Shown here: positions 1-64,000 of the stretch, one piece after another
Numbering within the stretch: the first letter of the stretch is position 1
How the letters are laid out: the number at the start of each line of letters is the position of its first letter
Assembly: GCF_900115205.1 (NCBI RefSeq)
Contig: NZ_FOYQ01000001.1
Location: forward strand, 1,205,240-1,269,239
Reading direction: 5' to 3'
Length of the DNA: 64,000 nucleotides
DNA from: Robiginitalea myxolifaciens
GTDB lineage: Bacteria > Bacteroidota > Bacteroidia > Flavobacteriales > Flavobacteriaceae
The notes under the pieces: model-generated
What the model saw: the letters and a program-made list of their open reading frames with translations, nothing else
Databases searched by the model: none
Told to the model about the DNA's origin: nothing
Made by a program: the position numbers and the translations under genes

Positions 1-727
1 GCCCGAGATAGCGCACAGCTTCCAGGGCCATTCGTTCTTCTTTCGGGGTCAGCAAAACCGTTTCGGCGCTTCCCCCGCGGTGCACATTGGCCCGAAATTC
101 GCCAAAGGTCCCCGTCCGCTTCATAGCGGCAACAATATCATTCCCCACCACGATAATTCGCAGGTCTTCCCCTTCTGCCTCCCGAATGTATTCCTGTACC
201 AGGATGGGTTGGTCCATTTTATAAAAGGTGTCGATAACGGAGCGGGCGGATTGTTCCGACTCGGCCAGGATTACCCCCAACCCCTGGGTGCCTTGTTGTA
301 ATTTGATGACCACGGGCGGGCCTCCTAATTGTTGAAGTTGAAAGGGGATACTTTCCGGGTCTATGGAAAACAGGGTTTTGGGAACCGGCACGCCTTTGCG
401 CGCCATGATTTGCAGCGTCCGCGCCTTGTTGCGGGCACGGGTAATGCCCATGGAGCGCGCCGTACTGAAACATCCACTGAGCTCAAATTGCTTCACGATG
501 GCTGCCCCGTGACGGGTAAGTTTTGCCCCGATCCGCGGAATGATCACCTGGAATTCGCGGCTGATGTCTTCCTCCTGATAGAAAATCCGGGGCCTGCCTT
601 CACCCAGGGAAACCGTGCACCGGCTGTAATCGATCTGCTCTACAAAATGCCCCCGTTTCTCGGCTTCCTCCGCAATCCTGCGGGTAGAATAAACCGACAG
701 GCTAACCGATAATATGGCGATATTCAA
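1..727 (-). CDS. rimK: RimK-family alpha-L-glutamate ligase (partial, 3' end off the left edge)
   Basis: Minus-strand reading frame open to the window edge, so the C-terminus is missing. It starts M-N-I-A-I-L-S, continues with an N-terminal domain containing VIIPRIGAKLTRHGAA, then RARNKARTLQIMARKGVPVP and the ATP-grasp core VVIKLQQGTQGLGVILAES and ILVQEYIREAEGEDLRIIVVG, followed by the RANVHRGG motif. This matches E. coli RimK, which adds glutamate residues to ribosomal protein S6, closely through about 240 residues. No ATG fits; I chose TTG at 727 because it aligns with the family start, and GTG at 736 is an alternative. Open frame continues upstream to a TAA, so the start is uncertain. It is divergent from sdhC. 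Confidence 0.85.
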   Translation of the reverse strand, partial: MNIAILSVSLSVYSTRRIAEEAEKRGHFVEQIDYSRCTVSLGEGRPRIFYQEEDISREFQVIIPRIGAKLTRHGAAIVKQFELSGCFSTARSMGITRARNKARTLQIMARKGVPVPKTLFSIDPESIPFQLQQLGGPPVVIKLQQGTQGLGVILAESEQSARSVIDTFYKMDQPILVQEYIREAEGEDLRIIVVGNDIVAAMKRTGTFGEFRANVHRGGSAETVLLTPKEERMALEAVRYLG

Positions 728-789
728 ACTGGGCACTTCAGGGAGTTCAATCCCCCTAATATCGGTGAAAAATACCCAATCGCCTAAAG

Positions 790-821
790 TTTGTTAATCC
801 GTCGTTTGTGAAGTATTTTTG
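790..821 (+). promoter_or_regulatory. Bacteroidota-type promoter for sdhCAB
   Basis: TTTG at 790-793, a 20-base spacer, then TATTTTTG at 814-821. This is an exact match to the -33 TTTG / -7 TAnnTTTG pattern known for the primary sigma factor of this phylum. It lies 22 bases before the sdhC start codon. Inferred from sequence only. Confidence 0.6.
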
Positions 822-843
822 TAGGGCTTAATCCAACCCTTTT

Positions 844-1509
844 ATGAGTGGAATTGTAAATTCTTCGATAGCCCGGAAAGTTGTAATGGCTTTGTCCGGT
901 CTTTTTTTGGTGTTTTTCCTGGGTCAGCACGCCACGATTAACCTTAGCTCGGTAATCAGCCCGGAAACGTTTAACAGCTGGTCGCACTTCATGGGATATA
1001 ACCCGGTAGTGCAGTATATCCTGCAACCCATCCTGATTGCAGGAGTGATCGTGCACTTTGTGATGGGGATAGTCCTTGAGCTGCAAAACCGCAAAGCGCG
1101 CAATGTGCGCTACGCCCAGTATAAAGGAGGCGCCAATGCGCCCTGGGTTAGTCGCAACATGATCCTTACCGGCCTGGTCGTGCTCGCCTTTTTAGGGCTG
1201 CATTTCTACGATTTCTGGGTGCCTGAAATGGCATACAAGTACATTGAGGCCAACCCTGAAGATCCGACGCGCTACCACCACGAACTGGTTGAAAAATTTC
1301 TTTCTCCTGCCCGGGTGGGGATCTACGTAGTATCCTTTGTGTTGCTCGCCCTGCACCTCTGGCACGGATTCGCTTCCTCCTTTCAAAGTATGGGAGTGAA
1401 CAACAAATACAGCCCGGCCATCAGGAATTTCACGCGGCTCTATGCCATTGTGGTGCCGCTGATCTTCATCTTTATCGCCTTATACCATCACTTTAACCAT
1501 ACGCATTAA
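844..1509 (+). CDS. sdhC: Succinate dehydrogenase cytochrome b558 subunit SdhC
   Basis: A 221-residue membrane anchor of the diheme b558 family (B. subtilis SdhC / Wolinella FrdC type). It anchors SdhAB to the inner membrane and passes electrons to the quinone pool through heme b. Five hydrophobic helices are visible at about 8-30, 54-78, 103-122, 154-175 and 196-216. Histidines within them (for example in [16 protein letters not shown] and ALHLWHGF) are the likely heme ligands. First gene of sdhCAB: the sdhA start follows one base after the stop. The presence of a single anchor gene and no sdhD is typical of this type. Confidence 0.95.
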
Positions 1510-1510
1510 T

Positions 1511-3514
1511 ATGGGAAGTCTAGACTCCAAAGTCCCTGCAGGCCCGTTGGCCGACAAGTGGACCAAACATAAGAACGACATTAATCTGGTAAACCCCGCC
1601 AACAAGCGGAATATCGATATCATTGTGGTGGGAACCGGACTGGCAGGTGGCTCTGCAGCGGCAACGCTGGCGGAACTGGGTTACAATGTCAAGACCTTCT
1701 GCTACCAGGATTCCCCCCGGCGCGCACACAGTATTGCAGCCCAGGGAGGAATCAACGCAGCAAAGAATTACCAGGGCGACGGGGACAGTCCGTACCGACT
1801 CTTTTACGACACCATCAAAGGAGGGGATTACCGTTCCAGGGAAGCCAACGTATACCGATTGGCCGAGGAATCCGTAAATATTATTGACCAGTGTGTGGCC
1901 CAGGGCGTACCCTTCGCACGGGAATACGGCGGCCTGCTCGACAACCGCTCTTTCGGAGGGGTATTGGTAAGTCGAACCTTTTATGCCAAAGGACAGACCG
2001 GCCAGCAATTGCTGCTCGGCGCCTACGCCGCTATGAACCGCCAGATCAACCGCGGGAAAATCAAAGCGCACAACCGGCATGAAATGCTGGACCTGGTGAT
2101 TGTCGATGGGAAAGCGCGCGGAATCATTGCGCGTAACCTGGTGACTGGGGCCATTGAAAGACACAGCGCCCATGCCGTGGTGCTGGCTTCAGGGGGATAC
2201 GGAAACGTATTTTACCTGAGTACCAACGCCATGGGAAGTAATGTGACCGCTGCCTGGCGTGCACACCGTCGCGGGGCCTATTTTGCCAACCCTTGCTTTA
2301 CACAAATCCACCCGACCTGTATCCCGGTATCCGGGGACCATCAGTCCAAACTGACCCTGATGTCGGAATCCCTGCGGAACGACGGACGAATCTGGGTGCC
2401 CAAACGCAAGGAAGATGCCGAAGCCATCCGCGAAGGGAAACTCAAACCCACCCAACTGAAAGAAGAAGACCGGGATTACTACCTCGAGCGTCGTTATCCG
2501 GCATTCGGAAACCTCGTGCCTCGGGATGTAGCTTCGCGCGCCGCTAAAGAGCGCTGCGACGCCGGCTTTGGGGTGAATAAGACCGGGGAGGCTGTTTACC
2601 TGGATTTCTCTGCAGCCATCGAGCGCTATGGGAAGGAAAAAGCGTTGACTTCCGGGATCGAGAATCCCGATAAGGAGACCATCACCCGACTGGGAGAAGA
2701 AGTGGTTGCTGCCAAATACGGAAACCTCTTCCAGATGTACGAGAAAATTGTGGATGAGAACCCGTACAAGACCCCGATGATGATCTATCCTGCCGTGCAC
2801 TATACCATGGGCGGGCTTTGGGTAGATTACAACCTGCAGACTACTATTCCGGGATGCTACGCAGCCGGGGAAGCCAATTTCAGCGACCACGGGGCCAACC
2901 GACTGGGGGCTTCCGCCCTGATGCAAGGCCTGGCCGACGGATACTTTGTACTGCCCTACACCATTGGAGATTACCTTTCCGACGATATCCGAACCGGTCC
3001 GATCTCCACAGATTCCAAGGAATTTGAGGAGGCCGAAAATACTGTTCGCGAGCGGATGCAAAGCCTGCTGGATACCAAAGGGACCAAGTCTGTGGACTAC
3101 TTCCACAAGAAATTGGGTAAAATCATGTGGAACAAATGCGGGATGTCCCGTAACGAAAAAGAACTCAAGGAAGCCATCGCAGAAATCTCCGCGTTGCGCG
3201 AGGAGTTCTACAAGGAAGTCTCCATCCCCGGAGGCATGGATGAGATGAACCAGGAGCTGGAGAAAGCCGGCCGCGTTGCCGACTTCCTGGAGCTCGGGGA
3301 ACTCTTTGCTAAAGATGCCCTGCAGCGCAACGAAAGTTGTGGGGGCCACTTCCGCGAAGAATACCAGACCCCGGAAGGCGAGGCCCTGCGGGACGACAAG
3401 AATTTCCGCTACGTAAGTGCTTGGGAATACAAGGGGGAACCCAAGGATGCCGTCCTGCACAAGGAGGAACTGGAATTCGAAAATATTGAACTGAAAACGA
3501 GAAGTTATAAATAG
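1511..3514 (+). CDS. sdhA: Succinate dehydrogenase/fumarate reductase flavoprotein subunit SdhA
   Basis: A 667-residue catalytic subunit that oxidises succinate to fumarate in the TCA cycle and respiratory chain. The N-terminal dinucleotide fold [19 protein letters not shown] (about 40-58) is followed by [14 protein letters not shown], whose histidine is the expected covalent FAD attachment site. HPTCIP, the [21 protein letters not shown] stretch (split here by family motifs) and the C-terminal helical domain are also present. Full length, with no frameshift. It sits between sdhC (1-base gap) and sdhB (4-base gap), so the three genes are almost certainly one transcript. Confidence 0.97.
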
Positions 3515-3518
3515 AGCT

Positions 3519-4265
3519 ATGAAACTGTTACTCAAAATCTGGCGTCAGAAGAATAACGACTCCAAAGGGAAGTTGGTGGAATATCCCATCAGCGGTATCG
3601 AGGGGGACATGTCCTTCCTGGAAATGCTGGATGTTTTGAATCAGGAATTGATTGAAAAAGGAGAGGAACCTGTGGTCTTTGACCACGACTGCCGCGAGGG
3701 GATCTGCGGATCCTGTTCCCTGCAGATCAACGGAGAACCGCATGGGCCGGATCGGCTGATCACGACCTGCCAGTTACACATGCGCAAATTCAACGATGGC
3801 GACACCATTGTTATTGAGCCATTCCGTGCCACTGCCTTTCCGGTAATCAAGGATCTGATGATCGACCGCTCTGCCTTTGATCGAATTCAACAGGCGGGTG
3901 GATATATTTCGGTAAACACTTCAGGGAATACTGTAGATGCCAACGCCATCCCGGTAGAGAAAGACAAGGCCGACGCTTCCTTCAATGCAGCTACCTGCAT
4001 CGGATGCGGCGCCTGTGTGGCCGCTTGTAAGAACGCCAGCGCCATGCTCTTTACCTCAGCAAAGGTGAGCCAGTTTGCCCTGTTGCCGCAAGGTCAGGTA
4101 GAAGCTGCCGAGCGGGTACAAAACATGGTACGCCAAATGGATTTGGAAGGCTTTGGAAACTGTACCAACACCGGAGCCTGTGAGGTGGAATGCCCGAAAG
4201 GAATTTCCCTGGAAAACATCGCCCGGATGAACCGGGAATACCTCACGGCTTCGGCCAGAGGATAA
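3519..4265 (+). CDS. sdhB: Succinate dehydrogenase iron-sulfur subunit SdhB
   Basis: A 248-residue electron-transfer subunit. The N-terminal [2Fe-2S] domain carries CREGICGSC (about 62-70) with a further Cys in TTCQLH. The C-terminal dicluster domain carries [11 protein letters not shown] (about 154-164) and [15 protein letters not shown] (about 215-229), the ligands for the [4Fe-4S] and [3Fe-4S] centres. It links the SdhA flavin to the SdhC hemes. Last gene of the operon, followed about 60 bases later by a strong rho-independent terminator. Confidence 0.97.
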
Positions 4266-4324
4266 AAACAGCAGAGCGGGTAAATTTAGCACAGCGCAGT
4301 TTACCTTATCGCAATAGTTATAAA

Positions 4325-4352
4325 ACCCGACCGTACTGGTCGGGTTTTTTTC
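4325..4352 (+). terminator. Rho-independent terminator of sdhCAB
   Basis: Stem ACCCGACC (4325-4332), loop GTACT, stem GGTCGGGT (4338-4345), then a run of T. The stem resembles the CCGAC/GTCGG palindromes described elsewhere in this window, but the spacer is 7 rather than 6 and the T run marks it as a terminator. Confidence 0.9.
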
Positions 4353-4480
4353 TCTCCTTCTAAATGTTAAAGGATCTTAACGAAAACCCCAGGGATTTTA
4401 GTAGCTCCTTAACGGACTTTTCGATCGTAATTACTTATATTATAGATAGTTGAATTAATAATTAAAAGTAGAAAGATATA

Positions 4481-5026
4481 ATGAAGAGGATAGCAATTTT
4501 AGCTACAAATGGATTTGAAGAAAGTGAATTAACCAGCCCAAAAGAAGCCATGGAAAATGCGGGCTTCAAAGTAGATATAGTAAGTACCCAATCCGGAAGC
4601 ATCCGGGGATGGTCCAATGGAAACTGGTCCGAGAATTATTCGGTAGACAAAACCTTGGAAGAGGTAAATTCCAAAGATTATAATGCCCTGATGTTACCAG
4701 GAGGAGTCATAAACCCAGACCAACTACGAACCAATGATAATGCCTTACTATTTATCCGGGACTTCTTCGCAGAGAAGAAGCCAGTGGCAGCCATATGCCA
4801 CGCACCACAGTTGCTGATCAGTGCCGACGTGGTCAAGGGACGCAAGTTAACGTCCTATAAGTCTATTAAAGACGACTTAGTGAACGCCGGAGCACTCTGG
4901 GAAGACAAATCAGTAGTGGTAGATGAAGGCCTAGTAACCAGCCGTAACCCGAATGACCTACCGGATTTCAACGCCAAATTAGTCGAAGAAATCCGCGAAG
5001 GAAAACATGAAGACCAGCACGTATAA
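4481..5026 (+). CDS. DJ-1/PfpI family protein (type 1 glutamine amidotransferase-like)
   Basis: A 181-residue single-domain protein. The nucleophile elbow AAICHAPQLL (Cys about 105) and the upstream LMLPGGVINPD loop identify the DJ-1/PfpI superfamily, in particular the general-stress YhbO/YraA-like branch. Members are described as chaperones, glyoxalases or proteases; which applies here cannot be told. The gene and its upstream 100 bases are visibly more AT-rich than the flanking sdh and aminotransferase genes, which may indicate later acquisition. It stands alone, between two terminators. Confidence 0.88.
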   Translation: MKRIAILATNGFEESELTSPKEAMENAGFKVDIVSTQSGSIRGWSNGNWSENYSVDKTLEEVNSKDYNALMLPGGVINPDQLRTNDNALLFIRDFFAEKKPVAAICHAPQLLISADVVKGRKLTSYKSIKDDLVNAGALWEDKSVVVDEGLVTSRNPNDLPDFNAKLVEEIREGKHEDQHV

Positions 5027-5067
5027 TTTTACTTTGACTGATGATAGGGATCTCCCAGATCCCGCTA

Positions 5068-5098
5068 AAACCTCGGCTCGATGCCGGGGTTTTTATAT
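5068..5098 (+). terminator. Terminator after the DJ-1/PfpI gene
   Basis: AAACCTCGGC (5068-5077), loop TCGAT, GCCGGGGTTT (one G-T pair), then a T-rich tail. It separates this gene from the aminotransferase that starts at 5153. Confidence 0.8.
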
Positions 5099-5152
5099 TT
5101 TTACAGGAAACACAATCGGCTTCCTATAAGCTGAAATTTTCGAATACACCAG

Positions 5153-6307
5153 GTGAAACACTCCCTCCCCTTCAACTCCAAACTGCCCGAGCTCGAAACT
5201 TCGATCTTCGATACCATGAGCCGTATGGCCCATGAGGAAAAAGCGATAAACCTGAGCCAGGGATTTCCGGACTTCGGAGCCGATCCCGAGTTGCTGGCCT
5301 GTCTGCAGGATGCTTTGCAGGGAGGATACAACCAGTATGCGCCCCTGGCGGGGATTTATTCCCTGCGGGAAGCTATTGCCGGCAAAACGGAAAAGCTCCA
5401 TGGGGTGGACTACGATCCGGCTACCGAAATCACCATTACCAACGGAGCTACACAGGCCCTCTATACGGCACTGGCCTGTGCGGTGCAGCCGGGAGATGAA
5501 GTAATCGTCCTCAAACCGGCCTATGACGCGTATGAACCAGCAATTAAGGCCCAAGGGGGCATACCGGTATTACTGCAGTTGCAGGGGCCGGAATATCGGA
5601 TCGATTGGGAGGCGCTCAAGGCCGCTGTCGGTCCCCGCACGCGGATGCTTATGATCAATACGCCGCACAATCCCAGCGGAACCTTGCTTACCGAGGCCGA
5701 TATGAAGCAACTTGAAGAGCTGCTGGCACCGACGGACATCCTGTTACTCAGCGACGAGGTCTATGAACACCTGGTCTTTGACGGCCGGGAACACCAAAGT
5801 GCCTGCCGATTCCCAGGGCTTAGAGAGCGCAGTTTTATTTGTGCTTCCTTCGGAAAAACCTTTCACGTAACCGGATGGAAATTGGGCTACTGCCTGGCCC
5901 CGGCCGGGCTGATGAAGGAGTTTCGTAAATTGCATGAGTTTGTGGTATTCTGCGTAAACCACCCTGCACAACGCGCGGTTGCCGCCTACCTGCAGGTGCC
6001 AGCCCATTATCTGGAGTTGGGTGCTTTTTTCCAGCGCAAACGCGACCGGTTTTTAGCGGGTCTTGAAGGTTCGCGCTTTCGATGGACTCCTGCTCAGGGA
6101 ACGTACTTCCAGCTCCTGGATTACACCGCCATCAGCGAGCAGGGCGATGTTGCGTTTGCCGAAGAACTGACCCGCAAACACAAGGTAGCGAGTATTCCTA
6201 TCTCCGTATTTAACCTGAATCGCACCGATCCGAAACGGCTGCGCTTTTGCTTTGCGAAAAAAGATGAAACCCTGGATCGGGCCGCTGAGATTTTAAGGAG
6301 TCTATAA
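5153..6307 (+). CDS. Methionine aminotransferase (YbdL/KAT III-like, PLP fold type I)
   Basis: A 384-residue aminotransferase closely matching E. coli YbdL from the first residues (SKLPELETSIFDTMS) to the end (RLRFCFAKKDETLDRA). INLSQGFPDF, NQYAPLAG, TNGATQALYTAL, NTPHNPSGT and the PLP-lysine motif SFGKTFHVTGWKLGY (Lys about 233) are all present. YbdL transfers the amino group of methionine, and less well of aromatic amino acids, to 2-oxo acids. The start used is GTG at 5153 because the family-conserved N-terminus begins there; the first in-frame ATG (about 5216) would cut it off. Confidence 0.92.
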   Translation: MKHSLPFNSKLPELETSIFDTMSRMAHEEKAINLSQGFPDFGADPELLACLQDALQGGYNQYAPLAGIYSLREAIAGKTEKLHGVDYDPATEITITNGATQALYTALACAVQPGDEVIVLKPAYDAYEPAIKAQGGIPVLLQLQGPEYRIDWEALKAAVGPRTRMLMINTPHNPSGTLLTEADMKQLEELLAPTDILLLSDEVYEHLVFDGREHQSACRFPGLRERSFICASFGKTFHVTGWKLGYCLAPAGLMKEFRKLHEFVVFCVNHPAQRAVAAYLQVPAHYLELGAFFQRKRDRFLAGLEGSRFRWTPAQGTYFQLLDYTAISEQGDVAFAEELTRKHKVASIPISVFNLNRTDPKRLRFCFAKKDETLDRAAEILRSL

Positions 6308-6316
6308 AATGTTCTT

Positions 6317-6355
6317 AAGTCTTGGGCAACTCCCACTTGGGCAACTCCAAGACTT
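6317..6355. terminator. Hairpin between convergent genes, built on a 13-base direct repeat
   Basis: AAGTCTTGG (6317-6325) pairs with CCAAGACTT (6347-6355). Between and across them the 13-mer CTTGGGCAACTCC occurs twice, at 6321-6333 and 6336-6348. It sits between the convergent aminotransferase and serine hydrolase genes. There is no good T run, so termination is an inference. Confidence 0.4.
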
Positions 6356-6373
6356 CAAAGAATGCCCAGAAGT

Positions 6374-7525
6374 TTAAAGAGCTTTAAAAACTTCCCGTAC
6401 AAAGTTGCCCACCTCGCTGGGCTCGAGCCAACGCAATACCATCACCAGGTCCTGATCGGGGGCTACCACAATAAAATTCCCTCCGAATCCTGCGGCATAG
6501 AACACGTTTTCGGGCACCCCTTCCCAGTGTCGGTTCCCTTGCTGGTTGAGCCACCACATGTACCCATAATTCGGATTGGGGGTTGAGGGGGTCAGGGCTT
6601 CGCTGATCCATTCTTCGCTAATGAGCTGTTCGCCATTCCATGATCCCCCGGAGAGGAAAAGCAATCCAAATCGGGCCATATCTTCTGCACTGATAAAGAT
6701 CCCTGCCCCGGAATGTCCACCTCCGGTAACCGATTGCATTTTATAGCCATCGATGGTGGTCCAGGCGTGGTCATAACCAAACCAACGCCAGGTCGACGAG
6801 GCGCCGATCGGATCCATCAGGTGGGTTTTCAAGACGGTAGGCAGGGGTTGGCGCCACACATGTGTAAGCGAATAAGCCAGGACGTTTACCCGGACGTCGT
6901 TGTATTCCATAACGGTTCCCGGCTCCACGAGTTTCCGATTCTTCCAGTCGTCTATTCCCCCTTCCCGCGGCGGGCGATCGGCCCAGTCTTTTAAACCCCA
7001 GAGATCTCCCGACCAGTCGGAGTTCTGTTGCAACAAGTGGCTCCAGTTGATTTTTTGGTTATGCTCCGAGCGAAAAGTCCCGTCCCAGATGTATTCGTGT
7101 ACCGGGTCCGAAGTATTTCGGATTAAGTTGCGGTCCGCAGCCAGGCCGGCTACCGTGGAGAGGAAACTCTTGGTGACGCTGAAGGTCATGTCTACCCGTT
7201 GGATATCCCCCCAGGATGCAATCAGGTATCCATCCTTGATGATCATTCCGGCAGGACCTCCCCGTTTCTTAACGGGTCCCAAAATCTCGTGATAAGGTTC
7301 ATATTCGAATCCCTTCAGGATGGCTCTGCGCAAATCCCGAGGTCCGGAATACTCGTGTGTTTCTGCATAGTTAACGGCTTCCTGCAGCGCTGTGGCTTTT
7401 AAACCGGCCTCCCTAGGAGAACGGGTTTCCCAATCTACGCCGCGCTCCGGATAATAATAGTCCGTTTGGGCCAAGAGGGTGGAAAAACAAAAGAATACGA
7501 AGAAGAAAGATAGGGTTGGTTTCAT
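6374..7525 (-). CDS. Secreted serine hydrolase, class C beta-lactamase family
   Basis: A 383-residue protein with an N-terminal signal peptide (hydrophobic stretch ending LLAQ, about 1-20). The active-site SxxK is in FSVTKSFLSTVAG (Ser about 130) and the YxN motif is in VMEYNDVRVNVLAYSL; the C-terminal LFLSGGSWNGEQLIS and GYMWWLNQQ regions fit the penicillin-binding-protein/beta-lactamase family (Pfam Beta-lactamase). Such proteins are usually esterases, D-peptidases or amidases rather than resistance enzymes. The start is ATG 7525; an upstream TTG at 7546 would overlap the preceding gene and precede the signal peptide. Confidence 0.85.
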   Translation of the reverse strand: MKPTLSFFFVFFCFSTLLAQTDYYYPERGVDWETRSPREAGLKATALQEAVNYAETHEYSGPRDLRRAILKGFEYEPYHEILGPVKKRGGPAGMIIKDGYLIASWGDIQRVDMTFSVTKSFLSTVAGLAADRNLIRNTSDPVHEYIWDGTFRSEHNQKINWSHLLQQNSDWSGDLWGLKDWADRPPREGGIDDWKNRKLVEPGTVMEYNDVRVNVLAYSLTHVWRQPLPTVLKTHLMDPIGASSTWRWFGYDHAWTTIDGYKMQSVTGGGHSGAGIFISAEDMARFGLLFLSGGSWNGEQLISEEWISEALTPSTPNPNYGYMWWLNQQGNRHWEGVPENVFYAAGFGGNFIVVAPDQDLVMVLRWLEPSEVGNFVREVFKAL

Positions 7526-7535
7526 ATGTGGTCTA

Positions 7536-8102
7536 TTAGAGATCAAGGCGCATCAACCAATCCATTTGGCGATCGGAACCTATGTAATACGGATGCTCCC
7601 CAAAAATAACAAATCCCATCCGCTGATAGAAGGCCACTGCCCGGGTATTCTCCTGCCACACTCCGAGCCACAGGAAAGATTTGCCTGCCTTCTTGGCCAT
7701 TTCCCCCGAGCGCTCGATCATCCATTGGCCCAAACCCTTTCCCTGATGGCCATCCCGGACATAGATACGCTCCACTTCCATCCCTTCCTCCCCTAGGGGT
7801 TCGGACTGCGCGGCGTCGGTGTTGAGCTTTAGGTAGCCAAGGGTAGCAGCACTTGGCTCTGTTGCCCCGGTATCCGTATTATTTGCAACTGTCGGTGCGG
7901 CCTCCCGGAGAAAGTAAAAGGTAGTCCCCGCTTGATGCAATTCCTCAGTCAATTGTTCTCTGGAGAAGGCGTTCTGTAAATAATTCTGGAAGTCCGCGGG
8001 ATCGTTTTGAGGACCAAAGGCCGCGGTGAATGTCTGGATGGAGAGTTCCCGCAGGTCCTCCAGCTCGTCTTCAGAAACAGGGATCAGGCTAAGTGGGTTC
8101 AT
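7536..8102 (-). CDS. GNAT-family N-acetyltransferase
   Basis: A 188-residue acetyltransferase. The acetyl-CoA binding segment VERIYVRDGHQGKGLGQWMIE (motif A, Q/R-x-x-G-x-G/A) and the following WLGVWQENTRAVAFYQRMGFVIFGEH (motif B) are typical. The substrate is unknown. The start is ATG 8102, giving MNPLSLIPVSEDEL; a GTG 42 bases upstream adds a cysteine-rich extension that runs toward the terminator hairpin and is unlikely. It is followed 11 bases later by the serine hydrolase start, so the two may be co-transcribed. Confidence 0.85.
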   Translation of the reverse strand: MNPLSLIPVSEDELEDLRELSIQTFTAAFGPQNDPADFQNYLQNAFSREQLTEELHQAGTTFYFLREAAPTVANNTDTGATEPSAATLGYLKLNTDAAQSEPLGEEGMEVERIYVRDGHQGKGLGQWMIERSGEMAKKAGKSFLWLGVWQENTRAVAFYQRMGFVIFGEHPYYIGSDRQMDWLMRLDL

Positions 8103-8142
8103 TCCATACAACTGTTGGCATTTACTCCCACAAAATACGCAC

Positions 8143-8172
8143 AAAAAAAAACGCCTCCGACTGGGAGGCGTT
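8143..8172 (-). terminator. Rho-independent terminator behind a micro-ORF
   Basis: Stem AACGCCTCC/GGAGGCGTT (8150-8158 with 8164-8172), loop of 5, followed on the minus strand by eight T (8143-8150). It lies between the micro-ORF at 8194-8298 and the GNAT start at 8102, so it ends an upstream minus-strand transcript. Confidence 0.85.
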
Positions 8173-8193
8173 CATTAAGATTCTATTTGAATC

Positions 8194-8298
8194 TTATAGC
8201 ATAAATAATTTTTTTGCCAGCAAAAGAAATCCGCTCCAAAAATCATTGCGGTAAACCTGTACTTCTTTTTGCTCTGTTTTTTGGATCTGGGCGTCCAT
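8194..8298 (-). CDS. Candidate 34-residue small protein
   Basis: ATG (8298) to TAA (8194), encoding 34 residues. It has a charged N-terminal half (MDAQIQKTEQKEVQV) and a hydrophobic, basic C-terminal half (WSGFLLLAKKLFML), which looks like a short amphipathic or membrane-associated helix. It is directly followed by a strong terminator (8143-8172), which implies a dedicated transcript. I recognise no family. The stretch 8299-8517 upstream holds no other gene that I can support and presumably carries its promoter. Could instead be a non-coding RNA. Confidence 0.5.
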   Translation of the reverse strand: MDAQIQKTEQKEVQVYRNDFWSGFLLLAKKLFML

Positions 8299-8517
8299 GA
8301 TAGTGGGATATTTTTGTTAATTCAGTTGCCTCGCTAATATAGGAACCGACTATGAAAAATCCATAGCGTTTGTTGTGAATTGTTGCGGAATTGTGGTGAG
8401 ATCGACCAACGACAATTCGGTTTTCGACGAACTACACATTTTATTAAGAAATAGAAGGGGGTGCCCCAACTGAAGTGAGCGCCTGAAACCCGATTTGAGC
8501 ATGAAAATGCGAAGTCC

Positions 8518-9171
8518 TTACAGGTCCATTTCCGGAACCTCGTCGGGGATGTGGAGCCGGCCAGCAGTAGCCGCCTTTATCTCGGCCACACTTACCCCGG
8601 GTGCCCGCTCCAAAAGGATAAACCCTTCCGGCCCTACTTCCAGAACGGCCAGGTTGGTCACGATTTTTTTGACACACCCCACTCCGGTAAGCGGCAGGGT
8701 ACATCGCTCGAGTAATTTGGAAGCTCCTGCTTTGTTGGTGTGCATCATTGCCACGATAATATTTTCAGCAGAGGCTACGAGATCCATGGCACCGCCCATA
8801 CCCTTGACCATCTTCCCCGGAATTTTCCAGTTGGCGATATCGCCGTTTTCAGCTACTTCCATCGCTCCCAGGATGGTGAGGTCTACATGTTGACCGCGAA
8901 TCATGGCAAAACTCATGGAGGAATCAAAAAAGGATGCGCCGGGTAAGGTGGTAATGGTTTGCTTACCGGCATTGATGATGTCCGGGTCTTCTTCGCCCTC
9001 CCAGGGAAAAGGGCCCATCCCCAGGACCCCATTTTCACTCTGGAATTCGACCTCAATATCGTCCCGCACAAAGTTGGCTACCAGTGTGGGTATCCCGATA
9101 CCGAGGTTTACGTAGTATCCGTCTTTTACTTCCCGCGCAATCCGCCGGGCAATTCCATTCTTGTCCAACAT
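8518..9171 (-). CDS. scoB: 3-oxoacid CoA-transferase subunit B
   Basis: A 217-residue beta subunit of family I CoA-transferases. The motif FQSENGVLGMG (about 50-60) carries the catalytic glutamate that forms the CoA thioester, and GKMVKGMGGAMDLVASAENIIV is the other family hallmark. With subunit A it moves CoA between succinyl-CoA and acetoacetate (or a similar 3-oxo acid), in ketone-body or branched-chain catabolism. Its start codon overlaps the last base of the subunit A stop, indicating translational coupling. Confidence 0.95.
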   Translation of the reverse strand: MLDKNGIARRIAREVKDGYYVNLGIGIPTLVANFVRDDIEVEFQSENGVLGMGPFPWEGEEDPDIINAGKQTITTLPGASFFDSSMSFAMIRGQHVDLTILGAMEVAENGDIANWKIPGKMVKGMGGAMDLVASAENIIVAMMHTNKAGASKLLERCTLPLTGVGCVKKIVTNLAVLEVGPEGFILLERAPGVSVAEIKAATAGRLHIPDEVPEMDL

Positions 9172-9872
9172 CAGCTTCGGGTTCTAACGGTTCGTTGTTC
9201 TATGCGTTTCTCGTAGAGTTCGCCCTGGAAAATGCGCTTGACGAAAATCCCCGGAATATGGATCTGATTCGGATCCAGGGCCCCGGCGGGTAAGAGTTCT
9301 TCTACCTCAGCCACGGTAACTTTTGCTGCACCTGCCATGACCGGATTAAAGTTCCGGGCGCTTCCTTTAAAAATCAGATTCCCCGCCTCGTCTCCCTTCC
9401 ATGCTTTGACAAAGGCAAAGTCGGCCTCATAAGCGGGTTCAAGGACGTACATCTTACCGTTATATTCGCGTGTTTCCTTACCCGCTGCGACCTCAGTTCC
9501 ATAGCCGGCCGGAGTATAAAATGCAGGGATGCCTGCCTGGGCTGCCCGGCATTTTTCGGCCAGTGTGCCTTGTGGGGTTAATTCCACCTCGAGTTCTCCA
9601 CTGAGCATTTGACGTTCGAATTCGTCGTTCTCCCCCACATAGGAGGAAATCATTTTGCGGATTTGTCGTTGCTGTAAAAGCAGTCCCAATCCAAAGTCGT
9701 CTACCCCGGCGTTATTGCTGATACAAGTCAAATCCTTTACCCCCAAACGAACTAATTCAGCAATAGCGTTCTCCGGGATTCCACTCAGGCCGAATCCTCC
9801 AAACATAAAGGTCATGCTGTCGCTTACCCCCTTCAGGGCTTCCCGGGCATTGGCAACTGTTTTTACTATCAT
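9171..9872 (-). CDS. scoA: 3-oxoacid CoA-transferase subunit A
   Basis: A 233-residue alpha subunit. [16 protein letters not shown] (about 23-38) is the family nucleotide/CoA loop, [17 protein letters not shown] follows, and the [15 protein letters not shown] and [19 protein letters not shown] segments match SCOT/AtoD. It works as a heterodimer or heterotetramer with ScoB. The gene begins 10 bases after the PBP1A stop, so it may be read through from the PBP gene. Confidence 0.95.
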
Positions 9873-9881
9873 GTCGTAAGT

Positions 9882-12239
9882 CTAAAAATCGAGATCTTCC
9901 AGGTCGTCTTCAAGATCGTCAAAATCCTCTTCGGTTTCCGAAGTCTTGGAACAATCTATCCGGATGGATAAATCCTCCGGTTCTTCAAAGTCTTCCTGGG
10001 AAACATTGAGATCTTCATTGGCATAGTTCCCTTTCATATAGAGGGCCCAGATGGGGAGTGCCATGGAGGCTCCCTGCCCATAGGTGATGCTATTGAAGTG
10101 GGTGGAACGCTCTTCTCCTCCTACCCAAACCCCGGTAACCAGGTTGGGAACCATCCCGATAAACCAGCCATCGCTGTTGTTTTGGGTGGTTCCGGTTTTC
10201 CCGGCAATCGGGTTGGTAAATTCATACGGGTAACCCGTGATAATTTCCTTGTAAACGGTTACCTCGGCCTGGGATTTATGGCGCAAGCGCATTCCCGATC
10301 CACTTTCGGTAACTCCCTTCATCAGGTCTACCATAGCATAGGCCACATCCTTGCTCAGCACATCCTTGGTTTCGGGAGCGTATTCATAGAGCACCGTCCC
10401 GTTGCGATCCTCGATGCGAGTAACCATTACCGGTTTCACATAGACCCCCTGGTTGGCGAATGCGCCGTAAGCGCCTACCATTTCATAGACACTGAAATCC
10501 GGTGTCCCGAGTGCAATGGAGGGAACTTCAGGGATCTCATTGGTCAGCCCGAGGTTCTTCACAATGTTCACCACGGAGCTGGGGCCAACTTCATCGATCA
10601 GGCGGGCCGTTACCGTGTTTACCGAGTTGGCCAGGGCCGCCTTGAGGGTGTAGCTCTTTCCTGAATACTTTCCGTCCGAGTTCTTGGGCGTCCAGGGTTC
10701 CGGGTTTCCGTGCTTATTTGCCTCGATACTGTACTGGGTGTCTGGCAACGTATCACAGGGGGAACGCCGAAGCTGATCGATTGCTGCAGCATAGACAAAC
10801 GGCTTAAAGGTAGATCCTGCCTGCCGCTTTCCAAACTTGACGTTATCGTATTGGAAGTGGGTATAGTTTACTCCGCCCACCCAGGCTTTGACGTGCCCGG
10901 TTTGCGGCTCCATGGACATCATGGAGGCCCTGAGGAATGTTTTATAATAACGGATGGAATCCATTGGCGTCATTACCGTGTCCCGGTTGTAGCTCGGGCT
11001 GTTCCAGTCAAAAACGGTCATTTCGGTGGGCCGGTTAAAACTGGCGCGAATCTCCTCCTCGCTCTTACCTTCTGCGGTCATTTTGCGCCATCGCTCGGAA
11101 GTGCGGACGGCGCGCTCCATGATACGGTTGATCTCCTCGGAATTCAAATCGCGGAATGGAGTCGTGGGATTACGTTCCGGGGTATTCTGGTGGAAGAATT
11201 CGGCCTGAAGGTTTTTCATGTGCAGCTTTACCGCTTCTTCGGCATTAGCCTGCATGCGCGAATCAATGGTGGTGTATACTTTGAGGCCGTCCAGGTAAAT
11301 ATTCCACTTGTCCCGTTCCCCTTCCAGGGCAGGCTTCGGATTCTCTTCGATCCAGCCTTTGAGCCAACTTTGCAGGTACATCCGGAAATAGGCGGCCGGG
11401 CCCTCCCGGTGGTTCTCCGGGTTGAAATTGATATCCATTTTACTGGCAATCAAAGAATCCCGCGTGGCTTCGGTAATGTATTCGTATTTGGCCATCTGGG
11501 CCAGGACGGTATTGCGGCGGTTTTTGACCAATTCCTCCCGTCGGATCGGATTGTAATAGGAAGAATTCTTGAGCATCCCTACCAAAACGGCCGACTCTTC
11601 CGTCAGCAGATCCTTGGGTTCTTTCCCGAAGTAAATCCGGGCTGCAGATCGGATTCCATCGGCATTATTTCCAAAGTCGTAGATGTTCAGGTACATCGCG
11701 ATAATCTCCTCCTTGGTGTAATTGCGTTCCAGGCGGGTGGCAATGACCCATTCTTTAGCCTTCTGTAACACCGCTTCCATCAGGTTGCTGGAGCGTACCC
11801 CGACAAAGAGCTGGCGGGCAAGCTGCTGGGAGATGGTACTAGCACCCCCGCGACTCCCCAAAAAGGCAAATGCCCGAAGTGTTCCGCGGGCGTCGATCCC
11901 GGAATGGCTGTAATAGCGTGCATCTTCAGTGGCCACCAGGGCGTCGACCAGGTTATCTGGTAATTGGGAAAAGGGAACATCGGTTCGATTTTCATCCAGG
12001 TAGAATTTCCCCAGCGTCTTCCCGTCCGAAGAGAGGATCTCTGTGGCCAGATTGGTCTGTGGATTTTCCAGGCGCTCGAAGGTGGGCATATCCCCAAAGA
12101 CTCCCCAGGAGGCTAACAGGAACAAGAGTACAAAGCCCAGCACGGCGGTGGCAAAAAGGATCCAGAACCATTTAATGAAGGGCCAGAACGTTTTGAATTC
12201 TGCCGCTATACTTGCTTTTGCCTGCTTTTTCTTTGCCAT
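9882..12239 (-). CDS. mrcA: Class A penicillin-binding protein 1A
   Basis: A 785-residue bifunctional peptidoglycan synthase. A cytoplasmic basic N-terminus and one transmembrane helix (about 20-45) precede the GT51 glycosyltransferase domain, with ATEDARYYSHSGID (catalytic Glu about 107) and GASTISQQLARQLF. The transpeptidase domain has AGSTFKPFVYAAAI (active Ser about 480), the SVNT (SxN) motif and GKTGTTQNNSDGW (KTG). The C-terminus is a very acidic tail of D/E residues. Polymerises and crosslinks glycan strands in the periplasm. Downstream of gldH with a 6-base gap. Confidence 0.96.
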   Translation of the reverse strand: MAKKKQAKASIAAEFKTFWPFIKWFWILFATAVLGFVLLFLLASWGVFGDMPTFERLENPQTNLATEILSSDGKTLGKFYLDENRTDVPFSQLPDNLVDALVATEDARYYSHSGIDARGTLRAFAFLGSRGGASTISQQLARQLFVGVRSSNLMEAVLQKAKEWVIATRLERNYTKEEIIAMYLNIYDFGNNADGIRSAARIYFGKEPKDLLTEESAVLVGMLKNSSYYNPIRREELVKNRRNTVLAQMAKYEYITEATRDSLIASKMDINFNPENHREGPAAYFRMYLQSWLKGWIEENPKPALEGERDKWNIYLDGLKVYTTIDSRMQANAEEAVKLHMKNLQAEFFHQNTPERNPTTPFRDLNSEEINRIMERAVRTSERWRKMTAEGKSEEEIRASFNRPTEMTVFDWNSPSYNRDTVMTPMDSIRYYKTFLRASMMSMEPQTGHVKAWVGGVNYTHFQYDNVKFGKRQAGSTFKPFVYAAAIDQLRRSPCDTLPDTQYSIEANKHGNPEPWTPKNSDGKYSGKSYTLKAALANSVNTVTARLIDEVGPSSVVNIVKNLGLTNEIPEVPSIALGTPDFSVYEMVGAYGAFANQGVYVKPVMVTRIEDRNGTVLYEYAPETKDVLSKDVAYAMVDLMKGVTESGSGMRLRHKSQAEVTVYKEIITGYPYEFTNPIAGKTGTTQNNSDGWFIGMVPNLVTGVWVGGEERSTHFNSITYGQGASMALPIWALYMKGNYANEDLNVSQEDFEEPEDLSIRIDCSKTSETEEDFDDLEDDLEDLDF

Positions 12240-12245
12240 GATTGC

Positions 12246-12731
12246 CTAGTTCTCGTTGGATTCGATTTGCAAGCCTACATCCAGGACCCCGGGCAGGCTT
12301 TCCATCCCGGCAACACTGCCATTACGCCGCATCGCATGGGATATACTTATAGTATATACGCCTTTAACGGGAAAAACGACGTTTCTCTTGTATCCCAATT
12401 TATTTTCATAGACACTTCCGTACCCGGAACCCAGGAATTTTCCATTGGCATCGGCCATTTCATACTCGAGGGTATCGCGTTGGGATTCCCCGTCGGGGCC
12501 AGTCATTTCGGCGATCAGGAAGAGGTTTCGAAACGGATAGCTATCGTCGTTGCGGAGCATGATATACATCGTCTGAGCACGGGTAGTATCCGGATCCTCG
12601 ACCTGAAATTCCATGACCTCATCGCGGTCCCAGGAGCCATCGCCGGTAGCAGAATACTGCGCGTACTCCAGGTTGTCCTGGCAGGAAACCAGAGCGAGTA
12701 CCATAAAACATCCAAGGATCCACTTATGCAT
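12246..12731 (-). CDS. gldH: Gliding motility lipoprotein GldH
   Basis: A 161-residue lipoprotein. The signal peptide MHKWILGCFMVLALVSC ends in the lipobox LVSC. The mature part (QDNLEYAQYSATGDGSWDRDEVMEFQVED...) matches GldH, which is needed for gliding and type IX secretion in Flavobacterium johnsoniae. The start at 12731 is chosen because the signal peptide begins there; a longer frame (from 12791) adds a basic, non-signal extension. It overlaps the 3' end of the PSP1 gene by 8 bases. Confidence 0.9.
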   Translation of the reverse strand: MHKWILGCFMVLALVSCQDNLEYAQYSATGDGSWDRDEVMEFQVEDPDTTRAQTMYIMLRNDDSYPFRNLFLIAEMTGPDGESQRDTLEYEMADANGKFLGSGYGSVYENKLGYKRNVVFPVKGVYTISISHAMRRNGSVAGMESLPGVLDVGLQIESNEN

Positions 12732-13881
12732 TTTTTGATCTCTTTTTTTGTGAATTGTTGCGTCTGCGTTTCTTTTTGCGGCGATTGCCACGCGGCCGGT
12801 CGAAGCGGGTTAGGCTGTCCTGCCCTACCGCGTTCTCAAAAACCAGATCGTCTTCCCGGATATTCTCCCGGGCGTATTCCTCCAGGCTTTGCACCTTGGT
12901 CTTTTTCTCATTGAGCTGGAGAATCTCCTGAACCTGTGCCTTGGTCAAGGCATGCCAGGCGGTAGGATCTTCGCGATAAGAGAACCAAAGGACCCCCTTA
13001 AAAATATCCGTCTTCTGACAGAAGGCCAGCCCTTTTTCGGTCAATAGTTTACTGTCCGTAGGTGGAAAGTCCTTTAAGGCGTCGAGATAGGTGTCGAGCT
13101 CATAGTTCAGGCAGCATTTCAGTTTCCCGCACTGCCCGGCCAGCTTCTGCGGATTCAGGGCCAATTGCTGGTAGCGCGCAGCTGCTGTACTCACCGAACG
13201 GAAATCGGTAAGCCAGGTAGAACAGCACAACTCCCGCCCGCAGGAACCGATTCCTCCCAGGCGCTGGGCTTCCTGCCGATATCCGATTTGCCTCATTTCG
13301 ATCCGGATTCCAAAGGCCTTGGCCATGTCCTTGATAAGCTGCCGGAAATCGACCCGGTCCTCGGCGGTATAATAGAAGGTAGCTTTAGAGCCATCGCCCT
13401 GAAACTCCACATCGGAAATCTTCATTTCCAATCCCAGGATAATGGCCATCTCCCGGGCGCGTTTTTTAATCTCTTCCTCCTGATTCCGGCATTTCTGCCA
13501 TTTATCGATGTCGCGCTGTGTTGCTTTTCGGTAAATCTTGGGCAATTCGGCGTCGGCGTTGAGCTTCTGCTTTTTCATTTGAATCCGGACCAGTTCCCCC
13601 GTCAGGGTTACCATCCCGATATCGTGTCCGGATTTGGCCTGGGTAGCCACCACGTCGCCTATGGATAGGGTAAGCCCTTCCTTATTCCGGAATATTTCCT
13701 TTCTGCTGTTTTTGAAACGCACTTCCACTGCGTCGAACACCTGCTGTCCGGCAGGCAATGACATATTGGAAAGCCAGTCAAAGACGGTAAGTTTGTTACA
13801 GCCATCCGACCCGCAGGTACCATTGTTCCTGCATCCGCGCGGCTGTCCTCCCGAAGCGGTTGAACAACTGCTACACCCCAT
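12724..13881 (-). CDS. PSP1/RicT-like protein (YaaT homologue)
   Basis: A 385-residue protein with the PSP1 C-terminal domain (about 110-200) and the cysteine-rich motifs of the RicT/YaaT family: CSSCSTASGG at the N-terminus, GRELCCSTW (about 220) and CGKLKCCLNYELDTY (about 250). In B. subtilis the Ric complex binds [4Fe-4S] clusters and modulates RNase Y. The role in Bacteroidota is unknown. A lysine/arginine-rich tail (about 360-385) suggests nucleic-acid contact. It stands immediately before gldH, an arrangement I recall as common in flavobacteria. Confidence 0.85.
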   Translation of the reverse strand: MGCSSCSTASGGQPRGCRNNGTCGSDGCNKLTVFDWLSNMSLPAGQQVFDAVEVRFKNSRKEIFRNKEGLTLSIGDVVATQAKSGHDIGMVTLTGELVRIQMKKQKLNADAELPKIYRKATQRDIDKWQKCRNQEEEIKKRAREMAIILGLEMKISDVEFQGDGSKATFYYTAEDRVDFRQLIKDMAKAFGIRIEMRQIGYRQEAQRLGGIGSCGRELCCSTWLTDFRSVSTAAARYQQLALNPQKLAGQCGKLKCCLNYELDTYLDALKDFPPTDSKLLTEKGLAFCQKTDIFKGVLWFSYREDPTAWHALTKAQVQEILQLNEKKTKVQSLEEYARENIREDDLVFENAVGQDSLTRFDRPRGNRRKKKRRRNNSQKKRSKNA

Positions 13882-13998
13882 TCTGTATATATTGATTCCG
13901 CCTTCGGTTTAGTCCCGGTACAGGTGGAATTGGGTTCATAATTAAACTACCCGTAAATATAGGATAATTTTGACACCCGAATGAAGAATAACCGGGAG

Positions 13999-15030
13999 CT
14001 ATTGCTTGTATTTCAGGACCTCGGAGCGTCCCTTCTTGAAAATTTGATTGCTCTTGACTTTTCCCTTCCGCAATTTTTTCTGTTCGGCTTCCGGGAGGGC
14101 GATTACCTCCATACAGTCTTCCGAGCAACAGCCATTCATCTTTTCTGCACAGGATTCGCACTGAATAAACAGCAGGTGGCAGGCTTCGTTCTCACAGTTG
14201 GTATGGGTATCGCAAGGTGCCCCGCATTGGTGGCAGGAAGCGATGACTTCCTCTGAAATTCGCTCGCCCCGTCGCTGGTCAAAGACGAAGTTCTTCCCCT
14301 TGAATTTATTTTCCAGCTCCTGCTCCCGCACCTGCCGGGTATATTCGATGATGCCGCCTTCGAGTTGGTAAACCTGCTTGAAACCCTTGTGCTTATAATA
14401 GGCACTTGCCTTCTCGCAGCGAATACCGCCGGTGCAGTACATGACGAGCTTTTTGTCTTCCTTGTGATCCCGTAACTGCTCTTCAATGAGGTCCAGGGAA
14501 TCCCGGAAGGTATCCACGTCCGGGGTTACCGCCCCCTGAAAGTGGCCGATCTCACTTTCGTAGTGATTCCGCATATCCACCACTACGGCATCCGGATCTT
14601 CGATCAGGGCATTGAATTGTGCTGCCCCGACATGAATGCCTTTGTTGGTTACATCAAAAACACCGTCGTCCAGACCGTCTGCCACGATCTTCTTGCGGAC
14701 TTTAACCTTGAGTTTCAGGAAAGACTTGTTGTCCTGTTCTATGGCGATATTGAGGCGTACGTCCTTGAGGAAGGTAATGCTGTCTAAATGTTTCTTAAAC
14801 GCTTGAAAACGGGAGGCCGGGACGGAAAGTTGCGCATTGATGCCTTCGTGTGCCACGTAAATGCGACCCAGCACTTCCAATTCGTTCCAAGTGATAAAGA
14901 GATGATCCCGGAGGAGTCCCGGGTTTCCGATGTGCGCGTACTGGTAAAAAGAGATCGTCAGGCGGTCTTCCCCGGCCTGGTCGATAAGTTCCTCTCTTTC
15001 CTTCGCGCTTAGCGTATTGTACAGTTGCAT
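13999..15030 (-). CDS. trhO: tRNA uridine(34) hydroxylase TrhO (rhodanese domain)
   Basis: A 343-residue protein of the YceA/TrhO family, which makes 5-hydroxyuridine at tRNA position 34 using oxygen. An N-terminal acylphosphatase-like region (about 20-110) precedes the rhodanese domain, with VVDMRNHYESEIGHFQGA and the active loop VMYCTGGIRCEKASAYY (Cys about 199). The C-terminal part has a Cys-rich putative metal-binding region (CHQCGAPCDTHTNC, CEKMNGCC-like segments) and a lysine-rich tail. Monocistronic, with its own -33/-7 promoter. Confidence 0.93.
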   Translation of the reverse strand: MQLYNTLSAKEREELIDQAGEDRLTISFYQYAHIGNPGLLRDHLFITWNELEVLGRIYVAHEGINAQLSVPASRFQAFKKHLDSITFLKDVRLNIAIEQDNKSFLKLKVKVRKKIVADGLDDGVFDVTNKGIHVGAAQFNALIEDPDAVVVDMRNHYESEIGHFQGAVTPDVDTFRDSLDLIEEQLRDHKEDKKLVMYCTGGIRCEKASAYYKHKGFKQVYQLEGGIIEYTRQVREQELENKFKGKNFVFDQRRGERISEEVIASCHQCGAPCDTHTNCENEACHLLFIQCESCAEKMNGCCSEDCMEVIALPEAEQKKLRKGKVKSNQIFKKGRSEVLKYKQ

Positions 15031-15064
15031 GCTATACGTGGCTTTGAGCGTTAGAAAATCCCGG

Positions 15065-15095
15065 CAAAGTTAGCAAAACAAGGGAACTGCACAAA
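15065..15095 (-). promoter_or_regulatory. Promoter of trhO
   Basis: On the minus strand TTTG (15095-15092), 19 bases, then TAACTTTG (15072-15065), an exact TAnnTTTG -7 element 34 bases before the trhO start codon. The -33 box coincides with the T run of the upstream terminator. Confidence 0.6.
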
Positions 15096-15119
15096 AAAAG
15101 CCCCGCCGAGGCAGGGCTT
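15093..15119 (-). terminator. Rho-independent terminator of a small transcript upstream of trhO
   Basis: On the minus strand AAGCCCTGCC-TC-GGCGGGGCTT (one wobble pair) followed by seven T. It terminates a transcript that begins between 15190 and 15350, before trhO. Confidence 0.85.
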
Positions 15120-15132
15120 AAGAGGACCGCAA

Positions 15133-15189
15133 TTAAATCTTCTTCTTCTTCATAGCAAGCTTTCTGATTTTACTTTGCGGTGTAATCAT
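15133..15189 (-). CDS. Candidate 18-residue basic micropeptide
   Basis: ATG 15189 to TAA 15133: MITPQSKIRKLAMKKKKI. It is highly basic, ends 14 bases before the terminator stem, and overlaps the end of another short ORF (15170-15217) in a different frame. Either a real micropeptide, a leader peptide or an accident within a small RNA. No family recognised. Confidence 0.3.
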   Translation of the reverse strand: MITPQSKIRKLAMKKKKI

Positions 15190-15217
15190 CTAGCTTTGAA
15201 TTCTCGCTGGATTTCAT
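15170..15217 (-). CDS. Candidate 15-residue micro-ORF
   Basis: ATG 15217 to TAA 15170: MKSSENSKLDDYTAK. It overlaps the start of the 18-residue ORF (ATG at 15189), an arrangement that could couple their translation. Its reality is uncertain. The 15031-15359 gap otherwise holds the trhO promoter, the terminator and the recA promoter region. Confidence 0.2.
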   Translation of the reverse strand: MKSSENSKLDDYTAK

Positions 15218-15297
15218 CTCAAAGATGCAGGCAATTGCAAATGGTTGCTTCGAGCTTCTAAATTGTTAATTAAACCTTCAAAAGCTTGGGTCTGTGA

Positions 15298-15329
15298 TTG
15301 TGATTCCAGTAAAAGAAATGGTAATTTAG
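15298..15329 (+). promoter_or_regulatory. Possible recA promoter
   Basis: TTG (15298-15300), 21 bases, TAATTTAG (15322-15329), a near match to TAnnTTTG, 30 bases before the recA start. I saw no SOS-box palindrome that I can assign with confidence. Confidence 0.35.
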
Positions 15330-15359
15330 CCTTCCTTTAAAATTTAAGCCCGAGTACCT

Positions 15360-16367
15360 ATGAGCAGTGAAAAAGACGCCAAGTTAAAAGCCCTGAAATT
15401 AACCCTGGATAAGCTGGACAAAACCTACGGTAAGGGAGCCGTAATGAAGATGGGCGATGATGTTGTCCAGGATGTGGAAGTAATTCCTTCCGGATCTCTT
15501 GGCTTAGACATTGCCCTGGGTGTTGGCGGTTATCCCAGAGGTCGGGTCATTGAAATTTACGGCCCGGAATCCTCAGGGAAAACTACCCTGACCCTTCATG
15601 CTATTGCGGAGGCACAGAAGGCAGGAGGAATTGCTGCCTTTATCGATGCAGAACACGCCTTTGACCGTTTCTATGCGAAAAAACTCGGGGTGGATATTGA
15701 TAACCTCATCATCTCCCAACCCGATCACGGGGAACAAGCTCTCGAAATTGCCGATAACCTCATTCGCTCCGGAGCCATCGATATCGTAATTATCGACTCC
15801 GTTGCCGCCCTGACACCCAAAAGCGAAATTGAGGGAGAAATGGGAGATTCCAAAGTTGGGTTACATGCCCGGCTAATGTCCCAGGCCTTGCGAAAGCTTA
15901 CCGGTTCGATCAGCAAGACGCATTGTACCGTGATTTTCATTAACCAGCTCCGGGAAAAAATTGGGGTGATGTTTGGGAATCCGGAAACCACCACAGGGGG
16001 AAATGCCCTGAAATTCTATTCCTCCGTACGCCTGGATATCCGGCGTTCCACCCAGATTAAAGATTCCGATGGCGCTGTTTTGGGGAACAAAACCCGGGTT
16101 AAGGTCGTTAAGAACAAAGTAGCCCCACCTTTCCGAACCACAGAATTCGACATAATGTACGGCGAAGGGATTTCCGTATCGGGCGAAGTGCTGGATCTTG
16201 GGGTGAATTACGAGATAATCAAAAAGAGCGGTTCCTGGTTCAGTTATGGAGACACCAAACTGGGACAGGGCCGGGATGCGGTAAAAGCCCTGTTGGCGGA
16301 CAATCCAGAGCTGATGGAGGAATTACAGGACAAAATCAAAGAAGCCATCGCTGCAGTAAAGGAATAA
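15360..16367 (+). CDS. recA: Recombinase RecA
   Basis: A 335-residue RecA, normal length. Walker A is GPESSGKTT (68-76), Walker B lies in [12 protein letters not shown] (about 140-150), and [28 protein letters not shown] covers loop L2 and the following conserved strand. It forms ATP-dependent filaments on single-stranded DNA for homologous recombination and the SOS response. It stands alone on the plus strand and is followed by an imperfect hairpin (16390-16412) without a T run. Confidence 0.98.
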
Positions 16368-16389
16368 CACTGCAAATTCCGCCTTTCTT

Positions 16390-16412
16390 CAAGCAACCCT
16401 GAGGGTTCTTGC
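16390..16412 (+). other. Hairpin downstream of recA
   Basis: CAAG-C-AACCC (16390-16399) pairs with GGGTT-C-TTG (16403-16411) with a short loop. No T run follows, so it could be a weak terminator or a 3' mRNA stabiliser. Confidence 0.35.
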
Positions 16413-16440
16413 GCATCTAAGTTATTGGAACGATTTAACC

Positions 16441-16881
16441 ATGATGTATACCAAGCGCTTTCTAAAAGGGTTTTTACTAGCTGCAGTAGTGCTGCTGTAT
16501 TCCGGCTGTTCCCTTGAGGATGATGAACTGTCTTATCGGTTTGTTACCCTTGGAATCGTCGAGGCGAGGTTACCTGAATTCTTTGAACTTAACCATACAT
16601 ACGAAATCAGTGTTACCTACCTGCAAACCAACGGATGCATTTCATTCGAAGGATTCAATGTGGATACTGAAGCCACTACCACGAGACGCGTCGTTGCCGT
16701 AGGTACTGAGGCCTTAAACCAGGCATGTACCCAGGCGATAGTGCCCATGGAGGCAAGTTTTCAGTTTGTTTGCGTTTACTCCGACACCTACGTTTTTAGA
16801 TTTTACGCCGGAGAAAACGAAGCAGGTGAGGCCGAATTTCTGGAATACGAAGTGCCGGTTAACCAATCGCCAACGAACTAA
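16441..16881 (+). CDS. Uncharacterised lipoprotein
   Basis: A 146-residue protein with a lipoprotein signal peptide (hydrophobic FLLAAVVLLYSGC, lipobox YSGC). The mature part is acidic, with an all-beta feel (YEISVTYLQTNGCISFEGFNV, FQFVCVYSDTYVFRFYAG) and four further cysteines, possibly two disulfides. No family recognised. It lies 42 bases before the ECF sigma factor on the same strand and could be part of that unit. Confidence 0.75.
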   Translation: MMYTKRFLKGFLLAAVVLLYSGCSLEDDELSYRFVTLGIVEARLPEFFELNHTYEISVTYLQTNGCISFEGFNVDTEATTTRRVVAVGTEALNQACTQAIVPMEASFQFVCVYSDTYVFRFYAGENEAGEAEFLEYEVPVNQSPTN

Positions 16882-16923
16882 AGGCCCTGGGAACACCTGC
16901 TGCTCCATAAACCGACCACGTAC

Positions 16924-17457
16924 TTGACTCAGGAAGAACTCATACGAAAGTGCATAAAGGGCAATCGCAGTGCCCAGCAGGAGCTGTACTCCCGTTACAG
17001 CGGGGTATTGTTCGGGATCTGTATGAAGTATTCCCGAAATCGCACGGAAGCCGAAGACAACCTGCACGACAGCTTTCTGATCATTTTTGACAAAATCCAT
17101 CAATATCGTTCCCGCGGATCCTTTGAAGGATGGCTCAAACGCATTACCGTAAATACGGTATTACAGAAGTATCGCAAATCGGAACCGCTGACTTTGATAG
17201 AGGAAAGGTTGGAGGATGAAACCGGGGAAGAGGAAGATTTAAAGACAGATATCCCCCTGGCTACTTTACTGAAGTATATCCAGGAACTCCCCAATCGTTA
17301 CCGCCTGACCTTTAATATGTATGTGCTGGATGGGTTTACCCACCGGGAAATCAGTGAGAAACTCGGCACGTCCGAAGGAACCTCAAAATCGAATTTAGCC
17401 CGTGCCCGCAACATACTTAAAGAACGCATACTCAACGCCAAAATAAACATTGCTTAA
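16924..17457 (+). CDS. ECF RNA polymerase sigma factor
   Basis: A 177-residue group IV sigma factor. Region 2 (LYSRYSGVLFGICMKYSRNRTEAEDNLHDSFLIIF, about 20-55) and region 4 (LPNRYRLTFNMYVLDGFTHREISEKLGTSEGTSKSNLARARNILKE, about 120-165) are clear. The start is TTG at 16924; no ATG precedes the conserved N-terminus. The downstream gene starts 9 bases after the stop and probably encodes a membrane partner that controls it. Confidence 0.92.
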   Translation: MTQEELIRKCIKGNRSAQQELYSRYSGVLFGICMKYSRNRTEAEDNLHDSFLIIFDKIHQYRSRGSFEGWLKRITVNTVLQKYRKSEPLTLIEERLEDETGEEEDLKTDIPLATLLKYIQELPNRYRLTFNMYVLDGFTHREISEKLGTSEGTSKSNLARARNILKERILNAKINIA

Positions 17458-17466
17458 TTCCGACAC

Positions 17467-19038
17467 ATGAAGAAGAAATATACAGATGATATTTTCAGGG
17501 ATAAGCTGAAAGATTACCAGGAAAATCCGGACCCCGCCGTATGGGATCGGATTGAGCATTCCCTGAACCGACGAAAACGCCGCGGAGTGATCCCAATTTG
17601 GTGGACCCTCGGAGGTGTTGCCGCCCTGCTAGCGCTTGGGATATTCCTCTTCGGCCCTGAAGGGGTCGATACCATGCCTTCAGGAGTAAGTGACTCCCCT
17701 AGTGTAGTAAAGGATTCGGAAAACCAGGAGGCTTCCGAAGCGACCACCGGGGAACAAACCAGTACTCAGGAACAATTGAATTCCCGGGAACAAACCCAGG
17801 AGGAAGGCGTGGCCCGTAGTGGAAGAGGCGATACCCCGAACCAGGAAGAGGCTGATGCCGGTGAACGGGTAGCGAATAATCCAGTAACACGCGAGGCCCA
17901 ACGAGATCGGACCACAGGGACTGAAGTACAGCAAGAGGGAACTGCCCAACCAGAAAGGCAAGCCGTAGCAGCGGTTGAAAACCGTTCTGGTGAGGATAAT
18001 CAGGAATCCCGCCTGGAAAAAATAGTCTCCGGAGAAAATTCTCAGGAATCCGCTGTGGCCGTTACCGAGGCAGTAGTTGCTGACCCGCAAGGGGAAGTAT
18101 CAATAATGCCTGACCCGCAAGAGTCGAATCGGAGCGGGGAGCAAACTAACACCACAGTATTGCCCAATCGAAATACCACGGACACTGGAGTTGCAGTAGC
18201 TGAGGAAAAAGACCCTGAAGAAGGCAAAATTTCAATCCTGGATGCCGCTGCAGAGCAGGAGGCGCTTTCCCGTAATGAGGATGAATTCCAAAACGCGGAA
18301 GAAAAATCAAAGTCCTGGACCGTTGGACCGGCCGTCGCACCTGTTTTTTACAGCAACTTTGGCAATGGTTCCCCCCTGGATCAGGATTTTGTGCCAAACA
18401 GCAAATCGGGTACCCTGAACATGAGCTTTGGAGTAGCCGTAGCCTATGCCGTGACCGGAAAGCTCAGTGTGCGTTCCGGGGTACACCGGGTAGATTTTGG
18501 ATACAATACGAACCAGGTGAGTTTTTCCCCTTCATTAAACGCAGGCCCATCCAGCCTGATAAGAACGATCAGTTATTCAGAAAGCTCACGCAACGTGGTA
18601 GTGCATAGTAATGTGAGCGGAGCCGGGGCCCAGGCCGTAGAAAACGCCCTGGATGTCTCCGCCCAAAGCCCACAGCGAAACGGAAGTATGCTCCAGGAAT
18701 TTGGATACCTCGAAATTCCATTGGAAATGCAATATGCCCTGGTAGAAGGTAAATTTGGGGTGAACCTGATTGGGGGTATGAGTTCCCTGTTCCTGGTCAA
18801 TAACAGTGTTAGCCTGGATTCTTCGGGATCACGGACCGAAATCGGAGAGGCTAACAACATTAACCCGGTTAACTTCAGTAGCAACCTGGGGCTCGGTTTG
18901 TATTATAACCTCAACCCTTCGATGCAGTTGAACCTGCAACCGATGTTCAAGTACCATATGAATGCTTTTTCCCAGACTGCAGGGGATTTTCAGCCCTATA
19001 CCCTTGGGGTTTACAGTGGGTTGAGCTTCCGGTTCTAG
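17467..19038 (+). CDS. Sigma-linked membrane protein with C-terminal outer-membrane beta-barrel-like domain
   Basis: A 523-residue protein with three parts. The N-terminus (about 1-40: DDIFRDKLKDYQENPDPAVWDRIEHSLNRRKRR) is cytoplasmic and resembles the short sigma-binding region of Bacteroidota anti-sigma-like proteins. One transmembrane helix follows (about 43-61). Then comes a roughly 220-residue linker rich in Q, E, S and T, and finally about 230 residues beginning at KSWTVGPAVAPVFYSNFG with alternating hydrophobic strands and the terminal YTLGVYSGLSFRF, as in porin-like OMPs. Its adjacency to the ECF sigma gene (9 bases) suggests it regulates or is regulated by that sigma factor. The function is inferred. 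Confidence 0.7.
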   Translation: MKKKYTDDIFRDKLKDYQENPDPAVWDRIEHSLNRRKRRGVIPIWWTLGGVAALLALGIFLFGPEGVDTMPSGVSDSPSVVKDSENQEASEATTGEQTSTQEQLNSREQTQEEGVARSGRGDTPNQEEADAGERVANNPVTREAQRDRTTGTEVQQEGTAQPERQAVAAVENRSGEDNQESRLEKIVSGENSQESAVAVTEAVVADPQGEVSIMPDPQESNRSGEQTNTTVLPNRNTTDTGVAVAEEKDPEEGKISILDAAAEQEALSRNEDEFQNAEEKSKSWTVGPAVAPVFYSNFGNGSPLDQDFVPNSKSGTLNMSFGVAVAYAVTGKLSVRSGVHRVDFGYNTNQVSFSPSLNAGPSSLIRTISYSESSRNVVVHSNVSGAGAQAVENALDVSAQSPQRNGSMLQEFGYLEIPLEMQYALVEGKFGVNLIGGMSSLFLVNNSVSLDSSGSRTEIGEANNINPVNFSSNLGLGLYYNLNPSMQLNLQPMFKYHMNAFSQTAGDFQPYTLGVYSGLSFRF

Positions 19039-19078
19039 GCTAAACTCCCGATTTTAGGTTAAGCTTGCGGTTCTAGGA
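19026..19078. repeat. 19-base tandem repeat across a stop codon
   Basis: About 2.8 imperfect copies of a 19-base unit (CTTCCGGTTCTAGGCTAAA, then CTCCCGATTTTAGGTTAAG, then CTTGCGGTTCTAGG). The first copy contains the TAG stop codon (19036-19038) of the preceding gene. Confidence 0.7.
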
Positions 19079-19083
19079 GTTGC

Positions 19084-19824
19084 TTACTGTTTGGCCGACA
19101 GGCTGTCATGGAGTAATTGCCAGGCCTTTTCCTTGAGCTTAGACGCCTCAGTATCCTGCATTCCGGCTGTCGGGATAAAAGGATGCACCCTTACCCGCAA
19201 GGGACCAGGGGCTCCCCCATTCCAACGAAAGGGAAATCGTTTCTTACAATCATAAAAGCTCATGGGAACAATGGGGATCTGATGGGCAATGGCCATTTTA
19301 AAGGCCCCGTCTTTGAACCGATCCAGCACCAGGGATTCCTCCGGCACCCCCCCTTCCGGGAAAATGCAAATATTCAAACCCCCGGCCAGGCGCTTTTTTA
19401 CCCTGCGATATACTGCCGAACGGCTTCTCGGGTCTTCCCGGTCTACCATGATGCAAACCCGTTTGTAGAAAAACCCGAAAATGGGAATTTTTACCAGTTC
19501 TTTTTTGCCGACAAACACGAAAGGATGCCGGCTGGCCCGGAGCATTAGCATGATGTCGAGCATGCTGGTATGGTTGGCAATAAGCATGTAGCTTTTTCCT
19601 CTTTCCATACGCTCGTCCCTTTTAATATGGGGGATACATCCCATACCAATCAGTATAAAAAGTGCCCAGATATTCCGCGCCAACCAAAAGAATTGCGCAT
19701 AGGTGCGCTCACTGAGGGTAAATAGTAAAAGCAAAGGGCCAAAAACAAGGATGGGCAGGGTCACCAATATATAGAACCAGATACGCCATAAGAATCGGCC
19801 CAGGGAGATCAACGCTTTCGCCAT
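19084..19824 (-). CDS. plsC: 1-acyl-sn-glycerol-3-phosphate acyltransferase (PlsC family)
   Basis: A 246-residue membrane enzyme. Two hydrophobic N-terminal segments (about 10-35 and 45-65) precede the catalytic NHTSMLD (HX4D, about 88-94). The substrate motif is FPEGGVPEE (about 157-165), and the PIVPMSFYDC segment follows. It acylates lysophosphatidate to phosphatidate at the inner membrane. Paralogues in this phylum may acylate other lipids, so the substrate is by family only. Divergent from trpS. Confidence 0.88.
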   Translation of the reverse strand: MAKALISLGRFLWRIWFYILVTLPILVFGPLLLLFTLSERTYAQFFWLARNIWALFILIGMGCIPHIKRDERMERGKSYMLIANHTSMLDIMLMLRASRHPFVFVGKKELVKIPIFGFFYKRVCIMVDREDPRSRSAVYRRVKKRLAGGLNICIFPEGGVPEESLVLDRFKDGAFKMAIAHQIPIVPMSFYDCKKRFPFRWNGGAPGPLRVRVHPFIPTAGMQDTEASKLKEKAWQLLHDSLSAKQ

Positions 19825-19852
19825 GAAACGAAAATAGCAATTTAGAATGCGC

Positions 19853-19860
19853 TACCTTTG
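19853..19860 (+). promoter_or_regulatory. -7 element of the trpS promoter
   Basis: TACCTTTG, an exact TAnnTTTG match 26 bases before the trpS start. No clear TTTG at the expected -33 position, so support is partial. Confidence 0.4.
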
Positions 19861-19886
19861 TCTCCACCTTTAAAAAGGGAATAAAC

Positions 19887-20864
19887 ATGCCACGAATTCT
19901 TACAGGGGTCCAAAGCACGGGGACCCCGCATTTGGGGAACATACTCGGAGCCATAGAACCGGCAATTGCCATGGCTGGTGAGCCCAAAAACGAGTCTTTT
20001 CTTTTTATTGCAGACCTGCACTCATTAACGCAGATTAAGGACGGTTCTGTACTGCGGGAGAACACCTATGCCACTGCAGCCGCCTGGATGGCTTTTGGCC
20101 TGGATACGGATAAAACGGTATTCTACCGCCAGAGTGACGTGCCCCAGGTTACGGAGCTCTCCTGGTACTTAAGCTGTTTCTTTCCCTATCAACGCCTGAC
20201 GCTGGCCCATTCCTTTAAGGATAAGGCAGACCGCTTGGAAGATGTGAATGCGGGTCTTTTTACCTACCCCATGCTTATGGCCGCAGACATCTTGCTTTAC
20301 GATGCGCATTATGTACCCGTGGGTAAGGACCAGTTGCAGCATTTGGAAATGACCCGGGATGTGGCCTCCCGGTTCCATGCACAATTGGGGGAAACCTTTG
20401 TTTTACCGGAGGCTAAAGTCCAGGAGCAGACCATGTATGTTCCCGGAACAGATGGTCAAAAGATGAGTAAAAGCAAGGGCAACCTGATCAATATCTTTCA
20501 GCCCGATAAAGCCCTGCGCAAGCAAATTATGGGCATTCAAACCGATTCAACGCCACTGGAAGATCCGAAGGATCCCGAATCCGATACCGTTTTTGCCCTG
20601 TATCGATTACTGGCTTCAGAAGAAGCGGTAAATGAAATGCGGGAGAATTATCTGAAAGGGGGATATGGGTATGGGCATGCCAAGCAGGCCCTGTATCAAT
20701 GTATCCTGGAACGATTTGCGGAACCCCGGGAGCGATTCGAAACCCTGATGAGCAACCGTCAAACCCTCGACGAAGCACTATTTCAGGGGGCCGAAAAGGC
20801 GTCCAAAGTGGCCGAAGAAGTCCTGAATCGGGTACGAAACAGGCTGGGATACTCCAATCGATGA
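19887..20864 (+). CDS. trpS: Tryptophanyl-tRNA synthetase
   Basis: A 325-residue class Ic synthetase that charges tRNA-Trp. The HIGH-type motif is GTPHLGNILG (about 11-20), the second signature is GQKMSKSKGN (KMSKS, about 190-199), and PMLMAADILLYDAHYVPVGKDQLQHLE is typical of TrpRS. Full length, ATG start. It is convergent with dprA; the 187-base gap between them contains two operator-like palindromes. Confidence 0.96.
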   Translation: MPRILTGVQSTGTPHLGNILGAIEPAIAMAGEPKNESFLFIADLHSLTQIKDGSVLRENTYATAAAWMAFGLDTDKTVFYRQSDVPQVTELSWYLSCFFPYQRLTLAHSFKDKADRLEDVNAGLFTYPMLMAADILLYDAHYVPVGKDQLQHLEMTRDVASRFHAQLGETFVLPEAKVQEQTMYVPGTDGQKMSKSKGNLINIFQPDKALRKQIMGIQTDSTPLEDPKDPESDTVFALYRLLASEEAVNEMRENYLKGGYGYGHAKQALYQCILERFAEPRERFETLMSNRQTLDEALFQGAEKASKVAEEVLNRVRNRLGYSNR

Positions 20865-20875
20865 AATGCACATAA

Positions 20876-20891
20876 CCGACCCGGCGGTCGG
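20876..20891. promoter_or_regulatory. Operator-like palindrome A1
   Basis: CCGAC-CCGGCG-GTCGG. Same half-sites and spacing as the sites before tetR and patatin. It lies 12 bases after the trpS stop codon. Its partner A2 begins exactly 126 bases later. Confidence 0.55.
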
Positions 20892-21001
20892 AATACGAAC
20901 CTTTTATCGGAGAATTTAAGCCCTCTTCCCTCGCTTTTCGGAACTTTTTCCTCGTTAAGCTACCTGAAAGGTGTACTTTGAGCACTTGTGATTGACCATT
21001 A

Positions 21002-21017
21002 CCGACTATCCGGTCGG
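21002..21017. promoter_or_regulatory. Operator-like palindrome A2
   Basis: CCGAC-TATCCG-GTCGG, with arms extended to ACCGAC/GTCGGT. No convincing gene starts next to it on either strand: dprA ends at 21052 from the other side. It forms an orphan pair with A1. Confidence 0.55.
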
Positions 21018-21051
21018 TTTAACACCTGCCATACATCCGGTGGACCCCGGC

Positions 21052-22185
21052 TCAGAAACCAGCTTTCCGGACCCAGGAATAGCTTTTTCCCGGAAATCCT
21101 TGTATCAAACCTTCCATTTCCATTAAAAAAAGCTCCTGATTGAGCAAGGCGGGGGGAATTTTAGTGGCGATCAAGAGCGCATCGATCTGGCACTTTTGCC
21201 GGTCTCGCAGGAAGGTGGCGATTGCGACCCGGGAACGCGACCAACCGGCCGGAAAGCTCGCCTCACTATTTGGAATGGATTCGGTTAATGGAGCTTTTTC
21301 CTGAAGCGATGACTTCCAATTTAAGGCTACTGCCAGTTCTCCGGCGCTTCTCAAGAGTTGTGCGCGCTGCTGGGAGATCAATCGATTGCATCCGGCGCTC
21401 ATTGGATCGCTCAATCGCCCCGGAACGGCAAATACCTCCCGGTGATACCCCAGGGCGTAGTCTGCAGTGACCAGGCTCCCACCCTGATCCCCCGTTTCAA
21501 TGACCACTGTGGCCTGCGCCATCCCAGCGATTAAGCGATTCCTGCGGAGAAAATACTCCGGCCTGGGCCGAATTCCAGGAGGAAATTCCGAAATAAGCCC
21601 CCCCTGATTCATTATAGCCAGGGCATCGGCCTGGTGCGCACTGGGGTAAATGCAGTCCAATCCGTGTGCCAGGCAGGCTATAGTCTGCAACCCACTTTTA
21701 AGGGCTGCCCGTTGGCCGCAAATATCCACCCCATAGGCCAGGCCACTAATGATAATGGGATTATGCCGTTGAAGCTCCTGAATAAACTCCCTGCAGAAAT
21801 CCCGTCCATAAGGAGTCATACTACGGGTTCCAACTACGGCCAGGCCCGGGCTGGCATTGGCCTGAATCTTTCCCTTGCAATACAACACAAGGGGCGCATC
21901 CGGGCATTGGTTCAGATAGTCCGGGTACTCTTGGTGCTCATAGGAAATCACAGTTATCCCAAGCTTGAGGGCCCGGTTGTAGTACCTTTCGGCCTGTTTG
22001 AGGTACTGATCCATGGCCAGGGATTCTTGTAGCCGCTCTGAAAGCCTGGGGAGCTCCTGAGGCCATTCACCGGAAAAAATCGCGGCTGGTCTGTCAAAAT
22101 ATTGGAGGAATTTTCGGCTGCTTACGGGGCCTATACCCGGGATTAAACTTAGCCTGATTAGCGCAATAATTTGTTTATCAAGCAC
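21052..22185 (-). CDS. dprA: DNA-processing protein DprA
   Basis: A 377-residue DprA. An N-terminal helix-hairpin-like region (RLSLIPGIGPVSSRKFLQYF, about 11-30) leads into the Rossmann-like core: LAVVGTRSMTPYGRD, ISGLAYGVDICGQRAALKSG, GGLISEFPPG, FLRRNRLIAGMAQATVVIE. A C-terminal winged-helix-like tail follows. It loads RecA onto incoming single-stranded DNA during natural transformation; its presence in a genome does not by itself prove competence. Convergent with trpS. Confidence 0.93.
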   Translation of the reverse strand: MLDKQIIALIRLSLIPGIGPVSSRKFLQYFDRPAAIFSGEWPQELPRLSERLQESLAMDQYLKQAERYYNRALKLGITVISYEHQEYPDYLNQCPDAPLVLYCKGKIQANASPGLAVVGTRSMTPYGRDFCREFIQELQRHNPIIISGLAYGVDICGQRAALKSGLQTIACLAHGLDCIYPSAHQADALAIMNQGGLISEFPPGIRPRPEYFLRRNRLIAGMAQATVVIETGDQGGSLVTADYALGYHREVFAVPGRLSDPMSAGCNRLISQQRAQLLRSAGELAVALNWKSSLQEKAPLTESIPNSEASFPAGWSRSRVAIATFLRDRQKCQIDALLIATKIPPALLNQELFLMEMEGLIQGFPGKSYSWVRKAGF

Positions 22186-22282
22186 TTAATTTCATTTTGA
22201 AGCGTTGGATGTAAAGAATCTGTTAATAATTGAGCCCCGTGCGGTTTGCAAATAGCCTTAAAATTTTCCCATATTTGTGTTG

Positions 22283-23248
22283 ATGAACGCCGCGCAACAC
22301 ATAGAAGCTCTATTGTACCGCTACCAATGCGTGGTGGTGCCTTCTTTTGGTGCGTTCCTCACACAAATTAAACCGGCCTTCCTGCAAGCCGATAGCAATA
22401 CCTTCTTTCCACCCTCGAAAACGGTATCCTTCAACAGCCAACTCCAGACCAATGACGGACTCCTGGTCTCTCATATCGCCAGGGAAGAGGGCAAGACCTA
22501 CGAGGAAGTTCTCGCAGAGCTGGAGCAACTGGCCAGCCTTTGGTCCCGGACCCTGAGAAGGGAAGGGACTTTGCGCATGTTCCCATTGGGAATATTCCGC
22601 AGAAACGGGGAAGGGAAATTGCTGTTTGAGCCCGAGGAGAAAAATAACTTCCTAACGGCTTCTTTCGGACTCAGTCCCGTTCGGGCGAATCCGGTTATCC
22701 GCGAGGTCCTGAAGGAAGAGGTTGCTGAGGTGGAGCAACGCATCCCATTTACCTTTACACCAGAGCGCCGCAAGATTGTGGGGCTTCATCCTGTGTTTAA
22801 ATATGCCGCTATCGCTTTGCTGGCCCTAACCGCAGGGGTGTCGGCCTATACGTTTAACCAGGACTTTAAAGTAAATGACGCCCAGGTGCGCGCCGAGGCC
22901 CAGAAAGAGGTAACCCGCCAAATTCAGGAAGCTACTTTCTTTTCCAATAATCCCCTGGAACTTCCCACTTTAACGCTGGAGGTTGTTCAGGAGGAAGCAC
23001 CGGCACCTGAAATTTTCGAAGCAAGGCACCACATTATTGCCGGCGCATTCCGCGTTCGGGCGAATGCCGAAAAGAAAATCCGCCAATTAAAACGCCGTGG
23101 TTTTGACGCCCGTTATATTGGTGAGAATGCTTACGGGCTTCACCAGGTGGCTTATGGTTCTTACGTCGAGGCCGAAGAAGCCCTCGAGAAGCTTAAGGAA
23201 ATAAAGCAGCAAGTATCCCAGGACGCCTGGTTGCTCTCGCAACGATAG
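22283..23248 (+). CDS. HU-CCDC81-like and SPOR domain protein
   Basis: A 321-residue bitopic protein. The N-terminal 160 residues (HIEALLYRYQCVVVPSFGAFLT..., EGTLRMFPLGIFRRN) resemble the HU-CCDC81 bacterial domains. A transmembrane helix follows (about 175-195, FKYAAIALLALTAGVSAYTF). The C-terminal SPOR domain (about 245-320, HHIIAGAFRVRANAEKKIRQLKRRGFDARYIG) binds denuded glycan at division sites. It is therefore a candidate septal protein. I chose ATG 22283 over the adjacent GTG/TTG codons at 22277 and 22280. Confidence 0.8.
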   Translation: MNAAQHIEALLYRYQCVVVPSFGAFLTQIKPAFLQADSNTFFPPSKTVSFNSQLQTNDGLLVSHIAREEGKTYEEVLAELEQLASLWSRTLRREGTLRMFPLGIFRRNGEGKLLFEPEEKNNFLTASFGLSPVRANPVIREVLKEEVAEVEQRIPFTFTPERRKIVGLHPVFKYAAIALLALTAGVSAYTFNQDFKVNDAQVRAEAQKEVTRQIQEATFFSNNPLELPTLTLEVVQEEAPAPEIFEARHHIIAGAFRVRANAEKKIRQLKRRGFDARYIGENAYGLHQVAYGSYVEAEEALEKLKEIKQQVSQDAWLLSQR

Positions 23249-23255
23249 TAAGGCG

Positions 23256-23263
23256 TATCTTTG
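23256..23263 (+). promoter_or_regulatory. -7 element upstream of the thioesterase gene
   Basis: TATCTTTG, exact TAnnTTTG, 14 bases before the start codon, with TTG at 23231-23233 as a possible -33. Located at the very end of the preceding gene's 3' region. Confidence 0.4.
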
Positions 23264-23277
23264 CCCAAATTTTCAGT

Positions 23278-23790
23278 ATGAAAGCGAAAACTCCGAGCGA
23301 TTCCCGTACGGTAATGACCGATTTGGTATTGCCCAGCGAAACCAACCCACTGAATAACCTTTTCGGGGGAGAACTATTGGCCCGAATGGACCGCGCAGCC
23401 AGTATTGCTGCCCGACGCCATAGTCGTCGCATTACGGTAACGGCTTCAGTGAACCATGTCGCTTTCAATCGTTCAGTTCCACTGGGAAGCGTAGTCACCA
23501 TAGAAGCTGCCATTTCCCGCACCTTTCGAACTTCCATGGAGGTTTTTATCGACGTTTGGATGGAAGATCGCTTCAGTGGGGAGCGCACCAAAGCAAATGA
23601 AGCCATTTATACCTTTGTTGCCGTAGACGACGCCGGTGTTCCTACCGAAGTTCCCCCATTGGTTCCAGAAACCCAACTGGAAAAAGAGCGTTTCGAAGCT
23701 GCCCTGAGAAGAAAGCAGCTCAGCCTGGTCCTAGCAGGCAAAATGAAGCCTCACGATGCCACAGAACTCAAGGCATTATTCATGGACTAA
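23278..23790 (+). CDS. Acyl-CoA thioesterase, hotdog fold (YciA/BFIT type)
   Basis: A 170-residue single hotdog domain. NPLNNLFGGELLARMDRAASIAARRHS (about 23-48) is the family signature, with the conserved N and D near the active site. VNHVAFNRSVPLGSVVTIEA and RTKANEAIYTFVAVD follow. It hydrolyses acyl-CoA thioesters in the cytoplasm; chain-length preference cannot be read from sequence. Convergent with the aldo/keto reductase. Confidence 0.9.
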   Translation: MKAKTPSDSRTVMTDLVLPSETNPLNNLFGGELLARMDRAASIAARRHSRRITVTASVNHVAFNRSVPLGSVVTIEAAISRTFRTSMEVFIDVWMEDRFSGERTKANEAIYTFVAVDDAGVPTEVPPLVPETQLEKERFEAALRRKQLSLVLAGKMKPHDATELKALFMD

Positions 23791-23817
23791 CCCATTCGGG
23801 GTAGTTCCTTCAAGTGT

Positions 23818-24654
23818 TTAGAAGTCGAAATTATCCGGATCCGGTCCAAACCGCTGATCCCGGTCCATAGCATCGAGTTGGGCTACATCTTCCGGGGAAA
23901 TTTCGAAATCAAAAATGTCGCTGTTCGCTACAATCCGATGCTGTTTGGTGGATTTTGGAATGGTAATCACTCCTTTTTGCAGATCCCATCGCAGTAATAC
24001 CTGGGCGATGTTTTTCCCGTATTTGTCTGCTAGTGCCTTCAATTCAGGCAAGTCAAATGCCTTCCCTTGCATGAGGGGGGACCAGGCTTCATATTGAATG
24101 TGATGCTGCTGGCAAAATTCCCGGAGATCGGTGCGTATGAGATACGGGTGGAATTCCATCTGATTTACCATGGGAACTACCTCAGCGCCGTCCATTACGT
24201 CTTTGAGATGCTGGATCATGAAGTTGCTCACGCCAATTGCCCGGACTTTCCCATCGCGATAAAGCTGTTCCAGGGCCTTCCAGGTTTCCTTGTATTTCCC
24301 GGCTACGGGCCAGTGAATAAGGTACAAGTCCAGATAATCTAACTGAAGTCGGTCCATGCTAGCTTGAAATGCATCCAGGGTACTTTGAAATCCCTGGTCG
24401 GCATTCCAGACTTTAGTGGTGATGAAGACCTCATCGCGGGGGACATTGCTTTCAGAAAGGGCCTTGCCTACTCCCGCTTCGTTCCGGTAAATACTGGCGG
24501 TATCGATATGGCGATAGCCCGCCTCCAAAGCCCAATGCACGGCCTGTTCCACCTCTCCCCCGGTCTCGGCCAGATACACGCCCAGACCAAAATAGGGCAT
24601 TTCGACCCCGTTGTTTAAGGTAAAAGACCCCTGTAAATCAGTTATTGTACTCAT
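23818..24654 (-). CDS. Aldo/keto reductase
   Basis: A 278-residue NADPH-dependent oxidoreductase with a TIM barrel. The catalytic tetrad is visible: Asp and Tyr in RHIDTASIYRNEAGVG (about 50-65), Lys in VFITTKVWN (about 80), His in DLYLIHWP (about 113). GVSNF and the C-terminal IPKSTKQHRIVANSDIFDFEIS cofactor loop are present. It is of the 2,5-diketo-gluconate reductase type; the physiological substrate is unknown. It lies 10 bases after the EnvC-like gene's 3' end region in the same direction of transcription (upstream gene at 24664). Confidence 0.92.
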   Translation of the reverse strand: MSTITDLQGSFTLNNGVEMPYFGLGVYLAETGGEVEQAVHWALEAGYRHIDTASIYRNEAGVGKALSESNVPRDEVFITTKVWNADQGFQSTLDAFQASMDRLQLDYLDLYLIHWPVAGKYKETWKALEQLYRDGKVRAIGVSNFMIQHLKDVMDGAEVVPMVNQMEFHPYLIRTDLREFCQQHHIQYEAWSPLMQGKAFDLPELKALADKYGKNIAQVLLRWDLQKGVITIPKSTKQHRIVANSDIFDFEISPEDVAQLDAMDRDQRFGPDPDNFDF

Positions 24655-24663
24655 CGTTATATT

Positions 24664-25902
24664 TTATAGTTGAAATATCCATTCCTCTGGATTCAAGCGT
24701 GTTACGTCCCGGTATAGATAAAATTTCAGTTGTGTTAGTCCATTAGACCGATTGGTATGTATAGTGCCCAGCTCCTCTTTGGCCTTTACTTTATCGCCCT
24801 TCTTTACATAGAGTTCAGAAAGGTTGTAGTAGGTACTGATAAAATTCCCGTGCTTTATCTGTACCCCTTTATTGCCCCCGGGTACAGCGAGGATGGCTAT
24901 GACCTCCCCTTCAAAAACAGCCCGGGCCCGGGCTCCCTGGTCTGTAGCAATAATAACCCCATTGCTCTGGTGCTTGATTCCGGGATAAACCGCATCTGCA
25001 TAGATTCCAAAGCCCTGTTTTTTAATGCCTTTCTCTACAGGCCAGATCAATTTACCCTTAGCGGCCGAAAAATTACTGGCTACTATACTGGCTTCCGGGG
25101 TCAGGGCAAAACGGGCAGCACTATTCGAGCGGGAAGTACTGCTGCGGTTCGAAGCCGCAATGGCCGAACGGATCAGACGATCTATCTGACGGTCTATTTC
25201 ACGGGCTTCCTTTTGTTTTTCTTCGATTCGGGCAGTATAAGCGCTTTCGTTCTGCCGGATCGATTTCAATAATTCCTTCTGCCGACCCACCTCAGCCATC
25301 ATTTGATCCCTTGCCCTTCGATTCTGTGCAATCAGCAACTCTTTTTCTTTGCGCTGGCGGGTCAGTTCCTGGTTTAAGCGAGTTAGTGTATCGGTTTTCG
25401 CCTGAATTTCCATCCCCTGCTCCTTGCGGAACTGGGTGTATTGCTTCATGTACTCCAGCCGCTTGTAGGCCTGGCTCCAGCTTTCGGAGGAAAGCAGAAA
25501 GAGCATTCTGTTCTGCTTGGATCGATTCTGGTAGGATTTGCGAATCATGGCCGCATAATCGGCCTTCAAATGCTCGAGTTCCTCCCTGAGCGTGCTGATG
25601 TTGCGAATGTTCGCATTGATCCGGCGATTGAGCAGGTTGGATTGCTGATTGGTGATGCGGATGAGCTGTTGTTGTCGGCTAATCTTCTGGTCCAGGGCTT
25701 CCATCTGATCCAGGACGCTTCCCTTTTGCTTGCGTTCTGCAAACAACAAACGGTTCACCTCCCGGATCTCACGTTCGAGTTGTTGCTTTTTCGCCTCCAG
25801 CGCTTGCTGTTCTTTTTGCTGGGCATACAGGGAGTCGGTAGTGCCCAGGAATAGTAAGAACCCGGTCACCAAGAATACTATGACACCCTTTCCAGTGCTC
25901 AT
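24664..25902 (-). CDS. EnvC-like murein hydrolase activator (degenerate M23 domain)
   Basis: A 412-residue periplasmic protein. After a signal peptide (about 1-27, ending SLYAQ), a long coiled coil rich in Q, E, K and R occupies about 28-260. The C-terminal LytM/M23 domain (about 285-405) includes GIYADAVYPGIKHQSNGVIIATDQG and VQIKHGNFISTYYNLSELYVKKGDKV. The zinc ligands of active M23 peptidases (HxxxD and HxH) look incomplete: no Asp after KHQSN and no second His in STYYNLS. It is therefore probably an amidase activator like E. coli EnvC. It overlaps the DUF4292 gene by 4 bases. Confidence 0.85.
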   Translation of the reverse strand: MSTGKGVIVFLVTGFLLFLGTTDSLYAQQKEQQALEAKKQQLEREIREVNRLLFAERKQKGSVLDQMEALDQKISRQQQLIRITNQQSNLLNRRINANIRNISTLREELEHLKADYAAMIRKSYQNRSKQNRMLFLLSSESWSQAYKRLEYMKQYTQFRKEQGMEIQAKTDTLTRLNQELTRQRKEKELLIAQNRRARDQMMAEVGRQKELLKSIRQNESAYTARIEEKQKEAREIDRQIDRLIRSAIAASNRSSTSRSNSAARFALTPEASIVASNFSAAKGKLIWPVEKGIKKQGFGIYADAVYPGIKHQSNGVIIATDQGARARAVFEGEVIAILAVPGGNKGVQIKHGNFISTYYNLSELYVKKGDKVKAKEELGTIHTNRSNGLTQLKFYLYRDVTRLNPEEWIFQL

Positions 25903-26672
25903 TCTGCAGAAATGTCGGTATATCCGTTAGGAATTCGGTAGGGGAACCGCAATTCCCGATTCAATTCTAACTGCCGGTAGTCTATGGCTATGGAGACCGT
26001 CCCCGATTCGGATACGGCATCTATGGCTACCGCTTGCGGCAATACCTCGGTAGCTACTTTCTGGTAGCTTTTGTACTGTACCTCCATGGCCCGTTTTTGC
26101 ATGGGTTGGGCCAGCATTTGGGCGGCCAGTTTAAAGTTCTGGGGCTCGACCAGAAACATCATTTTCGAAAATACATCGGCGTTTCTGGGGGTTAAGCGGT
26201 AGGCCTCCGAAGTAAAATCGAGTTCATATTTCCCGTCCCCCAGATCAACAATCGCCTGGCCCAGCAAGAGGTTCTGAAGTTTTGGAAAATCTATTTCAGT
26301 ACCCAAAAAGCCACTTAGGAATTCAAAGTCGCCATCGAAGTACTCGTTCTGCAATTTGTTGTAGTAGGAAACCCGGGTAGGGGTGATATAGACCTTGACC
26401 ACTCCCAGGGGAGCACTCAGCCAGATAATCTCGTCCTTTTTCATCCGCAGGCTTACGGAGACACTTGAGGATTCCTTCCCATCGGAATAATCAATCCCCA
26501 ACTTACCGCTGAGAAACTGGAAATCCGTAGCCCCGGTACTGTGGTTCCGGACCACCTGCTTGGCACTCAATGCCTGGTTTACCTCCGTTCCGCCAAGAAT
26601 AGCTTTGGAGCGGCAACCCGCCAGAACCAGCAGGGAAGCAACTATCATAACGGCTTTATTAAACCTTTTCAT
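25899..26672 (-). CDS. DUF4292 lipoprotein
   Basis: A 257-residue lipoprotein with lipobox LAGC at about residue 20. The mature part (FLSGKLGIDYSDGKESSSVSVSLRMKKDEIIWLSAPLGVVKVYITPTRVSYYNKLQNEYF) matches DUF4292, whose beta-sheet profile resembles LolA/LolB lipoprotein carriers. That resemblance is my inference; a role in moving lipoproteins is possible but unproven. It starts inside the TPR gene's stop region (4-base overlap) and overlaps the EnvC-like gene by 4 bases, so translation is coupled. Confidence 0.85.
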   Translation of the reverse strand: MKRFNKAVMIVASLLVLAGCRSKAILGGTEVNQALSAKQVVRNHSTGATDFQFLSGKLGIDYSDGKESSSVSVSLRMKKDEIIWLSAPLGVVKVYITPTRVSYYNKLQNEYFDGDFEFLSGFLGTEIDFPKLQNLLLGQAIVDLGDGKYELDFTSEAYRLTPRNADVFSKMMFLVEPQNFKLAAQMLAQPMQKRAMEVQYKSYQKVATEVLPQAVAIDAVSESGTVSIAIDYRQLELNRELRFPYRIPNGYTDISAE

Positions 26673-27607
26673 TCGCCTTGAGGATTTAATTTTTTAGCGT
26701 AAAACGCGGCCTTCTCACTATTTCCCATCGCCGTGTATACCTGCACAAAGGTCTTATAAAATTCCTGAGCTATTCCATCGGAGCCCAGCAGGAGGATTTC
26801 TCCTTCTTTCAAGCGGTCAATTGCCCTGGAATACTGGCCCATACCGGCCAGCGACTGGCCCATCCCCAGATAAAAGTCGGGTTGCAAGGGATAGGATTCC
26901 ACGGCCTCCATGGCTATCTCAAGGGCATCCTCCCAAAAACCTTCCCCAAGCTTTTTCGTGAGTTGAATGCGATAATTCGTTAGCTGATCTGCCGTATTGT
27001 TGTTGGCTGCATTTACACCATTATTAGGCTGGGCCGCTGCCGGGTTACTATTTCCAGCCGAAAGGGCCGTAAGCGTGCGCGCTTTCTCCTGTAACACTCG
27101 TATTTGGGTAGTTTGCGGCAAATCCTCCAAGTACTCGAGCGCTTTGGTTCCCTTTGCACGTTGCAAATACCATTTGCCGAGATTCAGTCGAATGTCGGGC
27201 ATGTCCAGCGCAATAACCCCGTCCAGGGAGGCTTCGGTTTTATAAGATGCCGATAAGATCTCCATTAGTGAGTGCAGATACCAGTATTCCGATGGCGCCC
27301 TGTTGACCGCTGCAATGGCATAGGGTTCCGCGGCTGCGTACTGCTGCTGGTGGTATAAGGCCTTCCCTAATTCATGATCGACCACCGGATTGTCGGGCTG
27401 CATTTGTTTACACTCCAGTAAGAGCGCCTCCGCGCGATCATAATTTTCGATCCCGCGTTGTTTCAGGGCTTCAAAGAATTTTTCCTGGAACAGATCGGTG
27501 TACGATTCGAGGAAAAGTTCAGCACTGGGTTGCTCCTCCTGAGCTGGTAAATTACCTGCCAGAAGAAACAAAACGGCCGTGCACCAGGCTGTTATCTTCT
27601 TTTTCAC
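26669..27607 (-). CDS. Tetratricopeptide-repeat protein, exported
   Basis: A 312-residue protein with a signal peptide (about 1-22, ending LPAQ). TPR-like helical repeats occur at about 50-120 (RGIENYDRAEALLLECKQMQPDNPVVDHELGKALYHQQQYAAAEPYAIAAV) and about 225-305 (YPLQPDFYLGMGQSLAGMGQYSRAIDRLKEG). They are split by an N/A-rich low-complexity stretch (about 190-210). Presumably a periplasmic scaffold. In the flippase-dut-TPR-DUF4292-EnvC operon. Confidence 0.85.
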   Translation of the reverse strand: MKKKITAWCTAVLFLLAGNLPAQEEQPSAELFLESYTDLFQEKFFEALKQRGIENYDRAEALLLECKQMQPDNPVVDHELGKALYHQQQYAAAEPYAIAAVNRAPSEYWYLHSLMEILSASYKTEASLDGVIALDMPDIRLNLGKWYLQRAKGTKALEYLEDLPQTTQIRVLQEKARTLTALSAGNSNPAAAQPNNGVNAANNNTADQLTNYRIQLTKKLGEGFWEDALEIAMEAVESYPLQPDFYLGMGQSLAGMGQYSRAIDRLKEGEILLLGSDGIAQEFYKTFVQVYTAMGNSEKAAFYAKKLNPQGE

Positions 27608-27617
27608 GTGAAAATTC

Positions 27618-27654
27618 TTGCTTTCCTGTACTGCTTATTGCTTTCCTGTACTGC
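27618..27654. repeat. 17-base direct repeat at the dut stop codon
   Basis: TTGCTTTCCTGTACTGC at 27618-27634 and again at 27638-27654, 20-base period. The second copy is the coding end of dut (minus strand). The first copy lies just past the TAA stop, so the last codons of dut have been duplicated into the spacer before the TPR gene. Confidence 0.85.
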
Positions 27655-28069
27655 CAAAACCCCCGGCTCCCCGAGAGCTTTCCTCCAGAATCGCTACCGG
27701 TTCCCATTGCGCCTGTTCGTATCGGGCGATAACCATTTGTGCGATACGCTCCCCAGGAGCTATTTGTACTTCCTCCTGACTTAAGTTCACAAGAATCACA
27801 CCAATTTCTCCCCGGTAATCGGCATCGATGGTCCCGGGGCTGTTGAGAACGGTGATCCCCTGCTTATATGCCAGACCACTACGGGGCCTGATCTGCGCCT
27901 CATATCCTCCGGGAAGCTCAATAAAAAGGCCGGTTTTGATAAGTTTTCGCTCCAGAGGTTTTAAGACAACGGGCGCCTCCAATACTGCTTTGAGATCCAT
28001 CCCAGCAGAATCCGCGGTTTGGTATTCCGGAAGCGGAAATCCGGATTTATTGATGATCCTTACCTTCAT
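27635..28069 (-). CDS. dut: dUTP diphosphatase
   Basis: A 144-residue homotrimeric dUTPase. All five family motifs are present: DSAGMDLKA (about 21-29), RPRSGLA (about 64-70), [17 protein letters not shown] (about 80-96), GERIAQMVI (about 105-113) and the C-terminal [10 protein letters not shown]. It hydrolyses dUTP to dUMP and pyrophosphate. It overlaps the flippase gene by 4 bases. Confidence 0.97.
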
Positions 28070-29526
28070 TTAGATCGAATTAACTTGAGCAGGACTTCTT
28101 TTTCCATGCGATATACCAATCCCAAAAATAGTAAAAGTAGTCCCAGGCCTACTACCAAGTTTCTGTTAAATACGTAAAAGGAAAGGGCTGCAAACAAGAC
28201 GGATAGCCCCAGATAGAAGCCTATTTTACGCAGGTTGTAGGGAATGGGATATAAGCGTTTGCCCAGGGCAAAGGACAACAGCATCATACTGCCATACGCG
28301 GCAAGAGTAGCCCAGGCCGAAGCAAAATAACCGTATTCGGGTATAAAAATCAGGTTTATCGCAATGGTAAGTGCGGCACCCACCAGGGATATCAGGGCTC
28401 CATACCGGGTTCGGTCGGTTACCTTATACCAAACCGACAAATTGTGATATACCCCGAGGAAAAAACTTGCCAAAAGCAGGATGGGAACCACCGACATCGC
28501 ATCCCAATAGGCCTCGTCACGAACGAAGAGCACTTTGAGCACGTCGGCAAAGACTACTACGGCCAGGAAAATAACGCTGCCCAGGATTACGAAATAATTC
28601 GTGATCTGGGCGTAGGCACGTCTGGGATTCTCAGAATTTGCATGGCTGAAAAAGAAAGGTTCAATCCCCAGTCGGAATGCCGTAGCGAATAAGGTCATGA
28701 ACATCGCCAGTTTGTAACAAGCTGCATACTTTCCCATTTCTGCCTTGGCGATATCGGAAGGAAGGAGTTCGCTCAGGAGGTATTTGTCAAAAACTTCGTT
28801 GATGGTGAAGGCAATGCCGGCAATCATGACCGGGAAACCATAGCGCAGCATCCGCCGGAGTAACGCCTGATCGAATACCCATTGCCGGCGGAGATAATTC
28901 CCGCTTAGAATAAGCAAGGTAATCCCACTGGCGATTACCATGGAAATCAGGATGTAATTGATCTCGTAATTAGGCTGATACAGGCTTCCCCAAAGCCCTT
29001 GTGGATCCTCGGCCGCCAACTTAGGTAGCGCCAGGAGGAAGAACAGGTTAAAGCCGATGTTAACACTGACGTTGGCCAGTTTAACCATCGCGTAGATCCC
29101 TGGTTTTTCCTCGGCCCGAAGCCGGGCAAATGGAATGATTACCAGGGCATCCAGGGCCAGGATCACAATGAAATATCCAAAATATAAAGGGTCAAAGTTC
29201 AGGAAATCACTCAGAGGGGCTCTTACCAAAAAGGCCAGTAAGGCGAAGAGCAGCGTGGATCCTGTCAGGGCCAATAATGAGGTTGTCAGCACCTTCTCCG
29301 AATCGTTTTCTTTATTGAAAAAGCGAAAGAATGCGGTTTCCATCCCATAGGCCAGGATGACATTAAAAATGGCAAACCAGACAAAAACCAGGGAGAGTTC
29401 GCCATAAGGTTCCGGTGGCATTACCGCCGTATACAGGGGAACAAGCAGGAAGGAAAGCATCCGCGGCAAGACAGTGGCGAGGCCATAGATAAATGTTTGC
29501 CGGAAAAGTTTCTGAAAAAGCTTCAA
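28066..29526 (-). CDS. Polysaccharide/lipid flippase of the MOP superfamily
   Basis: A 486-residue integral membrane protein with about 12-14 hydrophobic helices. The N-terminus [27 protein letters not shown] and the following region fit the Wzx/polysaccharide biosynthesis protein family. It would flip an undecaprenyl-linked glycan or lipid precursor across the inner membrane. It heads the operon that continues into dut, the TPR protein, DUF4292 and EnvC-like genes, away from the other exopolysaccharide genes (52-64 kb), so it may serve a housekeeping envelope glycan. Confidence 0.88.
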
Positions 29527-29636
29527 CCGCAGCGCGTGTTAGATCTGCACCTAAATTAGGCATTTAGGGGTGTTTCGGCAAAGTTATACGAGCCGTCTTG
29601 ATAGTATTCGAAGCGGGAAGCCTGCCGGGGTTTGTC

Positions 29637-30158
29637 TTATTGACGCGAAGGAGGAATTCGGCCGGGTTTTTCCTTAATACCGGAAATCCTGTAATAAAAT
29701 CGTTCCCCGTCTGATTTTCTGTGATAGACAAGGATGGCTTCATCCGCTTTTAGTTCAAAAGGAATACTTACCTCGGAATCTAACGGCATTGGAGGCTGGT
29801 TTCCCACTTCTTTCCGGGAATCGGCATCCATGATCATATCCGGTTTTGCACGCGAAGGATTCTCCGCGGAAACAGTCAATCGCATCCCGGTTTCGGTATC
29901 CTGGATTGTGGGAATCAAGGCCTGACCCCTGAAATAGAGCGTGTCCAGGCCATAAGCTAATGGCTCATGGGGATTCCAGCGCATGCTTAGTTCCATACCG
30001 CTACCCCCTCTTTCGCGACCCGCAGTCCAGTATACCACCTGAGGTTCGGACACCGAAAATGGCGGGTCCTGGACCAGGGCGTTCTGGGAGGCACAGCTCG
30101 CAAGTCCTAAAATCATGGCCAGCAGGGCAAGGCTCTTATGATCAATTCCGAAATTCAT
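29637..30158 (-). CDS. Uncharacterised lipoprotein
   Basis: A 173-residue protein with signal peptide and lipobox LASC (about residues 19-22). The mature part is polar and likely beta-rich (GSGMELSMRWNPHEPLAYGLDTLYFRGQALIPTIQDTETGMRLTVSAENPS). No family recognised. It lies downstream of the terminator that ends the sigma-factor transcript, so it probably has its own promoter between 30160 and 30200. Confidence 0.7.
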   Translation of the reverse strand: MNFGIDHKSLALLAMILGLASCASQNALVQDPPFSVSEPQVVYWTAGRERGGSGMELSMRWNPHEPLAYGLDTLYFRGQALIPTIQDTETGMRLTVSAENPSRAKPDMIMDADSRKEVGNQPPMPLDSEVSIPFELKADEAILVYHRKSDGERFYYRISGIKEKPGRIPPSRQ

Positions 30159-30194
30159 GGTTCAAAGCTTTATTAAAGCTATCCAAAAGTGATG

Positions 30195-30226
30195 CCAAAA
30201 ACAAAACCCGGGCAGCTTGCCCGGGT
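30195..30226 (-). terminator. Terminator of the sigma factor/membrane protein unit
   Basis: Stem ACCCGGGCA (30206-30214) with TGCCCGGGT (30218-30226), followed on the minus strand by TTTTGTTTTT. Strong rho-independent form. Confidence 0.85.
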
Positions 30227-30272
30227 AATTCTAAATATTTTGGAAGGTATTCTACTGTCGGAAGGATGCACT

Positions 30273-30857
30273 TCAGTCCTTCAGGTGCTCTTCCCCCTGC
30301 TGCTCCTTTTCCATTGATCTGAGTAAGGACAGTTCTTCCCGGGCCTGTCGGATTATTATCCAGCTGAGCAATAGCAGGAAAACGATTCCGGAAATAATGA
30401 TGTACAGGTAAAACCCGCGGGATACCTCATCTTTAAAAAAGGGAATCAATAAGATAAAACCATAGCAGTAAGCCAGCAAGGACAACGGTGTCAGCAGCAG
30501 GTGAACCCATCTGCGCTGGCTATAAAATCGCCTCAGGCGACCCCTATAGGCTATTGCGCTTTGGCCGGGGTTGATCTTCTTTAACTCAATTTTACCGAAG
30601 AGCTCGGCTGCTATACGAATCGCGAGGGCCCCGGTCATCAGGAGGACAGGTGTTGGAATCGGGCCGTTGAGCCGTACCCCGAAGTAGTAAAAGAAAATAG
30701 CAATCCCCACCAGGGTAGCCGTTAGGATGAGCAGGGTGCTGACGTAAGACCGTCGTAAATTACCCACCTTATCCTGTATGGATTTTACCCCCTCTTTTTT
30801 GGGGCCAGGTTGCTCCTGCTCTTGCCAGGAAGACTGTAAATCATCAAAATTTTTCAT
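30273..30857 (-). CDS. Membrane protein paired with an ECF sigma factor
   Basis: A 194-residue protein. The N-terminal 35 residues are soluble (MKNFDDLQSSWQEQEQPG...), then four hydrophobic helices occur at about 38-58, 66-85, 115-135 and 143-165, and a charged tail ends it (REELSLLRSMEKEQQGEEHLKD). It overlaps the sigma factor gene by 14 bases, so it is likely its membrane-bound regulator, but it has no recognisable anti-sigma domain such as FecR or zinc-binding ZAS. Confidence 0.7.
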   Translation of the reverse strand: MKNFDDLQSSWQEQEQPGPKKEGVKSIQDKVGNLRRSYVSTLLILTATLVGIAIFFYYFGVRLNGPIPTPVLLMTGALAIRIAAELFGKIELKKINPGQSAIAYRGRLRRFYSQRRWVHLLLTPLSLLAYCYGFILLIPFFKDEVSRGFYLYIIISGIVFLLLLSWIIIRQAREELSLLRSMEKEQQGEEHLKD

Positions 30858-31356
30858 GTTGCATACGTTTTTGAAGGTCTGCTTTTATCCGGTGGAGCCT
30901 GGTTCTCACAGCTGTGTGTGAAACCCCGGAAATACTGGCGATTTCCTTTTGAGGCAGTCCTTCCAGTTCTAGCAATATTATTGTTCGGTTCATAGGGGTC
31001 AGCTCCTGAATCATGCGATACAACCACTGTAATTGGCGTTGCCGCAGCTGATCCGTTTCTGAAGAAGGCTCGCCTTCCGAGGCTGAATCCTTGAGAAATT
31101 CCGGCTCCAGGCGTACTTCGCGTTGTCGCCGGACTTTCCGCAGGTAGTTCAAGCAGGTATTCACAGCAATTCGATACATCCAAGTGGCGAGCTGGCTGTC
31201 TCCCCGAAACTTCGGAAGGTTTTCCCAGACCGCGATAAATACCTGTTGGGTCAGTTCATCGGCCACACTGTCGTCCCCGCCGGCATATCCCAGGCATATT
31301 CGGCGAATCCGAATGTATTCGGCCTGATAGAGCTCGTTGAATTCCGTGCGGTCCAT
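30844..31356 (-). CDS. ECF RNA polymerase sigma factor
   Basis: A 170-residue sigma-70 family factor. Region 2 (VADELTQQVFIAVWENLPKFRGDSQLATWMYRIAVNTCLNYLRK, about 30-75) and region 4 (LTPMNRTIILLELEGLPQKEIASISGVSHTAVRTRLHRIKADLQK, about 117-162) are complete. It starts 3 bases after the alpha/beta hydrolase stop and overlaps the downstream membrane protein gene, so the three genes form one probable unit. Confidence 0.93.
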   Translation of the reverse strand: MDRTEFNELYQAEYIRIRRICLGYAGGDDSVADELTQQVFIAVWENLPKFRGDSQLATWMYRIAVNTCLNYLRKVRRQREVRLEPEFLKDSASEGEPSSETDQLRQRQLQWLYRMIQELTPMNRTIILLELEGLPQKEIASISGVSHTAVRTRLHRIKADLQKRMQHEKF

Positions 31357-31359
31357 GAA

Positions 31360-32193
31360 TTAGTAGTTGAGGATGCTCTTGAGGTTTTGCTGAAAGGCTT
31401 CCGGTTGGTCGTACATGATAAAATGGGAGCTATCAGCTATAAAAGTAAGGCGATAGTCCTGTAGTTTGGCGTACTGCTGCTCGTAGTTTTGCCGCGCCGT
31501 GTCTTCCCCGAACGGCAGGGTGGCCGCCAGGATATCCACCGGAATAGATATCTGCTCCAGGGCTTCCCTTAAATCGAGTTTCAGATAATCCGTATACCCA
31601 TATACATAAGTCTTCCGATCGGCTTCGATTATCCAATCTTTCAATTGGCCGTGAACCTCAGGGTTAGCGCTCATTCCACTCGCCATCTGGCCGGCCATAG
31701 CGGCAAACTGTTGCTCGTCCATTTGCAGGAGCTGGTTGTTCCAGGGGCTGTCGTAAGCGAGTTGATCGGGATCAAAATTAGGAATCATCAGGGCGCCTGC
31801 TGCAGGAAGCGCATCTACAATGATAAGCCTGGACAGCCCTACCCCATCAGCGGCCAACCAGAGGCCCAGGGTCCCGCCCAAACTATGCCCGATAACTACG
31901 GGATTCTCGAGCTCGTTAGCTGCTAAGTAGGTTTTGAGATCGTCCTTTATCTGGGGCAACCACGGAAACTCAATAGGAGGCTGCCCATCGAAGCCCGCCA
32001 GGGTTAGTACATGGCATTGGTATTTGGAAGAAAGTGCCTGGACCGTGGTATCCCATACGGAAGCGCCGCAGGTAAATCCCGGGATCAGGACAATGGGAGG
32101 ACCGCTACCGGTAACTTCAGCTTTAAAGGAGCTGGATTGGGCATTCAGCCCTGCAATCAGGAAACAAGTAAGAAGGGTCAATCGAATTTTCAT
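31360..32193 (-). CDS. Secreted alpha/beta hydrolase
   Basis: A 277-residue protein with a signal peptide (about 1-18, ending GLNAQ). The oxyanion segment is PPIVLIPGFTCGASVW, the nucleophile elbow is VIGHSLGGTLGLW (Ser about 103), a candidate acid lies in PVDILAATLPFGED, and the histidine is in ADSSHFIMYDQPE (about 257). It fits the Abhydrolase_6 esterase/hydrolase group; the substrate is unknown. First gene of the hydrolase-sigma-membrane protein unit. Confidence 0.85.
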   Translation of the reverse strand: MKIRLTLLTCFLIAGLNAQSSSFKAEVTGSGPPIVLIPGFTCGASVWDTTVQALSSKYQCHVLTLAGFDGQPPIEFPWLPQIKDDLKTYLAANELENPVVIGHSLGGTLGLWLAADGVGLSRLIIVDALPAAGALMIPNFDPDQLAYDSPWNNQLLQMDEQQFAAMAGQMASGMSANPEVHGQLKDWIIEADRKTYVYGYTDYLKLDLREALEQISIPVDILAATLPFGEDTARQNYEQQYAKLQDYRLTFIADSSHFIMYDQPEAFQQNLKSILNY

Positions 32194-32265
32194 GGTTTAT
32201 GATTTTTAATTCCCCCTTTTGAAACCACAGCTTGGAAAATGTTACATCCCGAAATTATTTAAGGC

Positions 32266-32300
32266 ATAAAAAAACCCGGAGCCTGTGCTCCGGGTTTTCA
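32266..32300 (-). terminator. Terminator of the ATP synthase operon (works both ways)
   Basis: AACCCGGAGC (about 32273-32282) pairs with GCTCCGGGTT (about 32287-32296) over a 4-base loop. A-tract on one side and T-tract on the other, so it can act in both directions. It follows atpG by about 45 bases. Confidence 0.85.
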
Positions 32301-32340
32301 AATTTATGTCGATTCCCTGTTTCAGGGATTTCGGATTTTA

Positions 32341-33201
32341 CTATCCGTTCAAAGCTTCTGCTCCTCCCACGATCTCGAGGATCTCGTTGGTGATCGCTGC
32401 CTGACGCGCTTTGTTGTAGGTCAGGGTAAGCTGTTCTTTCAGCTCTCCTGCATTATCCGTGGCTTTGTGCATTGCAGTCATTCGCGCCCCGTGCTCACTG
32501 GCAAAGGAGTCCCGAACGGCTTTATACAACTGGGTGCGCAGGGATTTTGGGATCAACTGCTCTACGATTTCGGCCTCGGAAGGTTCGAAAATATAATCGG
32601 CAGGCGTCTGATCGGCATCGGCTGCTGGCTCAATAGGGAGGAATTGTTCCGTCATTACGATTTGCGTGGCGGCATTCTTGAACTTGTTATAAACCAGTTC
32701 AATTCTGTCGTAATTCCCACTGGCAAAATGCTCCATGAGTTCCTCGGCAATTGCGGCTACCGCTTCAAATGTCAAGTCGTCAAAAACGCTACTGTGGTCA
32801 GCAACGATGGTATGCCTTTTGGCCAGGATATCGTGGGCTTTCTTTCCAATAGTCAGGAATTCCACCTCACAATCTCCATACTTGCCCTGTACCAGCGCAA
32901 CACTCTGCTTGATAATATTTGAGTTGAAGGCACCGCACAATCCCCTGTTAGAGGAAACAGGCACTACAAGCACACGGCGCACCTCGCGGTTTACGGCATA
33001 CTGGCTGCTACTGTCTCCGTCGAGATTGGCGCTCAAACTCTGCAATAACTCCGTAAGCTTATCGGCATACGGCCGCATTGCGGTTATCGCATCCTGCGCT
33101 TTTTTAAGCTTTGCGGCGGAAACCATTTTCATGGCAGAAGTGATCTGCATGGTGGAGGACACCGAGGAGATTCTGCTGCGTATTTCCTTTAAGTTTGCCA
33201 T
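32341..33201 (-). CDS. atpG: F1 ATP synthase subunit gamma
   Basis: A 286-residue central stalk subunit. The N-terminal helix LKEIRSRISSVSSTMQITSAMKMVSAAKLKKAQ and the C-terminal helix ARMTAMHKATDNAGELKEQLTLTYNKARQAAITNEILEIVGGAEAL are diagnostic. Last gene of the operon; atpD and atpC are not in the window, as is usual in this phylum where they lie elsewhere. Confidence 0.97.
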   Translation of the reverse strand: MANLKEIRSRISSVSSTMQITSAMKMVSAAKLKKAQDAITAMRPYADKLTELLQSLSANLDGDSSSQYAVNREVRRVLVVPVSSNRGLCGAFNSNIIKQSVALVQGKYGDCEVEFLTIGKKAHDILAKRHTIVADHSSVFDDLTFEAVAAIAEELMEHFASGNYDRIELVYNKFKNAATQIVMTEQFLPIEPAADADQTPADYIFEPSEAEIVEQLIPKSLRTQLYKAVRDSFASEHGARMTAMHKATDNAGELKEQLTLTYNKARQAAITNEILEIVGGAEALNG

Positions 33202-33250
33202 ATTGCTTTGCGCTTAATTATTACCGGTTAAACCTTTGTGCTTTGAGAAC

Positions 33251-34831
33251 TTACGCCTGGTACTTGCTGGCGAGGTCCTTACAAACAGCGGTCAGGGTAT
33301 CGGTTACTTCGTCGGTCAGTTTCCCGGCCTTGAGGGCATCGAGAACATCCCGGTGCTTAGCTCCAAGGAATTCCAGATAGTCGGCCTCAAATTCCTTCAC
33401 CTTATCTACGGGTACGTCGCGAAGCAGGTTCTTGGAACCGGCATAAATAATCGCAACCTGATCTTCTACCGTAAAAGGATCTCCTTGTGCCTGCTTCAGA
33501 ATCTCCACGTTACGACGTCCTTTTTCAATGACGTTCAGGGTAGCGGCATCCAGGTCAGATCCGAACTTGGCAAAGGCTTCGAGTTCACGGAACTGCGCCT
33601 GGTCGAGTTTCAGCGTACCGGCCACTTTCTTCATGGATTTAATCTGTGCAGATCCTCCAACACGGGATACCGAAATACCCACGTTAATCGCAGGGCGAAC
33701 CCCCTGGTTAAAGAGGTCCTGCTCCAGGAAGATCTGACCATCGGTAATGGAAATTACGTTGGTCGGAATATAGGCAGATACGTCACCCGCCTGGGTTTCG
33801 ATAATTGGAAGTGCGGTAAGTGATCCTCCTCCTTTAACCTTTTTCTTCAGAGTCTCCGGCAGGTCGTTCATTTCTGCGGCAATGCTATCGTCATTGATAA
33901 CTTTTGCAGCACGCTCCAACAGACGGGAGTGAAGGTAGAATACGTCTCCAGGATAGGCCTCACGCCCCGGTGGACGACGCAGCAGCAGGGATACCTCACG
34001 GTATGCAACCGCCTGCTTGCTCAAATCATCATATACGATCAGTGCAGGACGTCCGGTGTCGCGGAAGTATTCCCCGATCGCCGCTCCGGCAAAGGGAGCG
34101 TACACCTGCATTGGGGCAGGGTCGGAAGCATTCGCAGCTACGATAGTAGTATACGCAAGGGCACCTTTGTCTTCCAAGGTCTTGGCGATAGCGGCAACGG
34201 TAGAGGCTTTCTGTCCTATTGCAACATAAATACAGTATACCGGTTCCCCGGCATCGTAGAACTCCTTCTGGTTAATAATGGTATCGATACAAACGGTAGT
34301 CTTACCTGTCTGACGGTCTCCAATAACCAGCTCACGCTGCCCACGACCGATCGGAATCATGGCGTCGACCGCTTTTACCCCGGTTTGTAGGGGCTCGTTT
34401 ACTGGCTGACGATATATTACTCCAGGGGCCTTGCGCTCCAGAGGCATTTCGAAAGTTTCTCCGGCAATGGCACCTTTACCATCGATGGGGTTACCCAGGG
34501 TGTCTACAACACGACCTACGATTCCTTCACCGACATTGATCGAAGCAATGCGCTGGGTACGTTTTACGCTGGCACCTTCCACAACTTCTTTGGATGGTCC
34601 GAGCAGTACAACCCCAACGTTGTCTTCCTCCAGGTTCAGTACAATTCCTTCCAGGCCTCCGTCGAACTCTACGAGCTCGCCGTATTGTGCATTGGAAAGT
34701 CCGTAAACGCGGGCAATACCGTCACCAACCTGAAGTACGGTTCCTACTTCGTCCAGGGTAGCGGTTCCTTCAAATCCGGATAACTGCTTCTTTAAAATTG
34801 CTGAAACTTCAGCGGCCTTAATTCCTGCCAT
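33251..34831 (-). CDS. atpA: F1 ATP synthase subunit alpha
   Basis: A 526-residue non-catalytic nucleotide-binding subunit. Walker [15 protein letters not shown] (about 171-184), [15 protein letters not shown], and the [12 protein letters not shown] and [14 protein letters not shown] segments are present (the latter includes the conserved Ser-Arg finger). Full length. It sits 2 bases after atpH. Confidence 0.98.
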
Positions 34832-34833
34832 TT

Positions 34834-35370
34834 TTATCGCTTAATTAATTCTCTTTTCAGGTGGTCCAGTTTCCCGGCAACACTGGCGTTGTATTCCAGA
34901 TCGCCTACCCGGAGTACAAAGCCTCCGATTAATTCAGGATCCACCTCGTTTTTAAGGCTCGTTTCCTTGCCTGTAATTTTCTTTAATTGACTGAGGATGC
35001 TCTTTTCCTGCGCCGCGCTCAGCGGAACTGCAGTCGTTACCAGAGCTACGTCCTGTCCCTGCATTTTCTCGTAGAGCAAAATGAACTGATGGGCAACGGT
35101 ATCGAGCAAGCCGATCCGTTTGTTCTCCCCAAGGACGTCGAATAATTTTTGGGTCATGGGCTTTGCACCGGCAAAGACAGCTTTGAGCGCTTTGAGTTTT
35201 TCGGCAGTATTCACCACCGGATTCCCAAGGAGGTCCCGCAGGTCTTCACTCTCGGCAATCGCCTCGCGAACCTGGCGCATATCCTTCTCCAGGGCATCGG
35301 CCTGCTTGGATTCCACAGCCAGGTCCATAACGGCCTTGGCGTAGCGGTATGCAGCTAGTGTTTCGCTCAT
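34834..35370 (-). CDS. atpH: F1 ATP synthase subunit delta
   Basis: A 178-residue peripheral stalk subunit linking F1 to the b subunit. [19 protein letters not shown] at the N-terminus and [32 protein letters not shown] at the C-terminus are typical. It begins 3 bases after the atpF stop. Confidence 0.95.
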
Positions 35371-35373
35371 GAT

Positions 35374-35874
35374 TTACTTGAGTTTGATGTTGCTTACCAA
35401 ATCGTCGACCAGCTTTAATTGCTTGTTTTTATTGTCCAACTCGTTGCGGAGGACTTTTTCAGCAATCTCTACTGACAATTCAGCAACCTGATTCTTGATA
35501 TCGGCAATTGCTGCTTTCTTCTCGCCTTCGATGCTCTGCTGAGCGGCAGCAACAATTTTGTCGCCTTCTGCCTGGGCCTGGGCTTTGGCATCTGCGATCA
35601 TTTTATCTTTTATTTCGCGGGCTTCCTTGAGCATTGTCTCGCGCTCAGCACGAGCTTCGCGAAGCAGCTTCTCGCTGTCTGCAGTAACATTCTGCATCTC
35701 TTTTTTAGCGTCCTCCGCTGCGGCAAGGGCATTCTTAATTCCTTCCTCCCGCTCATTGACTGCATTCAATATTGGCTTCCAGGCAAATTTCCGAAGCAAA
35801 AGCAGCAGCAGAACAAAGAGTATGAGTTGCCAGAAGAATAGACCAGCCGAAAATTCGTTGATTAACTTTTCCAT
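35374..35874 (-). CDS. atpF: F0 ATP synthase subunit b
   Basis: A 166-residue subunit: one N-terminal membrane helix (about 8-28, AGLFFWQLILFVLLLLLLRKF) and a long, highly charged alpha-helical stalk (about 30-160) that dimerises. Normal length. It is separated from atpE by a 78-base spacer with two hairpins. Confidence 0.96.
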   Translation of the reverse strand: MEKLINEFSAGLFFWQLILFVLLLLLLRKFAWKPILNAVNEREEGIKNALAAAEDAKKEMQNVTADSEKLLREARAERETMLKEAREIKDKMIADAKAQAQAEGDKIVAAAQQSIEGEKKAAIADIKNQVAELSVEIAEKVLRNELDNKNKQLKLVDDLVSNIKLK

Positions 35875-35896
35875 GTTTTACTATCTATTATGGATT

Positions 35897-35930
35897 CCGT
35901 TAAAACGGCAACCCCAACCAACCGTTGGGG
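35897..35930 (-). promoter_or_regulatory. Twin hairpins between atpE and atpF
   Basis: CCGTTAAAACGG (35897-35908) and CCCCAAC-CAACC-GTTGGGG (35912-35930) stand next to each other in the only sizeable gap within the F0F1 genes. No clean T run follows, so they more likely act on mRNA processing or stability than as a full terminator. Confidence 0.45.
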
Positions 35931-35952
35931 CTGACGTCTTTTTCGTAGTGAA

Positions 35953-36147
<195 letters not shown>

Positions 36148-36188
36148 CTATATATTAAAAATTAAACAATCCTAATTCAAAAATCCGA

Positions 36189-37325
36189 TTACGAATGGGC
36201 CAATTCGGCTTCATCGTGATCGTGGTCATGCTCGTGCTCTTCTGAGGCAAAGCCAAAGTAAAGCGCCGCCAGCATTGTAAATATGTACGCTTGTAACAAG
36301 GCCACCAGGACCTCGATCAGTGAAATGGCGAAACTAAGTCCAAATGACAAAGGTCCCCCTATCCAACTCTTAAATATGAATATCAATCCGATAAGGCTCA
36401 TCAGTACCACGTGACCTGCAGTCATGTTTGCATAAAGACGAATCAGTAGGGCAAACGGCTTGATAAAGATCCCGAGGATTTCAATCGGGACCAGAATAAT
36501 ATAGATGATGGCTTTCCCATACCAGGGCATTCCATCTCCTAAGGGATCAAAAATGTGTTTCCAGTAATCCTTCGTTCCTGTAAAATTGGTCAGGAGGAAA
36601 ACCAGGATAGCCAGGGCTGTGGTAACTGCAATATTTCCAGTTACGTTAACCCCCAGCGGGGTAAGTCCAAACATATTCAGGAACCAGATAAAGAAGAATA
36701 CCGTAAGCAGGAATGGCATGTACCGCTTGTATTTCTTCTCGCCGATGTTTGCAATGGCGATATCGTCCCGGACATATAATACGATAGGCTCAAACAAGCG
36801 TCCCAGACCTTTAGGAATGGCGCCATGTTTTGCATAACTGCGGGCCAGGCTTCCGAACAACCACAGAAGCAGGAGTCCGGTAATAATCATCATAAAGACA
36901 CTTTTGGTAATCGACAAATCCAAAGGCTTGGCATTTGTCGGATGGTGTGCCTCATCATAAGTAAGATCCCCGGCGGCATTCGTCTTGTAGATTTTCGCGT
37001 GGTGCAGTACGTAATAATTGCCGTCTACTTCGGCAACTGTCTCGCCGTGGTGGAATTTAGAAGAAGAAAACACTTTTAATCCGTCGTCCCAAAGAATAAC
37101 CGGAAGCGGAAATCCAACGTGGACTTTCTCGCCAGCATCATTGGTGTAGGAATACAAGTTGAAGTCGTGAGAATCCTGAAGGTGGTGCTCAATATAGGCG
37201 TCTATCTCGGCCTTAATCCCTTCCTTGGTCTCCCCATTTGAAGGCTCGGCATCTTTAGCCGACAGTACAGAGGTAAAAATCAGGGCAAAAACGGCCAGAA
37301 TTCTACTCAGAAAGATCATTCGCAT
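36189..37325 (-). CDS. atpB: F0 ATP synthase subunit a, with N-terminal extension
   Basis: A 378-residue subunit, about 100 residues longer than E. coli AtpB. It starts with a signal-peptide-like segment (about 1-23, ending LSAKDA) and a polar extracytoplasmic region up to about 150, then the usual transmembrane helices. The proton half-channel arginine is in FALLIRLYANMTAGHV (about 315). The tail is His/Asp/Glu-rich (EEHEHDHDHDEAELAHS). The extension is common in Bacteroidota; its function is not known to me. Confidence 0.95.
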   Translation of the reverse strand: MRMIFLSRILAVFALIFTSVLSAKDAEPSNGETKEGIKAEIDAYIEHHLQDSHDFNLYSYTNDAGEKVHVGFPLPVILWDDGLKVFSSSKFHHGETVAEVDGNYYVLHHAKIYKTNAAGDLTYDEAHHPTNAKPLDLSITKSVFMMIITGLLLLWLFGSLARSYAKHGAIPKGLGRLFEPIVLYVRDDIAIANIGEKKYKRYMPFLLTVFFFIWFLNMFGLTPLGVNVTGNIAVTTALAILVFLLTNFTGTKDYWKHIFDPLGDGMPWYGKAIIYIILVPIEILGIFIKPFALLIRLYANMTAGHVVLMSLIGLIFIFKSWIGGPLSFGLSFAISLIEVLVALLQAYIFTMLAALYFGFASEEHEHDHDHDEAELAHS

Positions 37326-37415
37326 AGTGCTCTTTTCTTGGGGTCGCTGAAAATCGCTGCAAATGTAAGCTATTCCTCTAAAAAGAAAAAAGCAATTGGG
37401 TTTTATTTTAGGGCT

Positions 37416-37835
37416 TTAGACCGCGTTTCCGGCCTCGTCATCTTTTTCAAGCCTACGAAGCATTTGGGCTGCAAAAACGGTCTCTAAAACAAGGCTAATG
37501 CCGTAAGGAACAAAAAAGGCTGCGAACTCGCTTCCGTCCAACTGACCGTCTGCCTTGTAGGGGGGATAGAAGTACAGGAAAAAGAACAAGAATTTTAGCA
37601 AACTTCCCGCGATAAACAGAAAGCCCAGGAGATTTTTAAACCGTTGGCGCAACAAATAGAGTACGGCTACTATGCCCAGGGCCAAAGCTGCCTGGATAAG
37701 ATAAGACGGCACCAACAAATCTCCCAGCGAAGTAAGTCCGATCGATGATCGCCATGTGGTGTGTACCCAGAAAGCAATACCGAGCACCAAAATCAGGCTC
37801 AGGGTATATCTAAGGAGGAAAGGCAGGGATTTCAT
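37416..37835 (-). CDS. Four-helix membrane protein in the atp operon (AtpI-like)
   Basis: A 139-residue protein with four hydrophobic helices (about 5-25, 40-60, 68-90, 105-128). The position between atpZ and atpB is that of ATP synthase protein I, which helps assemble the c ring in other bacteria. Sequence similarity to AtpI is not obvious to me, so the role rests on position. Confidence 0.75.
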   Translation of the reverse strand: MKSLPFLLRYTLSLILVLGIAFWVHTTWRSSIGLTSLGDLLVPSYLIQAALALGIVAVLYLLRQRFKNLLGFLFIAGSLLKFLFFFLYFYPPYKADGQLDGSEFAAFFVPYGISLVLETVFAAQMLRRLEKDDEAGNAV

Positions 37836-38099
37836 TTATGTATTGAATCGTCTCAACTGTTTGAGGACTACCCATAGCGAAATGCCAACCCCCAGTAAAA
37901 CGCAGCAAGCAGTAAATAGGCGCTTTTCGGTTTGATAATGATTATCGAGCCACATACCACCTCGTGCAGCTAAATAGATAATTACGCCCATTTCGATTCC
38001 AATACCGGAGAGCACGGCTACATTGCGCAGTGTTTTCCCCGAAGATGTGGAATCTTTTTTCGGTTGGTCTGAATCAGGAAGCTTTGACTCGTCCGGCAT
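37836..38099 (-). CDS. atpZ: AtpZ/AtpI-family protein
   Basis: An 87-residue protein: polar, Ser/Lys-rich N-terminus, then two membrane helices (about 27-48 and 61-80), the second following HYQTEKRLFTACCVLLGVGIS. It matches the small AtpZ/AtpI family of ATP synthase-associated proteins. It ends directly at the next gene (no gap) and its 5' end overlaps the bactofilin gene by 26 bases. Confidence 0.85.
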   Translation of the reverse strand: MPDESKLPDSDQPKKDSTSSGKTLRNVAVLSGIGIEMGVIIYLAARGGMWLDNHYQTEKRLFTACCVLLGVGISLWVVLKQLRRFNT

Positions 38100-38517
38100 C
38101 GGTGTTGCGTACCTGCTCAGATTTTATTCCCATGTTGGAAGGGGCAGCCGGAGCTCCTTTACCCTTCATGCTACAGGAGGCATTGAATGTCGCTCCTGGC
38201 TCTACGGCCAGCTTGCTCACCTGCACTGTTCCTTCAATAACGGCAGAGCTTTTCAGGGTAAGCAAATCGGAAACCAGTAATTCCCCATTAAAATTGCCCT
38301 CGATGTCTGCGTTTACACATTCTACTTTTCCATGGATGTAGCCATCCTTTCCGATGACGACTTTTCCCGAAGTTTTTACATTGCCGTCCAACTTCCCGTC
38401 GATGCGGAAGTCCGCCTCTGAAATAATGTCGCCCTTGATTTTCGTATTCTTCTCAATACGATTTGGTTGCCCGCCGATCTCGCTCATAGCTCTAGGTTTT
38501 TTGTTGTCTGAAAACAT
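38074..38517 (-). CDS. Bactofilin (polymer-forming cytoskeletal protein)
   Basis: A 147-residue protein with the DUF583 beta-helix core (IEKNTKIKGDIISEADFRIDGKLDGNVKTSGKVVIGKDGYIHGKVECVNADIEGNFNGELLVSDLLTLK, about 22-95). Short polar ends, no transmembrane part. Bactofilins polymerise without nucleotide and place cell-wall and envelope machinery. It follows sprE by 5 bases. Confidence 0.92.
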   Translation of the reverse strand: MFSDNKKPRAMSEIGGQPNRIEKNTKIKGDIISEADFRIDGKLDGNVKTSGKVVIGKDGYIHGKVECVNADIEGNFNGELLVSDLLTLKSSAVIEGTVQVSKLAVEPGATFNASCSMKGKGAPAAPSNMGIKSEQVRNTDAGRVKAS

Positions 38518-38522
38518 TCTCG

Positions 38523-41075
38523 TTATGGTTTTGGGGTTTGAACCTGCCGCAGATAATCCTGCAGGTTCTTGTGGATTTGCACCACTTTATAGTTGGAAGA
38601 TAAAATTACAAAATTCTCATTATCAATCCGGTAATCTTTGTTCTTTTTTATAAGCTCTGCGAAGCCCAGAGCGAAGTCCTTGGAGCGGAAGCCATGGACT
38701 ACCACAAACTGGTCTTCCAGGTTATAAATGTCCTTGGAAACAGCATTCTTATAGTTCAGGTCTTTAACGACTTCCTCGAGCCGTTCGCGTAGCTTCTGAG
38801 CAGTTTCGTCATCGGCGCGTTTAAAGGGGAAAACGACCTTCCAGTTTGCCGTTCCCGGAGCGCTGAGTGCCGGGGTGAGTTCCAGGGCTTCCATTTGTGG
38901 TATCTGATCGCTTACAATCTGTTGCGCCTCTTTCCCTTCGTCGGTATTCGGGTAATTCAAAGCGAGGTAATTCAGGGCCTCCTTGAATTCCTGCAATCCC
39001 TGAAGCCTGCCGATGGCATTGGCCTTGAGCAATTCCAACTTTGGCACAATAGGATCCCCGGTAAATTGGGTTATGCTCTCCTCGGATCCCGTAATCACTT
39101 GCAAGTACTGCTGGTCCCTGTAGGCCTTATACAGATCCGCATAGCGGCGGTCGGGACTGTTTTCGAGGGCGTCTAACTGAATATCGGGATTGGTGAGGAT
39201 GGCTGCATATCGGGAGCCCGGATGATTTCTGATAATGTCTTCGCGCATGTCGGCGGCCAGCGGACTCTCCAGTTCCTCGTAGATTTTGAGCAAATTGTAC
39301 TTCGAGGGCAGGATCAGGCGTTCCTGAGGATCTCGTTGCAGGACCAGTTCCAATTTCCCTCCGGCAAGGAATAACTCCTTGAATTTCTCTTTGTAAATGA
39401 TCCCCAGTTGATAGTTGGCAAAATTGCGCTCCTGGCGCAGACTGTCTGCCACAAGCGGGTCTTCCGGGATCTGACTCACGTAATACTCCACCGAATAACG
39501 CTGCTCATCCTGCACTACCTCGCTGCCTGTGGCTGCCGCATCGGTACCTGCCACAGCTTCGTCGGGGATGGTTCGGGCTTTATTACTCCAACGCCAGTTG
39601 TCTTCCAGCTGCCGTTCCCCCCATTGGTTGCGGAAGGCGGTTTTACCATATCCCAGGCTGGTGATATTGTAGAAGTAGAATTTCCCCTTGTTTTGTTTGC
39701 CCCCGCTCGATTGGGCAAAGGCCTCAAAGCCGGCACTGGCGCGACGCTCCTTCTTTTCCGCCTCTGCGGCATCGAAAGCTTTTAAAGAATCTACATATTG
39801 CTCAAAATAAGCCGTTCGATTCTCCGGACTCATTTCATAAAGTCGGAGTACGCTGTCGGTATACTGGACGATTTCCTCATATTTGATCACGTCGTCCAGG
39901 TTCTCCCGTTTTTTGGTGATGGCCCGAAACTTACGGGTATTTTCATCGAGGTTCAGTAAGACGCTGTCGTAATAGGCTCCCGCATTGCGGTAACTGTTTT
40001 CGTCGAAATAATAATCGGCCAGGTCATTGTAGTTCAAGGCGTTGATAACCCGGTCTTGCTGGGTAGCCCGAAGGCTTTTATCGTAGGAAGCCAGAGAAAG
40101 GCTGTCTCGGTCGGTATCGGCATAAAACAGGGCGCGCTGCCGGTGGATCTTATCCAAAAACGGACGATTCTCCCGGTTTTCGACCAGTTCCTCCAGGTAT
40201 TCTTCCACAAAATCCCGGTTCTCCGGGTTGATTTCAATATTATCGATCTTCTTTAAGTGGGCATTTACCAGATACACCCGGGGTATTCTCCGGTTCATCT
40301 CAATGATGCGGTCAAAGACGAGGTTGGCGCTATCCTTGTGGTCCAGGGAATTGTAGAGTTGGCCGATAATGAAGAGGTAACGGGCCTTTTCCTCTTTTTT
40401 CCGGGCATAAGCAGCTGCGGTTTTAAGCTCACGCAGGGCAGAATCCGGGGCATTCAGGTCCAGAAATGCCTGCCCCATTATGGCGCGGGCATCGGCGTAA
40501 TCCTGATCCTCGACTTCTTCGAAATAGAAAAGTCGCCTCAAATTTTTGATGGCCAGTTCCGGATACCCCAGGCGGATATTGGTTTTCTCCCGCCAGATAG
40601 TTGCTTCATTGAGCTTATCGCTATCGGGGTATTTCCTCAGGATGTAGTTAAAGGCTTCAATTGCTGGGATGTAGCGCTCATCGAAATAACGCGCTTTGCC
40701 CAACAGGAGAAAGGCTTCATCGGTCTGCGGGTTGCGCTCCCGATCCTCGATTTCCATGCTGTGCTTCTGGATGGCCTTGGTGGCCTTTTCCTCTGCTTTT
40801 AAAAAGTTGGGGTTGTTGTCCTCGGAATCCAGCTTTACCTGGCCGCTGACCTGTAACCGCTCCACGGGTAGGATTTCCCAGTAGTTATCGCGATAATCCT
40901 GTCGGAGTTGTTCCCGCCCGGCTTCAAAGGCGAGCTCCCCGTTATAAAGGACATTATACTTGGTGGTAAGGGCATGCCAGTTGCGGTTTACGAAGGCATC
41001 TTTCTTCGTAGAACAACTCGCAAAAAATAATGCCCCGATAAGCAGGCAAGCCCCAATAGCCCTTAAATAATTCAA
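38523..41075 (-). CDS. sprE: Type IX secretion system periplasmic lipoprotein SprE/PorW
   Basis: An 850-residue lipoprotein (lipobox FASC at about 18-21) of TPR-like helical repeats. The characteristic start STKKDAFVNRNWHALTTKYNVLYNGELAFEAGREQL matches SprE of F. johnsoniae and PorW of Porphyromonas, which connect the T9SS motor and translocon. A central D/E/R-rich linker region and a C-terminal VFPFKRADDETAQKLRERLEEVVKDLNYKNAVSK domain follow. It stands first in a minus-strand run that continues into bactofilin and the ATP synthase genes. Confidence 0.9.
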   Translation of the reverse strand: MNYLRAIGACLLIGALFFASCSTKKDAFVNRNWHALTTKYNVLYNGELAFEAGREQLRQDYRDNYWEILPVERLQVSGQVKLDSEDNNPNFLKAEEKATKAIQKHSMEIEDRERNPQTDEAFLLLGKARYFDERYIPAIEAFNYILRKYPDSDKLNEATIWREKTNIRLGYPELAIKNLRRLFYFEEVEDQDYADARAIMGQAFLDLNAPDSALRELKTAAAYARKKEEKARYLFIIGQLYNSLDHKDSANLVFDRIIEMNRRIPRVYLVNAHLKKIDNIEINPENRDFVEEYLEELVENRENRPFLDKIHRQRALFYADTDRDSLSLASYDKSLRATQQDRVINALNYNDLADYYFDENSYRNAGAYYDSVLLNLDENTRKFRAITKKRENLDDVIKYEEIVQYTDSVLRLYEMSPENRTAYFEQYVDSLKAFDAAEAEKKERRASAGFEAFAQSSGGKQNKGKFYFYNITSLGYGKTAFRNQWGERQLEDNWRWSNKARTIPDEAVAGTDAAATGSEVVQDEQRYSVEYYVSQIPEDPLVADSLRQERNFANYQLGIIYKEKFKELFLAGGKLELVLQRDPQERLILPSKYNLLKIYEELESPLAADMREDIIRNHPGSRYAAILTNPDIQLDALENSPDRRYADLYKAYRDQQYLQVITGSEESITQFTGDPIVPKLELLKANAIGRLQGLQEFKEALNYLALNYPNTDEGKEAQQIVSDQIPQMEALELTPALSAPGTANWKVVFPFKRADDETAQKLRERLEEVVKDLNYKNAVSKDIYNLEDQFVVVHGFRSKDFALGFAELIKKNKDYRIDNENFVILSSNYKVVQIHKNLQDYLRQVQTPKP

Positions 41076-41173
41076 GATTCCCTCAAGTTCGTTTGATACC
41101 TTAACTTGAATTCCCGGGATTTAGTATGCTTTTTAACGGATAAATTCCGCAGGTACGGACGATTCCAGGGCCT

Positions 41174-41881
41174 TTATAGCGCTACGGACTTGTCAAAGAA
41201 TTGCTCCAGTTCTTTCAGGGTTTCCGGAGTGGTTTGAATATCCCGGACAATTTTCCCCTTCTCAAGAACCACAATTCGTTCGCAAACCTCAGTAACGTGC
41301 ATCAGGTCGTGGCTGGAAACCAGCACAGTAACTTCTCGATTAGCCGCCAATTCCTTGATGATTTTCTTCAGGCGGATTTGGGTGGTAGGATCCAGGTTGG
41401 CAAAAGGCTCATCGAGGATGACTACCTTGGGATTTCCGATAAAGGACGCCACAATACCAACTTTCTTCTGGTTCCCCTTGGATAAATCGCGTAAATACTT
41501 GCGCTGGCCGAGGATTTCCCCATGGAAAAAGTCTTCAAAGCCGGAAAGCAGTGCATTGACATCGGCCTTGGATGCACCGCGCAGCTCCCCGATAAAGTAG
41601 AAGTACTCCTCTGGCGTCAGGTATCCGATCAGAAAACTCTCATCGATAAAGGCGGAGGTGAAGGGTTTCCACCCCTCACTTTGCTGAACTACAATATCTT
41701 GGTTTCGGATCTCCCCGGTACTTGGTTTGATCAGGTCCAGCAAGAGACTGAAAAGCGTGGTTTTCCCGGCGCCGTTGTTCCCCACCAGCCCAAAACTCTG
41801 GCCTTGCGGGATTTCCAGTGACTCAATATCCAATACGGTTTGCTTCCCGTAAACTTTGCTTAAAGTAGCTACTTGTATCAT
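41174..41881 (-). CDS. ABC transporter ATP-binding protein
   Basis: A 235-residue ABC ATPase. Walker A GNNGAGKTTLF (about 34-44), signature DLSKGNQKKVG (about 134-144), Walker B VVILDEPFANLDP (about 153-165), switch His in VSSHDLMHV (about 195). It starts 11 bases after the DUF5687 permease stop, and together they form a two-component exporter of unknown substrate. Confidence 0.93.
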   Translation of the reverse strand: MIQVATLSKVYGKQTVLDIESLEIPQGQSFGLVGNNGAGKTTLFSLLLDLIKPSTGEIRNQDIVVQQSEGWKPFTSAFIDESFLIGYLTPEEYFYFIGELRGASKADVNALLSGFEDFFHGEILGQRKYLRDLSKGNQKKVGIVASFIGNPKVVILDEPFANLDPTTQIRLKKIIKELAANREVTVLVSSHDLMHVTEVCERIVVLEKGKIVRDIQTTPETLKELEQFFDKSVAL

Positions 41882-41892
41882 TGTACTTTAGT

Positions 41893-43365
41893 TTATTTTC
41901 CCTGCTTGTACGCCAGCAGTGTTTTGTATTTTTCTTTCTTATAAATTTTTTCGATCAGGCGGAATACCCGATCCTTGAAGGCAAATCCGATCACCCCGCA
42001 AAGGGCGACAGCTATAAAGCCTGCGGTCTCGTTCCAAATAAGACTACCTACCCAAAAAACCACTAAGGGCAAAAGGAGTTTCGGAATGGTCAACAGCAGG
42101 GTTTTGGCATTGAAGGCCTGCTTATCCCCAAACGCTTTTTTATTGGTGGTCAGGTCTATGGGGGTCTTAATATAGGCCCCGCCCCAGAGTACCAGATGGG
42201 AGTTCACCCCGATATTATAAATGGCGCCAACCACAACTGCCAGATAGGCCTTCCACCCGAAATAGAGGTAAAATGCAGCCAGGATGGTACTGATCGCCGT
42301 GGCAATTACTATAAGCCACCATTTGGAATTCAAGTATTCCCGGTATTTGATATTCTGGCTCATCATCAGCGGATAGTAGGCGCTGTCCCAACTCGGCACA
42401 TACTGCCCAAAGGTGAACAGGAAACCACCGGAAACGAATATCCCGGCAAAAATCTGCCAGACCGGCCCCTTGTATACCTCCATGGCGCCGGTTAAGAAGA
42501 GCATCCCGTAGAATAGGAATAAGAAACTAACCAGTACCGTGGTTTTAGAGCGTTTGTTTCGCTTGATAAGCTTGATATCGTTTTTCAGGAAGGTTCCCAG
42601 GTTGCCAAAGCGGTTGAGCCAGGCGTAATCTTCTGTTTTCCCCTCGGCAGTCTTAACTGCCAGGCCGCCGTCCAGATACATCTTCCCTTTGAAATAGTGG
42701 AAGGCTGCCCATGCGGCGACTACGAGCAGCACCCAAGGTATAATGGCTGTAAGCGGTATATCGTAGAAGAGGTCAAAAATCGGTGCGGTGTAAACCGTAA
42801 TGTCGAACCAGCCATAGTACTGGGCTACCGCCAATAGGGTAACTACTACAACAACCGGGTAAAAAATGCGGTCGACATTGTTTATCAGTACGTTGAGGAA
42901 ATTATTCAGGTAAAACAGGGCAAACATGGCCAGATGCCAGCCCAATACCTGTACCGGTGGATAATCCTGGGTGATCAGGACAATGGAAAAAGGCACGAAG
43001 AAAAAGGCGTGCGAAATGTTGAAAAATGAAAACAGGGTTTTGCCCAGGGCAAAGCGCACCACTACTCCTTTGCGAATAGGCAGGTAAAGCAGCGGTCGAA
43101 TATTCATTACCGGCATTTTCTGGAGCATGTACCGTAAGTACAAATCCATAACCAGGTAATAGATCATAAATCGGTTAACCACGCGAAGGGGGTCCCCCAA
43201 TTCTGCTTTCTCAATAATGAAGTAGGCGCCAACCCCCATGGCCAGAAAGACGGCTATGAAGTAGAGGGCTCCAAGCGCCATCAGAATTTTGAACCAAATT
43301 TCGGTTTTAAACGAGGCAGAGCGCACAAAGGATAACCACTGCAGGCGGATAAAATGTCGGAACAT
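41893..43365 (-). CDS. DUF5687 ABC transporter permease
   Basis: A 490-residue membrane protein with about 10-12 helices. The N-terminus FIRLQWLSFVRSASFKTEIWFKILMALGALYFI and FDITVYTAPIFDLFYDIPLTAIIPWVLL segments fit DUF5687, a Bacteroidota permease family paired with an ABC ATPase. A charged cytoplasmic loop separates the two halves (about 215-265). The substrate is unknown. Confidence 0.85.
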   Translation of the reverse strand: MFRHFIRLQWLSFVRSASFKTEIWFKILMALGALYFIAVFLAMGVGAYFIIEKAELGDPLRVVNRFMIYYLVMDLYLRYMLQKMPVMNIRPLLYLPIRKGVVVRFALGKTLFSFFNISHAFFFVPFSIVLITQDYPPVQVLGWHLAMFALFYLNNFLNVLINNVDRIFYPVVVVVTLLAVAQYYGWFDITVYTAPIFDLFYDIPLTAIIPWVLLVVAAWAAFHYFKGKMYLDGGLAVKTAEGKTEDYAWLNRFGNLGTFLKNDIKLIKRNKRSKTTVLVSFLFLFYGMLFLTGAMEVYKGPVWQIFAGIFVSGGFLFTFGQYVPSWDSAYYPLMMSQNIKYREYLNSKWWLIVIATAISTILAAFYLYFGWKAYLAVVVGAIYNIGVNSHLVLWGGAYIKTPIDLTTNKKAFGDKQAFNAKTLLLTIPKLLLPLVVFWVGSLIWNETAGFIAVALCGVIGFAFKDRVFRLIEKIYKKEKYKTLLAYKQGK

Positions 43366-43507
43366 AGTTGGTCGGTGCTTAAGGAAAGGTTGTTTTCCAG
43401 GCTATTGGTAGCAAACTGCATCAAAATGTTACAGCTGAGCTAAAATTAGGGGAAACGGGCCTGCAAAAGCAAGAGGATGCTTAATTTTGCACATATTTTT
43501 TTATGCT

Positions 43508-44557
43508 ATGAGCGATTTTCATGCCTTGCGGGTTTCTCAAGTTCGCAGATTAACACCCGATGCTGTCGAAGTATCTTTCCTACTCCCAGAAGACAAAAAA
43601 GGCACTTTTGCCTTTTCGGCAGGACAGTATATAACCCTGAAGACCGAATTGGAAGGAAAGGAAGTAAGACGCGCCTATTCCCTGTGTTCTGTTCCGGGAA
43701 CGGATACCCTGAGTGTAGGAATCAAGAAAGTACCAGATGGTACATTTTCTGTTTACGCCAATGATTCCCTGCAGTCCGGGGATACCCTGGAGGTGATGCC
43801 TCCGGAGGGTCGCTTTACTTACGAGTCGGGTCAGGGGATACAAACCCTTGCCGCCTTCGCTGCGGGAAGTGGTATTACCCCGATTATGAGTATAGTTCAG
43901 CAGGCGCTCCAATCGGATCCGGATGTTCGGGTAGTGCTGGTCTACGGGAACCGAAGTACGGAAAGCGTCATGTTCCGCGAAGAACTCCAGGAATTAACCG
44001 ATTTATATTCCGATCGGTTTTTTCTTTACCATACCTACAGCCGCGACCGGGAGGATAATGCCCTCTTTGGCCGGATAGAAAACAGTACCGTAAACTACGT
44101 CCTGAAGAATAAACATGCGGATTGGGAGATCGATCGCTTTTACCTCTGCGGTCCCGAGCCGATGATTCGCGAGGTGGAATCCAGCTTGCAAAACTCAGGA
44201 GTCCCAGAATCCAAAATCCTGCATGAACTGTTTACCAGTAGCGAATCCGAAGCCGATCTTTCTGAAGTTAGCGAGGGGATGACCCGGGTTAGCGTAATCC
44301 TGGACGAACAGGAAACCACTTTGGAAATGGATGCCAAGGATCGCATCCTCGACGCCATACTGGAGGCGGGTATCGATGCCCCCTACAGCTGCCAGGGTGG
44401 AGTTTGTAGTACCTGTATTGCCAAAATCTCCGAAGGGAAGGCAACCATGGCCAAAAATCAGATCCTGACCGATTCGGAAATCGAGGAGGGGTTAGTGCTC
44501 ACCTGCCAGGCGCATCCAACCTCCCCATCTATTCGCGTAGATTACGACGACGTATAG
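43508..44557 (+). CDS. PaaE-type ferredoxin-NAD(P)H reductase
   Basis: A 349-residue electron-transfer protein with three domains. FAD domain: RRAYSLCSVPG (about 52-62, RxYS). NAD(P) domain: AAGSGITPIMSIVQQAL (about 112-128) and FYLCGPEPMIREVE (about 212-225). C-terminal plant-type [2Fe-2S] domain: PYSCQGGVCSTCIAK plus a last Cys in LTCQAHP. It matches the reductase of phenylacetyl-CoA epoxidase (PaaE) and related oxygenase reductases, but no oxygenase genes are near, so the partner is unknown. The start is ATG 43508; a TTG at 43487 adds seven non-conserved residues. Confidence 0.88.
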   Translation: MSDFHALRVSQVRRLTPDAVEVSFLLPEDKKGTFAFSAGQYITLKTELEGKEVRRAYSLCSVPGTDTLSVGIKKVPDGTFSVYANDSLQSGDTLEVMPPEGRFTYESGQGIQTLAAFAAGSGITPIMSIVQQALQSDPDVRVVLVYGNRSTESVMFREELQELTDLYSDRFFLYHTYSRDREDNALFGRIENSTVNYVLKNKHADWEIDRFYLCGPEPMIREVESSLQNSGVPESKILHELFTSSESEADLSEVSEGMTRVSVILDEQETTLEMDAKDRILDAILEAGIDAPYSCQGGVCSTCIAKISEGKATMAKNQILTDSEIEEGLVLTCQAHPTSPSIRVDYDDV

Positions 44558-44576
44558 TATTTTCTGGGGGTACAAG

Positions 44577-45368
44577 CTAACTAGCCTGGTCTTTCAGGTA
44601 GTCGTCCATGACCTTTCGGGCATAGTCTTTCCCGATCTGATAGGCCTTTTCGATTCCCGCTTTGTCCAATACGTTGATCTTCTCGAGGTTTAAGGGCTCA
44701 AAAAGCAGGTCGCTTTTTATGATCCGCTCTTTGTTGATCGCATAGAGCATCAGGCTTGTTGTGCGATTGGTCAATTGAAACGAGGAGCTTATGGCCTTCT
44801 TTTCCACGGTCTCAATTACGGAAACATTACTTCCCACCAGGAATTCAACGTGTTCTTCCAGGGGGGAGCGCGGAAAATTGTCCATAATCCCGCCGTCGGC
44901 ATATAGACCTTTACCGATCTGAACCGGGCTGAAAATCGGGGGAAGTGCCGCAGAAGCCAATAAGGCGGGGATAAGTTCCCCTTGGTGGAAGTATACGACA
45001 TCCCCATTGAGCAAATCGGTTGCTGCTACATAGAGGGGTCTGCGAAGGGATTCGAAACTGTTCTCAGGCCATTGTGCCTTAAACAAATCAAAGTAGCGGT
45101 CCGTATTGAGGAGTCCCGGTTTACTCAGGCTAAAAAAGCTGTAACGGAACAAGGGGGTATTCTTAAAAAAAGCCAGCATTTCCTTTGAGGAAGCGTCCTG
45201 GGCATACAAGGCTCCGATCAGGGCTCCCACACTACTTCCGGAAACCCAATGAGGTTGTAATTCGTACTCCTTTAATACTTCCAGGATCCCGATATGGGCC
45301 ATCCCCCGAACTCCACCCCCCGAGAGGATCAATCCGCATTGCTTTTTATCTGGCCAGTTGCCTTGCAT
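44577..45368 (-). CDS. Patatin-like phospholipase
   Basis: A 263-residue lipid acyl hydrolase. The oxyanion hole is LSGGGVRGMAHIG (about 12-24), the GxSxG nucleophile motif is VSGSSVGALIGAL (Ser about 46), and the catalytic Asp is in YADGGIMDNFP (DGG, about 165). No signal peptide, so probably cytoplasmic. I place the start at ATG 45368: the longer frame from 45416 would translate an operator palindrome (45393-45408) as RNRPDGR. The palindrome ends 24 bases before this start, which indicates repression by the nearby TetR regulator. Confidence 0.88.
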   Translation of the reverse strand: MQGNWPDKKQCGLILSGGGVRGMAHIGILEVLKEYELQPHWVSGSSVGALIGALYAQDASSKEMLAFFKNTPLFRYSFFSLSKPGLLNTDRYFDLFKAQWPENSFESLRRPLYVAATDLLNGDVVYFHQGELIPALLASAALPPIFSPVQIGKGLYADGGIMDNFPRSPLEEHVEFLVGSNVSVIETVEKKAISSSFQLTNRTTSLMLYAINKERIIKSDLLFEPLNLEKINVLDKAGIEKAYQIGKDYARKVMDDYLKDQAS

Positions 45369-45392
45369 TTTACCTTTTATCGATTCCACTAT

Positions 45393-45408
45393 CCGACCGT
45401 CTGGTCGG
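45393..45408. promoter_or_regulatory. Operator-like palindrome B1 before the patatin gene
   Basis: CCGAC-CGTCTG-GTCGG, 24 bases upstream of the patatin start codon on the minus strand. A partner (B2) begins exactly 126 bases further upstream. Confidence 0.65.
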
Positions 45409-45518
45409 TTTCGCATCAGTTCGTCGTAAAATTAATCAAGGAATTGACCTTTTGACGGAAAAAATGGAGGGCTTGGCCCTAATAATTTTACCCAGGGTTT
45501 CGACCAAAGGTTGCGGAA

Positions 45519-45534
45519 CCGACTCCACAGTCGG
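45519..45534. promoter_or_regulatory. Operator-like palindrome B2 between patatin and the AhpD-like/arsS genes
   Basis: CCGAC-TCCACA-GTCGG, with 7-base arms AACCGAC/GTCGGTT, the most perfect copy. On the minus strand it is followed after six bases by AACCTTTG, close to the -7 consensus TAnnTTTG. It also lies 142 bases upstream of the divergent gene at 45677, so it could act on both promoters. Confidence 0.65.
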
Positions 45535-45676
45535 TTTTGGAATTTCATCGAAATACAATAAAAATCCCCCTTCGCTGTAATGGAAACCGACCTCTTCCGA
45601 CCTAGGATCAGGTGGTATTTCCATTCCCTGGAGAGAACATTAAACCCGTATCTTCACGAAATAAATTCAAAAGCTT

Positions 45677-46012
45677 ATGGCATCTAATTATTACGATCCG
45701 GCAGACCTTAGGAAATTTGGAAATATTACGGAATGGAGTGAAGAACTCGGGACCAAGTTCTTTGAATACTATAATAAGGTATTTGAAGAGGGCGCCCTGA
45801 GTGCCCGTGAGAAGTCGCTGATTGCCCTGGCAGTTGCCCACGTGATTCAATGCCCGTATTGCATTGACGCCTACACCAAGGATGGCCTGCAACGGGGTAT
45901 TACCAAAGAAGAAATGATGGAAGCCGTGCACGCCGGCGCCGCTATAGAGAGCGGGGCCACCCTTGTACACGGGGTCCAGATGATGAATAAGTACAACAAA
46001 CTATCCATGTAA
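45677..46012 (+). CDS. AhpD-like peroxidase-family protein associated with arsenosugar radical SAM
   Basis: A 111-residue carboxymuconolactone decarboxylase/AhpD-family protein. The redox motif is HVIQCPYCIDAYTKDGLQRG (CxxC at about 57-60), followed by ITKEEMMEAVHAGAAIESGATLVHG. It matches the small peroxidase-like family that neighbours the ArsS radical SAM gene in many genomes (known to me as TIGR04169). Its stop codon abuts the arsS start, so the two are translationally coupled. The redox partner and substrate are unknown. Confidence 0.88.
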   Translation: MASNYYDPADLRKFGNITEWSEELGTKFFEYYNKVFEEGALSAREKSLIALAVAHVIQCPYCIDAYTKDGLQRGITKEEMMEAVHAGAAIESGATLVHGVQMMNKYNKLSM

Positions 46013-47068
46013 ATGGCTACAAAATCCCTGAAAGCCCGGCAAAGCGACCTGGCCAGCACCCAAAATCAATTGGATTACCTAGAAGGTGGCCTATTTGCCT
46101 CCGGCGAACTTCCCCGCTTCAAGGATAAACTCGCAGACGCCGGCCTGACCGCGTTAAAACCCAAGGCCCTTGAGATCCTGCAGATCAATCTTGGCTATAT
46201 GTGCAACCAGGTCTGCGCGCACTGCCATGTCGATGCCGGGCCTGATCGCAAGGAAATCATGACCAGGGATACCATGGAACAATGCCTGAAAGTTATCCGC
46301 ACCACCGGTGCGCATACCCTGGACTTAACCGGAGGCGCCCCGGAAATGAATCCGGATTTCCGCTGGTTTGTAACCGAGGCTGCCAAAGCTGGGATTCAGG
46401 ATTTCATCGTCCGGTCTAACCTGACTATAATTCGCGCCAACAAAAAATACCACGACCTGCCGCAGTTTTTTGCCGAACACAATATTCATGTTGTTTCGTC
46501 CATGCCCCATTATACCCGTGGCAAGACCGACCGACAACGCGGGGATGGGGTTTTTGATAAATCCATCCAGGCCCTCAAAGACCTCAACGCAGTAGGCTAT
46601 GGGATGCCCGATTCTTCCCTCCGGCTCGATTTGGTTTATAATCCTTCTGGAGCATTTTTGCCCGGGGATCAGGCCTCGCTGGAACTGGATTTCAAACAAG
46701 CCCTGCGCGAGGACTTCGGAATCGAGTTCCACAACTTATTCGCCATTACCAACCTGCCAATCTCCCGTTTTCTGGAATACCTTATCGCCTCTGAGAACTA
46801 TGAGGATTATATGACAGCGCTGGTGGAAGCCTACAATCCGGAAGCTGTCAAGAATGTCATGTGCACCAACACCTTATCCGTATCCTGGGATGGTTGGCTG
46901 TACGACTGTGACTTCAACCAGATGCTCGACCTTAAAGTAGATACCCCCCTGCGGCATATTACTGACTACAACGAGCAGGTGCTCCAGGATCGGAACATTA
47001 TTATTTCGCAGCATTGCTATGGATGCACGGCTGGTTCTGGAAGTAGCTGTCAGGGCACCGTGGCGTGA
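46013..47068 (+). CDS. arsS: ArsS-type radical SAM protein (arsenosugar biosynthesis family)
   Basis: A 351-residue radical SAM enzyme. The cluster motif is LGYMCNQVCAHCHVDAG (C-x3-C-x2-C, about 62-69), with LDLTGGAPEMNP (GGxP-like SAM contact) and IVRSNLTI after it. The C-terminal half has CTNTLSVSWDGWLYDCDFNQML and the terminal Cys-rich QHCYGCTAGSGSSCQG. This is the family annotated as arsenosugar biosynthesis radical SAM (seleno)protein ArsS (TIGR04167); here Cys occupies the positions and there is no in-frame TGA. ArsS is thought to act after ArsM, which is not present in the window. Confidence 0.88.
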   Translation: MATKSLKARQSDLASTQNQLDYLEGGLFASGELPRFKDKLADAGLTALKPKALEILQINLGYMCNQVCAHCHVDAGPDRKEIMTRDTMEQCLKVIRTTGAHTLDLTGGAPEMNPDFRWFVTEAAKAGIQDFIVRSNLTIIRANKKYHDLPQFFAEHNIHVVSSMPHYTRGKTDRQRGDGVFDKSIQALKDLNAVGYGMPDSSLRLDLVYNPSGAFLPGDQASLELDFKQALREDFGIEFHNLFAITNLPISRFLEYLIASENYEDYMTALVEAYNPEAVKNVMCTNTLSVSWDGWLYDCDFNQMLDLKVDTPLRHITDYNEQVLQDRNIIISQHCYGCTAGSGSSCQGTVA

Positions 47069-47127
47069 TTTAAAGGTCATTTCGAGAAATTCACCCTGTC
47101 GTTTATCCGCTTTTTAAGGGCGTTTAA

Positions 47128-47143
47128 CCGACCGAGCGGTCGG
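47128..47143. promoter_or_regulatory. Operator-like palindrome C1 upstream of tetR
   Basis: CCGAC-CGAGCG-GTCGG within AACCGACCGAGCGGTCGGTC; a further CGGTT follows. It begins 59 bases after the arsS stop and 166 bases before the tetR start. Confidence 0.65.
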
Positions 47144-47255
47144 TCGGTTCTTTCAAAAATCGGGTAGTTCATCGGATATTTTACCGCTTATCGATTCTTT
47201 TGGGAAATTCGCCGGAATGTTCTGAAGGCTTCCTGGCATCGCGGGTTCTTTGTAT

Positions 47256-47271
47256 CAGACCACAAGGTCGG
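47256..47271. promoter_or_regulatory. Operator-like palindrome C2 immediately upstream of tetR
   Basis: CAGAC-CACAAG-GTCGG: one mismatch in the left arm, same 6-base spacer, 22 bases before the tetR ATG and 128 bases after the start of C1. The weaker site lying nearest the gene would fit graded autoregulation. Confidence 0.55.
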
Positions 47272-47293
47272 TTGACCCCAAATCAACAATATC

Positions 47294-47908
47294 ATGGACA
47301 AGAACCTAAAACGTATGGCTACGGTACACCGTATGCAAACCACAGGCCTGGAATTATTCTATAAGCAGGGCTACTACAACACCAGTATTGATGACATCCT
47401 CAAAACCCTGGGAATGTCCAAAGGTGCTTTCTACTACCACTTCCAATCCAAGGAGGAATTCTTTATCAGTATTGTGCAGCAACTGGTTTTCCGAAAGGTG
47501 TACAGCATGATGATCGAACCTATAGAAGATCAGAACAACCCATTCCACGCTATCGAAACCTGTCTGGACGATGCGCTGCAAACTGCTGAATTCAACGAGA
47601 TGGATTACGGTTTTGTACTGGCGAACTTTATGAATGAGTTCAACGGAAGGAACGAAAAGATCATGAAATTCCTGATGGATACCTGTAAGGTGTGGGAAGT
47701 AAATATTGTTACCGCGCTCCAAAGAGGTAAAACCGATGGTTTTGTTGAGCGCCATGTAAATAGTGAAGGTGTAGCACAGTACATTATTTCCTCCTATTTC
47801 GGGATCCGTACGCTAATGGTTAATGGAAACTGTAAGATTCTGAGGTACAATTACATTCAACAAATGCGGAATTACTTCCGCTCCCTGTCTCCTGTAGTTA
47901 TTGCCTAA
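47294..47908 (+). CDS. TetR/AcrR-family transcriptional regulator
   Basis: A 204-residue one-component regulator. The N-terminal helix-turn-helix domain is TTGLELFYKQGYYNTSIDDILKTLGMSKGAFYYHFQSKEEFFISIV (about 16-60), the classic TetR pattern. The C-terminal ligand/dimer domain (about 65-200) is helical and not of a class I can name. Two palindromes with TetR-like geometry precede it and the same sites precede the patatin gene, so it is probably autoregulated and controls that lipase. The inducer is unknown; a lipid or acyl-CoA is a guess. Its 3' end overlaps the convergent GT9 gene by 11 bases. Confidence 0.93.
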   Translation: MDKNLKRMATVHRMQTTGLELFYKQGYYNTSIDDILKTLGMSKGAFYYHFQSKEEFFISIVQQLVFRKVYSMMIEPIEDQNNPFHAIETCLDDALQTAEFNEMDYGFVLANFMNEFNGRNEKIMKFLMDTCKVWEVNIVTALQRGKTDGFVERHVNSEGVAQYIISSYFGIRTLMVNGNCKILRYNYIQQMRNYFRSLSPVVIA

Positions 47909-48938
47909 GGAGTTCGGCAACTTTCCCAGCAATCTGTGCGGGATTAACACTCGCAATGGCCTGCTCGTACCCCTCTGGGTAGGTATTGCCGTAGACCGAT
48001 GTCGGAACCAGGGGGAATTGCTCCCGATCTGCGGTTAGGGAGTTGGAGTCGGGCTGTCCAAAAGGGGCAAATCCAGCATAGGGATGGGTAACGCCCCAGA
48101 CAGAGACTACCGGAACCCCGAACATAGCTGCCAAATGTCCATTTCCGCTATCCATAGAGATCATCAGCTCGAGGTTGGAAATAACGGCCAGTTCCTCCGA
48201 CATTGAAAACCGTCCGGCCATGGACTGGACATTCGGATACTGGGATTCCCATCGGGAAAATAAATCGGTTTCCTTCTTCCCTCCTCCAAACAACAAGATG
48301 TTGCAATCGGCTTTCCCGGAAAGTAGCCCCAGGAGCTCTTCGACAAGGGCCGGGGGATAACTCTTGCCCGCATGGGCAGCAAAGGGTGCCAGGCCAATGA
48401 GTTTTGCTTCCTCAGCACCGAGGTTTATCCCTTCCGGTAAACTACGCGCCGGCAATACATCTGAAGCTTCCACCTGCAGTGAATACCCCAATTTTCTAAA
48501 TACCTCTGCCGAACGTTCGTGCCCGCTCATTAGGGGGGCAAATACTTTATTTTCCTCCCGGGTAAGTGCCGCTTTTTCGGCCCGGCCTTTATCCAAATGC
48601 CTCCAGGGGGTGAGCCAGCTTCCGGGCATGACCCGCAATAACTTCGTGCGCAATACATTGTGGAGATCGGCTACCGCTGCGGGATTTGTTCTAAAAATCT
48701 GGAATCCAAGGCTAAATAATCGCGGCAAACCAGAGTTTCCATTTTCGGATTCAAGGGGAATAACCCTGACTCCGGGTATGGCAGCAATAACCGGAAGAAA
48801 TCGTCCTTTGGTTACAAAAATGAGGTTTAGGTGGGGGTGTGTCCTTTTCAGGGCGAGTAATACCGGGACGCACATAGCCACATCCCCCAGGGCGGAAAAG
48901 CGAAGGACAACGAGCGTTTTGTCACTGGGTTTTGCCAC
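47898..48938 (-). CDS. Glycosyltransferase family 9 protein (heptosyltransferase-like)
   Basis: A 346-residue GT-B enzyme. VVLRFSALGDVAMCVPVLLALKRTHP at the N-terminus, IGLAPFAAHAGKSYP (about 185-200), MAGRFSMSEELAVISNLELMISMDSGNGHLAAMFGVPVVSVWG (about 240-285) are the family hallmarks (ADP-heptose:LPS heptosyltransferase type). It probably adds a sugar to the LPS core on the cytoplasmic side. Overlaps the DUF4254 gene by 17 bases. Confidence 0.9.
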   Translation of the reverse strand: MAKPSDKTLVVLRFSALGDVAMCVPVLLALKRTHPHLNLIFVTKGRFLPVIAAIPGVRVIPLESENGNSGLPRLFSLGFQIFRTNPAAVADLHNVLRTKLLRVMPGSWLTPWRHLDKGRAEKAALTREENKVFAPLMSGHERSAEVFRKLGYSLQVEASDVLPARSLPEGINLGAEEAKLIGLAPFAAHAGKSYPPALVEELLGLLSGKADCNILLFGGGKKETDLFSRWESQYPNVQSMAGRFSMSEELAVISNLELMISMDSGNGHLAAMFGVPVVSVWGVTHPYAGFAPFGQPDSNSLTADREQFPLVPTSVYGNTYPEGYEQAIASVNPAQIAGKVAELLRQ

Positions 48939-49527
48939 GCAGGACCGGGTTTAACTCGTCGTCGTTGTACATTTTCATTTGCTTGTAGACCTTCATATAC
49001 TTACGGCCCGCCGCAATATCTGCCAATAACTGATCAATGGCAGAAGATAAATCGTTGCGCTGCTCGAGGAGTACATTGAGCTTCTGACTGCACTCGGCCC
49101 GGTGTTTCTCGGAGGCGTCCTCGCGGTTTGCCTCCTCCTCCATGTGGTAAATTTTAAGAGCCAGGATGGATAAGCGATCCACAGCCCAGGCCGGACTTTC
49201 GGTATTGATCGTAGCATCGGCCAACACGCGAACCGTCTTGTATTTGTCCAGGAAGTAACTATCGATGTATTCTACCAAATCGGTGCGCTCCTGATTGCTG
49301 GCATCGATCTTCCGCTTGAGCTCCAGGGCTGCGCCCGGCTCAATTTCCGGGTCCCGGATCAGATCTTCGTAGTGCCATTGAACGGTATCGATCCAGTTCT
49401 TTCGAAATAACAAGTGGTCAATCCCGCCGGAATCATAGGGATTAACCATAGGTTGGTCTACCCGGTCTTCGATGTGGTACTTCTCGATGGCCTCTTGAAA
49501 AACTGAATTCGCATTTGCGCTGAACAT
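48922..49527 (-). CDS. DUF4254 protein
   Basis: A 201-residue soluble, helix-rich protein (NWIDTVQWHYEDLIRDPEIEPGAALELKRKIDASNQERTDLVEYIDSYFLDKYK, about 45-100) that fits DUF4254, a Bacteroidota family usually found beside a GT9 gene. Function unknown; the linkage suggests a part in LPS core assembly. The start MFSANANSV at 49527 follows the family pattern; the frame runs six residues further upstream. Confidence 0.85.
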   Translation of the reverse strand: MFSANANSVFQEAIEKYHIEDRVDQPMVNPYDSGGIDHLLFRKNWIDTVQWHYEDLIRDPEIEPGAALELKRKIDASNQERTDLVEYIDSYFLDKYKTVRVLADATINTESPAWAVDRLSILALKIYHMEEEANREDASEKHRAECSQKLNVLLEQRNDLSSAIDQLLADIAAGRKYMKVYKQMKMYNDDELNPVLRGKTQ

Positions 49528-49554
49528 GGCGGTAATTTTGGGCAAAGATACCGC

Positions 49555-50493
49555 TTATTTAAGAATCGCATCGGCCATAAAAACTCCCAGCATCAGGGCA
49601 ATCACAGACCAAAGCAAAAGGTCCCGAAGCCAGACCTTTCGAACCGTTTCCAAATACCGGGACATGAAAATCGCTGCTGGGAAAAAGACAAACAACAGCC
49701 CCGCACCTTCCCAGGGCCGCCAAAAGAGTCCCAGAACGGCCGATAGCAATAAACATACACTTATCAGGCGCAAACTCAGCATGCGTCCGGAGCCTGTATT
49801 GCGCATTTTTAAAAAAGAAAGGAGCATACTTACCAGAACTAAAAGCATAAATCCTCCCTGGCGGAAGGCGGTCTGCTTCCAGTCCGGCAAGGTCCAGAAG
49901 CGCAACTCACTGAAGTCGTAAGTATTCCAGAGGGCCGCGAAGTCGCCAGTAAGCACAGATACGCCCAACCCTATCAGGACAAAAGTTATGATCGCTGCAA
50001 AAGGAACCAGCCAGTTTCGGATTTCTTTGGGCTCATAAAAGTAGAGGTATACCATGGGTAGTGGCAAGAGCACCAGGGTCCAGTTCACAAAAAGGCTGGA
50101 TACTAAAATCCACAGGGTAGCGTCAAAGACCTTGGCGGGAATCCCACGCAAGGAGTGCATACTGATCAGGCGCCTGAGCGCAAGCAAACAAAAGAATAGT
50201 GCTACCAGGGCTCCTGAATCCCTCAGGACTTCTGAAAACAGGGCAAAATAGAGCACAAAGAAGAGCTGCGCATAGCTGTGCGCAGCCGTAAGCTGGTTGC
50301 GTTGCACCACAAAATTCATCAGCAACACGGAAAGTAGCAGCAGCGCCAGGGTCAGAAAAAGAAGGGGTAAGTTCTGAAGGCTGAAAGAATCGGGATCCCA
50401 CCACCAATTACTCAGCAGGAAGAGCACAGCCAAAAAGGAAAGAACGAGGACCGTATTAATGGGTTTGGTTTTGCCAAAAACGCTTGATATCAT
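49555..50493 (-). CDS. DUF6427 multi-pass membrane protein
   Basis: A 312-residue protein with about nine or ten hydrophobic helices evenly spread from residue 14 to 310 and very short loops. The N-terminus MISSVFGKTKPINTVLVLSFLAVLFLLSNW is typical of DUF6427 in flavobacteria. No enzymatic motif seen. It is divergent from the DUF6341 gene, and the two small families are usually neighbours in this group (recalled, not tested). Confidence 0.8.
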   Translation of the reverse strand: MISSVFGKTKPINTVLVLSFLAVLFLLSNWWWDPDSFSLQNLPLLFLTLALLLLSVLLMNFVVQRNQLTAAHSYAQLFFVLYFALFSEVLRDSGALVALFFCLLALRRLISMHSLRGIPAKVFDATLWILVSSLFVNWTLVLLPLPMVYLYFYEPKEIRNWLVPFAAIITFVLIGLGVSVLTGDFAALWNTYDFSELRFWTLPDWKQTAFRQGGFMLLVLVSMLLSFLKMRNTGSGRMLSLRLISVCLLLSAVLGLFWRPWEGAGLLFVFFPAAIFMSRYLETVRKVWLRDLLLWSVIALMLGVFMADAILK

Positions 50494-50532
50494 CGCCGGT
50501 TTTCCTATCTTTGTCTGGTAAATATAGGTACA

Positions 50533-50754
50533 ATGAGAGCTTTTTTTGAGGGGATCGAGGATTTATTCGTAAACGGACTTTTCTGGCCTTACGATGTACT
50601 TCGCGGAATGGACAACTGGTGGTTAGCGAATTCCGTTAGTTGGATCTTCGTTGTAATTGGGATGGTAGCCATGGTTTACTGGCTGCGTCAGTTGCGCATC
50701 TTCGATGCTAACGGTGAAGAAGATTACACCATTAGCTCCCACTCTTACCTATAG
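50533..50754 (+). CDS. DUF6341 small membrane protein
   Basis: A 73-residue protein with one central membrane helix (about 33-52, SVSWIFVVIGMVAMVYWLRQL), an aromatic N-terminal half (FEGIEDLFVNGLFWPYDVLRGMDNWW) and an acidic C-terminal tail. Fits DUF6341. Function unknown. Its 3' end overlaps the convergent purD gene by 6 bases. Confidence 0.85.
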   Translation: MRAFFEGIEDLFVNGLFWPYDVLRGMDNWWLANSVSWIFVVIGMVAMVYWLRQLRIFDANGEEDYTISSHSYL

Positions 50755-52020
50755 GTCAAAGCCGATATCTTTCCGATAGTTGGCCTTTTCAAAATCCAGA
50801 CTTGCTACCCCGTTATAGGCAGTTTGCAGGGCTTTCCTGAAGTCGCTGCCCAAGCCTGTTACGGCCAGGACACGCCCACCGCTTGTCTGCACTTCACTGC
50901 CTTGTTGTCGGGTACCGGCATGAAAAACCAGGGCTTCCCTTGCTGAGGTTAAGCCGGATATCGCGTAGCCTTTATCATAACTTTCGGGATATCCCCCGGA
51001 TACCATGACCACAGTAGCTGCGGCCTCCTGGCGGATTTTCAGTTCCACATCCGATAAGGTTCCATTAGCCGTTGCCTGCAAGACTTCGACCAGGTCCGAA
51101 GCAATCCTGGGGATAACCGCTTCGGTTTCCGGATCCCCCATCCTTACATTGTATTCAATAACGTAGGGGTCGTACCCTACCTTGATCAGGCCAATAAAAA
51201 TAAACCCGACATAAGGAATACTATCCTGCTTCAGGCCTTCAATGGTGGGCTTAATGATCCTTGACTCGATCTTTTCCATGAAGCCAGTATCTGCAAAAGG
51301 AACCGGGGAAACTGCGCCCATTCCTCCTGTATTTAACCCTGTATCGCCTTCTCCAATCCGCTTGTAATCCTTAGCAGTTGGTAATACTTTATAAGATATT
51401 CCGTCGGTTAGTACAAAACAACTCAGTTCAATCCCGGAGAGAAATTCTTCGATTACCACCCGGGCACTGGCTGCCCCAAACTTAGCTTCTACCAACATCT
51501 CCTTGAGAGCGGCTTGCGCTTCTAGTTTGTCCTCGATGATCAGAACGCCTTTTCCTGCTGCTAATCCATCTGCCTTGAGCACATAGGGTGGTTTTAGCGT
51601 TTCCAAAAAGTCAAAAGCCTCCTGAAGATCGTCCGCTCCAAAACTCTTATAGGCAGCTGTCGGAATCCCGTGACGCATCATAAACTCCTTGGCGAATTCC
51701 TTGCTCCCTTCCAGGCGGGCGCCTTCCTGAGCCGGGCCTATAACAGGGACTTCTTTCAGGGCTGCGTCTGCGAGAAAATAATCGTGAATCCCTTCTACCA
51801 GCGGCACCTCCGGCCCTACCAGTACCAGGTCGATTCCATGCTCCAGTACGGCCTCGCCAATGGCGGCAAAATCGCTGACCCCCAAATCCAGATTCGTGCC
51901 CACGGCGGCGGTCCCGGCGTTTCCGGGTGCGATATATAAATTATCTAAAAGCGGACTTTGGCTGATTTTCCAGGCCAGGGCGTGTTCCCGGCCTCCAGAA
52001 CCCAATACCAGTATGTTCAT
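50749..52020 (-). CDS. purD: Phosphoribosylamine-glycine ligase
   Basis: A 423-residue ATP-grasp enzyme of purine synthesis that joins glycine to 5-phosphoribosylamine. MNILVLGSGGREHALAWKI at the N-terminus, VLVGPEVPLVEGI, YVLKADGLAAGKGVLI (about 130-145) and the YNVRMGDPETEAVIPRI motif (about 285-300) are all present. I chose ATG 52020; an upstream start at 52038 adds six residues before the conserved beginning. Confidence 0.97.
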   Translation of the reverse strand: MNILVLGSGGREHALAWKISQSPLLDNLYIAPGNAGTAAVGTNLDLGVSDFAAIGEAVLEHGIDLVLVGPEVPLVEGIHDYFLADAALKEVPVIGPAQEGARLEGSKEFAKEFMMRHGIPTAAYKSFGADDLQEAFDFLETLKPPYVLKADGLAAGKGVLIIEDKLEAQAALKEMLVEAKFGAASARVVIEEFLSGIELSCFVLTDGISYKVLPTAKDYKRIGEGDTGLNTGGMGAVSPVPFADTGFMEKIESRIIKPTIEGLKQDSIPYVGFIFIGLIKVGYDPYVIEYNVRMGDPETEAVIPRIASDLVEVLQATANGTLSDVELKIRQEAAATVVMVSGGYPESYDKGYAISGLTSAREALVFHAGTRQQGSEVQTSGGRVLAVTGLGSDFRKALQTAYNGVASLDFEKANYRKDIGFDL

Positions 52021-52044
52021 CGAGATGGTTTTGGGCAAAAATAA

Positions 52045-52080
52045 TGGCCCCGATCGGGATAACCGAGCGGGGCCGTATCT
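52045..52080 (-). terminator. Terminator between the UXS gene and purD
   Basis: GGCCCCG (52046-52052) pairs with CGGGGCC (52068-52074); T-rich tracts lie on both sides, so it can end the minus-strand exopolysaccharide transcript. Confidence 0.75.
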
Positions 52081-52123
52081 TTTTTAAGTGGTCTTCCGGC
52101 AAAGGTCTCCAGGAATGCTACAC

Positions 52124-53110
52124 TTAGTATCGGTTTCGGTCCGAAAAGTCGCGGTGTTCCTTTTTATCGAGATCCTCCCGGGAAAGCGATTTAAAGTAAT
52201 CAAAGGTTTTGCGCATACCTTCCTCCCGTCCAACTTTCGGTTCCCATCCCAGGATTTCCTTGGCCTTGGTAATGTCGGGCTGACGCTGCATGGGATCGTC
52301 CTTGGGCAGGGGCTTAAATACAATCTTTTGGTCCGTCCCAGTGAGTTTAATGATCTCCTCTGCAAATTCCAGGATAGAGATTTCATGGGGGTTCCCAATA
52401 TTCACCGGCAATTCATAATCCGAGAGCAACAGGCGATAAATACCCTCAACCTGATCGTCGACAAAACAGAATGATCGGGTTTGCGAACCATCGCCAAAAA
52501 CGGTCAGGTCTTCCCCGCGCAGGGCTTGTCCCATGAAGGCAGGAATTACGCGGCCATCGTTCAGGCGCATCCGGGGTCCATAAGTATTGAATATCCGAAC
52601 AATTCGGGTTTCCAAACCGTGGAAGCGGTTGTACGCCATGGTAATGGACTCCTGGAAACGCTTAGCCTCATCGTAAACGCCACGGGGGCCAATAGTATTC
52701 ACATTCCCGTAGTACTCTTCGGTCTGCGGGTGCACCAGGGGATCGCCATATACTTCCGAAGTGGAAGCAATCAGGATCCTCGCTTTCTTTTCCTTGGCCA
52801 ATCCAAGCAGGTTATGCGTGCCCAGGGCACCTACCTTCAGCGTTTGGATCGGAATCTTTAAGTAGTCGATCGGGCTGGCCGGGCTTGCAAAGTGCAGGAT
52901 ATAATCCAGCTTCCCCGGCACGGTAACGAACTTGGTTACATCGTGGTGGTAAAATTCGAAATGCTCCTCCTTAAAGAGGTGTTCGATATTCTTCAGGTCG
53001 CCGGTGATCAGGTTATCCATTGCGATAACGTGATATCCCTCTGCCATAAATCGATCACACAGGTGGGAGCCTAAAAACCCCGCTGCTCCGGTTATTAAAA
53101 TTCGTTTCAC
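52124..53110 (-). CDS. UDP-glucuronate decarboxylase (UDP-xylose synthase)
   Basis: A 328-residue extended SDR. The NAD fold is [29 protein letters not shown] (about 5-33), the catalytic YxxxK is in YDEAKRFQE (about 146-150), and [24 protein letters not shown] is typical of UXS. It converts UDP-glucuronate to UDP-xylose. It lies directly downstream of the UDP-glucose dehydrogenase gene, which supplies its substrate. Confidence 0.93.
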
Positions 53111-53151
53111 TTCGGGTCTGTTAAAAAGCGGTTGCTAATGATACGTTTGGC

Positions 53152-54453
53152 CTATCCTCGGCCAATGGATTCGTAATGGAATCCGAGTTCTTTCATCTCA
53201 CTCAGGTCGTAGAGATTCCGGCCGTCGAAAATGACGGGTTCCTTAAGCAGCTCCTTGATCATGGTGAAATTGGGATTTCTGAAAACCCCCCATTCGGTAC
53301 AGATTACCAGGGCGTCGGCATCCTCCAGAGCCCCGTACATTCCAGGGGCAAAAGTGATGGAGTCCCCGAGTTTCCGCTGGACATTTTCCATAGCCTCCGG
53401 GTCAAAGGCAGTAACCTCAGCACCGGCCTTGAGCAACTCATCGATGATATACAGGGACGGCGCCTCGCGGATATCGTCGGTTTCCGGCTTAAAGGCCAGC
53501 CCCCAAAGTCCGATACGTTTTCCTTTTAAATCCCCGCCAAAGAACTTCTCTATCTTAGGGATGAGCGCAGTTTTCTGTTTTTGGTTTACCTGGATAACGG
53601 AATCCAGGATCTTGAAATCGTAACCGGTATCCTTCCCTGATTTATGCAGGGCCTTAACGTCTTTTGGAAAGCAGGATCCTCCGTATCCAATTCCTGGGAA
53701 AAGGAATCTTTTCCCGATTCGGGAATCCGTTCCCATTCCGATACGCACCTTGTCCACATCGGCCCCTACACGCTCGCAGAAATTCGCGATTTCATTCATG
53801 AAGGTAATCTTGGTGGCCAAAAATGAATTGGCCGCATACTTGGTGAGCTCCGCCGATTTTTCATCCATGATGATTACCGGGTTTCCGGAACGCACAAAGG
53901 GCTTATAGAGTTTCTGCATCATCTCCGTGGCGCGCTGCGAGCTGGAACCTACAACAATACGCTCCGGCTTCAGGAAATCGTCAACAGCAAAACCTTCCCG
54001 AAGGAATTCCGGGTTTGAAACCACGTCAAAGTCGGACTTGGCGTTCTTGGCAATAGCCGCGTGTACTTTATCTGAAGTACCCACAGGGACGGTACTTTTA
54101 TCTACGATTACTTTGTAGTCCTTAATAAGCCTTCCGATGTCGTCTGCGACGCCTAAGACGTATTTCAGGTCGGCAGAGCCATCCTCATCTTCCGGGGTAG
54201 GCAGTGCCAAAAAGATAATGTCGCCATGATCCAGGCCTTCTTCGAGGGAAGTGGTAAAGGTCAGGCGGCCCGCTGAGATGTTACGCTCAAAAAGCACATC
54301 GAGATGCGGCTCATAAATGGGCACCTCGCCCGCTTGCATACGTCGGACTTTTTCCGCGTCAATGTCGACACAGACTACTTCGTTCCCGGTCTCGGCGAGA
54401 CAGGTACCGGTCACAAGACCTACATAGCCAGTTCCTATAACGGATACTTTCAT
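53152..54453 (-). CDS. ugd: UDP-glucose 6-dehydrogenase
   Basis: A 433-residue NAD-dependent enzyme. Rossmann start MKVSVIGTGYVGLVTGTCLAETG, VVDKSTVPVGT, NPEFLREGFAVDDFLKPERIVVG, the catalytic Cys in GIGYGGSCFPKDVKAL (about 258) and WGLAFKPETDDIREAPS. It oxidises UDP-glucose to UDP-glucuronate. I start it at ATG 54453; the longer frame adds a 24-residue extension absent from the family. Confidence 0.97.
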   Translation of the reverse strand: MKVSVIGTGYVGLVTGTCLAETGNEVVCVDIDAEKVRRMQAGEVPIYEPHLDVLFERNISAGRLTFTTSLEEGLDHGDIIFLALPTPEDEDGSADLKYVLGVADDIGRLIKDYKVIVDKSTVPVGTSDKVHAAIAKNAKSDFDVVSNPEFLREGFAVDDFLKPERIVVGSSSQRATEMMQKLYKPFVRSGNPVIIMDEKSAELTKYAANSFLATKITFMNEIANFCERVGADVDKVRIGMGTDSRIGKRFLFPGIGYGGSCFPKDVKALHKSGKDTGYDFKILDSVIQVNQKQKTALIPKIEKFFGGDLKGKRIGLWGLAFKPETDDIREAPSLYIIDELLKAGAEVTAFDPEAMENVQRKLGDSITFAPGMYGALEDADALVICTEWGVFRNPNFTMIKELLKEPVIFDGRNLYDLSEMKELGFHYESIGRG

Positions 54454-54633
54454 GAATTCTATAAGATTTAATGGGTATTGGGTATTTCCGGGGCCAATAT
54501 TAGGAATAGCCCTACACCCGACCAATTGTTTTGGATTAAAAACACCTTTCTAGGTTTAATGAAACGCAAACAGTGCCAAAATTGATATGCCGGCCAAAAA
54601 CTAATTGACTTTCCCCCTGAGCCTTGCACGTCC

Positions 54634-55986
54634 TCAATAGGCCTTTTCATCGCCTTTGAACATATTGATAATGGTCTGGATAATAATTTTAATATCCAGG
54701 AGGAAGGACCAGTTTTCGATATAAAAAACATCGAATTTTATCCGATTCTGAATGTCGCTTTCCTTTTGGACTTCTCCCCGATAGCCCCGTACCTGGGCCA
54801 GGCCTGTAATTCCCGGCTTCACAAAGTGGCGCACCATATACTTATCTACCTTCCCGGCATACTCATCTGTATGCTTAACCATATGGGGGCGGGGTCCCAC
54901 TACCGACATTTGCCCGAACAGCACATTGTAGAATTGCGGTAATTCGTCAATGCTAGTTTTGCGTATAAACTTCCCAACCCGCGTGACGCGCATGTCCCCT
55001 TTACTGGCCTGCTGCTTATCCGCATCGCGGTTCATGGCCATAGACCGGAACTTGTAGCAGTAGAATTCGTTATTGTCCAGGCCGGTACGCTTTTGCATAA
55101 AGAATAGCGGCCCCCGGGATTCCATCCAGATAAGGATTGCCAATAGCGGCGTTATCCAGATCAACAGCCCGAAAATCATAAGCAGGCTAAAGAGGATGTC
55201 GAACAGGCGCTTAACAAAGGCGTTGATTGGATTGTGCAGGGGGATGTCCCGCAGGGACAATATGGGGAGGTAGTCGTAATATTCGAATTTGAGCTTCTTG
55301 CTGTAGATGTTTTTATTATCCGGCAAAAACTTCAGTACCTTGAGGTTGTTGTCGGCGAAGTTGATAAAGTCGACAATCTCGTTGTTCTTGAGCTCTGATA
55401 TGGAGCAGTAGATCTCGTCGATATTCTCCTCCTGTATAAATCTGAAGTACTCCTCAATGGGCATGTCGTCCGTTTTTGGACAAAACTGGCGGACGAAATT
55501 ATAGCCGTACTCCGTGCGGTCCCGGAACATCTGAATGAGCTGGCTGGTTTTCTTATTCTGCCCGATTACGACCACATTGCGCGTGTTGCTCTTAATACGT
55601 TCCCGGAATTCCATCAACAAATAATAATGGACCAGTTTCAAGACGCTCACCGTTACAAAAACGATAGCGACATACTGCGCCAGCGCCAATCGACTCATAT
55701 TGGGCTGCTTGAAAAAGCCGATAAAGGCATAAATGATGAGGAAGTAAAAGAAGAACTGCCGAACGATCAACCGCAGCACATAGGTTATTTTCGAGTAGCG
55801 GTAGATGATGTAGAAGTTCGTCTGCAGCGCGATGATTATCCAGGCTGTGGTAATGTAGCAGTGAAACAGGATAATCTCCTCCAGGTTGATAGGCAGGAGG
55901 TAGGCAATGGAATTGATCAGGATTAAGTCCAGAACAATAAAGAATGCCGTCAGGAGATCGGTGTATTTAATCCGCTGAAAGAACAT
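54634..55986 (-). CDS. Undecaprenyl-phosphate sugar phosphotransferase (initiating enzyme)
   Basis: A 450-residue membrane enzyme of the polyisoprenyl-phosphate hexose-1-phosphate transferase family (WbaP/WcaJ type). Four N-terminal helices (about 13-110), a central nucleotide-like domain (about 120-240), a fifth hydrophobic segment (about 265-290) and the catalytic domain: MQKRTGLDNNEFYCYKFRSMAMNRDAD and VGPRPHMVKHTDEYAG...KPGITGLAQVRGYRGE. It starts exopolysaccharide repeat synthesis by loading the first sugar phosphate on undecaprenyl phosphate. The 54454-54633 gap upstream of ugd shows no gene. Confidence 0.92.
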   Translation of the reverse strand: MFFQRIKYTDLLTAFFIVLDLILINSIAYLLPINLEEIILFHCYITTAWIIIALQTNFYIIYRYSKITYVLRLIVRQFFFYFLIIYAFIGFFKQPNMSRLALAQYVAIVFVTVSVLKLVHYYLLMEFRERIKSNTRNVVVIGQNKKTSQLIQMFRDRTEYGYNFVRQFCPKTDDMPIEEYFRFIQEENIDEIYCSISELKNNEIVDFINFADNNLKVLKFLPDNKNIYSKKLKFEYYDYLPILSLRDIPLHNPINAFVKRLFDILFSLLMIFGLLIWITPLLAILIWMESRGPLFFMQKRTGLDNNEFYCYKFRSMAMNRDADKQQASKGDMRVTRVGKFIRKTSIDELPQFYNVLFGQMSVVGPRPHMVKHTDEYAGKVDKYMVRHFVKPGITGLAQVRGYRGEVQKESDIQNRIKFDVFYIENWSFLLDIKIIIQTIINMFKGDEKAY

Positions 55987-56073
55987 GTTACCTGCTGTTT
56001 TCGGAAAATCGGACCCTGCCGGGGTAAATCAGGGACTTCTTTACACTGCTGAAATCAGCGTCAAAAATACCCT

Positions 56074-56802
56074 TTATTTTACACTTTCGCGGAGCAGTAG
56101 CCAGAGAAACTTTGTGTTGGTATACAGATACCTCCGGAACATTCTGCGCGGCTCCTTGATTAACCGGTAGAGCCACTCCAGGCCATTGTTGCGCATAAAA
56201 GCCGGGGCTCTTCCCACCGCCCCTACATAGGTGGGTAAGGCTCCCCCTATTCCAAAGAGCATCGCCTGGATTTGGGAACTGTGGTCGTACATCCATTTTT
56301 CCTGTTTGGGACATCCCAGAGCAACGAATACGACCTGGGTGCCGCTGGAATTTAGCTGCTCGATGTAGGTGGAATTGTCCCAGGGCTGCCCGAAAGGCGG
56401 AGAAATAAGATGCGTTAGGGTAACTCCGGGAAATTCGTCGGCAATTTTTTCTTTGGCCTGTTGGAGTATCTCCGGGGTGGACCCGATTAAAGCCACCTTA
56501 TACTTACGCGCGTCGCTTACGCCAAGGAAGTGCGGGAAAAAATCCATGCCCGCGATTCGCTCCTGACGCACACCGTGCAATATTTTAAAACTCCTGGCTA
56601 CCGGAAACCCATCTGGAAAGGCATAGCGCGCCGAGTTGACTACTTCGGCAAAGGCCGGGTCGTCGTAGGCCTCGATGAGCATATGGACATTGGAGAAACA
56701 GCAATAGCCGCGTATCCCTGCACTAATGTCCTCATTGATACGGGATACGTATTCCTCCCGGGTACCCTCGTTTACCGATATCGAAATTATAGATCGCTTC
56801 AT
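56074..56802 (-). CDS. WecG/TagA/CpsF-family glycosyltransferase
   Basis: A 242-residue GT26 enzyme. CCFSNVHMLIEAYDDPAFAEVVNSARYAFPDGFPVARS (about 34-72), VALIGSTPEILQQAKE and VVFVALGCPKQEKWMYDHSSQIQAMLFGIGGALPTYVG...RAPAFMRNNGLEWLYRLIKEPRRMFRRY are the family signatures. It adds the second, usually N-acetylmannosaminuronic or similar, sugar to the lipid-linked primer. Its start overlaps the stop of the GT4 gene by one base. Confidence 0.92.
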   Translation of the reverse strand: MKRSIISISVNEGTREEYVSRINEDISAGIRGYCCFSNVHMLIEAYDDPAFAEVVNSARYAFPDGFPVARSFKILHGVRQERIAGMDFFPHFLGVSDARKYKVALIGSTPEILQQAKEKIADEFPGVTLTHLISPPFGQPWDNSTYIEQLNSSGTQVVFVALGCPKQEKWMYDHSSQIQAMLFGIGGALPTYVGAVGRAPAFMRNNGLEWLYRLIKEPRRMFRRYLYTNTKFLWLLLRESVK

Positions 56803-57935
56803 TAAGGAGTCAAGGCGTTGTAAATGGATAACAGGGAATTGTAATTGGCTTCGTGCGTATAGTGTTGTTCATACGTCTTTCGCGCTTCCAGGCCCAATTT
56901 AGCAAATTGGTCTGCATCAGTTTCTTCCAAAACCTTTTGCAGGCTTCCAGCTTCCTTGGGGTTAAACACCAACCCATTTTTTTGGTGCGTGACCAGGGTA
57001 TTGATGTTATCGAGGTCTGAAGCTATTATGGGGGTCCCGGAGGAAAACGCTTCAATGATGGTATTGGGCAGGCCCTCATACCAAACTGACGGAAATACCA
57101 GGGCTTTCGCCTGGGCCAGTTGCTCGCCGATGACCGTTTTACTTTGCCTGCCCATAAAAGTAATATTCGGCCCGGCCTGCGCTTTTAATTCCTCCAGCAA
57201 TGGGCCATCTCCGATCAGGGTGAGTTTATGCTTGAGTCCGCTGAATTCCCGAACCAAAATATCGACCCCTTTCTCCACGGACAGGCGTCCGACGAACAAA
57301 AACCCTTCGCGGGAGCCGGATGGGGCATGTGCCGCCTGAAAATCGTCTGTACTGTTGGGTTTGACCATAAGCTGCTCCGCGGGAAGCTTAAGGCTGGAAC
57401 TTTCGAATAAACTTTTGATGAATGGGGTCAGGACAATAAACCGGTCTACATACTTCCTCCATACCCCGGTGGTTTTGGTATATCCAATAAGGGAGGAAAG
57501 CGCTGCGCTTTTAACGGCGGAATCCTTAAAGCATCCATGGCGAATCCCATGGATGGGTAAGGTGAGGTCCTTACACTTGGTGCAGACCTTTCCGTTTCGC
57601 AGGAAGAGGGCACCCGTGCAGAGCAGGCGATAATTGTGAAGGGTCATCACAACAGGCACGCCTTTAGATTTTAAGGCCTTGAGGACCGCCGGGGAGGCCT
57701 CGTAGAAAAGGTTGTGGACATGGGCCACATCGGGTTGGAATTCCTCGATCTTCTCCAGGGTTTTCTCGTAGGATTCCCGGTTGAAAAAGAGTTTTCCCGC
57801 CCGGATACGATCGTTCTCAAAGAACAGCTGCGCCACAGTGATTCCGCGTTGGCTAAGCAACTGCTGCTCATTGGCCACCACGGCATCCTCGCCACCATAA
57901 TGGCGGTATTGATTATGAATCTGCAGTACTTTCAT
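56802..57935 (-). CDS. Glycosyltransferase family 4 protein
   Basis: A 377-residue GT-B enzyme. IHNQYRHYGGEDAVVANE (about 5-22), VPVVMTLHNYRLLC, a four-Cys insert (CTGALFLRNGKVCTKCKD) that may bind metal, FVGRLSVEKGVDILVREF (about 224) and the donor site ALVFPSVWYEGLPNTIIEAFSSGTPIIASD (EX7E, about 290-320). Start at ATG 57935 rather than 57950. It overlaps the polymerase-like gene by 23 bases. Confidence 0.9.
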   Translation of the reverse strand: MKVLQIHNQYRHYGGEDAVVANEQQLLSQRGITVAQLFFENDRIRAGKLFFNRESYEKTLEKIEEFQPDVAHVHNLFYEASPAVLKALKSKGVPVVMTLHNYRLLCTGALFLRNGKVCTKCKDLTLPIHGIRHGCFKDSAVKSAALSSLIGYTKTTGVWRKYVDRFIVLTPFIKSLFESSSLKLPAEQLMVKPNSTDDFQAAHAPSGSREGFLFVGRLSVEKGVDILVREFSGLKHKLTLIGDGPLLEELKAQAGPNITFMGRQSKTVIGEQLAQAKALVFPSVWYEGLPNTIIEAFSSGTPIIASDLDNINTLVTHQKNGLVFNPKEAGSLQKVLEETDADQFAKLGLEARKTYEQHYTHEANYNSLLSIYNALTP

Positions 57936-59154
57936 AGGGGCGCAATGCAAACCAGATTAGCGGATTAAAAAATGAAAATAATAAGATCATGGCATTTCGG
58001 TTGAAATGCGATTCGGTGAGTCCGGTTCCAAAAAACAGCAAAATAAATAACAGGTACAGTGTATTTCCCGTTTTTAAGCTGTTTAGGAGCGGATAACCAA
58101 TAGCCAGCAGGAGCAAGAGCAAGCCGATAATTCCTGTGGTCAGGAGTGCCTGCAGAAATATATTGTGAGCGTTGAAATTATTGCCGCCAACCAGCAGCGG
58201 TTGATAGCGATATTGCCGGTAACAATAATCCAGTTCGCTTTTCTGATCTCCCAGCCCAACCCCCAGTACGGGGTGAGCTCTGCTCACATGTACGGCGCAA
58301 TTCCAGATTAGTTCCCGAAAGCCCCTACCGCCCCAATTCTCGTCGATGTCGTACCTCCCCTCAAAGTTTATCGCCTCTTTAAACTTATCCTTCAAAACCG
58401 GGTTCAGTGAAACGAAGCCAATCAGGGAAACCAATGCCAGCGGAATGAGGATTTTTCCAACACGAGACAAGCGAATCCTGCTGCGGCCGGCTAATACTAT
58501 CCCGAGGGACAAGGTTGCTGCTACCGCCAGGGTAGTTCGGCTACCTAAAAGCAGGAGGATGAGCCCCATAAAAATCAGGATTCCCCCTAGCAGCTTCTTG
58601 TACCAGGCGGGAAAATTTTCCGGGGCGTACAAAATCAGGTATAAATTCAGGACCAGTGCAACGGCGGTATACAGGGAAAATCCGAGGTAATGAAAATCAA
58701 TAGCCGCTGTGGCCAGGCCATTCTGTGAAAGGGTCTCAAACGAAATCCCATGGGAGGTGACGCTTGCGATCAGGGAGACGACACTGAGCAAACATAAGGA
58801 GCAGGTAAATAGGATCAGGAGCCGGGCAAAGTCTCCGGGCCTGAAGTATTTCCTAAAGCTCGAATGCGCTAAGAAAAGGACAGGGATCAACAGCCAACTC
58901 GACGCCTTTTCCATCCCGGAATTCAAATCCTCACTCCAATACAGGGAGAGCAAATGAAAGAGCACAAATCCATTACATATCAGGAACCAACCTAATTCCT
59001 GCTTGCCGAGTTTCCAATAACCCATCAAAAAACCCCCCAACCAATAGGCGATCAACAAGCCTGAGAAAATATTGGGTAATGCGGGCCCAAAAGGCAGGAC
59101 AGCCGCGAATCCAGCCATCAAAAACACCCCTATTTTATAATAGACAGGGTTCAT
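57913..59154 (-). CDS. O-antigen ligase/polymerase-like membrane protein
   Basis: A 413-residue protein with about 11-12 helices. The large periplasmic loop with SRAHPVLGVGLGDQKSELDYCYRQYRYQPLLVGGNNFNAHNIFLQALLTTGIIGL (about 290-350) carries the H-N-x-F/L-x-x-L-x-x-x-G pattern of the Wzy_C/RfaL family. It would polymerise or ligate lipid-linked repeat units on the periplasmic face. Overlaps its upstream neighbour by 4 bases. Confidence 0.88.
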   Translation of the reverse strand: MNPVYYKIGVFLMAGFAAVLPFGPALPNIFSGLLIAYWLGGFLMGYWKLGKQELGWFLICNGFVLFHLLSLYWSEDLNSGMEKASSWLLIPVLFLAHSSFRKYFRPGDFARLLILFTCSLCLLSVVSLIASVTSHGISFETLSQNGLATAAIDFHYLGFSLYTAVALVLNLYLILYAPENFPAWYKKLLGGILIFMGLILLLLGSRTTLAVAATLSLGIVLAGRSRIRLSRVGKILIPLALVSLIGFVSLNPVLKDKFKEAINFEGRYDIDENWGGRGFRELIWNCAVHVSRAHPVLGVGLGDQKSELDYCYRQYRYQPLLVGGNNFNAHNIFLQALLTTGIIGLLLLLLAIGYPLLNSLKTGNTLYLLFILLFFGTGLTESHFNRNAMILLFSFFNPLIWFALRPYESTADS

Positions 59155-60482
59155 TCCTCAGGGATATTATTGTTAGCGGCATCTACCTCAGCCAGTTTTA
59201 CTACCAGGAGGAAGAGGAATACCACTTCGGGGTATTCCAGGTAATTCTGTGCCAGGAAGAGTACAAAGAGATAAATCCCCAAAAAGCGGATATAATTGGC
59301 CGGGCCAGATCCTTGATACATCCGGGCCACCCGACGGATACCCAGGAAAAACAGCAGTAAAAAACCGCCTCCTGCCAAAAGGCCGTATTCCAGCAAAACC
59401 GAAACAAAGGAAGAAAACGTCTGGTTCCGGGTACCGTCGTTAAAGGGCCGCTGTATCAGTTCCCGGTTGAGCAGTGGGAAGATATCTTCGGTATGCGCTG
59501 GGGTCTGGATTTGAAAATTTTGAAGGAGAAATTCATTTTGTACAAAGTCGCCATTGAGGTAAAAGGCAGTCCGGGAATTATACCCTCCGGGAGCAACCCC
59601 GAGGAGGGCATTTTTCGGGCTGGCCGTAACCCGCTGCGATGCCCCGTCCAAGAAAGTGAGGAATCGGGGAATCTCAGTAATTTTCATTTCGGCGGATTTC
59701 TGCATTTCCTCCTGATAATCATAGGATTCGAAAATCAGCAGGCTCTGCGCAATATTCTTCTCGATATAATCCAGGTTTCGGGCATTAAACAGGCTAATAA
59801 ACCCAAACCCGATGAAACCGCATATGAGCAGCACCAGGAGTACCTTCCAGTACTTGAGGATTTGAGAAAAATAGAGTATGCCGAGGGAAGCCAGAAAAAT
59901 GAGCAAGCCCAGACCATAGAACCCCATAATTCCCGAGAGGAGGAAGAAGGCAAATTTCAAATACGCCTTGCGATCCAGGAAGTAAACGCTTATCCCCAGG
60001 TTTACCAGGGACAGGGTATGGGATCCGAACCCCCCATGTCCATAGAGTCCGGTAAAGGCATCCTCGTAATTGCTTATCCCGGTATTGACAATAAACTGCG
60101 AGTAAATCAGGGCACTGACATTGACCACGGCCAATATCAGGGCAAAGTAATTCATGCATTGATCAAACAGCGGCTGCCCGGCAAAACCCGGGCTGGGGGT
60201 TACCCGTGCCCTGAGGAATATCCAGACGGGCAGGATTAAATACAGGGAAACGGCGAGATTAAAAAAATAGCCTCCTGAGATCCAGGACGAGAGGAAGGCC
60301 AGGATCAAAAACCCCACTAAAAAAAGGGCCGACTCCCTATCGAGCTTTTGACGAAACAAATAGGCGAGGCAGCAGGCAAGTACCGGATACAAAAAGATCA
60401 GCGTGGCCCTTAAAAAACTCAGTGAGATAAGTAGAATAAGGACGACAAATGCTATCGATGCCTGTCTGCGACTAATTTTCAT
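59151..60482 (-). CDS. Wzy-like multi-pass membrane protein
   Basis: A 443-residue protein with about 11 helices, the first at about 8-27. A long extracytoplasmic loop (about 235-340) is followed by two C-terminal helices. The conserved RfaL loop is not obvious, but the size, topology and place beside a second O-antigen ligase-like gene suggest a repeat-unit polymerase. Start at ATG 60482, which overlaps the sulfotransferase stop (ATGA). Confidence 0.7.
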   Translation of the reverse strand: MKISRRQASIAFVVLILLISLSFLRATLIFLYPVLACCLAYLFRQKLDRESALFLVGFLILAFLSSWISGGYFFNLAVSLYLILPVWIFLRARVTPSPGFAGQPLFDQCMNYFALILAVVNVSALIYSQFIVNTGISNYEDAFTGLYGHGGFGSHTLSLVNLGISVYFLDRKAYLKFAFFLLSGIMGFYGLGLLIFLASLGILYFSQILKYWKVLLVLLICGFIGFGFISLFNARNLDYIEKNIAQSLLIFESYDYQEEMQKSAEMKITEIPRFLTFLDGASQRVTASPKNALLGVAPGGYNSRTAFYLNGDFVQNEFLLQNFQIQTPAHTEDIFPLLNRELIQRPFNDGTRNQTFSSFVSVLLEYGLLAGGGFLLLFFLGIRRVARMYQGSGPANYIRFLGIYLFVLFLAQNYLEYPEVVFLFLLVVKLAEVDAANNNIPEE

Positions 60483-61315
60483 GGCCTGAGCCAACTTTCA
60501 TCTTGCTCGTATCCCAGGGCTTGCAATACATCCCCTGCATAGTGGTTGTATGCCTCGCGTTCCGCCGGACCAAAGTAGTTCTTCCAATCGCCTGAAATGC
60601 CTTTTCTCAGAAAACTGTTTTTGTCTTCCTGACCCTTTTTGCGTTTGGCCTGGTTTTCGAAAGAAAACTTTTGTACGGTTTGCCGGAGCTTTTCCTCGTC
60701 TACCGCCTCGATATCGAAAAACCCCTCAAACATATCCTTCATGGTTCCAAATGCGTCCAGCAACAAATCCTCGTAGCGAACCAGATAAATGTTCTCATCG
60801 GATTGTTCCCGTTGGGCAATCCAACTGCGGTTGTAGGTAGCCCAGTTACCCATGTAGGTGAAATGCTGGAGCTTGCTGGGTTGCTCGGTAAAAGTGTAAT
60901 GAATAAAGTCCAGCATATTCCCTTTAACGTCCTCAAAGTCCTTAAATCCGGTTTGCTTTCTGTGGTAGATCACGTCTTTGGGATTCAATTTGTTCTTCTC
61001 GTTCCAGATGAGCTGGTGGAAGTAGAGGGAAACCATCACATCGCGCCCGTCGCGAACCAGATAAACAATCCTGGGATTATTGGGGATACGCCACTTAGGC
61101 AAATAGTGGCTGTGAAACAGGGATTTCCTGGCTATTGGCATGCGGTTTCGAGGAAAGGGCAAATCCAGGTAATTTGAGATTAACTGGCCCAACCAGGTTC
61201 CCCCGGATTTGGGATACTCCACGATAAGAACCGACCCATTGGAAGCGGTAATGGTATTGATATATAGCAGCCTGGTGGCTTGCTCGATCTTGCTTTTGAG
61301 GGTAGTTATCAGCAT
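60479..61315 (-). CDS. Sulfotransferase
   Basis: A 278-residue sulfotransferase domain. The 5'-phosphosulfate loop is VEYPKSGGTWLGQLISNYL (about 33-51), and the 3'-phosphate-binding motif is RIVYLVRDGRDVMVSLYFH (about 83-101). The C-terminal RKGISGDWKNYFGPAEREAYNHYAGDVLQALGY resembles the GxxGxWK motif of PAPS-dependent enzymes. It probably sulfates the polysaccharide made by this locus. It lies 4 bases after the neighbouring sulfotransferase gene. Confidence 0.9.
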   Translation of the reverse strand: MLITTLKSKIEQATRLLYINTITASNGSVLIVEYPKSGGTWLGQLISNYLDLPFPRNRMPIARKSLFHSHYLPKWRIPNNPRIVYLVRDGRDVMVSLYFHQLIWNEKNKLNPKDVIYHRKQTGFKDFEDVKGNMLDFIHYTFTEQPSKLQHFTYMGNWATYNRSWIAQREQSDENIYLVRYEDLLLDAFGTMKDMFEGFFDIEAVDEEKLRQTVQKFSFENQAKRKKGQEDKNSFLRKGISGDWKNYFGPAEREAYNHYAGDVLQALGYEQDESWLRP

Positions 61316-61319
61316 AGGT

Positions 61320-62231
61320 TCAGGATTTCCAGGCGGTTAGGTCCCGCCCGATCAATGTCTCCAGATTTTGGATGTCTTCTATAAAATAGGACCGTAACCA
61401 GTTGGCGCGTTCATGAGTTAAAACATCGGGCTGGCCGGAATCATTCTTCGCCTTCCCGGTCATAGCACGGAGGAAAAACAATTTCAGGCGATATTTTAAA
61501 TTATAGGGAAGGATTGGGTCAATGATGTACTTGAGCAGGAATTGCTTCCATTTACTATCGTTGTACACCATATTCTTGATCCAGGTGTAGCGCACTGATC
61601 CGGTTTGATTGAGCTTGCGGTAGTCGGGTGTAAAAGTCGCATCCACCCCTATAAAGGAGTAAATATCGTGCATTATTGTTTCGGGTTGTTCCCGAATGTC
61701 CTCATACAAGAGAATGCGCACTTGTTCGGGCTTAAAGTACTGATACAACCGTTGAATCTGACGATGATATAGCCCGTGATCCACATAAGTAGTCTCGGAC
61801 TGTATTTTCAAATCCGGATGTGCTATCCGATTGGGTTCATCGGCAATGGCCGCTTCCAATTCCATATCCTCCAGGTTGCGTTTCTTAGCAAATTTATAGG
61901 CCGAAAACGCGCGCTCAACCGGATCCCTCAGGATGAGGATAAGCTTGGCGTCGGGTTGGAATTCGGCCATGCGCTTTAAGGCATGTTCAAAATAGATGTT
62001 ATGCGCGCTACCATTTAAAATTACCTTCTGATCGCGGTATTCAGGCCGATAGACCTGCTCCAAAAACTTAACCCCTTTGTTGTATAATTTATCGTCGATA
62101 AAAAAGGGGGTGTCTTTCATGGAAACCGGACCGCAAATGTCGGGATGCTGGGCCATCCAATCATATACAGAGGTGGTAGCAGACTTTTGCACCCCTATTA
62201 AAAAGACATTAGGATGTAGTCTGTTCATCAT
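61320..62231 (-). CDS. Sulfotransferase (heparan-type)
   Basis: A 303-residue enzyme. The phosphosulfate loop is FLIGVQKSATTSVYDWMAQHP (about 9-29), the 3'-phosphate motif is LILILRDPVERAFSAYKFA (about 95-113), and EQVRILLYEDIREQPETIMHDIYSFIGVD follows. It is closer to the N-sulfotransferase/GlcNAc sulfotransferase pattern than its neighbour, so the two likely act on different positions. Overlaps the flippase gene by 4 bases. Confidence 0.9.
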   Translation of the reverse strand: MMNRLHPNVFLIGVQKSATTSVYDWMAQHPDICGPVSMKDTPFFIDDKLYNKGVKFLEQVYRPEYRDQKVILNGSAHNIYFEHALKRMAEFQPDAKLILILRDPVERAFSAYKFAKKRNLEDMELEAAIADEPNRIAHPDLKIQSETTYVDHGLYHRQIQRLYQYFKPEQVRILLYEDIREQPETIMHDIYSFIGVDATFTPDYRKLNQTGSVRYTWIKNMVYNDSKWKQFLLKYIIDPILPYNLKYRLKLFFLRAMTGKAKNDSGQPDVLTHERANWLRSYFIEDIQNLETLIGRDLTAWKS

Positions 62232-63577
62232 TTGGATTTAAAGATTCGCAAAGGCAAACTAACATGCGCTGAAATCCCGAGCTTCTTTCTACAAAAGTAT
62301 ATTCCATAAAGATTCCAGGTCAATATGCTGGCAAAGGTAGCCAATGCAACGCCCATGGCGCCATAAAATGGAGCCAGTAAGCCGTTTAATATAAGGTTGA
62401 CCAATAGGCCGGCAATCATAATCCGCTGATAGAGTTTCTGATACCCGGTCATCTGCAGCAAAATTCCAACCGAACCGCTGAAGCAATTCGCGAGTTGTGC
62501 AAAGGCCAGCACAAACAGGAGTATCCAGCCCTCCTGATACTCCGGACCAAAAATCCCCAGGAGCAGGTCGTGCCCGATCAGCACAATCGCCAATGTACTC
62601 AGGGAGATCAGACCGCTTATGTTTGCGCTAAAGCGCACCAGTTGCTGCAAGCGGTCCTTTTGCCCGGCTTCGTAAAGCTCAACAACTTTCGGGGCAAGAA
62701 TGGAATTTACCGCGTCCAGGTTAAAGGAAACCAGGATAGCCAATTTGGCGGCAACGTCGTAGATGGCCACGGTTTGTTCGTCCTGGAAAAACCCAACAAA
62801 AAAACGGTCCACCCAACTGAGTAAAATGAAGATCAGCGAAGTAACCAATATAGGCCTGGAGGTCCGGGAAAATGCCTTCCAATCAATTTTTCCACGCAGT
62901 GCAAAGGGATACATTAAATGTCCATGGGTTATGACCAAACAACTCAAAAACAGGAGGAGCACACCCAGGAAGTGCAGTTTGAGTACCCAAACCCCGGTTA
63001 AGTCATTGTAAAACCAGAGTCCTAATAACAGCAGGCATACCACGGCAAAGAAGCGGGCGAAGGCATTGTAAAAGGAAAACAACGTATTGCGCTTCAGGCC
63101 GCGATACAGGCCAATGTGTATCAAAATCTGGGACCATAGCGGAAAAGTCAGGGCAGCGTACAGCAGGTAAGGTCCCAGTTCTGGTTTTTTGAAAACCTCC
63201 AGGGCGATCCATTCCCGAGCCAGGATTACGATGGCCGCAAGGGTTCCGGCCACCAAAAAAGAATTTCCCGAGGCCCGGGCCAAATAAGCGCCTATTTCCT
63301 GCTTACTGTACTTTCCTGTTGCAACCCAGCGGGTCAGGGCAATATCAAATCCTTTTTTCCCCGCAATTGAAGCAATCATAAACAGGGTGAGCCCCAGAAC
63401 CACGAGTCCATAGACCGAACTACCGAAATTTCGCGTCACCAAAAGGGTAAAATAGTAGCCCAGTAACAGGCCCAATACCCGCAGAACGATGTAGACAAAG
63501 CCCTTGCGCATGACCTCGGCCTGGTTCCCATCGGCCAGTAATTTTTGAAGCTTCTTTTTCAAATTGTTCAGCGGCAT
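62228..63577 (-). CDS. Wzx-like polysaccharide flippase
   Basis: A 449-residue membrane protein with about 13-14 helices, of the MOP/polysaccharide biosynthesis family (GFVYIVLRVLGLLLGYYFTLLVTRNFGSSVYGLVVLGLTLFMIASIAGKKGFDIALTRWVA, about 25-85). It would move lipid-linked, possibly sulfated repeat units across the inner membrane. It is unlike the flippase at 28 kb in its N-terminus, so the cell appears to keep two dedicated flippases. Confidence 0.88.
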   Translation of the reverse strand: MPLNNLKKKLQKLLADGNQAEVMRKGFVYIVLRVLGLLLGYYFTLLVTRNFGSSVYGLVVLGLTLFMIASIAGKKGFDIALTRWVATGKYSKQEIGAYLARASGNSFLVAGTLAAIVILAREWIALEVFKKPELGPYLLYAALTFPLWSQILIHIGLYRGLKRNTLFSFYNAFARFFAVVCLLLLGLWFYNDLTGVWVLKLHFLGVLLLFLSCLVITHGHLMYPFALRGKIDWKAFSRTSRPILVTSLIFILLSWVDRFFVGFFQDEQTVAIYDVAAKLAILVSFNLDAVNSILAPKVVELYEAGQKDRLQQLVRFSANISGLISLSTLAIVLIGHDLLLGIFGPEYQEGWILLFVLAFAQLANCFSGSVGILLQMTGYQKLYQRIMIAGLLVNLILNGLLAPFYGAMGVALATFASILTWNLYGIYFCRKKLGISAHVSLPLRIFKSK

Positions 63578-63601
63578 CCTAATGCAGTAGTTGGGCAGTA
63601 T

Positions 63602-64000
63602 TTAATTGGTGTTAATGGCAAGGGTATCTACTTTCAACGAAAATACGCGCCGGCCGTCAGCATTGATCAGGCCATATCTGAGGGAATCAAACTCATGGCG
63701 TGCGGTCGTAAAGGTTCGGGAATAAATGTGCGCATCCTTTTCAACCCTAAAGTCCAGGGTTCCGACAGCCAGGAATTCATCATTTTCATGTTCCCCCGGA
63801 AACAGGTGGAGGTAAAACCGCTGCTTCTCATTGAATTGTGCGGGATCATCGGGAAAAAGATAAACGTCGATCTTGTATTGATCTTCTCCTAAATTCACCA
63901 GGCGGATATCCTGAACGCGTATGCCGAGGGTATCGTTGAGGTATTCCAGGTCCAGGATACTTTTCCCTTCCTGCTGCTGAACCCAACTGTAATCGGCCTG
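63602..64000 (-). CDS. Uncharacterised protein (5' end off the right edge)
   Basis: Minus-strand frame open from the right edge to the stop at 63602, giving about 132 C-terminal residues. Read in frame it includes GKSILDLEYLNDTLGIRVQDIRLVNLGEDQYKIDVYLFPDDPAQFN and ends VFSLKVDTLAINTN. Beta-rich and polar, without membrane segments or family motifs that I recognise. It is upstream of the flippase by 24 bases in the same direction, so it belongs to the exopolysaccharide locus. Confidence 0.65.
   Translation of the reverse strand, partial: QADYSWVQQQEGKSILDLEYLNDTLGIRVQDIRLVNLGEDQYKIDVYLFPDDPAQFNEKQRFYLHLFPGEHENDEFLAVGTLDFRVEKDAHIYSRTFTTARHEFDSLRYGLINADGRRVFSLKVDTLAINTN

Follow-up and report, generated by a model that had tools for sequence, protein, structure and literature searches.

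Marine flavobacteria carry paired palindromes about 126 bp apart, probably gripped and bent by one TetR-family regulator, at a few, often origin-near places

Operator pairs usually come to light singly, at individual promoters, and autoregulated TetR-family repressors of the NemR type generally use one operator or close ones. SlmA, the nucleoid occlusion factor of Escherichia coli and also a TetR-family protein, has palindromic sites that are not tied to promoters and are spread over the chromosome, while GalR is a LacI-family protein. According to one study, the GalR operators of the gal operon lie 113 bp apart, or 11 helical turns, with HU at the loop apex, and gal loops also function at 103, 123 and 133 bp (PMC4693257). 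For RefZ, itself of the TetR family, five conserved sites (RBMs) are described in the oriC region of Bacillus, two per arm and one near oriC (PMC6657595).

The elements described here resemble each of these systems in part. As in gal, two 16-bp operators are separated by whole helical turns (about 126 bp and 12 turns here). Where gal has a bending-protein site at the loop apex, the elements have a motif, a candidate for such a site, with its core about 8 bp off the element centre. Unlike gal, the repressor belongs to the TetR and not the LacI/GalR family, the same length is reused at unrelated loci in many genera and not in one operon, and motif copies also occur outside the palindromes. With RefZ they share a TetR-family protein and a few near-palindromic sites at conserved places, often in the origin region, but these are fixed-distance pairs and, in one genome (G002), all fall to the same side of the skew flip; in contrast to SlmA sites, they are clustered. 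The fold and a palindrome beside its own gene are shared with the NemR type as generally pictured, from which the second operator 126 bp off and a third motif set the system apart. The third motif at set offsets is new here. No prior description of such twin-operator elements, and no Bacteroidota study of a TetR repressor marking chromosome places, was found in the open PubMed Central subset at the level of titles and abstract openings.

The window, a stretch of 64,000 nt from Robiginitalea myxolifaciens, holds exact copies of CCGAC-N6-GTCGG starting at 20876, 21002, 45393, 45519 and 47128 in a pattern scan, plus a one-mismatch copy at 47256, and these form three pairs (elements A, B and C; Table 1) with start-to-start distances of 126, 126 and 128 bp, just as the first-pass annotation had listed them. 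Its gap of 22 bases between the last site and the tetR ATG (47271 to 47294) and its estimate of about 0.06 chance occurrences, for 10 fixed bases at even composition, are also right, whereas the 24 bases that it gave before the patatin ATG apply to the inner start; the longer frame, from 45416, spans the palindrome. A whole-genome scan revealed a fourth pair, 126 bp apart, about 69 kb beyond the window (C3:1136043/1136169).

Table 1. Palindromes, motif copies and genes of the three elements, in window positions
Feature	Position	Strand	Remarks
Element A palindrome 1, CCGAC-N6-GTCGG	20876..20891		trpS-like/dprA junction; exact match; pair kept at dprA 3' end
Element A palindrome 2	21002..21017		126 bp from palindrome 1; exact match
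Third motif, strong copy TGCATTTCATCGATTG	20855..20870	-	5 bases outside element A palindrome 1, at trpS stop; score 16.3
Third motif, element A	20898..20913	+	offset 22; score 12.2
dprA	21052..22185	-	PF02481; element A kept at its 3' end
Class I Trp/Tyr-type tRNA synthetase gene ("trpS" is our own name)	19887..20864	+	PF00579; convergent with dprA
Element B palindrome 1	45393..45408		patatin/CMD gap; exact match
Element B palindrome 2	45519..45534		126 bp from palindrome 1; exact match
Third motif TACCTTTTATCGATTC	45371..45386	+	just outside element B palindrome 1, offset -22; score 16.0
Third motif, central copy GACCTTTTGACGGAAA	45446..45461	+	element B, offset 53; score 10.1
Third motif GGAATTTCATCGAAAT	45539..45554	+	just outside element B palindrome 2, site 2 +20; score 14.1
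Patatin-like phospholipase gene	44577..45416	-	PF01734; longest frame; inner ATG near 45368 is an alternative start
Arsenosugar biosynthesis-associated peroxidase-like protein	45677..46012	+	TIGR04169, 197.5 bits vs 120
arsS, arsenosugar biosynthesis radical SAM protein	46013..47068	+	TIGR04167, 440.5 bits vs 300; upstream of element C
Element C palindrome 1	47128..47143		tetR promoter; exact match
Element C palindrome 2	47256..47271		one mismatch; 128 bp from palindrome 1; 22 bases before tetR ATG
Third motif GGTAGTTCATCGGATA	47163..47178	+	element C, offset 35
-7-box-like TTCTTTGTA	47246..47254	+	directly before element C palindrome 2; putative promoter role
tetR	47294..47908	+	204 aa; TetR_N PF00440, E 8.7e-15; probable binder

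The signal is the spacing. Lone exact palindromes are a weak signal, since a reversed control pattern outnumbers the exact site in six of nine relatives (exact/reversed: G001 2/9, G003 6/12, G004 5/12, G005 4/9, G006 5/13, G009 7/9); the exact site is the commoner in Robiginitalea (G000, 9 vs 2) and in G002 (8/6), G007 (7/6) and G020 (14/2). With up to two mismatches tolerated, matches in the window number 27, where 23 would be expected. Neighbouring exact sites less than 1 kb apart, on the other hand, were 125-128 bp apart in all 12 cases from ten genomes, the sharp peak that the first-pass annotation had anticipated for this genome and its relatives. When two mismatches were allowed, partners of exact sites concentrated at 124-128 bp, other distances having one match each and 299 bp two; here, as in locating elements and counting spacer words, L001-L014 were replaced by longer copies of the same places. 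A profile scan with no distance rule, covering 1.46 Mb around 80 tetR orthologues and leaving out pairs that start less than 200 bp from tetR, gave 53 pairs at 123-127 bp, with mutually unrelated spacers, against 29 in all remaining bins from 24 to 299 bp. Upstream of tetR, a plain regular expression detected 76 pairs with a spacing of 60 bp or more, of which 70 were at 123-130 bp, and one pair in the downstream control stretch (77 of the 80 loci were used here and in the box test described below).

Pairs at tetR measure 124-129 bp (n=72), a spacing that is partly inherited since these loci are orthologous, and the others 123-127 bp (n=53); tetR elements exceed the rest by 2-3 bp in length. 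At 10.5 bp per turn, 126 bp corresponds to 12.0 turns and 128-129 bp to 12.2-12.3. The helical phasing proposed earlier stands as to the 12 turns, but phasing alone is insufficient to account for a single length of 123-129 bp from which one turn more or less is almost absent (one pair at 132-137 and one at 114-119 bp in the profile scan). Since gal loops tolerate 103-133 bp and one length dominates here, the complex would be stiffer than a plain loop. One pair inside a gene (L053, in G003), with two mismatches, was taken as chance.

The tetR product belongs to the TetR family (54.7 bits against PF00440, cut-off 24). Its AlphaFold2 model (pLDDT 91.2) has TetR structures as best matches, and the predicted fold is that of a standard TetR repressor, with NemR as one of its near neighbours (4yze: Z 20.4, rmsd 2.2, 190 aligned); the absence of RefZ and SlmA chains among the best 50 matches listed per fold-search program excludes nothing. 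The gene of this conserved regulator itself sits behind a pair in 72 of 80 orthologous loci, as the first-pass annotation had expected; in the other eight no pair passed upstream, and for L176, one of the eight, the sequence before the gene is too short. Patatin, also expected to keep its pair, did not turn out to be a conserved neighbour, as the site-2 side is more often occupied by tetR, a TIGR04282-like glycosyltransferase gene or an exonuclease-like gene. The dprA pair is kept in five other sampled genera, being present in 6 of 7 genomes with a tetR orthologue (G027 has tetR and no pair at dprA) and 0 of 23 without, though these counts are not independent, as the seven are the seven best dprA matches of 30 and perhaps one clade, and some of the 23 are incomplete. 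TetR probably binds the palindromes, because a pair precedes tetR in most loci and the dprA pair is restricted to tetR genomes.

The earlier picture of two palindromes was incomplete, since the elements also contain, at set offsets, a third motif of approximately TGCATTTTATCGATTT. A seed-free count of spacer words found CGATAA in 53 of 151 spacers against 8.2 expected, and this TTATCG-type enrichment includes tetR elements. In a seeded EM search of whole spacers on both strands, 84 of the 150 elements had their best match at offset 52-54. After removal of near-duplicates (33 of the 150; tetR elements from 79 to 50, others from 71 to 67) and of one overlapping window duplicate (47132), a motif trained on the 50 non-redundant tetR elements had its best match at offset 51-55 in 33 of the 67 others and away from it in 34 (40 shuffles averaged 3.6 and never exceeded 7), a cross-test that is only partly independent as the seed consensus was chosen by eye from both groups. 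Roughly half of the elements carry the motif at a fixed place near their centre, whereas element A of Robiginitalea has a weak match or one at another position. Further copies at -31/-29, -22 and +35 are nearly confined to tetR elements, those at +74 occur in both groups and those at site 2 +20 in non-tetR elements only. The binder of the motif would probably be a DNA-bending protein of the HU/IHF type; IHF itself was considered but is not put forward. The DNA itself establishes the pairs, their single length, the third motif with its offsets and the co-occurrence with tetR, and one length shared across genera and unrelated loci, together with a third motif in fixed positions, looks like the blueprint of a single protein-DNA machine.

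Cooperative or looped binding by TetR is the likeliest reading of the pairs, as the first-pass annotation had suggested, with the single length and the third motif as additions to it. From sequence we infer binding, looping, a second protein and repression, and the model that we favour, with a little more confidence than doubt, is that each element forms a looped or wrapped complex of about 142 bp, GalR-HU-like, from two TetR dimers and a second, bending protein; one element probably represses tetR. TetR would bind each 16-bp palindrome as a dimer, as sequence, place and co-occurrence suggest; in the commonest layout (offset 53), a palindrome is followed by about 37 bp, TGCATTTTATCGATTT, about 57 bp and the second palindrome, and two TetR units some 12 turns apart, together with a second protein on the third motif, would close the nucleoprotein complex. 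At tetR, a -7-like box adjoins palindrome 2, and the complex would therefore shut off the gene by autorepression. We read TTCTTTGTA as such a box by what we take to be the Bacteroidota promoter consensus, TAnnTTTG, which stands at -11 in 6 of 49 non-redundant tetR elements, while TTCTTTGTA-like matches at -10 or -9 number 15. The TIGR04282-like glycosyltransferase and exonuclease-like genes, with the element upstream of their starts, are probably both controlled by it. At the trpS-like/dprA junction, the complex may act on read-through, antisense RNA or local chromosome structure. Most parts of the proposed machine are testable together with one purified protein.

The idea of a TetR double-operator regulon thus survives in the paired sites and their near-constant 12 turns, and missed the third motif as well as the clustering and origin proximity; its promoter operators fit tetR but not the 20876/21002 pair, which lies between convergent 3' ends with no adjoining gene start found. 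Convergent and often origin-proximal copies raise the question of whether a TetR repressor of unremarkable appearance has a second role in marking positions on the chromosome. It is possible, though unlikely, that the elements are a chromosome-address system like those of RefZ and SlmA, with TetR marking origin-proximal sites for segregation, replication control or division placement, and tetR autoregulation as a by-product. A shade less probable is a specific form of this reading, an independent Bacteroidota counterpart of RefZ/SlmA on paired sites, in which four to six origin-proximal addresses, the tetR promoter being just one, each carry a standard wrapped complex of 142 bp made by TetR with the second protein and serve to organise, segregate or time the origin region.

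Such addresses would agree with the conserved place of element A between convergent genes, with the precedent of RefZ, and with the clustering of the elements, 4 of which were found within 116 kb in G000, 4 within 133 kb in G002 and 6 within 349 kb of 5.0 Mb in G020 (pairs with an exact site; random-placement chances, computed post hoc, of 1.9e-4, 2.1e-4 and 1e-5). They would also agree with origin proximity in three of the five genomes covered, namely G002 (elements at 0.585-0.718 Mb, where the skew flips at about 0.79-0.86 Mb and a dif-like site stands at 2517 kb), G041 (flip at 1.6-1.7 Mb, tetR at 1.548 Mb) and Maribacter thermophilus (2.9-3.2 and 2.962 Mb); Muriicola marianensis is weakly in line, whereas the MAG G099, with tetR 45 kb from dif in a genome with scrambled skew, is contrary. 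However, gene order around origins tends to be conserved, and both the proximity and the clustering may for that reason be inherited; moreover, all four G002 elements are on one side of the skew flip, whereas RefZ sites occupy both arms. TetR also does not reach the RefZ (NF037937, 23.6 bits, cut-off 180) and SlmA (NF007015, 18.8 bits, cut-off 120) models, and the elements are mostly oriented with site 2 facing the start of tetR, the TIGR04282-like gene or the exonuclease-like gene.

As an origin marker dnaA was misleading, since its position in G002, 2782 kb, is distant from the skew flip. A ParB-parS system was rejected: the palindrome differs from what we take to be the parS consensus, the window has no parS match with up to two mismatches and one with three, and the only ParB_N match of G002 (3166 kb) and that of G000 (C3:252 kb) are both far from the elements.

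The preference of site 2 for those three gene starts, and the -7-like box adjoining site 2 at tetR, would equally suit ordinary promoters, in which two independent TetR operators and an activator site take their distances from RNA polymerase geometry with no loop. We regard this as rather improbable, as unlinked operators would require no fixed distance, yet the distance between palindromes stays fixed while that from site 2 to the start codon varies from about 20 to more than 100 bp. In addition, element A has no start nearby, and the box is absent from site 2 in A (0/8) and D (0/7) and occurs once in B (1/23, at -12). A sigma-70 scan of 44900-47400 was uninformative, with 2 promoter-like matches against 3.3 expected.

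Two further explanations are very improbable. Intrinsic terminators or RNA hairpins, suggested by palindromes that fold and are in some cases followed by T, by the convergent genes around element A and by one of five terminator-like matches in 44900-47400 (2.8 expected) falling on 47127-47144, would anticipate neither the fixed 126 bp nor the co-occurrence with tetR, and are disfavoured by the 5-bp arms, which are fully complementary in only 51 of 134 non-tetR sites and so fit protein half-sites. A short mobile repeat of the REPIN or MITE type would likewise show a set-distance palindrome pair and several copies per genome, but is disfavoured since spacers within a genome are unrelated by eye, copies occupy orthologous places in different genera, and four to six per genome were found in G000, G002 and G020. 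Scanning the window against Rfam at gathering cut-offs, and for tRNAs, returned no matches. Arm positions 1 and 2 show some covariation, at 86 and 89 of the 134 sites where 63.5 and 66.4 would be expected.

The six CCGAC-N6-GTCGG palindromes that the first-pass annotation had placed in the window, five exact and one with a single mismatch, were recovered by pattern search, and a whole-genome search added a fourth pair outside the three window pairs (element D). The genome (G000) holds 9 exact palindromes, against 2 for a reversed control pattern, but single palindromes carry little signal, because this control is the commoner of the two in 6 of 9 relatives (exceptions G002, G007 and G020). The finding is the spacing. 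In ten genomes, nine Robiginitalea and Pseudozobellia thermophila (G020), all 12 neighbour distances below 1 kb between exact sites were 125-128 bp; G001, G004 and G005 had no such distance below 1 kb. When partners with up to 2 mismatches were sought within 300 bp of each exact site, they concentrated at 124-128 bp, with one match per distance elsewhere and two at 299. A search of 99 genomes for exact pairs gave matches in 7, namely G000, five more Robiginitalea and P. thermophila.

Paired-palindrome elements of the R. myxolifaciens genome (window positions; C3, contig coordinates)
Element	Palindrome starts	Place	Palindromes
A	20876/21002	between trpS-like and dprA genes, convergent, at their 3' ends	exact
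B	45393/45519	between patatin and arsenosugar-associated peroxidase-like gene	exact
C	47128/47256	before tetR	47128 exact, 47256 one mismatch
D	C3:1136043/1136169 (126 bp apart)	before exonuclease-like gene, behind ogt-like 3' end	

Conservation before orthologous tetR genes was found in 72 of 80 loci, with a spacing of 124-129 bp (up to 7 of 20 mismatches and 123-130 bp permitted). These counts rest on the best 80 of 183 relatives found in a single search of 84,980 species genomes with an alignment of 8 sequences; the 80 are titled as Flavobacteriaceae genera or broader Bacteroidota bins. Widening the permitted spacing to 118-134 bp left the best pair mostly unchanged, and a plain regular expression without a profile, applied to 77 loci with a minimum distance of 60 bp, found 76 upstream pairs. 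Of these pairs 70 were spaced 123-130 bp, and a downstream control stretch contained 1 pair. The tetR pairs also served to train a profile, which was applied to 1.46 Mb around these loci with no distance rule. Excluding pairs starting within 200 bp of tetR, it gave 53 pairs at 123-127 bp versus 29 in all remaining bins from 24 to 299; the spacers of these 53 appear unrelated, although pairs that share an orthologous location do not count as independent. In loci of Eudoraea and relatives (L115, L117, L119-L122, L124 and L126) a further element, with arms of the GAAAC or CAAAC type, lies ~480-525 bp upstream of tetR, in tandem with the tetR element and ~315-360 bp before it.

The TetR protein is the probable binder of the palindromes, as the first-pass annotation had proposed, because they stand at its own promoter and because the pair at the dprA 3' end co-occurs with its gene. 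A dprA match was present in 40 of 41 genomes, and among the 30 loci searched the pair occurred in G000, G010, G020, G035, G041 and G046. Its spacing was 125-127 bp in every case, and no pair at any other spacing from 60 to 200 passed. Of 35 genomes searched for tetR at E 1e-30, including the 29 dprA-locus genomes besides G000, the orthologue was found among those 29 in G010, G020, G027, G035, G041 and G046. The pair is therefore present in 6 of 7 tetR-bearing genomes (exception G027) and in 0 of 23 tetR-less ones, an association that may reflect a single clade, since the seven tetR-bearing genomes also gave the top seven dprA matches. The protein is modelled as an ordinary TetR fold (pLDDT 91.2), with 3qbm, NemR 4yze and 3eup among the solved structures that match it best.

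A third motif recurs within the spacers. TTATCG-type words are overrepresented there (CGATAA in 53 of 151, 8.2 expected), part of the top words deriving from the tetR promoter itself. The seed TGCATTTTATCGATTT was picked by eye from its central location in both tetR and other elements, and an EM search over whole spacers and both strands, without position information, retained the consensus TGCATTTTATCGATTT. Measured from site 1, the best match started at 52-54 bases in 84 of the 150 elements and at 34-35 in a further 31, which belong to the tetR elements. Training on 50 non-redundant tetR elements and scoring on 67 non-redundant others placed the best match at 51-55 in 33 and elsewhere in 34 (40 shuffles: mean 3.6, maximum 7 at 51-55), a cross-test that is only partly independent because the seed was chosen after both groups had been viewed. 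Copies above a lower threshold at -31/-29, -22 and +35 are nearly confined to tetR elements and those at site 2 +20 occur in non-tetR elements only; others lie at +53/54 and +74. Element A has a ATCGATAA core at a common position in G035, G046, G010, G041 and G020, and a weaker or displaced one in Robiginitalea. The window contains 8 strong matches, 4 of them within or beside the three pairs, while each of five shuffled windows contained 0 to 2 altogether. The four strong copies at 3872, 13496, 41127 and 52158 adjoin no palindrome pair, and the motif may also serve independently of the elements.

The reading that we rank first, and consider slightly better than even, is that the elements form a TetR-based looped or wrapped complex. 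The gal repressosome has operators 113 bp apart, or 11 turns, with HU at the apex, and repression is functional also at 103, 123 and 133 bp (PMC4693257). The present elements resemble it in having two operators whole turns apart (here 12) and a motif near the centre, but differ in their single dominant spacing. A second protein at the third motif would set the length between palindromes, and the complex would be stiffer than a plain loop, since one length dominates here while gal tolerates several. One candidate partner, judged by its combination of DNA-binding-type and septum-type domains, is a protein that carries a SPOR domain and a pair of HU-like CCDC81 domains (22277-23248, +), whose gene is divergent from dprA and one gene away from element A. 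No prior description of such elements was found in the open PubMed Central literature, judged by titles and abstract openings; the proposed system would join TetR autoregulation to a standard composite element reused at several loci.

A chromosome-address system, ranked second, seems unlikely. RefZ is a TetR-family protein that acts through a few origin-region sites (PMC6657595), but by sequence the window's TetR protein falls under the thresholds of the RefZ and SlmA models. In G002 (one contig, 3.53 Mb), GC skew turns from minus to plus between ~0.79 and 0.86 Mb, as read from 40 noisy samples of which that at 2.88 Mb contradicts its arm; a 16S gene on the plus strand at 1336 kb and one on the minus strand at 2808 kb, the latter in two pieces, are consistent with this origin, and a single dif-like site lies at 2517 kb. 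Four elements sit at 585-718 kb, ~70-280 kb from the flip and on one side only, with no additional pair in ~0.63 Mb of samples and loci. The G002 dnaA gene (C1:2781959) is a poor origin marker, since it lies ~1.5 Mb round the circle from the flip and closer to dif. The tetR gene is at 1.548 Mb in G041 (flip 1.6-1.7 Mb; dif-like site 2.93 Mb, giving unequal arms) and at 2.962 Mb in Maribacter thermophilus (flip 2.9-3.2 Mb), and Muriicola marianensis is weakly in line with origin proximity (dif 299 kb, tetR ~1727 kb, contig 2.39 Mb). The contrary case is G099 (L120), a MAG with tetR ~45 kb from dif, whose called chromosome (CP070778.1) shows many skew sign changes and looks scrambled or misassembled. 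Elements cluster within 116 kb (G000), 133 kb (G002) and 349 kb (G020), with post hoc probabilities under random placement of 1.9e-4, 2.1e-4 and 1e-5, in a genome-wide search covering pairs in which one or both palindromes are exact. Both proximity and clustering could be explained by gene-order conservation near the origin, without function.

That the palindromes are simply unlinked promoter operators ranks third and is quite improbable. A -7-like box adjoins site 2 in some of 49 tetR elements (TAnnTTTG at -11 in 6; 15 TTCTTTGTA-like matches at -10 or -9) and in 0 of 8 element A and 0 of 7 element D copies, and element A adjoins no gene start. TAnnTTTG occurs within -30 to +96 in 4 of 23 element B copies, one at -12, and in 5 of 27 other elements at +48 to +85. 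When oriented by the motif, elements mostly point site 2 toward tetR, a gene for a TIGR04282-like glycosyltransferase (the one protein tested scored 104 bits, under the cut-off of 134) or an exonuclease-like gene. At L166 and L167, both Ulvibacterium-type loci, an element stands where a PaaE-like and a patatin gene face each other with their 3' ends. The TetR ligand might relate to the PaaE/patatin/arsenosugar neighbourhood. Genes for a PaaE-like reductase, patatin, TIGR04169 and ArsS (43487-47068) recur with tetR; the neighbourhood in relatives also includes the gene for the TIGR04282-like glycosyltransferase and, at three loci, one for an arsenosugar-type ArsM.
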